A DNA stretch of 57,430 nt from Thiomicrorhabdus sp. (lineage in GTDB: Bacteria; Pseudomonadota; Gammaproteobacteria; Thiomicrospirales; Thiomicrospiraceae). Below, piece after piece: positions 1 through 57,430 of the stretch. A program made the translations under genes and the position numbers. Within the stretch, counting starts at the first letter, position 1, and every line of letters starts with the position of its first letter. The DNA is taken from assembly GCA_015487495.1 (NCBI GenBank), contig WFPP01000046.1, positions 1 through 57,430 on the forward strand. Direction: 5' to 3'. Below the pieces are notes generated by a model that was not told the origin of the DNA, ran no database searches, and saw only the letters and a list, made by a program, of their open reading frames with translations.

Positions 1-102
1 CAAGAGATGTTGCTCACCAAAACATCCGAACGACAAGGTCGCTTAATTGACAGCGACTCCGCAGGCTCAATGGAACAAAAGAAAAAAGAGGGGTACTTCT
101 AA
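1..102 (+). CDS. cysD: Sulfate adenylyltransferase subunit 2 (CysD), C-terminal end, partial
   Basis: Frame 1 reads [33 protein letters not shown], a typical CysD C-terminus, with TAATG overlap into cysN. Confidence 0.85.
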
Positions 103-1568
103 TGTCACACCAATCCGATTTAATTGCTCAAGATATTGAACAGTATTTAGATACTCACAAAAACAAAGATTTATTGCGTTTTATCACCTGCGGCAGTGTG
201 GACGATGGGAAAAGCACCTTAATTGGCCGCTTACTGTACGACTCCAAAATGATTTATGAAGATCAACTGCAAAGCATTGAAAAAGACAGTAAAAAAGTCG
301 GCACACAAGGCGATGAAATTGATTTAGCCCTGCTTGTGGATGGACTGCAAAGTGAACGTGAGCAAGGCATTACCATTGATGTCGCCTACCGTTTTTTCTC
401 AACCGAAAAGCGTAAATTTATTATTGCCGACACCCCAGGGCACACACAATATACTCGTAACATGGCCACAGGTGCCTCCACCGCAGACCTCGCCATCATC
501 CTAATTGATGCCCGTTACGGCGTACAAGAGCAAACCAAACGCCACTCCTTTATTGTGAGCTTGCTGGGTATTAAAAATATCCTTATTGCGGTTAATAAAA
601 TGGATTTGGTTGAGTTCAGCGAAGCCCGCTTTAATGAAATTCAAAGCGACTACCTTTCGTTTGCCAAAGAGCTAGGCATTGCCAATCCTATTTTTGTGCC
701 ACTCTCTGCACTCAATGGCGACAATGTGGTCAACCACAGCGAACACACGCCTTGGTACACGGGGGCTCCCCTAATGGACATACTGGAAAACATTGACATT
801 ACACCCAAAGAAATTAAGCAAGCGTTCCGTTTTCCCGTGCAATACGTCAACCGCCCTCACCTCAATTTTAGAGGGTTTGCAGGTACCATTGCCTCAGGAA
901 GCATTCAGGTGGGTGACCAAATTACCGTGTTGCCCTCACAAAAAAGTACTCGAATTGCTTCCATTGTTGAGCCATCCGTTAAAAAAGAGTGCACCATTCC
1001 AAGTGCCTTTGCCACCATGGCCGTAACCTTTACCACTGAAGATGAAATCGACATCAGCCGTGGTGACTTACTGGTAAAAAGCAATGAACAAGCCCCCGCA
1101 CTGACCGACTCTGTACAAGCCACGCTCGTCTGGATGCATGAAACGCCAGCGCAACTGGGTAAAGAGTACCTGATTAAACACACCAGTCATAAAATCAAAG
1201 GGCACATTGACGCCATTGAACACATCATTGATGTCAATACCTTTGAGAAAAAAGCAGGCGAAACTCTGCAATTAAATGACATTGCCGTGTGTAATCTCAC
1301 CTTAAACCGAGCCATTCCGGTGGATGCTTACGACATCAACAAAATCACCGGCAGCTTTATCATTATTGACCGTTACACCCATGCCACCATGGGTGCTGGC
1401 ATGATTACGAAAGCAAATCAGTCAAGTCAGGTAAACCAGTCAAATAAAAATGGCACGACATCGGTTAAACGAGACTACTCTGACGCTGAAAAAGCACTCA
1501 ACGCCCTTGTGTTAGAACACTATCCAGAGTGGGGAGCCAAGTCAATTGATGAGATACTCGGAGATTAA
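102..1568 (+). CDS. cysN: Sulfate adenylyltransferase subunit 1, GTPase (CysN)
   Basis: Translational GTPase motifs: GSVDDGKSTLIGRLLYD, DTPGHTQYTRNM, NKMD; follows cysD. Confidence 0.95.
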   Translation: MSHQSDLIAQDIEQYLDTHKNKDLLRFITCGSVDDGKSTLIGRLLYDSKMIYEDQLQSIEKDSKKVGTQGDEIDLALLVDGLQSEREQGITIDVAYRFFSTEKRKFIIADTPGHTQYTRNMATGASTADLAIILIDARYGVQEQTKRHSFIVSLLGIKNILIAVNKMDLVEFSEARFNEIQSDYLSFAKELGIANPIFVPLSALNGDNVVNHSEHTPWYTGAPLMDILENIDITPKEIKQAFRFPVQYVNRPHLNFRGFAGTIASGSIQVGDQITVLPSQKSTRIASIVEPSVKKECTIPSAFATMAVTFTTEDEIDISRGDLLVKSNEQAPALTDSVQATLVWMHETPAQLGKEYLIKHTSHKIKGHIDAIEHIIDVNTFEKKAGETLQLNDIAVCNLTLNRAIPVDAYDINKITGSFIIIDRYTHATMGAGMITKANQSSQVNQSNKNGTTSVKRDYSDAEKALNALVLEHYPEWGAKSIDEILGD

Positions 1569-1571
1569 TCC

Positions 1572-2294
1572 ATGTACGTAGAAACAAACAAACGCTCTCT
1601 TATCAAGGGCGTGAGTTGGCGCTTGCTCGCTACCACAACGACCATTATCATTGTCTATCTGTTTTTTGGACAATTAGATCTGGCCATTATGGCGGGCGCA
1701 TTAGAGACCATAGCTAAAATATTTCTCTACTATCTACACGAACGTGGTTGGAACAAAATTGATTTTGGTAAAAAACGCATCGAACCGTTTAACCTCTGGA
1801 TCATAGGTCTGCCGCTCAGTGGTAAAAAAGTATTGGCGGATAAAGTATACGAGCAACTTCTTACTCTTAAAATTCCATTAGAACGAATCGAAAGCCGAGA
1901 AGTGCGTAAACTACTGCCCGAAATAGGCTATGAACGAGATGATCGAATATTACATATCAAGCGCGTCGGATTTTTAATCAAAAAACTCCAACGCCACTCT
2001 GTCTCAACCATCTGCTCTTTTGTCTCTCCATACCAAGAGGCGCGTGATGCCGTAAAAGAGATGACTGAAAACTATGTCGAAATCTATATTGACAGCGATC
2101 CTGCCCAATATAAAACCATACAAGAAGCAGGTTTCATTGAAAACATTGATAACACTCAACTGGAAGATTTAGACCGTATCAGCCAAGACTACGATCAACC
2201 CATCAACCCTAAAATAACCATCAAACCCGATGAAAATTTAGACGATGCGGTTAACCGTATCGTGGCGTATGTTAAAAAAAATCTAGTACAATAA
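1572..2294 (+). CDS. DUF2061-type membrane domain fused to a divergent APS-kinase (CysC)-like domain
   Basis: N-terminal KGVSWRLLATTTTIIIVYLFFGQLDLAIMAGALETIAKIFLYYLHERGWNKI is DUF2061-like; the C-terminal region has CysC-like IKRVGFLIKKL...FVSPYQEARD but altered P-loop GLPLSGKK. Confidence 0.75.
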   Translation: MYVETNKRSLIKGVSWRLLATTTTIIIVYLFFGQLDLAIMAGALETIAKIFLYYLHERGWNKIDFGKKRIEPFNLWIIGLPLSGKKVLADKVYEQLLTLKIPLERIESREVRKLLPEIGYERDDRILHIKRVGFLIKKLQRHSVSTICSFVSPYQEARDAVKEMTENYVEIYIDSDPAQYKTIQEAGFIENIDNTQLEDLDRISQDYDQPINPKITIKPDENLDDAVNRIVAYVKKNLVQ

Positions 2295-2349
2295 ATAAAA
2301 ATAAGGAACTGTCAGATTAAGTCTGAACTTCTACATGTAAACATATAAA

Positions 2350-2379
2350 GGGGGGGGGGAGAGAAATATTATACCCCCC
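2350..2379. repeat. G10 tract and C6 tract forming a G:C hairpin between cysN-side genes and cheW
   Basis: AGGGGGGGGGG-agagaaatattata-CCCCCCT; between convergent genes. Confidence 0.7.
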
Positions 2380-2403
2380 TCTTCTAAACCTTAATAACAA
2401 AAC

Positions 2404-2910
2404 TTAATCCACTCCTAAAAACATATTGTCCACATCAATCAAAATAATGACATCATCTTGAAAGTGAGCAATCCCCTGAATGTATCGTGATGCCTTGTCT
2501 TTAGAACCCGATAACGATTCAATTTTGTCTTCAGGAATGTCTTTCACCTCCATAACAAAATCCACTAAAATCCCAACCGTACGCTCTCCATCCAGTTCCA
2601 CAATAATAATTCTTGATAAATCATCAATTTCTCGACTGGGCATATTATATAAAATACGGGCATCAACCACCGTTACAATGACCCCTCGCACATTAATCAC
2701 CCCAAGCACACCATAGGTCGCACCTGCTACTTGACGAATCGCCCCTACCCTTAATACTTCTCGAATTTTCCTAACTGGAATGCCATATACTTCATTTTCA
2801 AGAGTAAAGAGAACACAACGGATACCTGGGCCTAAGTAAGCCGATTCTTCATCCATTATTCCCCCTTGTTGCATCTGTTCTACAGAGGGTGCTTCAGTTG
2901 TTAGATTCAT
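2404..2910 (-). CDS. cheW: Chemotaxis coupling protein CheW
   Basis: VLFTLENEVYGIPVRKIREVLRV...GVLGVINVRGVIVTVVDAR; downstream of cheA. Confidence 0.92.
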   Translation of the reverse strand: MNLTTEAPSVEQMQQGGIMDEESAYLGPGIRCVLFTLENEVYGIPVRKIREVLRVGAIRQVAGATYGVLGVINVRGVIVTVVDARILYNMPSREIDDLSRIIIVELDGERTVGILVDFVMEVKDIPEDKIESLSGSKDKASRYIQGIAHFQDDVIILIDVDNMFLGVD

Positions 2911-2947
2911 TTTTTATCCCTTCTTTAGGTAATTACTCTTTAAGCAA

Positions 2948-5008
2948 TTACTGAAAACGCGATACCACACCTGGTAAATCTAAAATTAACGCAATGCTTC
3001 CATTTCCTGTAATCGTGGCTCCTGCGTATCCTGTCGCATTTTTTAACATAACACCTAACGGCTTAATCACCACTTCTTCTTGACCATTTACCTGACTTAC
3101 CACTAATCCGGCACGTTGATTTCCAACAGACACAATCACCACTTTATCTCCCTTGTAACTCTCTTTAGGGTTATTGGGTGCTAACCATTCATTTAAAAAA
3201 TACAGTGGAATGCTTTCTTCACGTAAACGCACCATGACTTGCCCATCAATTTTATTGGTCTGCTCTGGGTTAAAATCAAAAATTTCTTGTACACTGGTTA
3301 ACGGAATCGCATAGCTGTCTTCATCAAACCCAACCATTAATGTAGGTAAAATTGCCAATGTAAGCGGAACTTTAATATTAATTTGGGTGCCTTCCCCTAA
3401 TACTGAGTGAATCTCAATACTACCGTTAAGCTTGGTAATCATGCTTTTTACCACATCCATTCCGACTCCTCGCCCGGAAATATCACTGATTTGATCTGCT
3501 GTAGAAAATCCTGCTGATAAAATTAACTCAAAAGCGGACTGATCATCCAGTTGGCTGGCAGCAACTTCATCCATCATGCCTTTTTCAACTGCTTTTTGAC
3601 GCAATACATCAGGATCCATGCCTTTCCCGTCGTCCGTAATGGATAACAAGATATGATCGCCTTCTTGTTTTGCAGCTAAAAGTACCGTTCCCACTTTAGG
3701 CTTACCAGCTGCCGCCCGAACATCAGGCATTTCAACACCGTGATCCACAGAATTTCGAACCAAATGGACTAATGGGTCTGCAAGCGCCTCCACCAGATTT
3801 TTATCTAAATCGGTCTCTTCACCTTCTAACTCTAAATTAATATCCTTGCCCAGTTTTCGAGCCAAATCTCGAACCACTCGTGGAAAGCGTCCAAAGACTT
3901 TTTTGACCGGTTGCATACGAGTTTTTAAAACGGAAGCCTGTAAATCGGTTGTAACATGATCTAAATTGGCAACGGCATTTGAAATATCTTCACGACTGCT
4001 CTCCTTGCCTCGCAACGTTAATAAACGGTTACGAACCAATACCAACTCACCCACCAAATTCATGATTTCATCTAAACGCTTGGTATCAACACGCACTGTA
4101 GATTCAGGTGTATTTTTAGCCGCAGGTTTAGTCGATTTATTAGCTGGTGCCGTTTTTTTGGCTGGTTTGGAAACTACTGGTGGGGGCGTCTTCTCAACGT
4201 CGGGTTCCGTTTCTTTTACCGCAGGGGGGGGAGAAGATTTTAAAGCGTCTCTTTGTTGTAATAACGCTTCAAATTCTTCATCAGACATGTCTCCATCAGG
4301 ATCAACCCCTTCAGGTAACGTTAATGTTGACGGAGTAGAGTCAGCAGAAGGCGAGGCTGCTTTTAAGGTATCTCGTTGCTCCAATAAGGCTTCAAATTCT
4401 TCATCGGACATATCCCCATCAGGATCAACCCCTTCAGGAAGGGTCAGTGCAGGCGTATCCTCAGAACGAGAGGCCATCTTACCATCCCGTTGATTAAGCA
4501 ACGCTTCAAACTCCTCATCAGATATCTCCCCGTCAGGATCAACCCCCTCAGGCAACTCTAAAATAGGCTCGTTTGTTTTTTCTGTGGACAAACTTTCTTT
4601 AACCGCCCCTTCCACCACCTGCCCTTTTGTCAGGGCATCCAACTCATTTAATAACAGGGGGTCATTTTCAGGTAATTCACGCGCACCATCATTCAGCTGT
4701 TCAATTGAATCACTAATGACATCAAACGCTCTTAAAATAACATCGGCAACGGCAGCATCATACTCAACATCACCATTACGAATTTTATCAAATACATTTT
4801 CAGCTCGATGACACACTTCAATTAAAGGGGTAATGGCAAGAAATCCTGCCCCCCCTTTAATGGTATGAAACCCTCTAAAAACAGCATTTAACAGGTCGCT
4901 GTCTGTTGGAGAATTTTCAAGATCAACCAGTTGTTCATTTAACTGGTCCACCAGATCAGACGCTTCAACTAAAAAGTCCTGTAAAATCTCTTCATCCACA
5001 ACCTTCAC
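2948..5008 (-). CDS. cheA: Chemotaxis histidine kinase CheA
   Basis: Hpt motif FHTIKGGAGF, P3/P4 kinase motifs (LVHLVRNSVDHGVE, DDGKGMD, GRGVGMDVV) and C-terminal CheW-like P5 domain. Confidence 0.96.
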   Translation of the reverse strand: MKVVDEEILQDFLVEASDLVDQLNEQLVDLENSPTDSDLLNAVFRGFHTIKGGAGFLAITPLIEVCHRAENVFDKIRNGDVEYDAAVADVILRAFDVISDSIEQLNDGARELPENDPLLLNELDALTKGQVVEGAVKESLSTEKTNEPILELPEGVDPDGEISDEEFEALLNQRDGKMASRSEDTPALTLPEGVDPDGDMSDEEFEALLEQRDTLKAASPSADSTPSTLTLPEGVDPDGDMSDEEFEALLQQRDALKSSPPPAVKETEPDVEKTPPPVVSKPAKKTAPANKSTKPAAKNTPESTVRVDTKRLDEIMNLVGELVLVRNRLLTLRGKESSREDISNAVANLDHVTTDLQASVLKTRMQPVKKVFGRFPRVVRDLARKLGKDINLELEGEETDLDKNLVEALADPLVHLVRNSVDHGVEMPDVRAAAGKPKVGTVLLAAKQEGDHILLSITDDGKGMDPDVLRQKAVEKGMMDEVAASQLDDQSAFELILSAGFSTADQISDISGRGVGMDVVKSMITKLNGSIEIHSVLGEGTQINIKVPLTLAILPTLMVGFDEDSYAIPLTSVQEIFDFNPEQTNKIDGQVMVRLREESIPLYFLNEWLAPNNPKESYKGDKVVIVSVGNQRAGLVVSQVNGQEEVVIKPLGVMLKNATGYAGATITGNGSIALILDLPGVVSRFQ
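4247..4555 (-). repeat. Three in-frame 24-aa repeats in the CheA linker (LPEGVDPDG[DE][MI]SDEEFEALL[ENQ]QRD)
   Basis: Units at about 4484-4555, 4370-4441 and 4247-4318; visible in both protein and DNA. Confidence 0.92.
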
Positions 5009-5047
5009 CTCACTTGGTTATACTTGCTCAATATGATTAACATCAAA

Positions 5048-5062
5048 GCAATGATTATGCCA
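5048..5062 (-). promoter_or_regulatory. Putative sigma54 (-24/-12) promoter upstream of cheA
   Basis: Minus strand TGGCAT-AATCA-TTGC versus consensus TGGCAC-N5-TTGC, 40 bp upstream of the cheA start. Confidence 0.65.
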
Positions 5063-5110
5063 TGAAGAAATAATATAAAACTTTTGTACAATGCAGAAGT
5101 TAAAAATAGG

Positions 5111-5794
5111 TTAAATACCCAGTTCCCCCAACAAGTCATCCACATCACTTTGTGAATCAACAGAGTCTTGCTTTGATTTTTGAGTTACATTTGGGCCAAT
5201 GCCTTTCATTTCTTCTTGTTTTTGTGCGTCTTCAGACAGCTCCTTATCAGGAATGGCATCATAATCATGGCCCGACTCCGCAATAAGCTGAATTAAACTT
5301 TGTTCGAGTAAAGAGGTGGTTAACATAACTCGGTTTAACACTTGCCCAGTTAAATCTTGAAACGATTGTGCAAGCATAATATTGGTTAATTCTGTACTTA
5401 AATTGGCAAGAAGCCCCTTAACTGCTTCAATTTTAACCTCATCTACTTTTAAATCTGAAAGCATATTTTCAATCGATTCAATTAAGTTAAGGCCACGCTC
5501 AGAAGACTGTAAGGTTTTTGAACTGGCCTCTTCCGTCATTCCTATAACCGACTCTAGGCGTTCGGTCATATCAGGAAGGTCATGCTTGGTTTGTAACAAT
5601 AAACGGTTATCCACTAATTGATCGAGGGTTTCATGCAAGTTTTGAGTCAACCCACTTACTTTTTGGTACAACTCCGATTCCCGTAATTTGGTTAATTCAT
5701 CCAATAATCTTGTTGCGGTTTCTTGCTCACCTGCATTTAGTGCATCTAATAATTTTTGTACCAAGTGAACATCAATCTGACTTGAGCATACCAT
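5111..5794 (-). CDS. cheZ: Protein phosphatase CheZ
   Basis: CheZ-like LAQSFQDLTGQVLNRVM; between cheY and cheA. Confidence 0.92.
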   Translation of the reverse strand: MVCSSQIDVHLVQKLLDALNAGEQETATRLLDELTKLRESELYQKVSGLTQNLHETLDQLVDNRLLLQTKHDLPDMTERLESVIGMTEEASSKTLQSSERGLNLIESIENMLSDLKVDEVKIEAVKGLLANLSTELTNIMLAQSFQDLTGQVLNRVMLTTSLLEQSLIQLIAESGHDYDAIPDKELSEDAQKQEEMKGIGPNVTQKSKQDSVDSQSDVDDLLGELGI

Positions 5795-5818
5795 TTACAA
5801 TTACTCCCTTAAAGTGAT

Positions 5819-5856
5819 AAAAAAAACCCTATACAATGTCATTATCGTATAGGGTT
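5819..5856 (-). terminator. Intrinsic terminator/attenuator between cheY and cheZ
   Basis: Minus strand AACCCTATAC-(12 nt)-GTATAGGGTT, a perfect 10-bp stem running into a T tract. Confidence 0.8.
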
Positions 5857-5884
5857 CTTGGCAATACTAATCACATTTTTTTAT

Positions 5885-6289
5885 CTAGCCATTTTCTCTT
5901 TCAGCAACCCGTTCAAATATTTTATGAATTTTGCCATTCAACGTAGCAGCAGTAAACGGCTTAACAATATAGCCATCTACCCCTGCCTGAGCTGCTTCTA
6001 GAATTTGGCTACGCTTGGCTTCCGCTGTAATTAATAAAAACGGTGTATTTTGTAAATTTGCATCTGCCCGAACATGCTTTAACAAGTCGAGTCCAGTCAT
6101 TTCAGGCATATTCCAATCACTGACAATAAAATCATATTTTCCTGATTGCACCATCGGCCACGCCGTTGCACCGTCATCCGCTTCATCAAATTTATGAAAC
6201 CCTAACTCTTTCAGTAAGTTTTTAACAATTCGTCTCATGGTTGAAAAATCATCGACCACTAAAATATTCATATCTCTATTTATTTGCAT
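5885..6289 (-). CDS. cheY: Chemotaxis response regulator CheY
   Basis: NILVVDDFSTMRRIVKNLLKELGF...FIVSDWNMPEMTGLDLL...KPFTAATL. Confidence 0.95.
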   Translation of the reverse strand: MQINRDMNILVVDDFSTMRRIVKNLLKELGFHKFDEADDGATAWPMVQSGKYDFIVSDWNMPEMTGLDLLKHVRADANLQNTPFLLITAEAKRSQILEAAQAGVDGYIVKPFTAATLNGKIHKIFERVAERENG

Positions 6290-6302
6290 TTTAATTCCTA
6301 AC

Positions 6303-7043
6303 CTACTTAATCCAGTCGGCCATACGTGACCGAATTCGTTTAACTGCCTGGCTATGTATTTGACTCACGCGGGATTCGCTAACCGACAATACTTCACCAA
6401 TTTCTTTTAAATTGAGCTCTTCATCATAATAAAGTGCCATGACGAGTTTTTCTTTTTCGGGTAAATTTGCAATTTCCTTCACTAACGCCTCTTGAAACCC
6501 TGTCTCAATCAACTCAGCAAAAGGAGTCATGCCATGACTAACCATTCGATCTTCTGATAATTCATCATGGTCAGGTTGGTCAATAGACAACAATTGAACC
6601 GAATTGGTATCCTGCAAAATATGATAGTATTCTTCAATCGAAACCTCCATCTGCTCAGCAATTTCATCATCTCGTGCTTCTCGACCCAGCCGAGACTCCA
6701 CTTGGTTAATGGCTTCACTTACTGCACGTGATTTTCGATATACCGACCTAGGTGTCCAGTCCCCTTTTCGAATTTCATCCAACATGGCTCCCCTAATTCG
6801 GATACCCGCATAGGTTTCAAAACTGGCCCCCTGATTGGCATTAAATTTTTGCATCGCTTCAATCAAGCCCACAATGCCCGACTGAATTAAATCATCAACA
6901 AACACACTGTCAGGCAAACGGCCTTTTAAATGATAAGCAATACGTTTTACCAAAGGCAAATACTGCTCTAATTCAAGCAGTTCATGCATGGCCTGTTTTT
7001 GAACTTCCTCGTATGCAGATGTGCCCGTCATAAAATCACTCAT
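6303..7043 (-). CDS. fliA: Flagellar sigma factor sigma28 (FliA)
   Basis: MSDFMTGTSAYEEVQ...LPLVKRIAYHLKGRLPDSVFVDDLIQSGIVGLIEA; ORF extends to 7235 but MSDFM at 7043 is the likely start (overlaps the fleN stop). Confidence 0.94.
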   Translation of the reverse strand: MSDFMTGTSAYEEVQKQAMHELLELEQYLPLVKRIAYHLKGRLPDSVFVDDLIQSGIVGLIEAMQKFNANQGASFETYAGIRIRGAMLDEIRKGDWTPRSVYRKSRAVSEAINQVESRLGREARDDEIAEQMEVSIEEYYHILQDTNSVQLLSIDQPDHDELSEDRMVSHGMTPFAELIETGFQEALVKEIANLPEKEKLVMALYYDEELNLKEIGEVLSVSESRVSQIHSQAVKRIRSRMADWIK

Positions 7044-7917
7044 GCCTTGATTGAAATAAATTTTCAACAAAAAATTGTAAATACCCTGTTGCCCCTTTTG
7101 GAACGGGCCATTTCTCAATTTTATATGCCATTTCTCTAAAGGCTTGTGCAGAATCACTGTGTGGCTTATACACTGTAACAGGAATCTGTTTTTGAACGGC
7201 ATCCCGTAACTCATGATCAAATGGAATCGATCCAAAATAATCTAAACTCACATCTAAAAACTGTTCACACACCTTTGCTAATTTTTCATACAATACTTTT
7301 CCATGTTGTGAAGAATGACTTTGGTTTGCCAGTAATCTAAAACGGGTCAATTTATAGTCTCGGCTCAAAACTTTAATTAAAGCATAAGCATCCGTGATAG
7401 AGGCCGGCTCATCCGTGACCACTACCACCACCTCTTGAGCCGCACGACAAAAACTCACCACACTGTCCGCAATGCCCGCGGCTGTATCCACTAATAAAAT
7501 ATCAAGCTGTTCATTCAGTTCTGAAAATGCATTAATTATTCCAGCGTTTTCGGCAGCCGTCAATTGTGCCATACGACTGACACCCGATGCAGCAGGAATA
7601 ATTTTCAACCCTGCGGGTCCTTCTACAATGACTTCTTCAAGCGTTTTATTCCCTTCTAGCACATGCAATAAATTATATTGAGTTTGCAAGCCTAACATAA
7701 TATCCACATTGGCAAGCCCCATATCCGCATCCATCAGCAAAACCCGATTCCCCATTTTGCTTAATGCAACGCCCAGATTAACTGAAACATTGGTTTTGCC
7801 AACCCCGCCTTTACCACTGGCAACCGCAATCACACGCACTGGTTTTCTTATATTGGATTCCGTCATAGAGTGGCCAGATTGCATTGCTCGCAAGCCCGCT
7901 GCTTGATCATTGAGCAT
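7036..7917 (-). CDS. fleN: Flagellar number regulator FleN/FlhG (MinD-like ATPase)
   Basis: RVIAVASGKGGVGKTNVSVNLGVAL deviant Walker A; between flhF and fliA. Confidence 0.94.
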   Translation of the reverse strand: MLNDQAAGLRAMQSGHSMTESNIRKPVRVIAVASGKGGVGKTNVSVNLGVALSKMGNRVLLMDADMGLANVDIMLGLQTQYNLLHVLEGNKTLEEVIVEGPAGLKIIPAASGVSRMAQLTAAENAGIINAFSELNEQLDILLVDTAAGIADSVVSFCRAAQEVVVVVTDEPASITDAYALIKVLSRDYKLTRFRLLANQSHSSQHGKVLYEKLAKVCEQFLDVSLDYFGSIPFDHELRDAVQKQIPVTVYKPHSDSAQAFREMAYKIEKWPVPKGATGYLQFFVENLFQSRHE

Positions 7918-9088
7918 CAGATATCTCCTTTCCCATTCCCATTCGGAATGCTTGTTCGTCCTGCAATAAATTTTTATTTTGATGGCCTAACACAATGGCA
8001 CGATCAATCAGCTCTCTTGTTCTAACCACTTCCAGATCCTCTGGTACACGCTGGCCACTGGATAAAAGTGCAATGGGTAATTTTTCTTCAATCAACAACG
8101 TTAAAATATTGCCCAGCTGCAACGCCTCATCCACTTTCGTTAAAATACAACCTTTTAAAATAATTTGACCAAAAGAACGTACAATCTCGGTCATCACATT
8201 TAACTGAGTCGCAGCCGAAATAACTAAATAATTTCGGACACTGGTTGCCCCTTCATGCCCAGAAGTTAACTGCTGTGATAATTGTAACGCTCTCTGGCTC
8301 ATACCTGCCGTATCAATTAACACCATTTTTTTATGAGCTAAAGAAGTTAATAGTGCATACAATTCACCTTGTGAAGTGGCAACATGCACTGGAACATTAA
8401 TTAAATCAGCAAACGTTTTTAATTGAGCTTGTGCCCCAATTTTATAACAATCTGTTGTAATTAATGCAAGCTCACCAGGCGCATTTCGCATCACAAAACG
8501 ACTGGCCATCTTGGCGATGGTTGTGGTTTTTCCCACCCCCGTTGGGCCAACCAATGCAATCATACCTCCCCGTTCAATAATATCACGTTCTTCAACAGGA
8601 ATACTTTGCTCAATGTTAGCCAAAATAGTAGACCACGCTCGGTCATCATTTGCATCCACTTTTTGAACCAGTTTTTGGCTTAAATTCCATCCAATCCCTA
8701 ACTGCAACAAACGTTTAATTAAAGCCACTTTATGTGGTTCATGTTGCTCTTCATGCCCCCACGCCAAACCGGATAACTGATTTTCAAGCAACGCTTTAAC
8801 CGCTTGAATTTCTGCGGCCATCTTTGTCAACTCTTGGTTATCAACACTGGTGGATGCCACTGAAGAAGCCTTAAGCGTCTCAGGACTTTGAAACGAACTC
8901 CCAGCGACTGAGTGTACACTCTCTTGTTGCTCTTGAAATTGCATAGCCTCAGGATCCAGTGCCGCCACAATTTCAACCCCATTTTCCACGTCTTTTGTGG
9001 ATAAAATAACCGCATCATCACCGTGTTCTTCACGCACTAAATTCATGGCTAAACGCATTGTAGGGGCAAAATAACGTTTAATTTTCAA
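7907..9088 (-). CDS. flhF: Flagellar biosynthesis SRP-type GTPase FlhF
   Basis: MKIKRYFAPTMRLAMNLVREEHGDDAVILSTK; G1 GPTGVGKTTTIAKMASRF; DTAGMSQR. Confidence 0.95.
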   Translation of the reverse strand: MKIKRYFAPTMRLAMNLVREEHGDDAVILSTKDVENGVEIVAALDPEAMQFQEQQESVHSVAGSSFQSPETLKASSVASTSVDNQELTKMAAEIQAVKALLENQLSGLAWGHEEQHEPHKVALIKRLLQLGIGWNLSQKLVQKVDANDDRAWSTILANIEQSIPVEERDIIERGGMIALVGPTGVGKTTTIAKMASRFVMRNAPGELALITTDCYKIGAQAQLKTFADLINVPVHVATSQGELYALLTSLAHKKMVLIDTAGMSQRALQLSQQLTSGHEGATSVRNYLVISAATQLNVMTEIVRSFGQIILKGCILTKVDEALQLGNILTLLIEEKLPIALLSSGQRVPEDLEVVRTRELIDRAIVLGHQNKNLLQDEQAFRMGMGKEISDAQ

Positions 9089-9089
9089 C

Positions 9090-11186
9090 TTAACCCCCTT
9101 GCCCTACATTTGCCACAACATTAATTTGACGGTTTTCTGGCACTTCAGAATACGCAAGAATATAGAGCTCAGGCAAACTGTATTTAAATAAACGCGCTAA
9201 TTGCGCCCGTATTTGTGGCGCCACCAATAATACCGCTGATTGACCTGTTGCCTCCAGCTTTTGAGCTTCCTCTTTAAGCGTAGTATGCAGTCGTCCAGCC
9301 AATCCTGGTTCAATTGCTAATTGACCATCAGGGGCACCCTGTGAGGCTTGAAGCAAAATTTGTTCCAAGGCTGGCTCCAGAGTAATCACCTTTAACTCCT
9401 CATCCTCACCAATAATTTCCTGAATAATCGAACGCCCTAATGCAGTTCGAACAAACATCGTAAGTTCATTTGGGTCTTTTGTCGTGTCTGATTTTTCAGT
9501 TAATGTTTCTAAAATCGTGCGCATATCTTTAATAGGCACTTTTTCTCTTAGCAGGTTTTGTAGAACACGCACAATCACCGCCAAAGAGAGCTTATCAGGA
9601 ACCAACTCTTCAACCAGCTTCGGTGAACTCTGAGCCAACTTATCCAATAATTGTTGTGCTTCATCATATCCAAATAACTCATAGGCATAATCCTGAATGA
9701 CTTGGCTGACATGTGTGGCCACAACAGTACTGGCATCCACGACAGTATACCCTAATGCCTGCGCCTGATCCTGCTCACCAGGTAAAATCCAAACAGCATC
9801 CAGACCAAACGTAGGATCTTTAGTGGCAATTCCTGGAATGTCACCAAACACTTGTCCAGGGTTAATAGCCAGCTCTTTATCAGAAAACACCTCTCCTGAA
9901 CCCGATGGGACTCCCATTAACATAATACGGTATTGGTTGGGTTTTAAATCCAAATTATCTCTAATATGAACAGGAGGAACCAAAAACCCCAACTCCTGAG
10001 ACAATTTACGTCGAACCCCTTTTACCCGATCCAGTAATTGGCCATTTTGCGCCTGATCCACCATCGGTATCAAACGATACCCAACCTCTAGGCCAAGCAC
10101 ATCAACCGCTTGCACATCATCCCAACTTAAATCAGTGGATTTAATCTCTTCTTCGGCCTCAATGGTAGATAAATCCACTTCGGCTTCAGGCAGCATTTTT
10201 TGTCTGCGATAGATTAAATAAGCACCCCCTCCTGCCACGCCTGCAAAAGTTAAAAAAGCAAAATTAGGCATACCTGGAATCAGTCCCATCACACCGACAA
10301 TCCCCGCCGCCGTTCCCAAAGCTTGAGGAGTAGCAAACATCTGATCTTGCATCTGTTCGCCCATATCCTTTTTATCCGATCCGGTTACTCGAGTAACAAT
10401 AATCGCGGTTGCCGTCGAAAGTAATAGAGCAGGAATCTGAGCAACCAGACCATCACCCAAGGTCAAAATGGTGTACACTTTCCCTGCTTCTGCAAAAGGG
10501 AGTTCATGCTGAGTCATCCCTATCGCAAGCCCACCAATCAAGTTAATAAATAAAATTAAAATACCGGCAATGGCATCCCCACGTACAAACTTGCTTGCTC
10601 CATCCATTGAGCCATAAAATTCAGCTTCTGTTGTAATATCAGCACGCCGTGTTTGAGCTTCTTCTTGTGTAATCAGCCCCGCATTTAAATCAGCATCAAT
10701 TGCCATTTGCTTACCGGGCATGGAGTCCAAAGTAAAACGGGCACTGACTTCGGCAACCCGTCCCGCTCCTTTGGTAATCACCACAAAGTTAATTACCACT
10801 AAAATAGCAAAAATAACAAGCCCAACGGCTAAATTACCTCCAATAACAAACTCTCCAAATGCTTCAATCACTTTACCGGCAGCCGCACCCCCATTATGCC
10901 CTTCCAATAAAATGACCCGAGTGGAAGCAATATTAAGAGAAAGACGGAACAGCGTTGCTAATAAAATAATGGTAGGAAAAATCGCAAAGTCAAGGGCGCG
11001 TTTAGCGTATAACGTCAAGACCAAAACAACGAGGGATAATGCAATATTAAAGGTGAAGAAAATATCCAGCAAAAAGGGGGGCATTGGAATGGTTACCATG
11101 CCAAGAAGGGCAAGTACCGCAATTGGAACGCCTAAACCACTCTTCATTGCCGTTTTAATTTTAGTAAATTGCTGGTTTAAGTCCAT
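9090..11186 (-). CDS. flhA: Flagellar export apparatus protein FlhA
   Basis: FHIPEP motifs: PFLLDIFFTFNIALSLVVLVLTLY, ARFTLDSMPGKQMAIDADLNAGLI. Confidence 0.97.
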   Translation of the reverse strand: MDLNQQFTKIKTAMKSGLGVPIAVLALLGMVTIPMPPFLLDIFFTFNIALSLVVLVLTLYAKRALDFAIFPTIILLATLFRLSLNIASTRVILLEGHNGGAAAGKVIEAFGEFVIGGNLAVGLVIFAILVVINFVVITKGAGRVAEVSARFTLDSMPGKQMAIDADLNAGLITQEEAQTRRADITTEAEFYGSMDGASKFVRGDAIAGILILFINLIGGLAIGMTQHELPFAEAGKVYTILTLGDGLVAQIPALLLSTATAIIVTRVTGSDKKDMGEQMQDQMFATPQALGTAAGIVGVMGLIPGMPNFAFLTFAGVAGGGAYLIYRRQKMLPEAEVDLSTIEAEEEIKSTDLSWDDVQAVDVLGLEVGYRLIPMVDQAQNGQLLDRVKGVRRKLSQELGFLVPPVHIRDNLDLKPNQYRIMLMGVPSGSGEVFSDKELAINPGQVFGDIPGIATKDPTFGLDAVWILPGEQDQAQALGYTVVDASTVVATHVSQVIQDYAYELFGYDEAQQLLDKLAQSSPKLVEELVPDKLSLAVIVRVLQNLLREKVPIKDMRTILETLTEKSDTTKDPNELTMFVRTALGRSIIQEIIGEDEELKVITLEPALEQILLQASQGAPDGQLAIEPGLAGRLHTTLKEEAQKLEATGQSAVLLVAPQIRAQLARLFKYSLPELYILAYSEVPENRQINVVANVGQGG

Positions 11187-11200
11187 AAGTTGCGTAATCT

Positions 11201-12331
11201 TTACTCTATCTCTGTTTTCATACTGTTCGGAATCGGTAACTCGGTAAAGTCTATTTGCTCTGCTTTACCATGCTCTTTTAACTGATAAACATAAGCCAAA
11301 ATAGAGGCCACCGCTTTAAACAAATCGTATGGAATAGGCTGATCAATCTCTGCATTATAGTATAAAGCACGCGCTAATGGAGGGGCTTCTATAATCGTAA
11401 TATTCTTTTCCTCTGCCACCATTCGAATTTGTGCCGCTATAAAATCAACCCCCATAGCTAACACCACCGGCTCCTGCATGGTATCTGTATCGTATTTGAG
11501 GGCAATAGCAAAATGCGTTGGGTTCGTAATAATCACATCGGCATCAGGTACCTTTTCCATCATTCGGCGTTGTGACATATCACGTTGAACCTGGCGAATA
11601 CGCCCTTTTACTTCAGGGTTCCCTTCTTGTTGCTTATGCTCCTCTTTCACCTCCTGCTTGGTCATGAGCAATTGCCGGTTGTGATCCCATAGTTGAAACG
11701 GAACGTCAATTACGGCCACAACAAGTAAAGACAAACTCACAAAAATAAAAGCCTCAACAATTAATAAGCCTGCATGACCCAGTGCCGACCTTAACGGCTC
11801 AATTCCAAGTGCCAACATCTCTCCAAAATTGGTGTATAAAAAAAAGACGGCCATCGATAAAACCAACGTAAACTTGGCAAACGCCTTAAACAACTCCAAT
11901 AACGCTTTAGCAGAAAACATACGCTTTAACCCTGCAACAGGGTTAATTTTACTAAATTTGGGTGACATGGCCTTCACGCTAAATGACCACCCTCCTAACA
12001 ACAAAGGGGAAATCAAGGCTAAAAAAGTCATCAATAATAAAAAGGGAAGAATTAAATAAAAGGCGGTTTCAACCAGCGCTCCAATCAAATCAAACATTTT
12101 TTGGGTATCAAACGCAACATCCCGATCAAGGCTTAATCCCTTTACCATAATAACTTCAAAATCGCGAATCATCTGCCCGCCATAAAACCATAAAAATACC
12201 GCAGAGGACAAGGTAATCAATAAGGTTACTAACTCCCTTGAGCGAGGAATTTGCCCTTTTTCTCTCGATTCTCGTAATTTTTTTTCGGTGGGTTCTTCGG
12301 ACTTCTCAGTACCATCTGCATTTTCAGCCAT
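11201..12331 (-). CDS. flhB: Flagellar export switch protein FlhB
   Basis: EKSEEPTEKKLRESREKGQIPRSREL; autocleavage NPTH in DVIITNPTHFAIALKY. Confidence 0.97.
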   Translation of the reverse strand: MAENADGTEKSEEPTEKKLRESREKGQIPRSRELVTLLITLSSAVFLWFYGGQMIRDFEVIMVKGLSLDRDVAFDTQKMFDLIGALVETAFYLILPFLLLMTFLALISPLLLGGWSFSVKAMSPKFSKINPVAGLKRMFSAKALLELFKAFAKFTLVLSMAVFFLYTNFGEMLALGIEPLRSALGHAGLLIVEAFIFVSLSLLVVAVIDVPFQLWDHNRQLLMTKQEVKEEHKQQEGNPEVKGRIRQVQRDMSQRRMMEKVPDADVIITNPTHFAIALKYDTDTMQEPVVLAMGVDFIAAQIRMVAEEKNITIIEAPPLARALYYNAEIDQPIPYDLFKAVASILAYVYQLKEHGKAEQIDFTELPIPNSMKTEIE

Positions 12332-12335
12332 ACCT

Positions 12336-13115
12336 TTACGCCCCTGTTAACCTAAGTTGGCTGACAACATCTAACGCATGGCGAATCAACTCTTGTAAAT
12401 GTGGCAACATAAGTGGTGTAACCAAAGACAACAACACCAAGCCTGCCAAAAGGGTAACCGGAAACCCCACAGCAAAAATATTTAAAGCTGGTGCAGCACG
12501 CGTAACAACGCCAAATGCAATATTAACCAGTAATAACGCTGTCACAGCCGGAAGAGCAATAAGAACACCTGCTGAAAACATATACACACCAAATTCGAAA
12601 ATCAACCGCAAACTCTCCCGGTTTAAAAAATCAATGCCTATCGGTAGATATTCAAAACTGTCTACAATCATCTGAATAACCAGCAAATGACCATTCAGTG
12701 CCAAAAATAGTAAAGTGACAATAATTGAAAAATATTGAGAAACAATAGGGGCTTGAGAACCCGAGCCAGGATCCACCATAGAAGCAAATGCCAACCCCAT
12801 TGCCATCGCAATCACATGCCCAGCCATAACAAATGCTTGAAACACAACCAAAAAAACCACACCCATTGCAAGGCCAATTAACATTTGCTGTAAAATAAAT
12901 AAAATCCCCTTCCATGTAAAAGGATCGACAGGGGGGGGTAAATTTAATGAAGGGGCAACGGCTAATGTAATAAAGAGAATCAATATGATTTTAAAACGCG
13001 CAGGAACGGAACGAAAAGAAAAAATAGGAATAATTGCAAACATCGCACCAATGCGAACAAAGGGATAAAAGTACAAACCAACCAGCTGTAAAAATTCTGG
13101 ATAGCTAAAGGTCAT
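12336..13115 (-). CDS. fliR: Flagellar export protein FliR
   Basis: R(I)GAMFAIIPIFSFRSVPARFKIILILFITLAVAPSL; between flhB and fliQ. Confidence 0.93.
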   Translation of the reverse strand: MTFSYPEFLQLVGLYFYPFVRIGAMFAIIPIFSFRSVPARFKIILILFITLAVAPSLNLPPPVDPFTWKGILFILQQMLIGLAMGVVFLVVFQAFVMAGHVIAMAMGLAFASMVDPGSGSQAPIVSQYFSIIVTLLFLALNGHLLVIQMIVDSFEYLPIGIDFLNRESLRLIFEFGVYMFSAGVLIALPAVTALLLVNIAFGVVTRAAPALNIFAVGFPVTLLAGLVLLSLVTPLMLPHLQELIRHALDVVSQLRLTGA

Positions 13116-13121
13116 CCCAGA

Positions 13122-13391
13122 CTACCCAATCATGGCTGGGATATTTAAATACAGCTCACGTGTAAAAGAGATAAAGGTGGTTAACATCCAAGGGCCAGCA
13201 ACCACAAGTGCCACCCCAACAATCATCAGTTTTGGAATAAAGCTCAACGTCATTTCATTAATTTGCGTTGCTGCCTGAAACATTCCAACCAATAAACCAA
13301 CCAATAATGCAGGGATTAACAAAGGTGCCGTCAACATCGCCACCACTTCCAGCATTCTTTGCCCTAGGGTTAATACAAATTCCTGTTCCAC
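13122..13391 (-). CDS. fliQ: Flagellar export protein FliQ (GTG start, 89 aa)
   Basis: [16 protein letters not shown]...LVGLLVGMFQAATQINEMTLSFIPK; GTG overlaps the fliP TAG stop; the longer ORF to 13448 overlaps fliP. Confidence 0.9.
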   Translation of the reverse strand: MEQEFVLTLGQRMLEVVAMLTAPLLIPALLVGLLVGMFQAATQINEMTLSFIPKLMIVGVALVVAGPWMLTTFISFTRELYLNIPAMIG

Positions 13392-14143
13392 TAGATGCCT
13401 CCCGGAACCACAAAGCTGTTTGCCAAAGTGCCTGTAACCAACACCCAACCATCAATTAAAACAAACAACATCAATTTAAATGGCAGTGAAATAATCATTG
13501 GAGATAACATCATCATCCCCATCGCCATCAATAAACTCGCCACCACCAAATCGATGATTAAAAACGGAATAAAAATCATAAAGCCAATTTGAAAAGCCGT
13601 TTTTAATTCACTCACCATAAAGGCAGGAATAAGCACTTGAAACGGCACGTTTTGAGGATCGGAAAGCGTCATATCAGCCATTTCAGCAAACATACCCAAA
13701 TCATCCTCTCGTGTTTGCTGCAACATAAATTGATGCATCGGCTTAGAGCCTAACTCAACGGCCTCTTTAAACGGTATTTGCTCCTCTAAATAAGGACTCA
13801 CCGCAACATTATAAATTTTATCCAGAACGGGCGCCATAATAAACAAGGTTAAAAACAGAGCCAACCCAATCAATACTTGATTAGAAGGCGTCTGCATCGT
13901 GCCAAGAGCCTGTCTAAGCAACGCCAAAACAATGACAATACGTAAAAACGAGGTTGTGGCAATAAGTGCTGCTGGCAACAAGGTCAACCCTGTCATCAAC
14001 AACAAAATTTGCATGGTTAAGGTATAATCTTGACTGCCTTGTGCATCCGTTTCAACAGTAAAAGCAGGAATACCCGGCATCGCCCACGATAAAACGGGGA
14101 AAAAAGTAATAACAAGAAAAAAAGCCGTTTTAAGAATCTGCAC
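13391..14143 (-). CDS. fliP: Flagellar export protein FliP
   Basis: [43 protein letters not shown]. Confidence 0.97.
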
Positions 14144-14144
14144 G

Positions 14145-14744
14145 TTACGTCTGCTGAGTGTCCTTAGGTTTTAAAGCATCTTGCAACCGTTTTGAAAACT
14201 GGCTACTTATGGGGGCATTATCCTTTACTTCCACTGCTTCTTCAAGCCGGTGCAAGGTAGTTATTTTACTGGAAGTCACACCCACCACAATTTGTTCCTT
14301 GCCAACTTGCAACAACAAAATGCGTTCTCTCTGCCCAACCGACAGGGCACCAATCACTTTTAAATTACCATCCGCAACGCCCGGAAAGCGACTGTAACGC
14401 CGTAACATCCAGGCAGCTAAAAAAATAATAAGCAACACTAAAATCAAAGAGAGCATAATTTGGCCAAAATACTCACTCGGACGAGTAACCGACTCTCCCA
14501 CCGCTGAAGGTTCTGCCCACACAATCGGAGAACTCAACCCCAATATAAGCCATAGTGTAATATGAAAAGCAAAGTATTTTTTCCCCCCCCCTAATATCCA
14601 ACAGGAAAAAAGCGAGCGAATGTTAGCAACGAATCGAAAACACACGTTCAAAAAAGGCGATCCTACCACCTTATTCAATTTATTCAGAACAGCAACAGAC
14701 TGCATAATCCATCCAGATTCAATACAAGAAGCACCAGAGAACAT
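14145..14744 (-). CDS. fliO: Flagellar export accessory protein FliO (true start uncertain)
   Basis: [58 protein letters not shown]; the N-terminal ~50 aa may not be translated. Confidence 0.82.
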
Positions 14745-15226
14745 TATTTTAATTTCTTAATACGGTCTTGTGGGCTAATAACATCGGTTAAACGTACCCC
14801 AAATTTATCATTAATAACCACCACTTCGCCATGTGCAATCAAGGTACCATTCACTAATAAATCCAATGGTTCACCCGCAAGCCGATCCATTTCCACCACA
14901 GACCCTTGAGTATAAGACAATAAATTACGAATAGACACTTTGGTACGCCCAATTTCGAGCTGTAATGTCACAGGAATATCCAACAAGACATCCAAATCCA
15001 CCTTACTGGCTCCCTCTCCCCGTTCAGAAGCCAACTGATCTAATGCAGCAGAACTGATATCCGGTTCAACCTTGGCGCCCGCCTCTGCTTCAGCTTGTTC
15101 TGACAGAGCCTCTCCCCAAGGATCTTCATCAGAAGTCCCACCAGCGTCTCCTTCTGCTTCGGATTGTTCAGCCAGTGCGTCTCCCCAAGCACTCAAATCC
15201 TCTTCATTTGTCCCATCATTACTCAT
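14744..15226 (-). CDS. fliN: Flagellar motor switch protein FliN
   Basis: LLDIPVTLQLEIGRTKVSIRNLLSYTQGSVVEMDRLAGEPLDLLVNG. Confidence 0.96.
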   Translation of the reverse strand: MSNDGTNEEDLSAWGDALAEQSEAEGDAGGTSDEDPWGEALSEQAEAEAGAKVEPDISSAALDQLASERGEGASKVDLDVLLDIPVTLQLEIGRTKVSIRNLLSYTQGSVVEMDRLAGEPLDLLVNGTLIAHGEVVVINDKFGVRLTDVISPQDRIKKLK

Positions 15227-16238
15227 TGTACCATTCCTTCACATTGTCAATTGTTCGCTCTTGATAAGCGGGGTGATGAAGTATCTCTTCAATTTTAACG
15301 GCTTTTTTCTGGTTACTTTCACCCAAAGCACCCCGCATAATTGAAATGCCCTCCGCTTTCAGCGTTACCTGTTTAGGCATCTCTAAAGGAATAATGTCTC
15401 CCTTCTCCATTTTCATTAAATCGTCCATGCTCATTTGCAATTCGGTTAAATTCACACTTAAATCAATTTCAATATTTTTTGCTTCTTCTTTGAGCGTTCG
15501 AGACCAACGATTATCGCTATCCCCCTGTAAATTTTGTACCCCCTCTTCCAACTTATCTCGGATTGGCTCTAACATGGCATACGGCATAACAATATCAACC
15601 CGCCCTTCTACGCCTTCAAACCGAACATTAATTTGACTCACCACAATCATATCCGTGGGATCAACAATTCCGGCAAACTTCGGGTTCATCTCTGAGTGCA
15701 TGTACTCAATATCAATATCCATAACCGGTCCCCAAGCTTTTGCAAGGTTTTCATTGGTAATGTCTAAAATACTGCGCACCATGCTCATTTCAACAGGAGT
15801 ATACTCCCGTCCTTCGATTTTAAAAGGCAACAACCCTGTTCCACCAAAATAAATATCCACCGCCGTAAAAATCAACTTGGAATCAAGAATAAACAATGCC
15901 ACCCCGTTTAAAGGGTCAATACGGTAAATATTTAAACTGGTTGGAACAAAAAGATTGCGAAGATAATCAATCATTTTAATAATTTTCACTTCACCAGCCG
16001 TCACCTCAACACTGGCCATAATCATCTCATTAAAATGCCGCTGAAATCCTCGTGCAAACCGTTCATTAATAATATCCAGCGCAGGCAATCGTCCTCGAAC
16101 AATACGCTCCTGATTGGTAAAATCATAAGAGCGAGCCTCAGCCCCATCAGAAGGATCATCATCCTCTGTATCGATATCACCTCCCCCCATTCCTTTTAAA
16201 AGGGCATCCACTTCATCCTGACTTAAAATATCTTCCAT
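15219..16238 (-). CDS. fliM: Flagellar motor switch protein FliM
   Basis: EDILSQDEVDALLKGM...FARGFQRHFNEMIMASVEV. Confidence 0.97.
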   Translation of the reverse strand: MEDILSQDEVDALLKGMGGGDIDTEDDDPSDGAEARSYDFTNQERIVRGRLPALDIINERFARGFQRHFNEMIMASVEVTAGEVKIIKMIDYLRNLFVPTSLNIYRIDPLNGVALFILDSKLIFTAVDIYFGGTGLLPFKIEGREYTPVEMSMVRSILDITNENLAKAWGPVMDIDIEYMHSEMNPKFAGIVDPTDMIVVSQINVRFEGVEGRVDIVMPYAMLEPIRDKLEEGVQNLQGDSDNRWSRTLKEEAKNIEIDLSVNLTELQMSMDDLMKMEKGDIIPLEMPKQVTLKAEGISIMRGALGESNQKKAVKIEEILHHPAYQERTIDNVKEWYNE

Positions 16239-16247
16239 TTCAATGCC

Positions 16248-16853
16248 TTATTGCATGACAAAACGTGTCATATACACATCTTCCACCAATTCTGGATAAA
16301 TATTATGTTTTTCCAACACCTTATGAGCCACATCCAGAATTTCTGCCCTTAATTTATCGGGGCCATCAGGTGTATTTAATGATGAAAAAAACTGGTTGCG
16401 AAGCAAGCGCTGAATATCATTTTTTAAAATCGGACGCAAATTTTCCATTTCACCTTCTGGCCCAACCACTTGCGGGTAATAAGATAAAAACTGCAAATCC
16501 ACCGCCAAAAACTTGGCTTTTCCTTCACCATTAAAATTCACTACAAATTTATCCATCACAAAGTACATCGGAGCGGCATCCGGTCCAGGTGGCTCAAACT
16601 GCTTGTACTTGGGCGAATAGGTTTTTGCATGACTAAACGCGTCAGAATCTCCCGACTCCTCACCATGCTCAGCAGAAGCATGCACTTCTGCCGAATCACC
16701 CGAACCATCCTCCGGCTGACTTGCACCCAACAATAAATAAGCCAAAACACCCACACCAATTAATAAAAGAAAGACCACCACAATTAGCGCAATAATAAGC
16801 CCCTTTCCGCCCTTCTTTTTTTCTTCAACCACTTCTTCTTCAGCCATACTCAT
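16248..16853 (-). CDS. fliL: Flagellar basal body-associated protein FliL
   Basis: Single TM near N-terminus plus FliL C-terminal domain; upstream of fliM. Confidence 0.9.
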   Translation of the reverse strand: MSMAEEEVVEEKKKGGKGLIIALIVVVFLLLIGVGVLAYLLLGASQPEDGSGDSAEVHASAEHGEESGDSDAFSHAKTYSPKYKQFEPPGPDAAPMYFVMDKFVVNFNGEGKAKFLAVDLQFLSYYPQVVGPEGEMENLRPILKNDIQRLLRNQFFSSLNTPDGPDKLRAEILDVAHKVLEKHNIYPELVEDVYMTRFVMQ

Positions 16854-16889
16854 TACTCCTGCTTACCTGTAAAGGAAATTACACGATTT

Positions 16890-17774
16890 TTAATACCCTA
16901 ACCTATTTATTTGCGACGTTAAATCCTCAGCCGTTTGAGCGTCGCTTAAGCTTTTTAAGCGAGCTTCGGCTTCTTTATTTAAAACAATAATACTGATTCG
17001 TCTATTTCTTGGATTATACGGGTTTTCTTTATCAAAAGGGACCGTATCAGCCATACCGACCGCCTGTGCAATTTGATCCTCATTCACCCCGCCTTCCAAC
17101 AACAAGCGACGAGCTGCATTGGCACGATCAGCAGACAACTCCCAGTTAGTGTATTCTGAACTGTTATGATAACCCGAAGAATCCGTATGCCCTGCAACAC
17201 TGATTTTATTATTGGAATAGGCCAAAACAGACCCCACCTCTTTTAATAAATTTGCAGCATACTCTTTAGGAAGATCCACTCCTGAACCAAACATAGGACG
17301 CTTTCGATCATCTAAAATTTGTATTTGTAATCCGTTTGGAGTAATGTCAATTTTCAACTGTTCTTTAAGCTGGTTCAATGCCAAATTTTCTTCTATTTTC
17401 TGTTGCAATGCTGCTTTCATCTGCTCAAGATCTGCTCTTTCTTGTGCCCTGCCTGCGCCTTCTCCCTCACCATCTTCTGCGCTTTTCGGGGCATCTTTAA
17501 ATCCACCCATATCAATCATGGCATCAGCCGTTTGACCGGCTTCCTTTGATTCCACCAACGTGGATGGTGAAGCCTCAATCACCGTTGGATCCCGAAAATA
17601 TTCAGCCATGGCTTTCATCTCTTCGTCATTCACTCCACCAAGAATCCATAACATTAAGAAAAAAGCCATGGCTGCCGTCATAAAATCCGCAAACGCAATT
17701 TTCCATGCGCCACCATGAGCAACATGCGGACATTTATTGAGACGTTTAATAATTATGGATTCATCATCACTCAT
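16890..17774 (-). CDS. motB: Flagellar motor protein MotB (OmpA-type C-terminus)
   Basis: HGGAWKIAFADFMTAAMAFFLMLWIL stator TM with conserved Asp; VAGHTDSSG...NRRISIIV. Confidence 0.95.
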   Translation of the reverse strand: MSDDESIIIKRLNKCPHVAHGGAWKIAFADFMTAAMAFFLMLWILGGVNDEEMKAMAEYFRDPTVIEASPSTLVESKEAGQTADAMIDMGGFKDAPKSAEDGEGEGAGRAQERADLEQMKAALQQKIEENLALNQLKEQLKIDITPNGLQIQILDDRKRPMFGSGVDLPKEYAANLLKEVGSVLAYSNNKISVAGHTDSSGYHNSSEYTNWELSADRANAARRLLLEGGVNEDQIAQAVGMADTVPFDKENPYNPRNRRISIIVLNKEAEARLKSLSDAQTAEDLTSQINRLGY

Positions 17775-17818
17775 TAAGATTCAGCCCATTTCATTATGAC
17801 TTAAAGACCTTCAAAAGG

Positions 17819-18670
17819 TTATTTTTGACTTTGTAAAAACTCGTCCACTTCACTAAAAGAAGGACGCTCTTTACTGGGAATCGCCTTACGGGAAAACTCA
17901 ATCGCAATTTGCGGTGCATACCCATTTAAATTTGCCATTAAACTGGTTTTAATCACACCAAAAAAAGCACTTTCTGCTTCAGCACGGTTGCCTAACTCAG
18001 ACGAAATAGGAGCCACAAACCCATAAGCAAACAAAATACCCAAAAAAGTACCCACCAACGCCACAGACATATGATGTGCAATTTCCATTGGCCCCGCATC
18101 CAGATAACTCATGGTCACAATAATTCCCAGAACCGCCGCCACAATACCAAATGCTGGCAACCCCTCAGCAACCTTTCCTATCGCCGCACTGGGCATCATC
18201 GCTTCATGATGGTGTGAATCCACTTCAAGAATCATCAAATCCTCTAACTGATAGGGGTTACTGGCTCCACTGATCATTAATCGTAAATAATCACAAATAA
18301 AATCAAGCGCATGATGATTAGCAACCACTTTTGGAGCACTGTTAAATAGCTCACTGGAATGAGGGTCTTCTACATCGGCCTCAATGGACATTAAGCCTTC
18401 TCGACGTGCTTTATTAAAGATTTTAAACATCAACCCCAGTAATTCCATATACAACTCTTTATTATAGGGAGACGGTTTAACCAAAGCCAAACTGTCCGTT
18501 ACCCCAGCTTTTACTACCCAACCAGGATTGGCAATAATATAAGCACCAATTGCCCCGCCACAAATAATCAGAACCTCTAATGGCTGAATTAAAATCGCAA
18601 ACCCACCATGTGGCAAATAACCACCCAGCAATGTTCCGATAACAACAAGAGTACCAATAATGGCCTTCAT
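17819..18670 (-). CDS. motA: Flagellar motor protein MotA
   Basis: MKAIIGTLVVIGTLLGGYLPHGGFAILIQPLEVLIICGGAIGAYI; EGLPAFGIVAAVLGIIVTM. Confidence 0.96.
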   Translation of the reverse strand: MKAIIGTLVVIGTLLGGYLPHGGFAILIQPLEVLIICGGAIGAYIIANPGWVVKAGVTDSLALVKPSPYNKELYMELLGLMFKIFNKARREGLMSIEADVEDPHSSELFNSAPKVVANHHALDFICDYLRLMISGASNPYQLEDLMILEVDSHHHEAMMPSAAIGKVAEGLPAFGIVAAVLGIIVTMSYLDAGPMEIAHHMSVALVGTFLGILFAYGFVAPISSELGNRAEAESAFFGVIKTSLMANLNGYAPQIAIEFSRKAIPSKERPSFSEVDEFLQSQK

Positions 18671-18728
18671 ATTTAATTCACCCTTATTCTTTTTTGACTA
18701 ATCAACCCCAAATTTCTGACTCCCAAGC

Positions 18729-19745
18729 TTATTGGCTCTGAATAACACTGGAGAGTTCATGCTGTGCCGATTTTAATTCCGAAAGATTATCCACAATGCC
18801 ATTTAATACCTCATTCACTTTACTCGCTTGCACTTGAGTCAAATCAACACGCCCTTGACTCCCCTCCATCATTTTAACCGCACTGCGTGCATGCTGTTGA
18901 AGCTCTTCAATAATGCTCTGAATGTCTTTGGTTGCTTGCTGAGTTTTGCCTGCCAAAATACGTACTTCATCCGCCACAACCGCAAACCCCCGGCCATGCT
19001 CACCTGCACGTGCAGCTTCAATAGCCGCATTAAGTGCCAATAAATTTGTCTGCTCTGCAATATCTCTAATTAACACCAACACTGCACCAATATTACCACT
19101 ATCGGCCTCTAATCGCTTTAACACTCCCGAAGCATTGGAAACCTCACTTGTCAAACCACCCACTTCTGAAATCACATTACCATTTGCCTCAATAACTTCC
19201 GAAGAGCGCTGATTCATTTGTTCAACCAATGTTTCAAATTGCGACGACAACTCAAGTAGCTCAGTATCATCCATACTCGACATAACAGGCGTTACCAAAT
19301 CGGTTGATTTTGACGCCTCTTGTTGCTGAGCATAACACTCAGCCAATGTTTTATTCAGTTCCTCTATTTGAGCTTCAAAATCAGCCACTTTAGACTCAAC
19401 TTGTGAGGTTTCAATCATTTGCATCGTCATTTTATTCGAAGCCAATTCAAGCAACGCATTAATACTGGCCACTAATTTTGGATCGGTATTAACAGACTCC
19501 ACATGCGTTGCCAAATCTTCCGACTTAATAATCGCATCCAACTGAGCACTCAACTCCGACTGGTCGCAACCTCCCGAACGGTTACACCACAACAAATACA
19601 CCAGCGCGCCCACAACAACAGTTGTCATTAAAATAGTAATAATAATAGCACCTATCATAGGAATCCCACCCGCTCCTCCACTGGCCATTGCAACAGGTGT
19701 TAAGGCTATTGCAAGCAGTCCAACCAAAATTTTAAACATATTCAT
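18729..19745 (-). CDS. Short methyl-accepting chemotaxis protein-like signalling protein without a clear sensor domain
   Basis: [52 protein letters not shown]-terminal hydrophobic segments, no obvious large periplasmic domain. Confidence 0.88.
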
Positions 19746-19754
19746 ATCAAGCTC

Positions 19755-21260
19755 CTAGGCATAATAATCGACAATATTGTCTGTTGACAGTATTTTTTCA
19801 GAAGGCTCATCATCAAAAGAAGGCGCTTCCAGTAAAGAATTAGAATCAGATGAAGCGCCTCCTTCATCCGGTGAATTTGATGCATGCTCAGAAAAAGGTT
19901 TTTGATCTCGAATATCAACCGAAGCCAAACTCACCCCTGCCTGTTCCATCATTTCTCGCAATCTCGGCAGTGCATTCTCCATGCTTTCACGTGTTACTCC
20001 ATTTTGAGCCACCAGATTCACATGCATTTTCTGATCCTTATCAAGTTGCAAAGTTACCTGAATTTGCCCCAAACTTTGAGGATTTAATGTAATCTGAGCT
20101 TGCTGAAGCCCATTATGCGACATAAACAGCACACGTTGTCCAAGTGCCTGCCCCCACTGAGGGTGTTTAACAGGAAGGTTAATGGACTGCAACCCAAGTG
20201 GCAACATACCCTTTCGGTCTGAAGCCATCAGGGAGGCAATTTCTGCCCCCCCTAACCACTCTCTGCTCTCCGGTTTTGCAATCGCATCATCCATTGCTTT
20301 CACCGCCACCTGTTGCTCAAGTGAACGTTGCTTACTCTCCTGATTTATCTGGCTGGCTTGCTGTGCAAAAAGCAAAGCTTGTTGCTGTGCCGTCTGACCT
20401 GATCCCTGCTGAAATGACTGACCAGATGCCGGAGATTGTTGCCCAACTCCCTGAGGCGACTGCCCCTCTAACGATTGCCCCCCCCAACTTGTCATCCCCT
20501 GATTCAAAGCAGAACGACTGTTTTGATTCAACGCATTCACAGGCACTCCCTCCGCTTGAACAGAAGCATCGCCTTGCATCACAAGTCTCTGTTGAGCCAT
20601 ACCCCACTCAATACCCTCGCCTTCAATCACCTCATTCATAGTTAAATTCGCATTTGAAGAGGCTAAGTCAAACCGTTGATTTGACCTATTAACCGATTGA
20701 TTTAACCCCGTATTTTCCGGATCCAGCGACTCAGCACCAAAAGCAACCGAAGTAGGCGCAACAGAGGGGGAGAAAATTCCACTTTCTAATGAACCCAAAA
20801 TCTCCCCCTCTGCATCCCCCCCTACCGCAATAATAGAAGGCCATTTTTCAGAAAAAGAAGCTGCACCATCCCCCCCCGAGTCAGCCCCTAAAACAGAATT
20901 AAATACAGAGTTAAACGCCAAAGGGAGTTGCTCCGCCGCATCCCCCATCAAATCAGATGAATTCAAAGACGCTAACTGAGTTACAACATCCTTAACAACC
21001 CCATCAATAGAAGCATCATACGGCGTAGTAATGCCCGGCAATGACTCCGAATTCAACGCCACCTCATGAAAGCCAAGCTGTTCAACTTGACGTAACGAAC
21101 CGGATTCTACCCCATCTTGTGCATCCATCATCAAAGAAAACAGTCCTGAAAATACACTCTTTTCAGGCTCACTCTCCCCATCCGGAACGGAATATAATGC
21201 ATCTAAAGGCAACTCTGCTTGAGGTATTTTAGTTATTAACGTCATAAAAACCCATCCCAA
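19755..21260 (-). CDS. fliK: Flagellar hook-length control protein FliK
   Basis: Low-complexity Q/S-rich body and C-terminal QAQITLNPQSLGQIQVTLQLDKDQKMHVNLVAQNGVTRESMENALPRLREMMEQAG. Confidence 0.92.
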   Translation of the reverse strand: MGWVFMTLITKIPQAELPLDALYSVPDGESEPEKSVFSGLFSLMMDAQDGVESGSLRQVEQLGFHEVALNSESLPGITTPYDASIDGVVKDVVTQLASLNSSDLMGDAAEQLPLAFNSVFNSVLGADSGGDGAASFSEKWPSIIAVGGDAEGEILGSLESGIFSPSVAPTSVAFGAESLDPENTGLNQSVNRSNQRFDLASSNANLTMNEVIEGEGIEWGMAQQRLVMQGDASVQAEGVPVNALNQNSRSALNQGMTSWGGQSLEGQSPQGVGQQSPASGQSFQQGSGQTAQQQALLFAQQASQINQESKQRSLEQQVAVKAMDDAIAKPESREWLGGAEIASLMASDRKGMLPLGLQSINLPVKHPQWGQALGQRVLFMSHNGLQQAQITLNPQSLGQIQVTLQLDKDQKMHVNLVAQNGVTRESMENALPRLREMMEQAGVSLASVDIRDQKPFSEHASNSPDEGGASSDSNSLLEAPSFDDEPSEKILSTDNIVDYYA

Positions 21261-21296
21261 TATTCTTAAACGATTAACACGCTTGCCATCGAAAAA

Positions 21297-21311
21297 GCAA
21301 AATCCATACCA
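21297..21311 (-). promoter_or_regulatory. Weak sigma54-like site upstream of fliK
   Basis: Minus strand TGGTAT-GGATT-TTGC; GG/GC spacing kept but the -24 element is degenerate. Confidence 0.3.
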
Positions 21312-21544
21312 CTAACAAAAATACAGAACAAACGAAACGTCATCGCCAAAAGTCTATCGCGCTCCTAGACCCATATCATAAGCGCAATCACATTTAAAAC
21401 ACGAATAAATCAACCACTTTAAAAAAATCTCCCTCACCCTTAAAACACGTAAATTTCTGCATTTATTTTTTACTACAATATCGTATTTTTTGTAAACGTT
21501 ACGACTTAATCTGACAGCTGCCCATTTCCCCCCTTAACGCCCGA

Positions 21545-21774
21545 CAGAACTTCAAGCGATGTACACGAGCAATGCGATTAAGTTTTTAAATTCGGTGATA
21601 CGCAAGACCATTAAAAACCATAAGATTTTCGGTCATGATAATTCAGCTTTTAAGGTTCTCTTTTTGGCAGTTGAATCGACCTTGCGAAATGGGAAGATGC
21701 CGATAACGGACTGGAATTTTGCCATATGGCAGTTTATGATTTTACATGAAGAACGTCTGAAAAATTACATTTAA
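21545..21774 (+). pseudogene. C-terminal remnant of an IS256-family (mutator-type) transposase
   Basis: ELQAMYTSNAIKFLNSVIRKTIKNHKIFGHDNSAFKVLFLAVESTLRNGKMPITDWNFAIWQFMI resembles the IS256 C-terminus (YTTNAIESLNSVIRK...); followed by TTTACACAAAATGATTTACAG resembling an IS256-type end. Confidence 0.8.
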
Positions 21775-21815
21775 CCCTGCGGGTGTTTACACAAAATGAT
21801 TTACAGACTTCTTGA

Positions 21816-22295
21816 TTATTTTTGTGCTCTGTTTGCAATGAGTTTTTGAGCCGCCAGTTCATCCAGCATTCGTTGCTCTCGTTTATTCATCTCAATCTGG
21901 TGCGTTTGTTTTAACTTTGTTAACAGTGCAAATAAAGACTCTTTTCTAATCTTTTTTTCCAGCCACTCTTCTCGCCCTTTTTCCACCACCCCCTTTAATT
22001 CTTCAACTTGCTTTGTTTGTGCTTCAATGGCCTGATGCAATTTATCACTAAAGCAGTGTCGGGTTTGAAGTTGTATGGCTGTCACGATTGTCGTTGAGGC
22101 AAAAGGCGTGTCAGAATATTCTTTAAGATAACTGGTTAAGGCTTCTAGTTGATTGAATTCTTGAGTGTATTTTTCTTGCACTGCCGCTAAGGTTTGAGCC
22201 GCTTTATCCAGCTCAATCTCTGCTAAATCCACCAGTTTTTGCATTCGCTGAATTCTTGAAGGCATAAACAAACCTATACTTAGTTCCATAATCAT
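21816..22295 (-). CDS. fliJ: Flagellar export chaperone FliJ
   Basis: Coiled-coil protein SRIQRMQKLVDLAEIELDKAAQTLAAVQEKY directly after fliI. Confidence 0.85.
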   Translation of the reverse strand: MIMELSIGLFMPSRIQRMQKLVDLAEIELDKAAQTLAAVQEKYTQEFNQLEALTSYLKEYSDTPFASTTIVTAIQLQTRHCFSDKLHQAIEAQTKQVEELKGVVEKGREEWLEKKIRKESLFALLTKLKQTHQIEMNKREQRMLDELAAQKLIANRAQK

Positions 22296-22336
22296 GACTC
22301 AGCACCACTGAATAGCGTTTTATATTGTGTCTATTC

Positions 22337-23680
22337 TTATGACAATGTGCTATCCAACTCTGCAACAGTGGCTTCAACCGAAAATGATTCTGACATATTT
22401 TGAGATAAAAAAGCATTTAAATCATCGTGTTTTTCAATGGCTAAATCAATGAGTGAATCCGTCCCTTTACGATACGCTCCAACACTGATAAGGTCTCTAT
22501 TTTGCTGATAACTTGAATACAGTTTTTTAAAAGCACGCGCTTTTTGCAACTGTTCATCTGGCACAATATCGACCATTACGCGACTCACAGAGGATTCAAT
22601 ATCAATGGCTGGATAACGCCCACTGTCAGCAATCTCTCTTGACAACACGATGTGCCCATCCAATACGCCACGTGCCGAATCCACTACAGGATCAGTCTGA
22701 TCATCGCCTTCGGCTAAAACAGTATAAATCGCGGTAATGGAGCCTTCGTCCTCTCGAGCATTACCCGCTCGTTCAACCAGTTGTGGTAGTTTAGCAAACA
22801 CTGAGGGGGGGTAGCCTTTACTGGCAGGTGGCTCTCCCACGGCTAATGCGATTTCCCGTTGTGCTTGGGCAAAGCGGGTTAAGGAGTCCATTAACAGCAG
22901 TACATTTAATCCTTGGTCTCGAAAGTACTCTGCAATGGCGGTGGCCAACATTGCGCCATGCAGTCGCATAAGTGGTGGGTCATCTGCTGGAGTCGCCACC
23001 ACAACGGCTCGTTTTAACCCCTCTTCTCCCAACGTATGCTTTACAAATTCATTGACTTCACGGCCACGCTCACCAATTAATCCAACCACGACCACATCGG
23101 CAGTGGTAAAGCGGGTCATCATGCCCAATAACACACTTTTTCCAACCCCTGTTCCGGCCATCAATCCAATGCGCTGACCCTGACCAATCGTTAATAGACC
23201 ATTAATGGCTTTAATGCCTACGTCCAATACTTCGTGAATGGGATGACGATTTAATGGGTTAATACGCTCACCAGCAAGCGAGACATAAGACTCCACTTCT
23301 AACGCTCCTAAATCATCCAGTGGTTGCCCAGAACCATTAATGACACGCCCAAGCATCTGTTTGCCCACGCCGATTTTTACCCCCCCCTCAATGGGTAAAA
23401 CCGTTGCATTGGGTGCCAAACCATGAGTCTCACCAATTGGCATTAAAAACAGTTTATTGTCTTGAAAGCCTACCACTTCGGCTTCAACGGGTGGTTTATT
23501 GCCATTTAAAATTTGACAACGTGCCCCTATTGGGGCAAAAGTTCCCACAACTTCAAGCGTCATTCCAACCATACGAACTAAACGACCGGAAACTTTAAGA
23601 GAAGAAGGTGGAACAAGCGATTGCTTGCAAGCATTAAGGCGGGAGATTAAGGCGTGATTAAATGCTTGAGAGTTATTCAT
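22337..23680 (-). CDS. fliI: Flagellum-specific ATPase FliI
   Basis: Walker A GLMAGTGVGKSVLLGMM; GERGREVNEFV; LLMDSLTRFAQAQREIALAVGEPPASKGYPPSVF. Confidence 0.97.
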   Translation of the reverse strand: MNNSQAFNHALISRLNACKQSLVPPSSLKVSGRLVRMVGMTLEVVGTFAPIGARCQILNGNKPPVEAEVVGFQDNKLFLMPIGETHGLAPNATVLPIEGGVKIGVGKQMLGRVINGSGQPLDDLGALEVESYVSLAGERINPLNRHPIHEVLDVGIKAINGLLTIGQGQRIGLMAGTGVGKSVLLGMMTRFTTADVVVVGLIGERGREVNEFVKHTLGEEGLKRAVVVATPADDPPLMRLHGAMLATAIAEYFRDQGLNVLLLMDSLTRFAQAQREIALAVGEPPASKGYPPSVFAKLPQLVERAGNAREDEGSITAIYTVLAEGDDQTDPVVDSARGVLDGHIVLSREIADSGRYPAIDIESSVSRVMVDIVPDEQLQKARAFKKLYSSYQQNRDLISVGAYRKGTDSLIDLAIEKHDDLNAFLSQNMSESFSVEATVAELDSTLS

Positions 23681-23722
23681 AGTTCATCATAGTTATCACT
23701 GTTAAGGCCAAAAAGAGAGGCT

Positions 23723-24508
23723 TTAGGTTGATTTTTTAGTTCTTAATTGTTGAGCGATTTCATCAAAACGTGTCTTCCAACTGTTTAACACAGATGAATC
23801 TCCCTGTTTAACACAGCAACTTCCTTGCAACAAAGCTTCGTTCGCTTTTAAAGACCACGTTTCAACCAAAGGGTTTTCCAGTGTGTTTAAAAAGCTCAAA
23901 TCCTCTGGATGCAATTCAACAATAAAGCGTTTAGAGTCATCAGGCAATGCCATTATGGCCTGCTGAACCGTATCCACTAGCCACGCTTGATGCTGTTGCA
24001 CCTCTTGTTGAATCACTTGCTGGGCAATATGCAATGCTAAATCGGTTAGTTCAGAAAAAACCTGCTGCTCAAGCTTTTCATAAGGGGTGGACAGTGTAGA
24101 TAACAGGGCATCTAACTGCTCAAGTTTAGGGGTTAATGCCTCTGAATTTTCATGCAACACCAAAGCTTTGGCTTCTTCCCGGCCTGTTTCAGCACCTTGT
24201 TGCATCCCTTCTTCATAACCTTGTCGGTAAGCTTTTTCGTAAGCCTCTTTTTTTAACAGCTCAGCCTGCTTTTTTAATTCTGGCTCTCGTTGTGCCTGAA
24301 CTCCCTGTCTATCCTCTTGGGAAGGGGGGTTAGAAGAATCATTAGGCTTTTTGGAAGCCTCTGAATCAAAACGGCTTAACTGCCATGTTTCAACATTCAT
24401 CGAAAGTGCCGAAGAAGAAACCAGGCGAGTTACAACGGGCTCTTTTTCTGGCAATTCAGCCTCTTGATTTGCCACACTTTTGTCAAATTCATCCTCAGGA
24501 AAAACCAC
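23723..24508 (-). CDS. fliH: Flagellar assembly protein FliH
   Basis: AYEKAYRQGYEEGMQQGAETGREE glycine-repeat helix and FliH C-terminus; between fliG and fliI. Confidence 0.92.
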   Translation of the reverse strand: MVFPEDEFDKSVANQEAELPEKEPVVTRLVSSSALSMNVETWQLSRFDSEASKKPNDSSNPPSQEDRQGVQAQREPELKKQAELLKKEAYEKAYRQGYEEGMQQGAETGREEAKALVLHENSEALTPKLEQLDALLSTLSTPYEKLEQQVFSELTDLALHIAQQVIQQEVQQHQAWLVDTVQQAIMALPDDSKRFIVELHPEDLSFLNTLENPLVETWSLKANEALLQGSCCVKQGDSSVLNSWKTRFDEIAQQLRTKKST

Positions 24509-25531
24509 TTAGAGGAACTCCTCAGCACCACCTGGCATCATTACTTTTTCTTCATCAGCCAAACGTCTTACTGTCAAAATAATATTACGCTGTGCTTCTT
24601 CCACGGCACTGAGTTTCACTGGGGGTCCTGTTTCCAAATCATCACGCATAATATCTGCTTGACGTTTTGACAAGTTACCCAAGAACTTCTCTTTCAGATC
24701 TTTATCCGCGCCTTTCAGGGCAACAATCAGCACATCACTCGGCACTTCAGCCACAATGGTTTGAATGCCTCGATCATCAATACCTGCAATGTCTTCAAAG
24801 ACAAACATTTTATCTTGAATATTTTTACTAATATCCTCATGCTCTTCAGCAATGTCATCTAAAATACGGGTATCAACCCCTCCACCAACCAGGTTTAAAA
24901 TTTCAGCGGCACGTTTTTCTCCACCAATGGTTGCCAACTTACCACCTTCTCCGTCACTGGAAGCATTTTCAAGTACACTGTTCAAATCAAACAACGCACG
25001 TGGTTGAATCGTTGTTAATGTTGCAATACGATAAACCACCTCGGCCTGAAATCGCTCAGGAATCCCTCTTAAAACTTCTGCTGCCTGATCTGCATCAAAG
25101 TAGGACAAAACAATGGCCACCACCTGAGGATGTTCATTACGTAACATATTTGAAATTGTAGAAGGGTGTTGCCATTTAAGTGCTTCGAGTCCCTTAACCT
25201 GGTCGCCTAACAGAGCGGCATCCATCAAATGACCACCACTATCACCCAGTGCATTCGCCATTAAAGATTGAGCATACTCACTTGGATCAATGCCCAAGGC
25301 ATCCTCTCCCAACTCATCTAAAAAAGACTGCATCACATTGTGAATATCACTGTGAGAAACATTATCCACCGAAGTCATGGCAGAACCAACCTGTTGCACC
25401 TCTCTTGGATTTAATTCCTTTAATATTTTTGCAGCTGTGTCTTGGCCCAGTGACAACAGTAAAACCGCTGCCTTATCCAAACTCGACAACTCTTTTTCCG
25501 CTCCAACTTCTTCAATTGCAGATTCTGGCAT
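24509..25531 (-). CDS. fliG: Flagellar motor switch protein FliG
   Basis: NEHPQVVAIVLSYFDADQAAEVL; MFVFEDIAGIDDRGIQTI. Confidence 0.97.
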   Translation of the reverse strand: MPESAIEEVGAEKELSSLDKAAVLLLSLGQDTAAKILKELNPREVQQVGSAMTSVDNVSHSDIHNVMQSFLDELGEDALGIDPSEYAQSLMANALGDSGGHLMDAALLGDQVKGLEALKWQHPSTISNMLRNEHPQVVAIVLSYFDADQAAEVLRGIPERFQAEVVYRIATLTTIQPRALFDLNSVLENASSDGEGGKLATIGGEKRAAEILNLVGGGVDTRILDDIAEEHEDISKNIQDKMFVFEDIAGIDDRGIQTIVAEVPSDVLIVALKGADKDLKEKFLGNLSKRQADIMRDDLETGPPVKLSAVEEAQRNIILTVRRLADEEKVMMPGGAEEFL

Positions 25532-25534
25532 GGA

Positions 25535-27223
25535 TCACTCTCCCGATAACCATTGCTTAATCACATGAGCGGCCACTTTTGGGTTTTCAGCCGCCATCAC
25601 TCGCACACGTTCCAATAACAGATGCTCTTCTTCCGAAGCCGCTCCTATTTCATCTGCCGTTTGTTCCACCTCTTTGTTCATCTCTTCCAGTGCTTTTGAA
25701 ATTTCCTCAGAATTTCCAAGTTCTTCCTCATCCTCAACCTCTTCAGGGTATTCTAAATAAGTCTCTTCTTTTTTGGAAAGGTCTCTAAGCATCGGACGAA
25801 TCACACCAAAAATAATAATCAGCACAGCTAAACCGGCCAAAATCTGTTTTACCAAATCTAGGAACCACGCTTCTTGCCAAAGAGGCGTTGTATCAAAGAC
25901 CTCTTCAGGTGCCGTTACAAATGAAGCATTCACCACACTTAATGTATCACCTCGTGTTTCATCCAATGCCACGGTATCACTGATTAAACGCCGAAAACGC
26001 AATAGTTCATCGTCTGTTAAGGGGGTACGAACCAGTGTTCCCTCTTCATTCAAAATTGTTTTATCATCCAGCACCACTGCAACAGATAAACGTACAATGT
26101 TACCAACGGATGTTTTAATATGACTGATGGTTCGATCAATCTCATAATTAACGGTTTTCTTCTCACTGGAGCTTTTTAAATTAGGGTCTTTATTTGCACC
26201 GGTATACCCCTCTTCTGGTGCAAGTCCTGCACGTGGTGGTTGATTGGTTAATGCACCAGGAATCCCGGTAGGTCCTTCATTTCGATTAATCTCTTTCTGA
26301 AATTGTTCCGAACGAATGGCTTCAGGATCAGGCTGATAGTTTTCTCGCGTCTGTTCTTGTTGTGTAAAGTCCAGTTCTGCTGTTACTTGAGCACGAACCT
26401 TTTGTTCACCACCTACAATCGGTGATAACAAGCGCACAATACGCCTTGAAAACGTCTCTTCAACCATACGAGTATAATCGAGCTGTTTCATACTCATATT
26501 CAACCCGGTATTCACCGAATTGCTTGTCAGCAATACCCCTTGTTGATTAACGACCGTAACCGATTTAGCATCCATATTGGGCACACTGGATGCCACCATA
26601 TGAACAATGGCACTGACTTGCTCTTCATTAAGCGAACGACCGGGATACAGTTTTACCACAACAGAAGCAGAAGGCTTTTGGCGTTTGCGAACAAACACCG
26701 AACGTTTGGGTAAACCGAGCATTACTCGCGCTGATTTTACGGCATTTAAAGAGGCAACCGATTTCGCCAATTCGCCTTCCAATGCACGATGATATTGCGT
26801 GGTTTCCTTAAACTGGGAAATGCCGAACCCTTGCTCAACATCCAACAACTGATAACCTGTTGCAGCCTCTTTTGGGTATCCTGCGGCAGCAAGTTTTAAT
26901 CGTAACGAAGGCACAAGTTCTGTGGGCACAAGAATTCCCCCAGAGGCATGATCAATTTGATAATCAACCGCTTGCTGTTCCAGTGTTTGAACAATTTCAT
27001 TTAAATCTTTAGGATCCACACTGCCAAAAAGGAGTGAATAGGGCTTGCTTTGAGACCAAACCAACAAGCCAACCACCAAGGCAATGGTTGCCGCTAACGC
27101 AATCACCAAACTGATTTGTTTGGCGACCGACAACGCCATTAAATTATTTAATAACGTTGAACCCGGCGCTTCAGGCACTTGAGGTTCGGGGGTTTGATTC
27201 ATTGAGGCTTGCGATTCGGCCAT
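25535..27223 (-). CDS. fliF: Flagellar MS-ring protein FliF
   Basis: YSLLFGSVDPKDLNEIVQTLEQQAVDYQI; RALEGELAKSVASLNAVKSARVMLGLPKRSVFVRKRQKPSASVVV. Confidence 0.97.
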   Translation of the reverse strand: MAESQASMNQTPEPQVPEAPGSTLLNNLMALSVAKQISLVIALAATIALVVGLLVWSQSKPYSLLFGSVDPKDLNEIVQTLEQQAVDYQIDHASGGILVPTELVPSLRLKLAAAGYPKEAATGYQLLDVEQGFGISQFKETTQYHRALEGELAKSVASLNAVKSARVMLGLPKRSVFVRKRQKPSASVVVKLYPGRSLNEEQVSAIVHMVASSVPNMDAKSVTVVNQQGVLLTSNSVNTGLNMSMKQLDYTRMVEETFSRRIVRLLSPIVGGEQKVRAQVTAELDFTQQEQTRENYQPDPEAIRSEQFQKEINRNEGPTGIPGALTNQPPRAGLAPEEGYTGANKDPNLKSSSEKKTVNYEIDRTISHIKTSVGNIVRLSVAVVLDDKTILNEEGTLVRTPLTDDELLRFRRLISDTVALDETRGDTLSVVNASFVTAPEEVFDTTPLWQEAWFLDLVKQILAGLAVLIIIFGVIRPMLRDLSKKEETYLEYPEEVEDEEELGNSEEISKALEEMNKEVEQTADEIGAASEEEHLLLERVRVMAAENPKVAAHVIKQWLSGE

Positions 27224-27310
27224 GTTTCGTCTTCTACCGTGTCTATAATAAGAATGATTGGAACCAAACCGGTATGCTCAAAAGCTCCAATCATTAAAGT
27301 GTCGGCTTTT

Positions 27311-27661
27311 TTACAAAGGCATATTAATAACCGATTTATAAGCCTCAACCAATTTATTACGAACTTGTGTCATTGCTTGAAAAGATAAACTGGCCTTTTG
27401 AGCCTGTAACATCACCTCAGACAATTCAACATCAGGTTCTCCACGCTCAAAACTTTTTTTGAGATCGCCTGATTTATGTTGCTCGTTATTGACTGCTTCA
27501 ACGGATTTTGCCAATAAATCGGCAAACCCATCTGCTTTGGCTTGACCCGTTTGCGAAGCCACCTGGTCCACATTTGCCAATTTTTCGACAGGCTTGTTCT
27601 CTGCCTGAGCAGCCAATGAGCGCATTTGCAACATTAAACTTTGAGTATCAATCTGACTCAT
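27311..27661 (-). CDS. fliE: Flagellar hook-basal body protein FliE
   Basis: [39 protein letters not shown]. Confidence 0.95.
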
Positions 27662-27750
27662 GGTTCTCCAACCCTCCTAAAATAAGGGATTCCTTACATA
27701 TTTATAATCAATCCTACTGTCATTATCACACAGTTTGTTCTTCAAAAACA

Positions 27751-27765
27751 GCAATTGATGTGCCA
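27751..27765 (-). promoter_or_regulatory. Sigma54 (-24/-12) promoter upstream of fliE
   Basis: Minus strand TTGGCACATCAATTGC: exact TGGCAC-N5-TTGC, 90 bp upstream of the fliE start. Confidence 0.85.
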
Positions 27766-27796
27766 AATTACCAGCCTGCACTTCTTCAGAGCTTCC

Positions 27797-29203
27797 TTAA
27801 GGAATCTCAACGCCTTGCTCTTTTAACTTTGCCAACTTATAGCGTAAGGTTCTTGGACTAATATTCAAGATTTCTGCCGTTTTTTGACGGTGCCCACCAT
27901 TTTTCCTTAATGTTTCCAAAATAAGTTGCGTCTCCCGAGCCTTAAGATCAAGTGGGTACTCCAAAGGTTTAAACCCTTCAGACGAGGTCTGCCCCTCTTC
28001 TGAAATATCTGTGGCACTCTCCACACTAGAACCCTCTTCTTTTTTTCCCCCCCCTGATGATTTGCCACCCAGAGCAGATAAACATTCATGATCCAGTAAA
28101 ATATCATGTTCCCGAATGGTATCTCCTGACATCATAACCAAAGCACGCTGAATAACGTTATCCAGCTCACGAATATTTCCGGGCCAAGAATATTCAATTA
28201 AGCGCTTCATGGCCGGTGCAGAAACCATTGGTTCAACACGAGTGACACCACAATGACGATGTAATAAACGCTCTGTGATTGCTGCAATATCCCTTGGGCG
28301 TTTTCTTAACGGTGACAAGTGCATCGGAAAGACATTTAGACGATAAAATAAATCTTCACGAAAGGCATGGTTTTGAATGGCCTGCTTCATATCAATATTA
28401 GATGCACTTAAAATACGCACATCCAACTGAATGGTTTTGGTTCCTCCAATACGCTCTACTTCTTTTTCTTGCAATACCCTTAATAATTTTGCCTGTAATT
28501 CAGGCTTCATTTCACCAATTTCATCTAAAAAAAGCGTGCCATGTTGCGCTTGTTCAAACTTGCCAGGCATGGACTTGGCTGCCCCGGTAAATGCCCCCTT
28601 TTCATGCCCAAATAACATCGCTTCCAGCATTCCCTCCGGAATGGCTGCACAGTTAATGGCAACAAAAGGTTGTTTAGAACGACTGGACTGACTGTGAATA
28701 TAACGCGCCAAAACCTCTTTACCTGTACCACTTTCACCACTGATTAAAATACTGGCATCACTTTCGGCCACTTTTTTTGCCATCGTTTTCAGTTGTTGTG
28801 AAACTGGATCAGCTACCACAAAATCATCTTCAAGGGAGGCATCCCGGTTAAAATAAATTTTGGCTTTTTCCACCAATACCTTCGCTTCAAACGGCTTTAC
28901 AATGTAATCAACACTGCCTGCTTTCATGGCTTCAACCGCTTGCTCAATCGTACCATATGCCGTCATAAGCACCACAGGAAGGTAAGGCTTAATGGCTCGA
29001 ATACGAGTCATCAAGGTATAACCATCCATGCCATCCATACGAATGTCGCTAAATACCATACCAATCTCATCATCTAAAGCCACCAGCGCTTCTTCCGCAT
29101 TACTGACCGCCAAGACCTCAAATTCATTCAACGTCAGCGTATCCACCAGGGCTTCTTGCAATTCAGAATCATCCTCTACCACCAAAATCTTTGCAATACT
29201 CAC
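27797..29203 (-). CDS. fleR: Sigma54-dependent flagellar response regulator FleR/FlrC
   Basis: Receiver domain, AAA+ with [12 protein letters not shown] and GAFTGA, Fis-type HTH; likely GTG start at 29203 overlapping the fleS stop. Confidence 0.93.
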   Translation of the reverse strand: MSIAKILVVEDDSELQEALVDTLTLNEFEVLAVSNAEEALVALDDEIGMVFSDIRMDGMDGYTLMTRIRAIKPYLPVVLMTAYGTIEQAVEAMKAGSVDYIVKPFEAKVLVEKAKIYFNRDASLEDDFVVADPVSQQLKTMAKKVAESDASILISGESGTGKEVLARYIHSQSSRSKQPFVAINCAAIPEGMLEAMLFGHEKGAFTGAAKSMPGKFEQAQHGTLFLDEIGEMKPELQAKLLRVLQEKEVERIGGTKTIQLDVRILSASNIDMKQAIQNHAFREDLFYRLNVFPMHLSPLRKRPRDIAAITERLLHRHCGVTRVEPMVSAPAMKRLIEYSWPGNIRELDNVIQRALVMMSGDTIREHDILLDHECLSALGGKSSGGGKKEEGSSVESATDISEEGQTSSEGFKPLEYPLDLKARETQLILETLRKNGGHRQKTAEILNISPRTLRYKLAKLKEQGVEIP

Positions 29204-30348
29204 TCCAGCCCCCTCTCTGTCATTAATGGCAATCGAATTCCAAATCGGGAACCATGTCCCTCTATGGATTTTACCCACGCTTTACCGCCATGTGCTTCGG
29301 CAATCGCTCGAACCACAGCCAACCCAAGTCCCGTCCCTTTGGCTCGCCTAGTATAAAAGGGTTCAAAAATTTTTTCTTGCAAATGTTCATCAATACCAGG
29401 ACCATGATCACTGACCACCAAATCTACCCGATTATCAGAAATACGGTTTACAGACACCTGAATATCAGCCGCTTGCCCAACCACATCAATCGCATTACCA
29501 ATCAAGTTTTGTAATGCTGTTAACAAAGCATCTTTATCACCCAATACGTTCATATTACCCGGACAAGAGTCAAAAATAATACGGCTCTTTGAACCTGCCA
29601 CCTGCGTTTCAATATTTTTTTCTAATTGCACCAGCAGTTCAGCCAGCTCAATCGGTTGTTCACTGCCCTTGCCTCCTCGCGCATATTGCAACATGTCTTT
29701 TACCAGTCCCTCTAAATGATGCAAGCTATGCAATGCCTTACCAATAAATTTATTTCGTTTGTCCTCTGTCAGGCTGTCAGAATTTAATTGAGATACATAC
29801 AGCAACGCTGAAGAAAGCGGAGTTCGGATTTGATGAGCTAATGAGGCGGCCATCTCTCCCATAGAGTGCAAGCGTTGATGACGACTAATGTGCTCTTGTA
29901 ATTGACGTGCCGACGTGACATCCTGAATCAATAAAATTTTACCCATTGCTTCATCCAAAGTGGTTTCAGACAATTGATACACGACGTCTTCATGAGTAAT
30001 CAATTCTCCAGCGTCATTGGACAAAAGAAACACATTCATAACCACAATATCCCAGTCACGTCCCAAAGCATCTTGCCCCAAAATAGCCTCCGCTCCCGGA
30101 TTCATTTCAACCACTTGATTATGTTCATTTAAAACAATAACCCCAGCAGGCAACAAATTAAGCAAACGACTTAAGCGGTCTGCAACTTGACGTTTTTCCT
30201 GATCACTTTTTGCCAACTGGCCTTGTAAATGCACCACTTGTTCTTGCAATCCGTCATACGCATTGGTTAATTGCATCGAAGTAGCATTAAACAACTCAAA
30301 CGCTTCTTCCAGCTCCTTTAAACGATGCTGTTCGATTTCATTTAACAC
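29200..30348 (-). CDS. fleS: Flagellar sensor histidine kinase FleS/FlrB
   Basis: PAS-like domain, H-box MAASLAHQIRTPLSSALLYVSQL, G-boxes SDHGPGID and GTGLGLAVVRAI. Confidence 0.93.
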   Translation of the reverse strand: MLNEIEQHRLKELEEAFELFNATSMQLTNAYDGLQEQVVHLQGQLAKSDQEKRQVADRLSRLLNLLPAGVIVLNEHNQVVEMNPGAEAILGQDALGRDWDIVVMNVFLLSNDAGELITHEDVVYQLSETTLDEAMGKILLIQDVTSARQLQEHISRHQRLHSMGEMAASLAHQIRTPLSSALLYVSQLNSDSLTEDKRNKFIGKALHSLHHLEGLVKDMLQYARGGKGSEQPIELAELLVQLEKNIETQVAGSKSRIIFDSCPGNMNVLGDKDALLTALQNLIGNAIDVVGQAADIQVSVNRISDNRVDLVVSDHGPGIDEHLQEKIFEPFYTRRAKGTGLGLAVVRAIAEAHGGKAWVKSIEGHGSRFGIRLPLMTERGLE

Positions 30349-30363
30349 ATTCAGAGCCTCGGA

Positions 30364-31479
30364 TTAATTTAAATCATACTTACGTATCTTTTCAACCAAT
30401 GTCGTTCGGTTCATCTGTAACAGTTTGGCCGCTTGCGAAACATTTCCTTCTGTTTGAGACAACGCTTTTTGAATAAGCTGAACTTCCATTTCAACCAAAT
30501 AAGATTTAAGGTCAATACCTTGTTCTAAATTAAGCGAAGCCATTTCAGAATAAGATGGTGAAACCTCTGAAGGCGTGTCTGTCTCTACCTTGTCCATTGT
30601 TTGTTTACACCATTCTTCACCCCCTGTTTTAACCTCATCCACTGGATTAACAGGCTTGTCCTCAATCTGAACAAGAGGTTCTGGTTTTAAACGTTTTGCA
30701 CCCTCCGGAATATCCACCTGATACTTGCGGGGCAAATCACCGTAATCCACTTGCAAACCTGGGAACAGGATTGATAATCGCTCAACCAGATTCCCCAACT
30801 CCCTAACATTGCCCGGCCATGAGTAATGCTGTAATGCTAAAATGGCCTTTTCTGTTAAATGTGGAATTTTTCGACCCGCTTCCTGAATGTGATAAAACAT
30901 AAACTCAAATAATGCTTCAATGTCTTCAGGACGCTCTCGCAAGGAAGGCACCTCAATGGGAAACACATTTAAACGATAAAACAGGTCTTCACGAAACTCT
31001 CCCGCCTCAATACGCTCTTCTAAATCACGGTGCGTGGCAGCAATGACCCGAATATCACACTGAAAGCTTTTATTCCCTCCAACACGCTCATAAGTCCGTT
31101 CTTGCAAAACACGCAACAACTTAACCTGCATAGGTAAAGGCATGTCTCCAATTTCATCTAAAAAAATAGTGCCCTTTTCAGCCATTTCAAAACGACCTTT
31201 ACGCGCCGTTATTGCCCCAGTAAAGGCACCTTTTTCATGACCAAATAATTCACTTTCAAGCAGTTCTGCTGGAATCGCACCACAATTAATTGGAATAAAC
31301 GCGTGTTCAGAACGAGCAGAGGCATTATGTAACGCTTGTGCCACCACCTCTTTACCCGTACCTGACTCACCTAAAATTAACACCGTGGCATCGGTTTCAG
31401 CCACCTGCCGAATCAATGTTTTTACCCGTTGCATTGCAACGCTGTTACCAACCAGTGAGGAAAAAATATCTTGAGACAT
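30364..31479 (-). CDS. fleQ: Sigma54-dependent flagellar master regulator FleQ/FlrA-like, short form without N-terminal receiver-like domain
   Basis: AAA+ [19 protein letters not shown]-terminal [34 protein letters not shown] resembles FleQ HTH; upstream of fleSR. Confidence 0.85.
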
Positions 31480-31730
31480 TTAGCCGCCATTTCATTGTTT
31501 ATCAAATTTTGAACCCTCTTTATATAGGGGTTTCAATAAAATGTCAAAAAAATGACAGGGAATAGAAAGCGATTCGCAAAATTTTTAACTAAAATCAGAC
31601 ACAATTTACCTTTTTACTCGTATCCCCTTTCGTTCAAAGCGATTCGATTTTGGATTAAAAGAGTAAAAAAAAAGAGGGGGGAGAAATTTTTTAAAGAAAC
31701 GCTGAATTGGAAAAAAAATACATACCATAT

Positions 31731-31759
31731 AAAAAAGCCCACTTTAAAGCGGGCTTTTT
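31731..31759 (-). terminator. Intrinsic terminator downstream of ilvC
   Basis: AAAAAAGCCCACTTTAAAGCGGGCTTTTT, a stem flanked by A and T tracts. Confidence 0.85.
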
Positions 31760-31782
31760 CAAGATACATTCGACAAAATGAA

Positions 31783-32823
<1,041 letters not shown>

Positions 32824-32863
32824 TTAAAATAATTGTAACGACCCAACCTTCCTAATAAGATGC

Positions 32864-32902
32864 TAATTAAATCGCTTGAATTCTGAGCAAGTGATTTAAT
32901 TA
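32864..32902. repeat. Inverted repeat upstream of ilvC (15-bp arms, 9-nt loop)
   Basis: TAATTAAATCGCTTG-aattctgag-CAAGTGATTTAATTA; one G.T wobble. Confidence 0.85.
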
Positions 32903-32913
32903 ACACTTCATAA

Positions 32914-33174
32914 GGAACCTCTGAATAAGTCGCTTAATTTCTGGCAACGCCATTTTATTCGCATCAAGGCAAATGACTGAAGCCATGTCTAGACCTTGCA
33001 AAGGCATTTAACGCCGAGACGAATAAAATGGTTAAGCCCCACAGGGTGAGCCTTCAAGCCTTCCTCTTCGTTGTTATGCTTCTTGTGAATGGAATAACCA
33101 TTCCCTGCGAAACAGGCCTAGAATAGGAAGGCTTGAAGACTCACAGAATGTTAAGGGACTTAATCAGAGGCTCC
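32914..33174. mobile_element. MITE-like element with ~18-bp imperfect terminal inverted repeats, full copy
   Basis: GGAACCTCTGAATAAGTC ... GACTTAATCAGAGGCTCC; flanked by TAA on both sides; internal hairpins 32950-32961/33020-33031 and 33046-33065/33125-33144. Confidence 0.8.
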
Positions 33175-33206
33175 CTAAAGGCCATGCCATGTTAAAAGAT
33201 AAATAT

Positions 33207-33698
33207 TTATACGTGTAAACACTTCTCGCCACGAATCACACCCACCGTTCCCGAACGAACGGTTTCCAAAATAAGCCCTGGGTCAATGACATCAATAAAG
33301 GCATCGAGTTTAGCCGACTTTCCAACCATTTGAACCGTATAGGTTGTTGAAGTCACATCCACAATATCCCCTCGAAAAATATCCACCAAACGCTTATATT
33401 CTTCCCGAGTCTCTCCTGTTGTAGAAAGCTTTATTAACATTAACTCTCGTTCAATGTGCGACCCTTCCGTTAAATCCAGAACCTTAACCACATCAATTAA
33501 ACGATTCAAGTGCTTCACTATCTGTTCAACTTCTTGAGAGGTTCCACTGGTAACCAGTGTTAGCCGTGACAACGAGTCATCTTCTGTCGGTGCAACCGTT
33601 AAGGCATGAATATTGTAACCTCTTGCTGAAAAAAGCCCCGATACCCGAGAAAGTGCCCCCGATTCATTTTCAATCAGCATAGAAATAATATGTTTCAT
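33207..33698 (-). CDS. ilvH: Acetolactate synthase small subunit
   Basis: MKHIISMLIENESGALSRVSGLFSARGYNIHALTVAPTEDDSLSRLTLVT. Confidence 0.97.
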   Translation of the reverse strand: MKHIISMLIENESGALSRVSGLFSARGYNIHALTVAPTEDDSLSRLTLVTSGTSQEVEQIVKHLNRLIDVVKVLDLTEGSHIERELMLIKLSTTGETREEYKRLVDIFRGDIVDVTSTTYTVQMVGKSAKLDAFIDVIDPGLILETVRSGTVGVIRGEKCLHV

Positions 33699-33707
33699 GT
33701 TATTCTC

Positions 33708-35411
33708 CTATACCAAAATCATTTCGTTTAAACCTGCACCAGCTGGAATCATCGGGTATACATTCTCTTGTTGATCCGTAATAATATCAACGAATACCAA
33801 ACGATTTTTATATTTATCGGAGAACACTTCATCCAACTGGGTTTGCATGGTATCTGGGTCATTAATGCGAATACCTACATGGCCATACGACTCTGCCAAC
33901 TTAACAAAATCAGGCAACGAGTCCATATAAGACATCGAGTAACGACGCTCATAAAAAAACTCTTGCCACTGACGCACCATACCTAAAAAGCCATTATTTA
34001 AACAAATAATTTTGACCGACAAGCCATATTGCAAACAAGTTGATAGCTCTTGAATATTCATTTGAATAGAGCCTTCACCCGTTACACAAATGACCGTTTC
34101 ATCTGGGTGTGCCATTTTCGCTCCCATCGCCGCAGGCAAGCCAAAGCCCATTGTGCCTAACCCACCTGAATTTAACCAGCGACGTGGTTTATCAAAGGGG
34201 TAATATTGTGCAGCAAACATTTGGTGTTGCCCCACATCCGAAGCAACAAAAGCATCCCCGTTTGTCGCTTTCCAAACCCCTTCAATAGCCGCTTGAGGTT
34301 TAATTTTGGCACCCGTACTGTCATAGCGCAAACAGTTCGTCGCACGCCAGCCTTCAATCTGACTCCACCAATCAGCTAAAGCTTCAGAATCCACCTGACG
34401 CTCTGCCTTGTTTAAAAGGCGAATCATTTCAGTCAAGACCTGTTTAACAGGCCCAACAATAGGGATGTCCACCAAGACATTTTTAGAAATGGATGCTGGA
34501 TCAATATCCACATGAATAATTTTGGCATCTGGACAGAATTTTTCTAAATTTCCTGTCACACGATCATCAAATCGTGCCCCAATCGCAATAATCACATCGC
34601 TGTTATGCATCGACAAATTTGCTTCATACGTACCATGCATACCCAACATCCCAATCGACTGTTTGTCTGATGCAGGAAACGCACCCAATCCCATTAATGT
34701 CTGGGTAATGGGAAAGCCCAGCTTGTGTGTCAAGGTCACTAACTCTTCAGAAGCGTCGCCTAAAATAACTCCTCCCCCTGTATATAAAACAGGTCTTTTG
34801 GCAGAAAGCATCATGTCAACCGCTTTCTTGATTTGCCCACTATGCCCTTTTGTTATTGGTAAATAAGAGCGCATCTCAACTTCTTGAGGGTATGCATAAG
34901 TGCTTTTGGCGTTTTGTACATCTTTTGGAATATCAATGACAACGGGGCCAGGTCGACCTGTTGTGGCTAGATAAAATGCTTTTTTGAGCGTGCTAGCAAG
35001 ATCATTAACATCCTTGACCAAGAAGTTGTGTTTGACGATAGGTCTTGTCACGCCAACCGTGTCTATCTCCTGAAAGGCATCCAGACCAATCATACCTGTC
35101 GGCACCTGACCCGTAATACAAATCATGGGAATCGAATCCATATAAGCGGTTGCAATGCCTGTTACTGCATTGGTTGCGCCGGGGCCAGACGTAACAAGAA
35201 CCACTCCTGGCTTACCTGTAGAACGTGCATATCCATCTGCGGCATGTACCGCTGCCTGCTCGTGACGCACCAATATATGGTTTAATTTTTTAGCGTCTGT
35301 ATCCAGAGCATCATAGATTGGCAATACGGCCCCTCCAGGATACCCCCATAGATGTTCTACACCCTCATCTTCCAAATAATGGATAAGAATTTGGGCACCC
35401 GTCATTTCCAC
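33708..35411 (-). CDS. ilvB: Acetolactate synthase large subunit
   Basis: [60 protein letters not shown]. Confidence 0.97.
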
Positions 35412-35879
35412 AACATTGATCCTTTTTAAAATTTTAAAGTGAGACCTTTACACGAGAAGGAGCACCAAAACAAGACACTCAACGCCCGTAGAGGTAAAAT
35501 TGAAACAGAAAAAAAGAGAAAACTTAACTGATTGAAGCTAAAATTGTCTGGAGCAACAACTATCCACAAAACTTTTAACGAAAATCAAGCGTATTTTAAC
35601 CCTTACCTTTTATCCATGCCTCCTTTCATATAAAGACCTTAAAGTTTATAACGTAACGACTCAACCGACCCTTTAAAAAGTCATTCTTGCCTTGAGCATC
35701 CTATCCAGTTATACAGAATCGTTACAAAAGGCGAATCATTTAATCTAATGAAAACTCCACACATTTTTAAAATGTGGAAAAAAGGGGATTATATAAGATT
35801 TTCTAAATATTTTGAACTCTAAGCACCTCTTTTTATAAAATTGAACTGTAACAGCTCAGATCACGCCTAAAAATGAGGG

Positions 35880-36434
35880 TTATAGATGATATTTGGTTTG
35901 AAACAAAAAATGCCGGTAATGCTGTAACTCTTCAATCGATTCCAAAATATCATCCAGCGCCAAATGCGCTCCTTTTTTCTGATGCGACTGATAGACACTG
36001 GGGGCCCAGCGTTTTGATAGCTCTTTTAAAGTACTGACATCTAAATTTCGATAATGAAAGTACGCTTCCAGTGTAGGCATCTGTTCCACCATAAAACGCC
36101 TATCCTGACAAATACTGTTACCGCACATAGGGGATTTACCCGATGAAACATACGACTGTAAAAACCGAATCGTCTGCTTTTCAGCCTCTTCCAAGCTAAT
36201 TGTACTTTCCAGCACCCGCTCTGTTAATCCCGATTTTCCATGATGCGTAATACACCACTGATTCATCTCATCCAACACCTTTTTAGGGGTTTGAATGGCA
36301 AAAACAGGCCCTTTTGCAACCACATTTAAATCACTGTCTGTCACCACCGTTGCAATTTCAATCACCCTGTCTTTTTTAGGATCCAGCCCTGTCATCTCTA
36401 AATCAATCCAAATTAAATTGTTATCAGACTTCAT
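35880..36434 (-). CDS. orn: Oligoribonuclease
   Basis: [56 protein letters not shown] at 36434 is the likely start. Confidence 0.95.
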
Positions 36435-36495
36435 AATTCCATCTCTTTTCACATACAATACCAGGCTATATTAACTCAAACGACTTAAAAAAATC

Positions 36496-37761
36496 ATGAA
36501 CTGGATTACCTCTTTATTTCTAATTGCACTGTTTTTAAATTTCATTATTGAAATCTGGCTCAATATAAAAAATCAGCGCCACATTGGCCAACATCGCTCA
36601 AGCGTACCGGATGAATTCAGCCAAGTTGTTTCTCTGGAAGCGCACCAAAAAGCCGCTGATTACAGTCGTGCCAAGCTACAACTAGGGCGCTTAGGGCTAT
36701 TATACGATGCCGCTATTTTACTCTTTATGACATTAGGAGGAGGCTTTCAAGACATCTACACCCTTTGGCTTAATAGCGGTTTGGAACCCATCTGGCGAGA
36801 TGTACTTTTTTTAATGTCCACCTTATGGGTGCTCTCTTTGCTACACCTTCCTTTCTCAATCATCAGTACATTTAAAATTGAATCGGAATTTGGGTTCAAT
36901 AAAACCACACCACTTAAATTCATCAGCGACTTATTCAAGCAATGGGCGCTCATACTCGTACTTGGTGTACCGATTATTTGGGCTGTTCTTACCATTATGA
37001 ATCACTACCTTGATCAAGCTTGGTGGTTATATACATGGGTTGTCTGGATGGGCTTTCAATTTACCTTAATGTGGGCTTATCCAAAATGGATTGCTCCCAT
37101 TTTTAATAAATTTACCCCTCTGGAAGACGAAGAAATGAAAACACGTATTACCCAACTATTGGAGCGTACGGGATTTGAGTCTAATGGAATTTTTGTGATG
37201 GATGGCTCTTCCCGTTCAGGACATGGCAATGCTTACTTTACAGGCATGGGAAAAAACAAACGCATTGTCTTTTTTGATACTCTACTTGAAACCCTCACCC
37301 CCGAAGAAGTTGAGGCGGTCTTGGCACATGAATTAGGGCATTTCAAGCACGGACACATTCGTCAACGATTAATTGAAAGCACGTTTATAACGCTGGCTGG
37401 ACTCGCATTACTCGGCTGGTTAATCCAATTACCCGAATTTTATACAGGGCTTGGCATGACCTCACAAACGCCTGCAGCAGCTCTTTTACTCTTTATGACA
37501 GCCGTGCCCGTTTTATTTTTCTTTATGGGGCCTTTAAGCGCATTAAAAAGTCGAAAACATGAATTTGAGGCCGATGCCTTTGCAGCCAAACACGTTGGTT
37601 CAGCCCCCCTTATTTCAGCACTGCTCAAAATGTACCGAGACAATGCCAGTACACTGACTCCCGATCCAAGCTATTCGGCCTATCATGACAGCCACCCTCC
37701 TGCCAAAATTCGAATTGATCACTTAAAATCCCTTGCAACGCATCACAAAAAGGAGGAATAA
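36496..37761 (+). CDS. M48-family membrane metallopeptidase (Ste24/CAAX protease-like)
   Basis: Zinc motif LAHELGHFKHGH; GHGNAYFTGMGKNKRIVFFDTLLETLTPEEVEAV; several TM segments. Confidence 0.92.
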   Translation: MNWITSLFLIALFLNFIIEIWLNIKNQRHIGQHRSSVPDEFSQVVSLEAHQKAADYSRAKLQLGRLGLLYDAAILLFMTLGGGFQDIYTLWLNSGLEPIWRDVLFLMSTLWVLSLLHLPFSIISTFKIESEFGFNKTTPLKFISDLFKQWALILVLGVPIIWAVLTIMNHYLDQAWWLYTWVVWMGFQFTLMWAYPKWIAPIFNKFTPLEDEEMKTRITQLLERTGFESNGIFVMDGSSRSGHGNAYFTGMGKNKRIVFFDTLLETLTPEEVEAVLAHELGHFKHGHIRQRLIESTFITLAGLALLGWLIQLPEFYTGLGMTSQTPAAALLLFMTAVPVLFFFMGPLSALKSRKHEFEADAFAAKHVGSAPLISALLKMYRDNASTLTPDPSYSAYHDSHPPAKIRIDHLKSLATHHKKEE

Positions 37762-37764
37762 AAC

Positions 37765-38118
37765 ATGATAACACCCACTTCTTCTGAAAAAGAGTTAACC
37801 CAGCAACATTGTCAAGAGATTCCCAAAGGGAGCAAACCTCTAATCATTCCTGTCATTGAAAGCCATTTAAGTCAGCTAACAGGGTGGGATGCACCTCTTA
37901 ACTATGCCCAAATAAGCAAAGAATTTTTATTTAAAAATGACCAACAAAGCATCGCTTTTGTCAATGCAATCACTTGGCTAGCCCACAAAGAAGATCACTA
38001 CCCAACCATTTGTTTTAACTACAACCGTGTAACCATTACACTTAAGACTCCAAATGCCAAAGGATTAAGTTTAAATGACATGATTTTAGCCGCTAAAATT
38101 AATACCTTACTGGATTAA
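37765..38118 (+). CDS. phhB: Pterin-4a-carbinolamine dehydratase (PCD/DCoH)
   Basis: FVNAITWLAHKEDHYPTICFNYNRVTITLKTPNAKGLSLNDMILAAKIN. Confidence 0.88.
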   Translation: MITPTSSEKELTQQHCQEIPKGSKPLIIPVIESHLSQLTGWDAPLNYAQISKEFLFKNDQQSIAFVNAITWLAHKEDHYPTICFNYNRVTITLKTPNAKGLSLNDMILAAKINTLLD

Positions 38119-38131
38119 AACAGACCCTCTC

Positions 38132-39169
38132 ATGGCCAAACGCAAACTCACTCACCAACAAAAGCGCAGAGTCCGTTCACAACGTCAAGACAGAAGTAGC
38201 ACCGACGCCGGTGCATCCAAAAATAAAAAGAGCGAACATACCTTACTTGGCAAAGAACAAACAGGACTCATCATTACCAGTTTTGGCAAGCGTGTCTTAG
38301 TAGAGTCTGAAACAGGAGAACACTACCAGTGTGCCATTCGGCAACATCTCGGAAAACTGGTTGCAGGAGACCGCGTCATCTGGCAAACCGATATTGAAGC
38401 CAACACAGGCGTTGTGAACAGCGTACTTCCCAGAACGCATGAACTTAGCCGTCCAGGCTTTCGTGGGCAAACTCGCATGGTTGCAGCCAATATTGATTTT
38501 ATTGGCATTGTAATGCCTGTTTTACCAGGCATTCACCCAGATATGATTGACCGCTATCTGGTTGCAGCCAATCAACTCGATATTCCTGCCATCATTATCA
38601 TCAATAAAGTAGACCTGCTTTCCAATGAAGAAGATTGGGAGGCCATTGCTGCCCTGCTTGAACCCTATGATACGCTGAACATTGAAATACTGCCCGCCTC
38701 CACTCTCTCCCAAACGGGGCTGGATGAATTACGTACTTTTATGAATGGAAAAAACAGTGTCTTTGTCGGTCCTTCTGGCGCTGGGAAATCCTCTTTAATC
38801 AATGCACTTATCCCAGACTTACACATCCGTGTTGGAGCTCTGTCAGAAGCGACTGGATTAGGAAAACACACCACCACCAACAGTATTTTATACCACTTAC
38901 CCCCTCTTGATAACACACAACCACATGGAGGCAACCTGATTGACTCCCCAGGCATTCGGCAATTTAGTCCAGCCCCCTGCTCACTCAGTGAGCTTGAAGG
39001 CAACTACCCCGATTTTGCCCCCTACCTGGGGGGCTGTAAATACAATAATTGCACTCACAGCACTGAACCTAACTGCGCCATTAAAAAAGCCGTTGAAGAA
39101 GGCAATATCGCTTTAAGTCGCTACCAAAGCTTTCAACGCTTATTAACGGAATTCAAAGAAGACACCTAG
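38132..39169 (+). CDS. rsgA: Small ribosomal subunit biogenesis GTPase RsgA
   Basis: Circularly permuted GTPase: NKVDLL, GPSGAGKSSLINALIP, DSPGIRQF; Zn knuckle CKYNNCTHSTEPNCAIKKAV. Confidence 0.96.
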   Translation: MAKRKLTHQQKRRVRSQRQDRSSTDAGASKNKKSEHTLLGKEQTGLIITSFGKRVLVESETGEHYQCAIRQHLGKLVAGDRVIWQTDIEANTGVVNSVLPRTHELSRPGFRGQTRMVAANIDFIGIVMPVLPGIHPDMIDRYLVAANQLDIPAIIIINKVDLLSNEEDWEAIAALLEPYDTLNIEILPASTLSQTGLDELRTFMNGKNSVFVGPSGAGKSSLINALIPDLHIRVGALSEATGLGKHTTTNSILYHLPPLDNTQPHGGNLIDSPGIRQFSPAPCSLSELEGNYPDFAPYLGGCKYNNCTHSTEPNCAIKKAVEEGNIALSRYQSFQRLLTEFKEDT

Positions 39170-39333
39170 GAGAGTCTGTCGGATTTAGGTGATCGTCACG
39201 AGAGAAAGCTATTTTGAGACCATTTTTTCGATCATTTAAGGCGAATAATATTGAGTATATTTAACGAAATTGATCAGAAAAATGGGCCGAAATGGCTTTT
39301 TCGCAGTAGATTCATCCTAAGACCGACAGGCTC
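39170..39333. mobile_element. MITE-like element copy A, flanked by CTAG direct repeats (39166-39169 and 39334-39337)
   Basis: Ends GTCTGTCGGATTTAGG ... CCTAAGACCGACAGGCTC; near-identical to copy B at 39794-39953. Confidence 0.88.
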
Positions 39334-39427
39334 CTAGGAGTCTATTGAAAAAAAAGTTGCCCTCTTTTTAAACCTCGTCTAAGATGAAATCAGCAAGCAA
39401 TCCAATACCTTTACAAAGGAGTTTCTC

Positions 39428-39736
39428 ATGAAACAAACACTTACGACTCTTATGTCAATCACTTTTTTAACTCTCAGCACCAACGTAGCAGCAGGGGATG
39501 CCACTGCTGGCCAAACCAAATTCAAGTCAACCTGTGTTCCTTGCCACGGTAGCAACGCCGAAGGAATGGTTGGTCCACGGCTTGCAGGACAACCTGCCAG
39601 TGACATTATTTTTAAACTAAATGAATACCGCGCAGGCAAACAACGTGGCCCCATGACTTACATGATGGCGCCAATGGCTCAAGGTTTAACCGAAACTGAA
39701 ATTAAAAATCTGGCGGCGTACGTTTCTGAACTATAA
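39428..39736 (+). CDS. Small periplasmic class I c-type cytochrome
   Basis: Signal peptide MKQTLTTLMSITFLTLSTNVAA and one CVPCH haem site. Confidence 0.92.
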   Translation: MKQTLTTLMSITFLTLSTNVAAGDATAGQTKFKSTCVPCHGSNAEGMVGPRLAGQPASDIIFKLNEYRAGKQRGPMTYMMAPMAQGLTETEIKNLAAYVSEL

Positions 39737-39793
39737 TACACAAATAACCTCTTACCCCTAATCCGAAAATAAGGCCGTAAAACACCATCCTAG

Positions 39794-39953
39794 GAGCTTG
39801 TCGGACTTAGGTGATCGTCACGAGAGAAAGTCATTTTGAGACCATTTTTTCGATCATTTGAGGCGAATATTGAGTATAATTTAACGAAATTGATCGGAAA
39901 AATGGGCCGAAATGGCTTTTTTGCAGTAGATTCATCCTAAGACCGACAGGCTT
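39794..39953. mobile_element. MITE-like element copy B, flanked by CTAG direct repeats (39790-39793 and 39954-39957)
   Basis: GAGCTTGTCGGACTTAGG ... CCTAAGACCGACAGGCTT; same orientation as copy A. Confidence 0.88.
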
Positions 39954-39987
39954 CTAGGCGGGCTTTACAGGCAATGACAAGCCATTG

Positions 39988-41022
39988 TCAAAAATGCCGA
40001 TAGCCACCTCCCTTTTCAAACATTCCCTCTTCTTGAAGCACACCATGTTTTAAACACCGAATGCCCTTCTGTTTAACGATATGGCCAACCACACTTAAAC
40101 GCACGCCTTTTGCAGCAACTCGTTCCGTTAGTTTAGAAAGATGTTGTTCTGGCAACGTCAAACACAGTTGATAATCATCTCCTCCTGACAAGGGAAGTGA
40201 CCAATCTTGTGTTGCCTTAATATAATGCGCCACACCGGATGAAAGAGGCAGCTGACTCAACTCAATATCGGCTCCTAATACAAAATCCCCCCCCCCCTGT
40301 TCGGCACCCTGTTTTAACCGTGCTAACGAATGGTGTAACATGTGGCCTAAATCGGCCAATAGTCCATCCGAAATATCAATGGCACTGTTCACCAAACCTC
40401 GCATATCGGCACTCATTGCAATTTGTGGCATAGGGCGATTTAATGCATTAAGCGCACGACACTGCTCTTCATCAGACAGACAACTTATTGCAAACGAATC
40501 CTGCCAATCATTTAAAGCCAGCTTTAACCCCAGTGCCCCCTCTCCCAGAGTATTGGTCACACAAATTACATCGCCAATGTTTGCGCCCGAGCGCAATATG
40601 GCCTGCTGATTTGGTACCCAGCCCTGTGCGGTAATCGTAACGGTTAATGGCCCTTTAGAGGTATCTCCCCCAATCAACGGAATGGCAAACTGTGCGCTCA
40701 AGTCTCGCAATCCTTCTGAAAAAGCACGTAGCCAATCCTCAGAATATTCAGGCAAGGTGAGCGCTAAAGAGTAACTGGCGGGCGTTGCCCCCATTGCGGC
40801 CAAATCACTTAAATTTACCGCCAACGATTTCCATGCAATATCATAGGGCTCAGTATTTTCAGGAAAATGCACCCCCGAAACCAAGGTATCCGTTACTACA
40901 ACCAGTTGATGATTTTCAGGCACATTCAATATTGCACCATCATCACCAATCCCCATCTCTACTGCTTCAACCTCTTGTGATAAAGGTGCAAAATACATCT
41001 CAATCAAATCAAACTCTAATGC
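39988..41022 (-). CDS. thiL: Thiamine-monophosphate kinase
   Basis: EFDLIEMYFAPL...GIGDDGAIL; AWKSLAVNLSDLAAMGATP; DISDGLLADLGHM; MALEFDL at 41022 is the likely start. Confidence 0.94.
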   Translation of the reverse strand, partial: ALEFDLIEMYFAPLSQEVEAVEMGIGDDGAILNVPENHQLVVVTDTLVSGVHFPENTEPYDIAWKSLAVNLSDLAAMGATPASYSLALTLPEYSEDWLRAFSEGLRDLSAQFAIPLIGGDTSKGPLTVTITAQGWVPNQQAILRSGANIGDVICVTNTLGEGALGLKLALNDWQDSFAISCLSDEEQCRALNALNRPMPQIAMSADMRGLVNSAIDISDGLLADLGHMLHHSLARLKQGAEQGGGDFVLGADIELSQLPLSSGVAHYIKATQDWSLPLSGGDDYQLCLTLPEQHLSKLTERVAAKGVRLSVVGHIVKQKGIRCLKHGVLQEEGMFEKGGGYRHF

Positions 41023-41127
41023 CATACTTTCTTCCACTTGTCCAAATAAAAAAAGCCCCGTAAACCATGTTACGAAGCTCTTATTCATGCCCTATTATGT
41101 TATTCAAAAACAACAACAAAGGGGGGG

Positions 41128-41616
41128 TTAAGATGTCGCCTGATGCTCAAGTGGGCGCAACTGTTTAGATGCTTTATCTAAAATGCCATTAATAAATTTA
41201 TGCCCCTCTTCTGCCCCAAAACGCTTGGCCAGTTCAACGCACTCATTAATCACCACTTTATAAGGAATTTCAGGGTTATTTTGTAATTCATACACTCCCA
41301 TACGCATAATCGCCCGCTCAACTGGATCAATCATCATCACCGAACGGTCTAAATAATCAGCATACGCCGCATCCAGGTCAACGGCCTGTCGGCTAATATT
41401 AACTAACAGTCCTTTAAACAAATCAAAATCCAGATTAAGCAAGCGTTCATCTTCATGAAAGCTTTGAATAATAATAGCGGGCTCCTCATTCGTCATCTCC
41501 CAAACATACAATGCTTGCAAGGCTACTCGACGCGCCTGCGTTCTTGGCGTTACCCGTGCTTCTTTTTCAATAATTTCTTCGCCTTGACCAGGCTGAATGT
41601 CTGCCAGTGTTTTCAT
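41128..41616 (-). CDS. nusB: Transcription antitermination factor NusB
   Basis: RRVALQALYVWEMT; ERAIMRMGVYEL...VVINECVELAKRFGAEEGHKFINGILDK. Confidence 0.96.
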   Translation of the reverse strand: MKTLADIQPGQGEEIIEKEARVTPRTQARRVALQALYVWEMTNEEPAIIIQSFHEDERLLNLDFDLFKGLLVNISRQAVDLDAAYADYLDRSVMMIDPVERAIMRMGVYELQNNPEIPYKVVINECVELAKRFGAEEGHKFINGILDKASKQLRPLEHQATS

Positions 41617-42077
41617 TACAGTTGCTTCATTACATTAACCATTTCAATCGCGGCAAGTGTACACTCTTCGCCCTTATTGCCCGCTTTTGTACCCGCACGT
41701 TCAATCGCTTGTTCAATGCTGTCTACGGTTAACACACCAAATGAGACAGGAACACCCGTATTAAGCTGAACCTGACCAATGCCCTTTACACACTCGCCCG
41801 CCACATAATCAAAATGCGGCGTACCACCACGAATCACTGCACCTAGCGCTACAATGGCATCAAACTTTCCTGACTGCGCCATTTTTTGTACTGCCAACGG
41901 GATTTCAAATGCTCCCGGTACCATTACTTTAGAAACGTCATCTTCACTGCCACCATGACGTACAATGGTATCCAGCGCACCACTGACTAGGTGCTCCACA
42001 ATAAAGCTATTAAAACGACCAACAACCAACCCTATTTTCATTCCTTCAGCGGTTAAATTACCTTCTACTATTTTCAT
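41616..42077 (-). CDS. ribH: 6,7-dimethyl-8-ribityllumazine synthase
   Basis: [58 protein letters not shown]. Confidence 0.97.
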
Positions 42078-42230
42078 TTTTTATCTCTTTATTTACACGA
42101 AAAAACCTTTACACAATATTTGTAAAAAAACGCGATGCCATTAATCACGAGTTATTTACAGCTTTTGCTAACGAAAAACAGGAAGCATTTTAGTCGCAAT
42201 GATATCGTACAAAGGTCTCCAGATACTATT

Positions 42231-42247
42231 TGGCACTTATTGTGCCA
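42231..42247. promoter_or_regulatory. Palindrome TGGCAC-TTATT-GTGCCA between divergent ribH and an APC permease
   Basis: Perfect 6-bp arms; could be an operator or a sigma54-like element on either strand. Confidence 0.4.
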
Positions 42248-42366
42248 TATTTTCACTTTAAACGTAGATTTTTAATCAACCCTTCTCTTGACAACCTATA
42301 ACTTCCAAAAAGAGCTTCAACATCGTTTAAAATGGACTCTTCATTTAAAAAAAACCATTCACATTT

Positions 42367-43665
42367 ATGAATCAAAACAACAGAAGCATTGGAGTATTTG
42401 GCGCCATTTCCATCGGAATTGGGGGCATGGTAGGGGGGGGAATTTTTGCTGTCTTGGGTGAAGCCGTTTCATTGGCACACGGAGCAACAGCACTTGCCTT
42501 TTTCTTTGCTGGCATTGTTGCCCTGTTAACGGCCTACTCTTATACCAAACTTTCAGTCACGTATCAAAATCGTGGTGGCACCATTGTCTTTATTGACCGT
42601 GCATTTGGCCACAACTTACTTTCAGGTTCAGCCAACTTAATGCTTTGGCTCAGTTATTTGGTCACCATATCACTGTATGCTGTTGCGTTTGCATCCTATG
42701 CCCAAACTTTTTTTAGTCACGATAATGCATGGCTTAAACACCTCTTAATCAGCGTAGCCATTTTATTACCCCTTGCAATTAACTTAATCAGCGCCTCGTT
42801 TGTCAGCCGTTCCGAAACCTTGTTTGTAATTCTCAAACTTTTAATACTGCTTTTTATTATTGTCACCAGTGCCTTTTATGTTGATACAGAACGACTTTCT
42901 CCCTCTCAATGGGGTAGCGGGTTTTCAATTCTGGTGGCAGGAATGATTATTTTTGTTGCCTATGAAGGGTTTGAACTTATTGCCAATGCCGCAGAAGATG
43001 TAAAGCATCCCAAAACCACCCTGCCCAGAGCTTTTTATGGTTCTGTTATTTTGGTCATCATCCTATACATTTTAATTGCCATTATTACCACTGGCACGGT
43101 ATCCGAAAGCCAACTGCTAACCGCCAAAGATTATGCGCTGGCCGTTGCTGCCGAGCCCGCCTTGGGAAAAGTAGGCTTTACCATTGTTGCCATTGCAGCG
43201 TTACTGGCCACATTTTCTGCAATTAATGCCACCATTTATGGCAATGCACGTTTAGGCTATGCACTGGCAAAAGAAGGCGAGTTACCTCAAAAACTGGCGC
43301 AACAAAATCATCGCCACATTCCAACCATTGATGTTTGGATCACAGCAGGATTAAGCCTGACCCTTGCCAACTTAATTGATTTAACCGAAATTGCCATTAT
43401 AGGCAGCGCCAGTTTTTTACTCATTTTTTTCATTATTAACCTCGGCGCTTATAAACTCCACGCCACCATTCAAGGCAATCCATACCTGCTTTTCGTTGCT
43501 TGCCTCATCAGTGGCATGGCACTTGTCACGCTACTCTCACACACCTATATGACGAACCCACGTGCCATTTTTATCTTTATAATTTTTATCACCATCTCCA
43601 TTGGCTTCGAGTTTTTATACGGAAAACGCATCCGCAAACAGATGTTTAACCGACCTTATAAATAA
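42367..43665 (+). CDS. APC-superfamily amino acid/polyamine permease
   Basis: GAISIGIGGMVGGGIFAVLGEAV; about 12 hydrophobic segments; FVAYEGFELIANAAEDVKHPKTTLPRAF. Confidence 0.92.
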   Translation: MNQNNRSIGVFGAISIGIGGMVGGGIFAVLGEAVSLAHGATALAFFFAGIVALLTAYSYTKLSVTYQNRGGTIVFIDRAFGHNLLSGSANLMLWLSYLVTISLYAVAFASYAQTFFSHDNAWLKHLLISVAILLPLAINLISASFVSRSETLFVILKLLILLFIIVTSAFYVDTERLSPSQWGSGFSILVAGMIIFVAYEGFELIANAAEDVKHPKTTLPRAFYGSVILVIILYILIAIITTGTVSESQLLTAKDYALAVAAEPALGKVGFTIVAIAALLATFSAINATIYGNARLGYALAKEGELPQKLAQQNHRHIPTIDVWITAGLSLTLANLIDLTEIAIIGSASFLLIFFIINLGAYKLHATIQGNPYLLFVACLISGMALVTLLSHTYMTNPRAIFIFIIFITISIGFEFLYGKRIRKQMFNRPYK

Positions 43666-43856
43666 CATTATTTTTAAAAAAATTACAAAAACTTGCATGC
43701 CATTGCCAATCAAAGTAGCATGAAACTCAAACCTTTACAAAGACTTACACTGTTTTTCCACATTTCTATATAAAAATTGGAGAAAAATAAATAATATCAC
43801 CATACCCTTCGATTTGTGGAACCCAAACTCTCTTATGAATCAGCCCGTCTCATTAA

Positions 43857-43979
43857 GGAACCTCTGAATAAGTCGCTTAATTTCTGGCAACGCCATTTTA
43901 TTCGCATCAAGGCAAATGAATGAAGCCATGTCTAAGCATTTAACGCCGAGGCGAATAAAATGGCTAAGCCCCGTAGGGT
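43857..43979. mobile_element. Truncated copy of the MITE-like element at 32914-33174
   Basis: GGAACCTCTGAATAAGTCGCTTAATTTCTGGCAACGCCATTTTATTCGCATCAAGGCAAATGA... near-identical to copy 1, with a small internal deletion and no right half. Confidence 0.85.
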
Positions 43980-45094
43980 TACCCTTTTTTAGGCACAACA
44001 TCTGAAATTTCCAATCCAAACCCACTTAACCCGTTCATTTTTGCGGACGACCCAATTACTTTTAATTGTGTTAAGCCTAAATCAGAAAGAATTTGTGCAC
44101 CCAAACCAAATGTTTTAATGTCATCTTCGGGGGTCATATCAGGGGCATGAATGCCAAGGTCCTTCATTTGAAAAGACTGAATTTTATCCAGCAATTCGGT
44201 CGCTTCTTCATGTTTTCGTAGCACCACAATAACCCCTGCGCCCTCTTCCGTAATTTGCTTCATGGCTGAGCGTAACGACCAGCCACATTCAGCGCGACTT
44301 GAAGCAAATGCATCACACAAGGTATCCAGCATATGCACCCGAACCAATATCGGTTCATCGTTTTTCAGCACTCCAAACACCAAGGCAAAATGAGCCTTAT
44401 GCTCCAACACATCTTGATAACCAATTAATTTAAACTCACCAAATTCCGTTGGCAGTTTACACTCCGAAACACGTTCAATGGTTTTTTCATTTTGCAAACG
44501 ATACTCAATTAAATCGGCAATGGTGCCCATTTTAATATTATGCTCTTTTGCATAATTTTCAAGATCCTCTCGACGCGCCATTGAACCATCTTCATTCATA
44601 ATTTCCACAATCACCGAAGAAGGTTCCAACCCTGCCAAACGTGCCAAATCACACCCTGCTTCGGTATGGCCTGCTCGTGTTAGCACTCCTCCTGGTTGCG
44701 CCATCAGTGGAAAAATATGCCCAGGGGTAACAATGTCTGCTGGTCCAGCATCCGAAGCCACAGCTGCCCTGACTGTTACAGCCCGGTCGGCAGCAGAAAT
44801 ACCCGTTGTCACCCCCTCCGCGGCCTCAATAGAAACGGTAAACGGCGTACCATGCGGGTCAGAGTTATCTTTCACCATTAAGGGCAAATGCAGTTGGTTA
44901 CAACGCTCTCGTGTCAAGGTTAAACAAATTAACCCTCGACCATATCGCGCCATAAAGTTAATGTCTTCAGCGGTGACCAATGAAGAAGGAATCAATAAAT
45001 CCCCTTCATTCTCTCGGTCTTCATCGTCCATCAAAATGACCATTTTACCTTGCTTGTAATCTTCAATCAGTTCTTCAATGGTATTTAACTGCAT
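43979..45094 (-). CDS. ribB: 3,4-dihydroxy-2-butanone-4-phosphate synthase with degenerate GTP cyclohydrolase II-like domain (RibBX-type)
   Basis: Intact RibB motifs (DDEDRENEGDL, RAGHTEAGCDLARLAG); in the GCHII-like domain VRVHMLDTLCDAFASSRAECGW lacks two of three Zn-ligand cysteines. Confidence 0.9.
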   Translation of the reverse strand: MQLNTIEELIEDYKQGKMVILMDDEDRENEGDLLIPSSLVTAEDINFMARYGRGLICLTLTRERCNQLHLPLMVKDNSDPHGTPFTVSIEAAEGVTTGISAADRAVTVRAAVASDAGPADIVTPGHIFPLMAQPGGVLTRAGHTEAGCDLARLAGLEPSSVIVEIMNEDGSMARREDLENYAKEHNIKMGTIADLIEYRLQNEKTIERVSECKLPTEFGEFKLIGYQDVLEHKAHFALVFGVLKNDEPILVRVHMLDTLCDAFASSRAECGWSLRSAMKQITEEGAGVIVVLRKHEEATELLDKIQSFQMKDLGIHAPDMTPEDDIKTFGLGAQILSDLGLTQLKVIGSSAKMNGLSGFGLEISDVVPKKG

Positions 45095-45096
45095 GG

Positions 45097-45747
45097 TTAT
45101 TTAAATCCGTTTTCTGCTAAAAATTGTGAGGTAACAGGCATGGCATCATCGGCTTGTGGCGCAGTCATCATGCGCTCCAAATAACGCGCCAACAAGTCCA
45201 CTTCCAAATTTACCCGAGTGCCTTTTTTAAAAGTTTTAATGGTGGTTTCCTGACGGGTATGTGGCACGATATTGACATCAAACAAACTGCCATTCACCTG
45301 ATTCACTGTTAAACTAATGCCATTAATGCAAATCGACCCTTTAGAGGCAATGTATTTGGCCAAACTCAAGGGTGCTTCAATTTCATAACGCCATGAACGC
45401 CCATCTTGGATAATGCGCTTAACATCACCCACGCCATCCACATGACCACTGACCAAATGTCCACCCAAACGGTCTTGCAAACGCAGGGCTTTTTCCAAAT
45501 TCACTTCTGTCCCTACGTTCCACTCATTCGCTGTGGTGACATTTAAGGTTTCTACCGAAACATCGGCCACATAGCCATCTGTATTTAGGGCAATGACCGT
45601 TAAACAAATGCCATTCGCTGCAATGCTGTCTCCAATCTCGACCTCTGACAAATCCATCTTGCCTGTGTAGATGGTGACCTTCCAGTCCCCTTCTTTGGGT
45701 TCAATTTTTTGAATCGTACCTGTTGCCTCAATAATTCCTGTAAACAT
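45097..45747 (-). CDS. ribE: Riboflavin synthase alpha subunit
   Basis: MFTGIIEATGTI; DSIAANGICLTV; HLVSGHVDGVG. Confidence 0.96.
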   Translation of the reverse strand: MFTGIIEATGTIQKIEPKEGDWKVTIYTGKMDLSEVEIGDSIAANGICLTVIALNTDGYVADVSVETLNVTTANEWNVGTEVNLEKALRLQDRLGGHLVSGHVDGVGDVKRIIQDGRSWRYEIEAPLSLAKYIASKGSICINGISLTVNQVNGSLFDVNIVPHTRQETTIKTFKKGTRVNLEVDLLARYLERMMTAPQADDAMPVTSQFLAENGFK

Positions 45748-45769
45748 CTTTTACCTTTGGCACCTTAAT

Positions 45770-46948
45770 TTAAAGCCTTTTTGCCTTTTTAATAATAGGC
45801 TTTAAAATTAATCGAATATCGCCACCCAATACCTCTACAGAATCCATCGTTAACTGACACTTGTCAGCCATTGAATGAATATTTGGCAAGTGAAACATGG
45901 GTTTGGCTTTATCTCCTAATAAACATGGAGCAATAAACGCATGCAATTCGTCTACCAGACCTTCTTCTAAAAAAGCACCCGCCACCATTGCGCCCGACTC
46001 AACCATGACAGTATTGATGTGTGCCTCTTTGGCTAAATACTGTAAAACTGAAGGCAAATCCAGACGATTGGCCTGGCATGAAACGCCAATAACATCACAA
46101 TTTAATTCACGAAATTTAGCCACTCGCTCCCGTTGATGCCTCAAGGTAATGCTTGAGGTAATCACTAATGTGCGCCCCTCTAACTGCAACATTTTAGCCT
46201 TTGATGGCATTTGCAACATCGGATCTAAAACCACTCTTAAAGGTTGACTGCCAGAGGATGATGTCCCATCCAAATTCATCTCTAATCGTATTTTTTCTGA
46301 CAATCGCACGGTTAAACTCGGATCATCAGCCAACACCGTTCCAATGCCCGTCACAATCGCACCACATTGTGCACGTAGCTTATGAACTTCAATACGAGAC
46401 TCTTTTCCCGTAATCCACTGGCTTTCACCGTTCGCCATTGCGATACGGCCATCCAAACTGCTGGCTATTTTTAAAAAAACGTATGGCAGCCCTTGTTCCA
46501 TTCGACGAATAAATCCTTTATTTAATATACGTGCTTGCTTTTCCAACAAGCCAACGCTCACGCCAATACCAGCCTGCTCTAATGCCTGAACCCCTTTTCC
46601 TGCAACCAATGGATTAGGGTCTAGCATAGCAATATACACTTTTTTTACCCCCCCCTCTATTAAAGCATTAGCGCAAGGAGAGGTTCGACCATGATGTGAA
46701 CACGGCTCTAACGTCACGTAAGCAACCGAACCTGCGGCCTGTTCACCTGCCTCCATCAATGCATAACGCTCCGCATGAGGCTGCCCCGCTTTACGGTGCC
46801 ACCCTGTGCCAACCACGTTTCCCTCTTTGACTAAAACACATCCTACAGCAGGATTGGGTCGAGTAGAGAAACGTCCTTTTTGAGCTAAGGATAACGCCTG
46901 AGACATATACGCCACATCAAGGGGGGGGAAATTTTTTTGCTCAAGCAT
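45770..46948 (-). CDS. ribD: Bifunctional riboflavin deaminase/reductase RibD
   Basis: MSQALSLAQKGRFSTRPNPAVGCVLV; HAERYAL; TLEPCSHHGRTSPCANALIE. Confidence 0.96.
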   Translation of the reverse strand: MLEQKNFPPLDVAYMSQALSLAQKGRFSTRPNPAVGCVLVKEGNVVGTGWHRKAGQPHAERYALMEAGEQAAGSVAYVTLEPCSHHGRTSPCANALIEGGVKKVYIAMLDPNPLVAGKGVQALEQAGIGVSVGLLEKQARILNKGFIRRMEQGLPYVFLKIASSLDGRIAMANGESQWITGKESRIEVHKLRAQCGAIVTGIGTVLADDPSLTVRLSEKIRLEMNLDGTSSSGSQPLRVVLDPMLQMPSKAKMLQLEGRTLVITSSITLRHQRERVAKFRELNCDVIGVSCQANRLDLPSVLQYLAKEAHINTVMVESGAMVAGAFLEEGLVDELHAFIAPCLLGDKAKPMFHLPNIHSMADKCQLTMDSVEVLGGDIRLILKPIIKKAKRL

Positions 46949-46975
46949 ATCTAACCATTTTTCAAAAACTGGCGT

Positions 46976-47443
46976 TTAACTTTTGGCCGTTGTCGCTTGC
47001 ACCAGCTTTTCAACTTCTTCGCGAAACGCATTGACATCTTGAAATGAGCGGTACACAGAAGCAAAACGAACATAAGCAACCTGATCCAAATCACGCAAAG
47101 CGTCCATAACCCACTCGCCCAATACCTGGGAAGAAATTTCCCTCACCCCCTCTGTCATTAAGCGTTTTGTAATTTGGTTCGCCACTCGATCAATTTCATC
47201 GCTTTCCACTGGACGCTTCTCAAGTGCTTTAATTAACCCCCTACGAATTTTAGCTTCTTCAAAACGCTCTCGGTTACCATCACTTTTAATCACTCTGGGC
47301 AAAGACAATTCAGCTGTTTCATAAGTGGTATAACGCTCACCGCATTTTACACACTCTCTACGACGCCGAACTTGAATCCCTTCCGTAGCCAAACGTGAAT
47401 CAACCACCTTGGTTTCTGGCGCATTACAAAATGGACAATGCAT
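46976..47443 (-). CDS. nrdR: Transcriptional repressor NrdR
   Basis: [17 protein letters not shown]...[20 protein letters not shown]. Confidence 0.97.
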
Positions 47444-47694
47444 AATTCTCCCCCCCCTTATTCACACATGCTCTAAAGACACAAAAACCACCCTAGGGCA
47501 CCATCTGAAAATAAAAAATTCAACGGTAAAACACTCCTTTTTAAGGCAGAAGTTTAGTTCATTCCTGTTTAAAATAGCCACGCTATTCATTTTAATAAAC
47601 TAAAAATCTACCTTAAAAATGGGGTTCTCTCGTTACGATTTCTATTCTCAAACAGACTCCCCGATAGGTGGTTTTTTTTATGCTCACCTGTTTT

Positions 47695-48966
47695 CTATTT
47701 ATAAACCGGCTTATCCGCACACAGTTTGGTCACCTTTTGACATACCTCTGCTACAACATTCGCATCCCAGCTCTCCGTTGACTGGTCACAGGCATCAATA
47801 ATGTCACACATCCATGAGGCCAAATTGACACAATCTTCTTCCGTAAATCCACGTGTGGTGGCCGCAGCCGTTCCGACCCGAATACCACTGGTCACAAAGG
47901 GGGACATCGGATCATTTGGTACGGCGTTTTTATTGATGGTAATGTGTGCGGCATCCAAAGCAGCATCCACCAGCTTGCCTGTTAAACCTTTTTTAATCAA
48001 GCTCACTAGGAACAAGTGATTTTCTGTCCCGCCTGACACCACATCACAGCCGCGCTCCATAAAGACCGTTGCCATCGCTTTCGCATTTTTAATGACATTT
48101 TGACAGTATGCTTTCCACTCTGGCTCTAAACACTCTTTAAATGAAATCGCTTTTGCCGCCATAACATGCACCAATGGCCCACCTTGCCCACCTGGAAAAA
48201 TAGCTGAATTCAATTTCTTTTCAAGGTCCGGATTAGACTTAGACAAAATCAATCCACCACGAGGACCACGTAATGTTTTATGCGTTGTGGTAGTCACAAC
48301 GTGTGCAAATGGCACTGGATTTGGGTATTCTCCCCCCGCAATCAATCCAGCTACATGCGCCATATCAACAAATAAATAGGCACCAACAGAATCGGCAATT
48401 TCACGGAAACGCGCCCAATCAATCACTTGAGAGTAAGCAGAGAAACCCGCCACAATCATTTTAGGCTGATGTTCATTAGCCAGCGCCTGCACTTCATCGT
48501 AATCAATTTGACCTGAAACCGGGTCAATACCGTACTGAACCGCATTATAAATTTTACCTGAAAAACTCACATGCGAGCCATGTGTTAAATGCCCACCATG
48601 TGCAAGACTCATACCTAAAATCGTATCGCCCGGCTTAACCAATGCCATATAAACCGCTGCATTGGCTTGAGAGCCAGAGTGTGGCTGTACATTGGCGTAA
48701 TCCGAACCAAACAACTCTTTAGCACGGTCAATGGCGGCCTGCTCTACGACATCGGCAAATTCGCACCCCCCATAATAACGCTTGCCAGGATACCCTTCGG
48801 CGTATTTATTGGTGAAATAAGAACCTTGTGCTTCCATGACACGTGGGCTGGTATAGTTTTCGGATGCAATCAACTCAATGTGTGTTTCTTGACGCACTTC
48901 TTCATTTTTAATCGCATCGGCAATTAAATCATCATAACCAGCAATGGTCATCGATTTTGTGAACAT
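47695..48966 (-). CDS. glyA: Serine hydroxymethyltransferase
   Basis: [60 protein letters not shown]. Confidence 0.98.
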
Positions 48967-49256
48967 CTTTCAGGCTCTCCATTTCAGACAATCAATATCA
49001 AAGGCCTTTGCTCAACACAAGCAAGACCCCATAAAATTAAAAAGAAGAATTTTACCCGTTTTTAGCCAAAATAACCAATTTAAAACACCCATTAAAAGTG
49101 AATTTATCTCATATTAAATAAAAGGTTTTTCATACACAAACTGAACTTAAACTGAACTTATTTACTCCAATTCCCTTTACCCCTTTAATTGAATGGCATT
49201 TTTAGGTAAAGTGGCACTCAATTTATTTGTTTTCAACCAAAGTCAGGATACACGAC

Positions 49257-50927
49257 ATGGCACAATTTGTTTACACCATGAACCGCGTTGGAAAAGTGGT
49301 TCCCCCCAATCGCTCTATTTTAAAAGACATCTCTCTCTCTTTCTTTCCCGGGGCTAAAATTGGGGTACTCGGATTAAATGGCTCGGGTAAGTCCACCCTT
49401 TTAAAAATTATGGCTGGCATTGATACCGATATTATTGGTGAAGCTCGCCCACAACCGGGCATTAAAATTGGCTACCTGGCACAAGAACCACAACTTGATG
49501 AAACTAAAGACGTGCGTGGCAATATCGAAGAAGCCGTATCGGAAGTAACCAAAGCACTGACTGAACTGGATGCCATTTATGCTGCTTACGCTGAACCGGA
49601 TGCCGACTTTGATGCGCTGGCCAAAAAACAGGCCGAGATTGAAGACATCATTCAAGCCAAAGACGGTCATAATATTGAACGCACCCTGGAGATTGCCGCC
49701 GATGCATTACGCCTTCCACCTTGGGATGCCGATGTCAGCAAACTTTCAGGCGGCGAGCGTCGCCGTGTAGCACTGTGTAAACTGTTACTCGAAAAACCCG
49801 ATATGCTACTGCTCGACGAACCAACCAACCACTTGGATGCCGAATCCATCGCTTGGCTCGAACGCTTTTTGCTCGACTTTACGGGAACCGTGGTTGCCAT
49901 TACCCATGACCGTTATTTCCTAGACAATGCGGCACAATGGATTTTAGAGCTGGATCGTGGCGAAGGCATTCCGTATGAAGGCAACTACTCTTCCTGGCTG
50001 GAACAAAAAGAAAAACGTCTGCAACAAGAATCTAAATCCGAAGCAGCTCGCATGAAAACCATTCAAAACGAGTTGGAATGGGTACGTTCTAATGCTAAAG
50101 GACGGCACGCCAAATCCAAAGCCCGCATGGCACGCTTTGAAGAACTCAGCAGTATTGAACACCAAAAACGCAATGAAACCAATGAAATATTCATTCCAGT
50201 TGCTGAACGCTTGGGACAAAAAGTCATTGAAGTCAATCACCTTTCCAAATCCTTTGGTGACCGACTCCTGATTGACGACCTCTCCTTCAGGCTACCGCAA
50301 GGAGGCATTGTCGGCATTATTGGGGCCAACGGTGCAGGAAAATCCACTCTGTTTAAAATGCTGACAGGCCAAGAACAGCCCGATTCAGGCACCATTGAAT
50401 TTGGTGACACGGTGCAACTCTCTTTTGTTGACCAAAGCCGTGATGCCCTCAATGATAACAACAGCGTTTGGCAAGAAATATCAGGGGGGGAAGAAAATTT
50501 TATGGTTGGCAATATCGAAGTCAACTCTCGTGCCTACTGTAGCCGCTTTAACTTTAGAGGCGGCGATCAACAGAAAAAAATTGGAACCCTTTCAGGGGGA
50601 GAACGTAATCGCGTACATCTCGCCAAAACGCTAAAAAGTGGCGGAAATCTCTTGTTATTAGATGAACCCACTAATGATTTAGACGTTGAAACATTGCGGG
50701 CTCTGGAGGAAGCTTTGCTGGAGTTTGCTGGCTGTGCCGTAGTCATTTCCCATGACCGCTGGTTCCTAGATCGCATTGCCACCCACATGCTCGCATTTGA
50801 AGGCGATTCCCACGTAGAATGGTTTGAAGGAAACTTCTCCGACTACGAAGCCGATCTAAAGCGTCGCAAAGGGGCGGATGCCGCGCAACCTCATCGCATT
50901 AAATACAAACCGATTTCAAAGGATTAA
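49257..50927 (+). CDS. ettA: Energy-dependent translational throttle protein EttA (ABC-F ATPase)
   Basis: Two ABC domains (GLNGSGKSTLLK, GANGAGKSTLFK), LSGGERRRVALCKLLL and LSGGERNRVHLAKTL; MAQFVYTMNRVGKVVPP start at 49257. Confidence 0.95.
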   Translation: MAQFVYTMNRVGKVVPPNRSILKDISLSFFPGAKIGVLGLNGSGKSTLLKIMAGIDTDIIGEARPQPGIKIGYLAQEPQLDETKDVRGNIEEAVSEVTKALTELDAIYAAYAEPDADFDALAKKQAEIEDIIQAKDGHNIERTLEIAADALRLPPWDADVSKLSGGERRRVALCKLLLEKPDMLLLDEPTNHLDAESIAWLERFLLDFTGTVVAITHDRYFLDNAAQWILELDRGEGIPYEGNYSSWLEQKEKRLQQESKSEAARMKTIQNELEWVRSNAKGRHAKSKARMARFEELSSIEHQKRNETNEIFIPVAERLGQKVIEVNHLSKSFGDRLLIDDLSFRLPQGGIVGIIGANGAGKSTLFKMLTGQEQPDSGTIEFGDTVQLSFVDQSRDALNDNNSVWQEISGGEENFMVGNIEVNSRAYCSRFNFRGGDQQKKIGTLSGGERNRVHLAKTLKSGGNLLLLDEPTNDLDVETLRALEEALLEFAGCAVVISHDRWFLDRIATHMLAFEGDSHVEWFEGNFSDYEADLKRRKGADAAQPHRIKYKPISKD

Positions 50928-50929
50928 CG

Positions 50930-51838
50930 ATGACTGAATCAACCACTTCATCCCATTTGGAAGCCATTGCCAATGCCATGCCCGACCCCATTTTTGTAAT
51001 GGGAGAAGATGGCACTTATCTGGATATCATTGGCGGACAAGAACGCAGTTTATACGCAGATGGCTCCAGCTTGTTAGGCAAAACCTACCACGATGTTTTA
51101 CCTGAAGAAGTAGCAAATCGTTTTTTAAACGTCGTACAGCGTGCCATCAACAGCAACAGCCTACAAGAAATTGAATACCAACTGGCCAATAACGAAATTG
51201 AAGGCGTTAAAGAGGGCCCCAAAGGGGGACAATGGTATGAAGCACGCGTGTACCCCATTAAAGAAGGGGCTTACGATCAGCCAGCCGTTATCTGGCTTGC
51301 CATTAATATCAGCAGTCGTAAACACATGGAAGAACAACTCGAACACCTCTCCTCCAAAGACCCACTCACCGATTTATACAATCGTGATTTCTTTTTAGGA
51401 TTGGTGGACGAAGAGCTCAATAAAGCCCGACTCAATAATCAGGCTCTATCGCTAATCAAAATAAACCTCGACTGCTTTAAACGCATTACCGATGCCTACG
51501 GACACGAAGCAGGGGACAAAGCCATCTTGGCCAGTACACACGCCATTACCAGTGTAATTAACGATTTAGGCTACATTGGGCGACTCAGTTGCGATCAGTT
51601 TATGATTATGTTGCCCGAAATTAAAGCCGTTGATGCCTTTCGGATTGCCAAACTGGCACAAGAAACCATTTCAGCGCAAACCATTAAACTCGAAGACGGT
51701 GTCACCACCTGCTTAACCAGTCACGCAGGCGTAACCGAACTACGAGAGAGTAACGAAGACAGCCAAACCCTGTTTATGCGCGCCAATGAAGCCATTAAAG
51801 CGCTGGAAGGCACGCGTGAAATCACTCGGACATTATAA
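50930..51838 (+). CDS. PAS-GGDEF domain protein with degenerate GGDEF signature
   Basis: N-terminal PAS; SSKDPLTDLYNRDFF, FKRITDAYGHEAGDKAI; active-site position reads LSCDQF. Confidence 0.88.
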   Translation: MTESTTSSHLEAIANAMPDPIFVMGEDGTYLDIIGGQERSLYADGSSLLGKTYHDVLPEEVANRFLNVVQRAINSNSLQEIEYQLANNEIEGVKEGPKGGQWYEARVYPIKEGAYDQPAVIWLAINISSRKHMEEQLEHLSSKDPLTDLYNRDFFLGLVDEELNKARLNNQALSLIKINLDCFKRITDAYGHEAGDKAILASTHAITSVINDLGYIGRLSCDQFMIMLPEIKAVDAFRIAKLAQETISAQTIKLEDGVTTCLTSHAGVTELRESNEDSQTLFMRANEAIKALEGTREITRTL

Positions 51839-51888
51839 AAACGATAGAAGCGATAAAAAACACGACCCTACATTAAAAAAGCACGAAC

Positions 51889-52620
51889 TTAACTTGATGG
51901 CTCTGGAAATGTTTGATTCACTAAAAAATCTGTTTTTTGAAATTGTTTATTAAGCTGAGGGTTGCCCTGGCAATAAAAAAGAATGGACTCCATTGTTTGC
52001 TTTACCTCCCAACCACATTGCCTTAATGGATGACTGACAATGCTATCAATATTAAACACTCCCATGTTTGCATCCTCATTTGGACTTCGCGCCGAAAAAT
52101 AAGAAAACGCATCGACCCCCAGTGCCCTTAACTCCGAACCAATGGATTGAGTAAACCCATAATCGGTTTTAGAGCGTAACTTCATTTGCATCTCATTATC
52201 TTGAATCAAACATAAATCAATATACGAAGCACTTTTTACTCGTACTTCAAAAGAGGTTTTATGACTAACAATTGGCTTTTTAAACGGCGTATCCAGTGCT
52301 TGCCAGAAATAAAAGGCATAATAAGCCGACTCATACAGCATCGCATTCACCGTATGCGAACCATAAAAAAGAGAACGCTCAAACCGACTGCCAAAACGAG
52401 AGCCATATTCTAACGGAGGATAACGAAACGGAGTCTCAATAAGATAGTGTCGCTGCCCACAAATCAAACCTGGCTTGGAGGATTCTATCAGACTTTCTAA
52501 TAGCGATTGCTCATCAAGCGTGTCAACCAACTGCATAGTTGCAACCTTTTCTTGAGACTCAACCATTCTGTAAATAAAAGCATCAATACTGGATAGGTGG
52601 GATTTAAAAAAAGAGGTCAA
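51889..52620 (-). CDS. RES-domain toxin (RES/Xre-type II toxin-antitoxin system)
   Basis: YRMVESQEKVATMQLVDTLDEQ...YGSRFGSRFERSLFYGSHTVNAMLYESAYYAFYFW; the ORF extends to 52731 but overlaps the antitoxin; candidate TTG start at 52620, ATG at 52566. Confidence 0.8.
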   Translation of the reverse strand: MTSFFKSHLSSIDAFIYRMVESQEKVATMQLVDTLDEQSLLESLIESSKPGLICGQRHYLIETPFRYPPLEYGSRFGSRFERSLFYGSHTVNAMLYESAYYAFYFWQALDTPFKKPIVSHKTSFEVRVKSASYIDLCLIQDNEMQMKLRSKTDYGFTQSIGSELRALGVDAFSYFSARSPNEDANMGVFNIDSIVSHPLRQCGWEVKQTMESILFYCQGNPQLNKQFQKTDFLVNQTFPEPSS

Positions 52621-52985
52621 GCTCGCCCTCTCATGGCATCTAAATACTGAACCACATTTACAAGCCCTACCATCTCTTGTAGCTGTAAAACAGGTATGCC
52701 ATGAAGATGTCTGTTTTGAGTGTTCAGCCAATGACGCATAGCCTCATGGCTCCCACCTAAAATAGCATAAAGAGAACGATATACTCGAATAAGCAATAAA
52801 CTGGCTTCCAATGTTTTTGCATTTTTGATTTGCCCATTTTTTACAATTCGACTCATCGTACTGGCATTGACACCAATAATATTACCCACCACCTCATTAG
52901 ACAATCCCAGCTCTTTTTTAGTATTAATCAGCGCCTTTGCGACCACCTCTTCCGAAACGGGTGGATTAGAACGTACCGTATTCAT
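52617..52985 (-). CDS. Xre/MbcA/ParS-type antitoxin (DUF2384)
   Basis: Helix-turn-helix ELGLSNEVVGNIIGVNASTMSRIVKNG followed by VYRSLYAILGGSHEAMRHWLNTQNRHLHGIPVLQL; directly upstream of the RES gene. Confidence 0.82.
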   Translation of the reverse strand: MNTVRSNPPVSEEVVAKALINTKKELGLSNEVVGNIIGVNASTMSRIVKNGQIKNAKTLEASLLLIRVYRSLYAILGGSHEAMRHWLNTQNRHLHGIPVLQLQEMVGLVNVVQYLDAMRGRA

Positions 52986-53136
52986 AAAACACTCCCTGCA
53001 CGCTTACCATTTTCTTTTTTATACCATCCATTAAAACAGACAACCTCTTTATTTGCAATATATATAAACAATTCATGCATTTGAATACCCATATATTTAA
53101 GGTAACTCCTCAAATTAATTTCATTTTTTAAGAAAA

Positions 53137-53715
53137 TCAAGGAGAATTCAATGCCTCTTTAAGCTTATGCCGCTCCCAAAAAAAGACGATTACGCCTAAT
53201 ATGAGCATAACGATTAACAAAACCCATAAGTACTCTTCAATATAGGCGGCAATCATGGCTAACGCAAAGATAAATACGCCCACTAAACTGAAAAATAAAT
53301 TAAGGCGATACCCATCCAGAAAGGTGGCTAACCCTAATACAATTAATAACACCAGTCCTGTGCCTTCATAATTGAGTCGGCCTGCTTTGAGCAATAAAAA
53401 AATGCCGAACACCGCTATTCCCGTTGCGATCCAGTGAACAATTTGTACTCTTAATGATTGTAAAACAGGTTGTTTCAAGTGTTGAGCCTTTGACCAGCCC
53501 ATAATCAATCCTGAAAGAGCCAATATAATTGCCATCGCCCCCCAATAATTTAAGCTTTGTAATGGAGCATAATCTGTAACACCAACACCCAACATGGCTA
53601 AAATAAATACAACCGCTAATGCCACCCTCTCCATTGATTTTTTGTTATGCGGCAAAGAAACAGGGATATCACGCTCTTTCTCATCCACATCCACATCATT
53701 TTTTTCATTTTTCAT
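53137..53715 (-). CDS. Multi-pass membrane protein of unknown function
   Basis: About six hydrophobic helices; probable start MKNEKND at 53715 just upstream of its ORF body; overlaps nothing else. Confidence 0.65.
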   Translation of the reverse strand: MKNEKNDVDVDEKERDIPVSLPHNKKSMERVALAVVFILAMLGVGVTDYAPLQSLNYWGAMAIILALSGLIMGWSKAQHLKQPVLQSLRVQIVHWIATGIAVFGIFLLLKAGRLNYEGTGLVLLIVLGLATFLDGYRLNLFFSLVGVFIFALAMIAAYIEEYLWVLLIVMLILGVIVFFWERHKLKEALNSP

Positions 53716-53746
53716 TAAACTCTCTCCCATATATCGTGACCGAATA

Positions 53747-55225
53747 CTACAAAAACCGCTCAATCGTTAACAGTGTTTTAACGAGTGGATTTTTAAGTTT
53801 TTCTTGCATAATGCCTCCCATCATCTGCTTTGCAAGATTCGAAAAAGATTCTGAAAGTGTTGGGTGAGGGTGAATGGTGTCAACTAAATCACTTAATGTA
53901 AGGTGCTTTGAAACAATTAAGGCGGCTTCTCCAGCAATGCTATTTGCTTCGCTTGCAACAATAGATATGCCTAAAATTTGATTGTTTTTCTGATTCACAA
54001 CATATTTTAAAAAACCAAACGCCTCCCCTTCAATCTGACTCTTTGCATCCAAGTGATAATCATATATCCCTGTTATGACATCAATACCTCGTTTACGCGC
54101 TTCTTCTTCGGAAAGTCCTGCCATTGCAATATTGGGGTCACTGAAAAGCACCCACGAATTTTTGTCAAAATTAACTTTAAAAAAGTTATGTTCTAAAAAA
54201 AGATTTTGTGCAATGGTATGAGCACCATATTGTGCCGTGTGAGCAAATCTTGGAAAATGAGCGGCAACATCACCGTTGGCATAAATATGAGACTGGCTGG
54301 TTTGCAAAAAATGGTCGGTATTGATGCCCTGATGATTAAACTCAACGCCTGCTTTTTCAAGGTTTAACGATGCCACATTCGCCGTGCGCCCCGTTGCGAC
54401 CATCACTCTTTGTGAGCAAAGCCTTTTTTCACAACCCGCTTGCGTATAGATCACTTCAAATTCACCGTTATAATTAACGGTGGTCACGTCTGCACTAAGA
54501 ATAAGCGTTACATTTTTATTCTGTTTTAAACGATTAAGAATATGGTTTGCCGCATCAGCATCAAGTTGTTTCAAAATGCTTTTTTGTCGGCCAATTAAGT
54601 TTATTTTTACCCCTAACGTAGACAGTATTTGAGTAAATTCAATGGCGATTGCGCCATCCCCAATAATGGTCATGCTGTCAGGAAGCTCCATCCGCTCAAA
54701 AAAATCCTCATTCGTCCAGATTTTCTCAACTCCATCCCCTTTAAACGGAGGAATAAATGCTTTAGACCCCGTGGCAATCACACATTGTTTAAAAGACACG
54801 GACTGTTCCTTGGATTCCCCAGTGTGAATTAACAAGGTACTTTCATTCATAAATTTGGCTTGACCTTTATAAAGATGAATATTATTGGACAGTCTTTTTT
54901 TGGCGTCTTCCGATCTTTTTAATAAAATGGCTTCTTTTCGTTGAACCACTTTTTCCCATGCCAACTGGTAATGTGAGTTATCCAAGGCCACCCCAAAGGA
55001 TTTTAGGGAAGCTAACCGTTGAATGTAGTTCGCACTTATTTGCATAATTTTAGAAGGGATACAGCCATCAAATAAACACTCTCCCCCTAACATTCCCAGT
55101 GAATCAACCAGCAATACCTTTTTTTCTTTATTCAGCTTTGCATATTCCATGGCAACAGGTGTACCTGCTGGCCCGCCCCCTATCACGACTAAATCATATT
55201 TTTCAGCAATGTCTAAATGATGCAT
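53747..55225 (-). CDS. Dihydrolipoamide dehydrogenase/mercuric reductase-like flavoprotein disulfide reductase
   Basis: FAD motif VVIGGGPAGTPVAMEYAK; redox pair GGECLFDGCIPSK; NAD motif; IHPHPTLSE C-terminal motif. Confidence 0.9.
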   Translation of the reverse strand: MHHLDIAEKYDLVVIGGGPAGTPVAMEYAKLNKEKKVLLVDSLGMLGGECLFDGCIPSKIMQISANYIQRLASLKSFGVALDNSHYQLAWEKVVQRKEAILLKRSEDAKKRLSNNIHLYKGQAKFMNESTLLIHTGESKEQSVSFKQCVIATGSKAFIPPFKGDGVEKIWTNEDFFERMELPDSMTIIGDGAIAIEFTQILSTLGVKINLIGRQKSILKQLDADAANHILNRLKQNKNVTLILSADVTTVNYNGEFEVIYTQAGCEKRLCSQRVMVATGRTANVASLNLEKAGVEFNHQGINTDHFLQTSQSHIYANGDVAAHFPRFAHTAQYGAHTIAQNLFLEHNFFKVNFDKNSWVLFSDPNIAMAGLSEEEARKRGIDVITGIYDYHLDAKSQIEGEAFGFLKYVVNQKNNQILGISIVASEANSIAGEAALIVSKHLTLSDLVDTIHPHPTLSESFSNLAKQMMGGIMQEKLKNPLVKTLLTIERFL

Positions 55226-55277
55226 TTTGAAGATCCTCTTTTACGCTAATCCAAAAATAGAAGAACAGATTAGGCGA

Positions 55278-56621
55278 TTAAAACTCACTTGAAATTCTGT
55301 TTTTCAAATGACTCATCTCACGAATAAACTGTTTTTTAATGGTTCGATTATTAAGCAGTTTTAACAGCACTTCCAGTGCAAAGGCAAACACAAACGCTCC
55401 CACAATAAACATTGGAAAATGCGGAATCGAATCCGATGTATAGTAAATGGCAAATCCTGCGGCACTGAAGGTACCCATAATGGCTAAAACAACCAATCCA
55501 TAACTGGCTTTGGTTTCCTTAATAACCAGTAAATGTCCCGTATGCGTAAACCCCTGAATAAGCAACACGGTAATGGAAGCAATGGCTGCAATTTCACTTA
55601 AATTTAAAAAAAGAATCATGGGAACAATGAACGCCGCTGAAATCAACAATCCTTCTGTATTATGAAATACCCCTCTTTGATAAAACTTGGGAAGTTCACC
55701 CTCTTTTGCCAAGGTGTACCCAATTTGAGTAACCGCATAGAGCGTGGCATTAATCGCCGATGCGGTTGCCAAAAGCGCGGTTGCCGCAATGACTTTAAAA
55801 CCCCATTCGCCAAAAACAGGTTCAGAGGCTTCGGCCAATGCAAAGTCTTTACTTTTAATAATCTCATCCAAAGACAAATTTCCAAATACCGCAACCGTCA
55901 CAGCAATGTACAAAATGCCAACTAAAACAATAGATAAAATCATCGCCTTTAACATGATTTTAGAAGGGCTTTGCATGTCCTCGACACTGTTTGTAATCAC
56001 ACTAAACCCCTGAAAAGCAAAAAAGGTGAGTCCAAGTGCATAAAAAATATAGATAAAATCAGGCGCTTCAGCAGGGTTAAAATGAGACGGTTTGATAAAA
56101 AATAACGCCGAAACGGTAAAAACCAATAAAGCAATCAGCTTAACCACGACAATTAACGATTCAGCTTTAGCGACACTGGATGCACCAATTAAGTTAATCA
56201 TCACAAAAAAGCCTAACACCCCTAATGCAAACAGATTGGTGTAGGTTGTGGTCACGCCTTCAGCCATATAAGTCGCAGCATAAGTCCCAAAAGACTTTGC
56301 CACAGCCGCAATGGCAACCAGTTGTGCAATATAAAATAGCACCCCCAATGCACCCGAAAAAAACCCTTCACCGTATGACTGAACCAAATATTCAATCATA
56401 CCACCTCGGCTAGGATAACGAATGGCCAGTTTACTGAGTGAATAACCACAAAGCAGAGCAATGACTCCAGCAATGAAAAAAGACATCAGAACCAAATTAC
56501 CTGCAATCGCACCCGCTTGTCCGATGACAATAAAAATACCTGCTCCCACCATCGAGCCAATGCCTAAAAAAACCGCACTCCATAAACCAAATGCCTTTTG
56601 GTTTTCTTTAACACGACTCAT
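55278..56621 (-). CDS. APC-superfamily amino acid permease
   Basis: LGIGSMVGAGIFIVIGQAGAIAG; FFAFQGFSVITNSVEDMQSPSKIMLKAM; ~12 TM; similar to the permease at 42367. Confidence 0.92.
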   Translation of the reverse strand: MSRVKENQKAFGLWSAVFLGIGSMVGAGIFIVIGQAGAIAGNLVLMSFFIAGVIALLCGYSLSKLAIRYPSRGGMIEYLVQSYGEGFFSGALGVLFYIAQLVAIAAVAKSFGTYAATYMAEGVTTTYTNLFALGVLGFFVMINLIGASSVAKAESLIVVVKLIALLVFTVSALFFIKPSHFNPAEAPDFIYIFYALGLTFFAFQGFSVITNSVEDMQSPSKIMLKAMILSIVLVGILYIAVTVAVFGNLSLDEIIKSKDFALAEASEPVFGEWGFKVIAATALLATASAINATLYAVTQIGYTLAKEGELPKFYQRGVFHNTEGLLISAAFIVPMILFLNLSEIAAIASITVLLIQGFTHTGHLLVIKETKASYGLVVLAIMGTFSAAGFAIYYTSDSIPHFPMFIVGAFVFAFALEVLLKLLNNRTIKKQFIREMSHLKNRISSEF

Positions 56622-56649
56622 TCCAATCCCCCCTTTTTGAGATTTACGC

Positions 56650-57430
56650 TCATCTGTTCTGATAGCGATTTAAATCAAATAACCCTGATGAAACAGGGTT
56701 ACGCTTTGCAAATTCATCTTGAAACCAGTCCGCCAATGCCCAAAACTCAGGGTTGGTTCGCCTTACTCCATACTTTTCAACAAAGCGTTGATAATCCTTT
56801 TCAGTACGAATCGTCGCACAATGCGCCACAAACGCATCCACCTCCTCCAATGCAACCGAGAAAAAGAAATTGGGGTATGCCCCCTCCAGCCAAGGCACCA
56901 CCGTCATCGAATCGTTTTCAATATCGGCACGATTACGTTCGTGTTCATCCGCTAAAAAGGAGGTAACATTTTTATAAGCTTTATTGCGAATTAAGCTGTA
57001 CGCAAAATCCTTTTCCGGTTGGCTGGTTTTAATTCGAACAAAAGCAACCTCTGGAAAAGGCGCTAACTGCTCCCCTTTTAACTGTGCAATTTGAGTCATG
57101 GCACGATTCACTTTTTTCCATTCCATCTGTTTATTAAGGGCTACACCGGCTTGATTGCATGAAGACTCATCGCACTGATTTAAAGAAAATGCGGCCGTCG
57201 CAACCGGAGATAAATGTGCTTGAATGCGTTGATACAACTCCGCTTGTGGATCGTTGGTTTGATAACCAATCACCGACTGGGTACTCAGCCATGCTTGCGG
57301 CGCTGAAAACAGTTCTTCAATTGTTTGGCGTTGCCCAAGATACCAAGAGTCCCGAATGGCTTTGCGTTTATCCACGGGTAAAAAGGCTAAGAAATAATCT
57401 TCCCCTTCCATTCGTAAAAAATCCATATAA
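56650..57430 (-). CDS. cti: Fatty acid cis/trans isomerase (Cti), C-terminal part, probably continuing beyond the window
   Basis: PWLEGAYPNFFFSVALEEVDAFVAHCATIRTEKDYQRFVEKYGVRRTNPEFWALADWFQDEFAKRNPVSSGLFDLNRYQNR matches the Cti C-terminal pattern. Confidence 0.8.
   Translation of the reverse strand, partial: YMDFLRMEGEDYFLAFLPVDKRKAIRDSWYLGQRQTIEELFSAPQAWLSTQSVIGYQTNDPQAELYQRIQAHLSPVATAAFSLNQCDESSCNQAGVALNKQMEWKKVNRAMTQIAQLKGEQLAPFPEVAFVRIKTSQPEKDFAYSLIRNKAYKNVTSFLADEHERNRADIENDSMTVVPWLEGAYPNFFFSVALEEVDAFVAHCATIRTEKDYQRFVEKYGVRRTNPEFWALADWFQDEFAKRNPVSSGLFDLNRYQNR

Follow-up and report, generated by a model that had tools for sequence, protein, structure and literature searches.

Two near-identical, transposase-less elements lie on either side of a one-haem cytochrome c gene in a 57,430-nucleotide stretch of Thiomicrorhabdus DNA (the window), raising the question of whether the pair forms a composite transposon able to move a respiratory gene, as an earlier note on this DNA had proposed, or represents two separate insertions around a resident gene. 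The locus begins with rsgA, encoding the ribosome small-subunit GTPase (38132–39169, + strand; PF03193, TIGR00157 above cut-off), whose stop codon is the TAG within the left CTAG of the first copy (39166–39337 including its CTAGs, + strand; 146.1 bits to covariance model R1). The element proper of this copy spans 164 bp (39170–39333), with CTAG at 39166–39169 and 39334–39337. Between it and the gene for a periplasmic one-haem cytochrome c of 102 aa (39428–39736, + strand; PF00034) sits a promoter-like block, TTGCCC-17-TAAGAT (39357–39385, + strand), which a strict sigma-70 scan did not call and which is read as promoter-like from the alignment with relatives. The second copy (39790–39957 including its CTAGs, + strand; 157.5 bits to R1) falls between the cytochrome c and thiL genes, which converge on each other, its element proper spanning 160 bp (39794–39953) with CTAG at 39790–39793 and 39954–39957. 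The thiamine-phosphate kinase gene thiL (39988–41088, − strand; TIGR01379 above cut-off) may truly start inside its longest ORF, as most relatives align from about residue 20.

The two copies are 93.4% identical, share one orientation and the inverted ends GAGNCTGTCGG..., and contain the inner hairpin arms that the earlier note had described; copy 2 has a predicted fold of −79.4 kcal/mol against −39.0 for shuffled sequences (z −11). CTAG occurs 35 times in the window against approximately 207 expected from base composition, making it about sixfold rarer, so the presence of four CTAGs at the four element ends is not a matter of chance. The earlier reading of the copies as miniature inverted-repeat transposable elements (MITEs) with CTAG target duplication is supported, and the element's target is a tetranucleotide strongly under-represented in the window. 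A third, degenerate copy (47493–47663, − strand; 47.6 bits to R1), absent from the first account, is close to the GTCCGAGAA-end subtype and retains CTAG at one end only. This subtype is present intact in two congeners (G012 and G029).

Cytochrome c orthologues with 69–72% identity adjoin rsgA in five congeners (G017, G023, G029, G001 and G012), compared to at most 60% identity between the window cytochrome c and the paralogues neighbouring these orthologues. In G017, rsgA, cytochrome c and thiL follow in order on one contig, and in G023 rsgA is followed by four cytochromes c and then thiL; thiL was not found in the drafts G029, G001 and G012, where rsgA adjoins cytochrome c. A covariance model search detected no element in the rsgA–cytochrome c interval of any of the five, revealing an insertion polymorphism between relatives, and once copy 1 is removed, the intergenic region of the window can be aligned with those of the relatives through a conserved TTGCNC-17-TANNAT block. 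Element-free orthologous intervals in five congeners indicate that the two copies are independent insertions. Judged from gene order and sequence comparison, the cytochrome c gene is ancestral at its rsgA-adjacent place and predates both elements, and the simplest history would have an old gene to which the two elements were added later, one on each side.

A gene bracketed by two similar, co-oriented copies that each carry CTAG does resemble a composite transposon that moved cytochrome c as one unit of approximately 790 bp, and precedents have been reported, namely integrons bounded by MITEs in Acinetobacter and the mobilisation of a resistance gene by a MITE-like composite (PMC10969869; PMC3189936). 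We nevertheless consider such a transposon very improbable, given that five congeners have cytochrome c in the corresponding position and lack the elements there, that the promoter-like region is conserved, and that the two copies do not group exclusively with each other in the copy tree, though some right-end changes are common to both. The intervening gene is not absent from element-free relatives, and this synteny rejects the composite transposon and excludes the claim of respiratory-gene mobility; retention of the gene at this locus in relatives without elements was the very observation that the earlier note had set as its refutation. Like other copies in the genome, the two show the behaviour of single insertions, and neither disrupts the genes or the promoter-like region of cytochrome c. 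The locus itself is thus ordinary, consisting of two MITE insertions, although excluding a respiratory-gene transposon is also useful. Several tandem one-haem cytochrome c genes stand beside rsgA in relatives (L080, which is G023:C51, L079, L083 and L084); in the window one is left beside rsgA, with two paralogues on contig C40 of the same genome.

The element is typically 159–161 bp long (160–164 bp for the two window copies), with no transposase gene inside, and its terminal inverted repeats form an 18-bp terminal helix in which 97.1% of cells are paired across 37 elements. A BLAST search of its own genome, which the earlier note had suggested (a draft of 2.04 Mb in 132 contigs, 93.8% complete), returned 31 pieces at approximately 22 places, several of them truncated or internally deleted. 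An exact search for CTAGGAGYCTGTCGGRYTT with one genome per species recovered at least 119 stretches, the matches listed belonging to beta-, gamma- and zetaproteobacteria, to deltaproteobacteria or Desulfo- named records, and to a few others. Among these listed matches, 28 of 50 inverted-end pairs had an end-to-end spacing of 159–161 bp, in unrelated genomes and mostly with CTAG at both edges. A covariance model built from 37 copies matched 35 of 392 sampled good-quality Pseudomonadota genomes, whilst full-length, high-scoring copies occurred in metagenome-assembled genomes (MAGs) named Desulfurivibrio and Candidatus Desulfobia (Thermodesulfobacteriota), where MAG contamination is possible. 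CTAG was present on both sides of 43 of 88 copies from other genomes, and the left and right tetranucleotides were equal in 47 of them. Presence across the genus is patchy.

More than 100 matches were counted in some genomes (Extensimonas perlucida G462, at least 146; G465, at least 145; at most 150 candidates were scored, and weak opposite-strand matches may be included). Pseudomaricurvus alcaniphilus carries several high-scoring matches with the same score, and in G460 a number of high-scoring copies share a score of 167.6 bits (scores alone compared), which would fit recent activity in the latter. No match was found in phages, and plasmids yielded a single one, a full-length copy with 73% identity (L374 3001–3167; NZ_CP034782.1, Pseudomonas sp. 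MPC6). The plasmid concerned is conjugative and 328 kb in size, and may be one way in which the element spreads. In the open-access literature, searches combining IS1182 with MITE and CTAG, searches with the end sequence and searches for cross-phylum MITEs returned no description of the element; an end-sequence match in a Geobacter paper was merely a primer for omcE. Neither the window nor four other copy-bearing loci gave an Rfam match at gathering score (sub-threshold matches only), which speaks against a known RNA family as its identity. The element is apparently an undescribed, broadly distributed MITE family.

As for how it moves, the earlier note had called for a parental insertion sequence (IS) with matching ends, and such candidates were located outside the genome under study. 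IS1182-like elements of 1495–1595 bp, bearing the element's ends and CTAG at both edges, were identified in L170 (1595 bp; transposase 291 bits against the NCBIfam IS1182 cut-off of 270, NF033551), L160 (1495 bp; a shorter ORF with 236 bits, below that cut-off) and L167 (1550 bp; interior masked). In three further genomes (G450, G058 and G107), an IS1182-like gene or fragment resides alongside the MITE with ends resembling the local copies; in G450 both share the odd start CTAGCAG..GTCGGACTTAGG, and in G107 both share a variant GTCCGAGAA-type end. The likeness comprises matching ends of 15–22 bp and CTAG at the outer edges (L170, L160 and G450). The MITE differs in lacking a transposase gene and in its core, which shows no likeness to the IS interior past the terminal 17–22 bp or so, among the few IS inspected. 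In its own genome, a draft, no IS1182 transposase was detected by PF13751 and homology searches, nor were PF01609 DDE transposase genes found as partners, and most MITE-bearing genomes checked were without an intact partner IS. IS1182-like genes in G029 and other congeners were discounted as partners, having no matching CTAG-flanked end pair.

From the shared ends we infer that an IS1182 transposase moves the element in trans. Under this mechanism, IS1182-family transposases would recognise the shared GAGNCTGTCSG end, act in trans on the non-autonomous MITE and insert it into the rare palindrome CTAG, duplicating it; one insertion would have struck the CTAG holding the rsgA stop, and a second the gap between convergent cytochrome c and thiL. 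A palindromic GGCC target has been reported for the IS1182 element ISPsy36 (PMC8027508), in keeping with a family whose targets are 4-bp palindromes. Taken as a whole, independent IS1182-moved MITE insertions at CTAG beside an older cytochrome c, with a core conserved as a folded hairpin, make up an explanation that we hold to be probable with some confidence.

MITEs are usually regarded as decayed leftovers of which only the ends are needed. Between the terminal repeats of this element, however, lies a core of approximately 120 nt forming a long hairpin that comprises a number of helical segments and conserved internal loops. In the 37-copy alignment, 94.1% of cells were paired compared to 72.5% in shuffled and 31–51% in slid controls, with double changes in 43 of 55 pairs. 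A further 54 held-out copies, which stayed below 90% identity among themselves and with the training copies, were 83.8% paired against 35–49% when slid; although found with the model, and hence not fully independent of it, these copies were aligned to it by sequence. Parsimony on a tree of 91 copies counted 195 pair-to-pair double changes against 3–18 in slid controls. Such covariation indicates that, in Thermodesulfobacteriota as in several Pseudomonadota classes, compensatory changes maintain the core, which is not decayed filler, and conservation of a fold to this degree is unexpected for MITE DNA.

A G-U pair on one strand is an A-C mismatch on the other, so bias between the two reveals which strand folds. 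Because a structure taken from the top strand by itself inflates the ratio, the counts were restricted to pairs predicted from both strands and then made by parsimony on a tree, which on short sequences gives a rough estimate. In the core, changes from Watson-Crick pairs to G-U numbered 134 and those to A-C 48 (parsimony events; 24 columns versus 2), whereas the terminal repeats gave 59 and 44. Bias in the core with almost none in the terminal repeats gives the ends the appearance of binding sites in duplex DNA and the core that of a single strand that folds, and points to selection on one of the core's strands in its folded form, as RNA or single-stranded DNA. Folding also favours the top strand in 37 of 37 copies and in 52 of 54, related copies not being independent; this strand may well function in single-stranded, folded form, RNA being the likeliest.

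Could the core instead be kept only as a double-stranded palindrome, through arm-to-arm gene conversion or cruciform-related selection, with no single-strand function? Palindromes are common among MITEs, the opposite strand of each element also gives a lower-scoring match to the model, and orientation to genes is random. Such maintenance predicts equal strands, at odds with the core G-U to A-C imbalance, with the near-uniform advantage of the top strand in folding (subject to the relatedness of copies) and with internal loops that are conserved and not palindromic, and we judge it unlikely. A role for the hosts, in which the hairpin would protect or end mRNAs at gene 3′ ends and be retained by them for that purpose, appears more doubtful still. 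Copies do lie nearer to gene 3′ ends (medians 25 and 9 bp) than to 5′ ends (67 bp), and ERIC and Correia copies have effects on the decay and processing of mRNA (PMC10969869). Such proximity is nonetheless to be expected if insertion into a stop-codon CTAG does no harm. Of 137 gene 3′ ends that face an element, approximately 41 terminate on the TAG within its CTAG, as counted from the gene neighbours of 143 copies with natural stops and insertion truncations pooled. The sense strand is not preferred, the 113 copies scored for orientation against neighbouring genes being randomly distributed (33/29/27/24), and no T-run terminator was found in the element, nor a promoter inside it by a simple scan; presence across the genus is, moreover, patchy. 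Random orientation means that the strand effect is not explained by host-gene transcription and speaks against a cis role in mRNA, leaving a cis-regulatory RNA unsupported.

A more far-reaching reading, possible rather than probable, is that the core is a functional RNA or strand-specific single-stranded DNA serving the MITE's own spread or tolerance, for example as a ligand bound by the IS1182 transposase or a host factor. If true, a transposase-less element would constitute a conserved structured-RNA family spanning two phyla. A single size, one set of internal loops and strongly covarying stems across classes and two phyla, together with a strand bias confined mainly to changes in the core, suggest that selection can act on the interior of a MITE.

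Comparison with known systems places the element apart from each. MITEPsy1 of Pseudomonas syringae pv. phaseolicola, for which transposition has been demonstrated, is likewise short and transposase-less with inverted ends and a 4-bp CTAG (or YTAA) duplication, but differs in being 100 bp long with ends GGAAGGTCTGAAAAAGCC, in its tie to ISPsy2 (IS5 family) and in its narrow reported host range (PMC3189936). QMITE1 and QMITE2 of Coxiella burnetii are also MITEs with stable predicted transcripts and reported small RNAs, QMITE2 residing mainly in 3′ untranslated regions; unlike the present element, QMITE2 has direct repeats of 7–9 bp, and both were described from one species (PMC10969869). The same 2024 review of MITEs covers stable transcripts and sRNAs from QMITEs and mentions neither IS1182 nor CTAG (PMC10969869). 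Similar in general form are the ERIC sequences, intergenic palindromic MITEs with many copies per genome and folding transcripts in more than one family. Enterobacterial repetitive intergenic consensus elements are approximately 127 bp long, target TA and occur in Enterobacteriaceae and Vibrionaceae, whereas the present element has 160 bp, a CTAG target, a range of several classes plus a second phylum, and strand-biased covariation.

With many copies and partner IS elements, the family offers a means of testing whether non-autonomous elements carry a working RNA, and its cultured carriers include Pseudomaricurvus alcaniphilus and Extensimonas perlucida. CTAG-flanked elements of 53–56 bp, with little beyond the two inverted ends, were also observed in several genomes (L114 6736–6788, L168 5449–5504 and L219 437–489) and are possibly minimal mobile units or deletion products.
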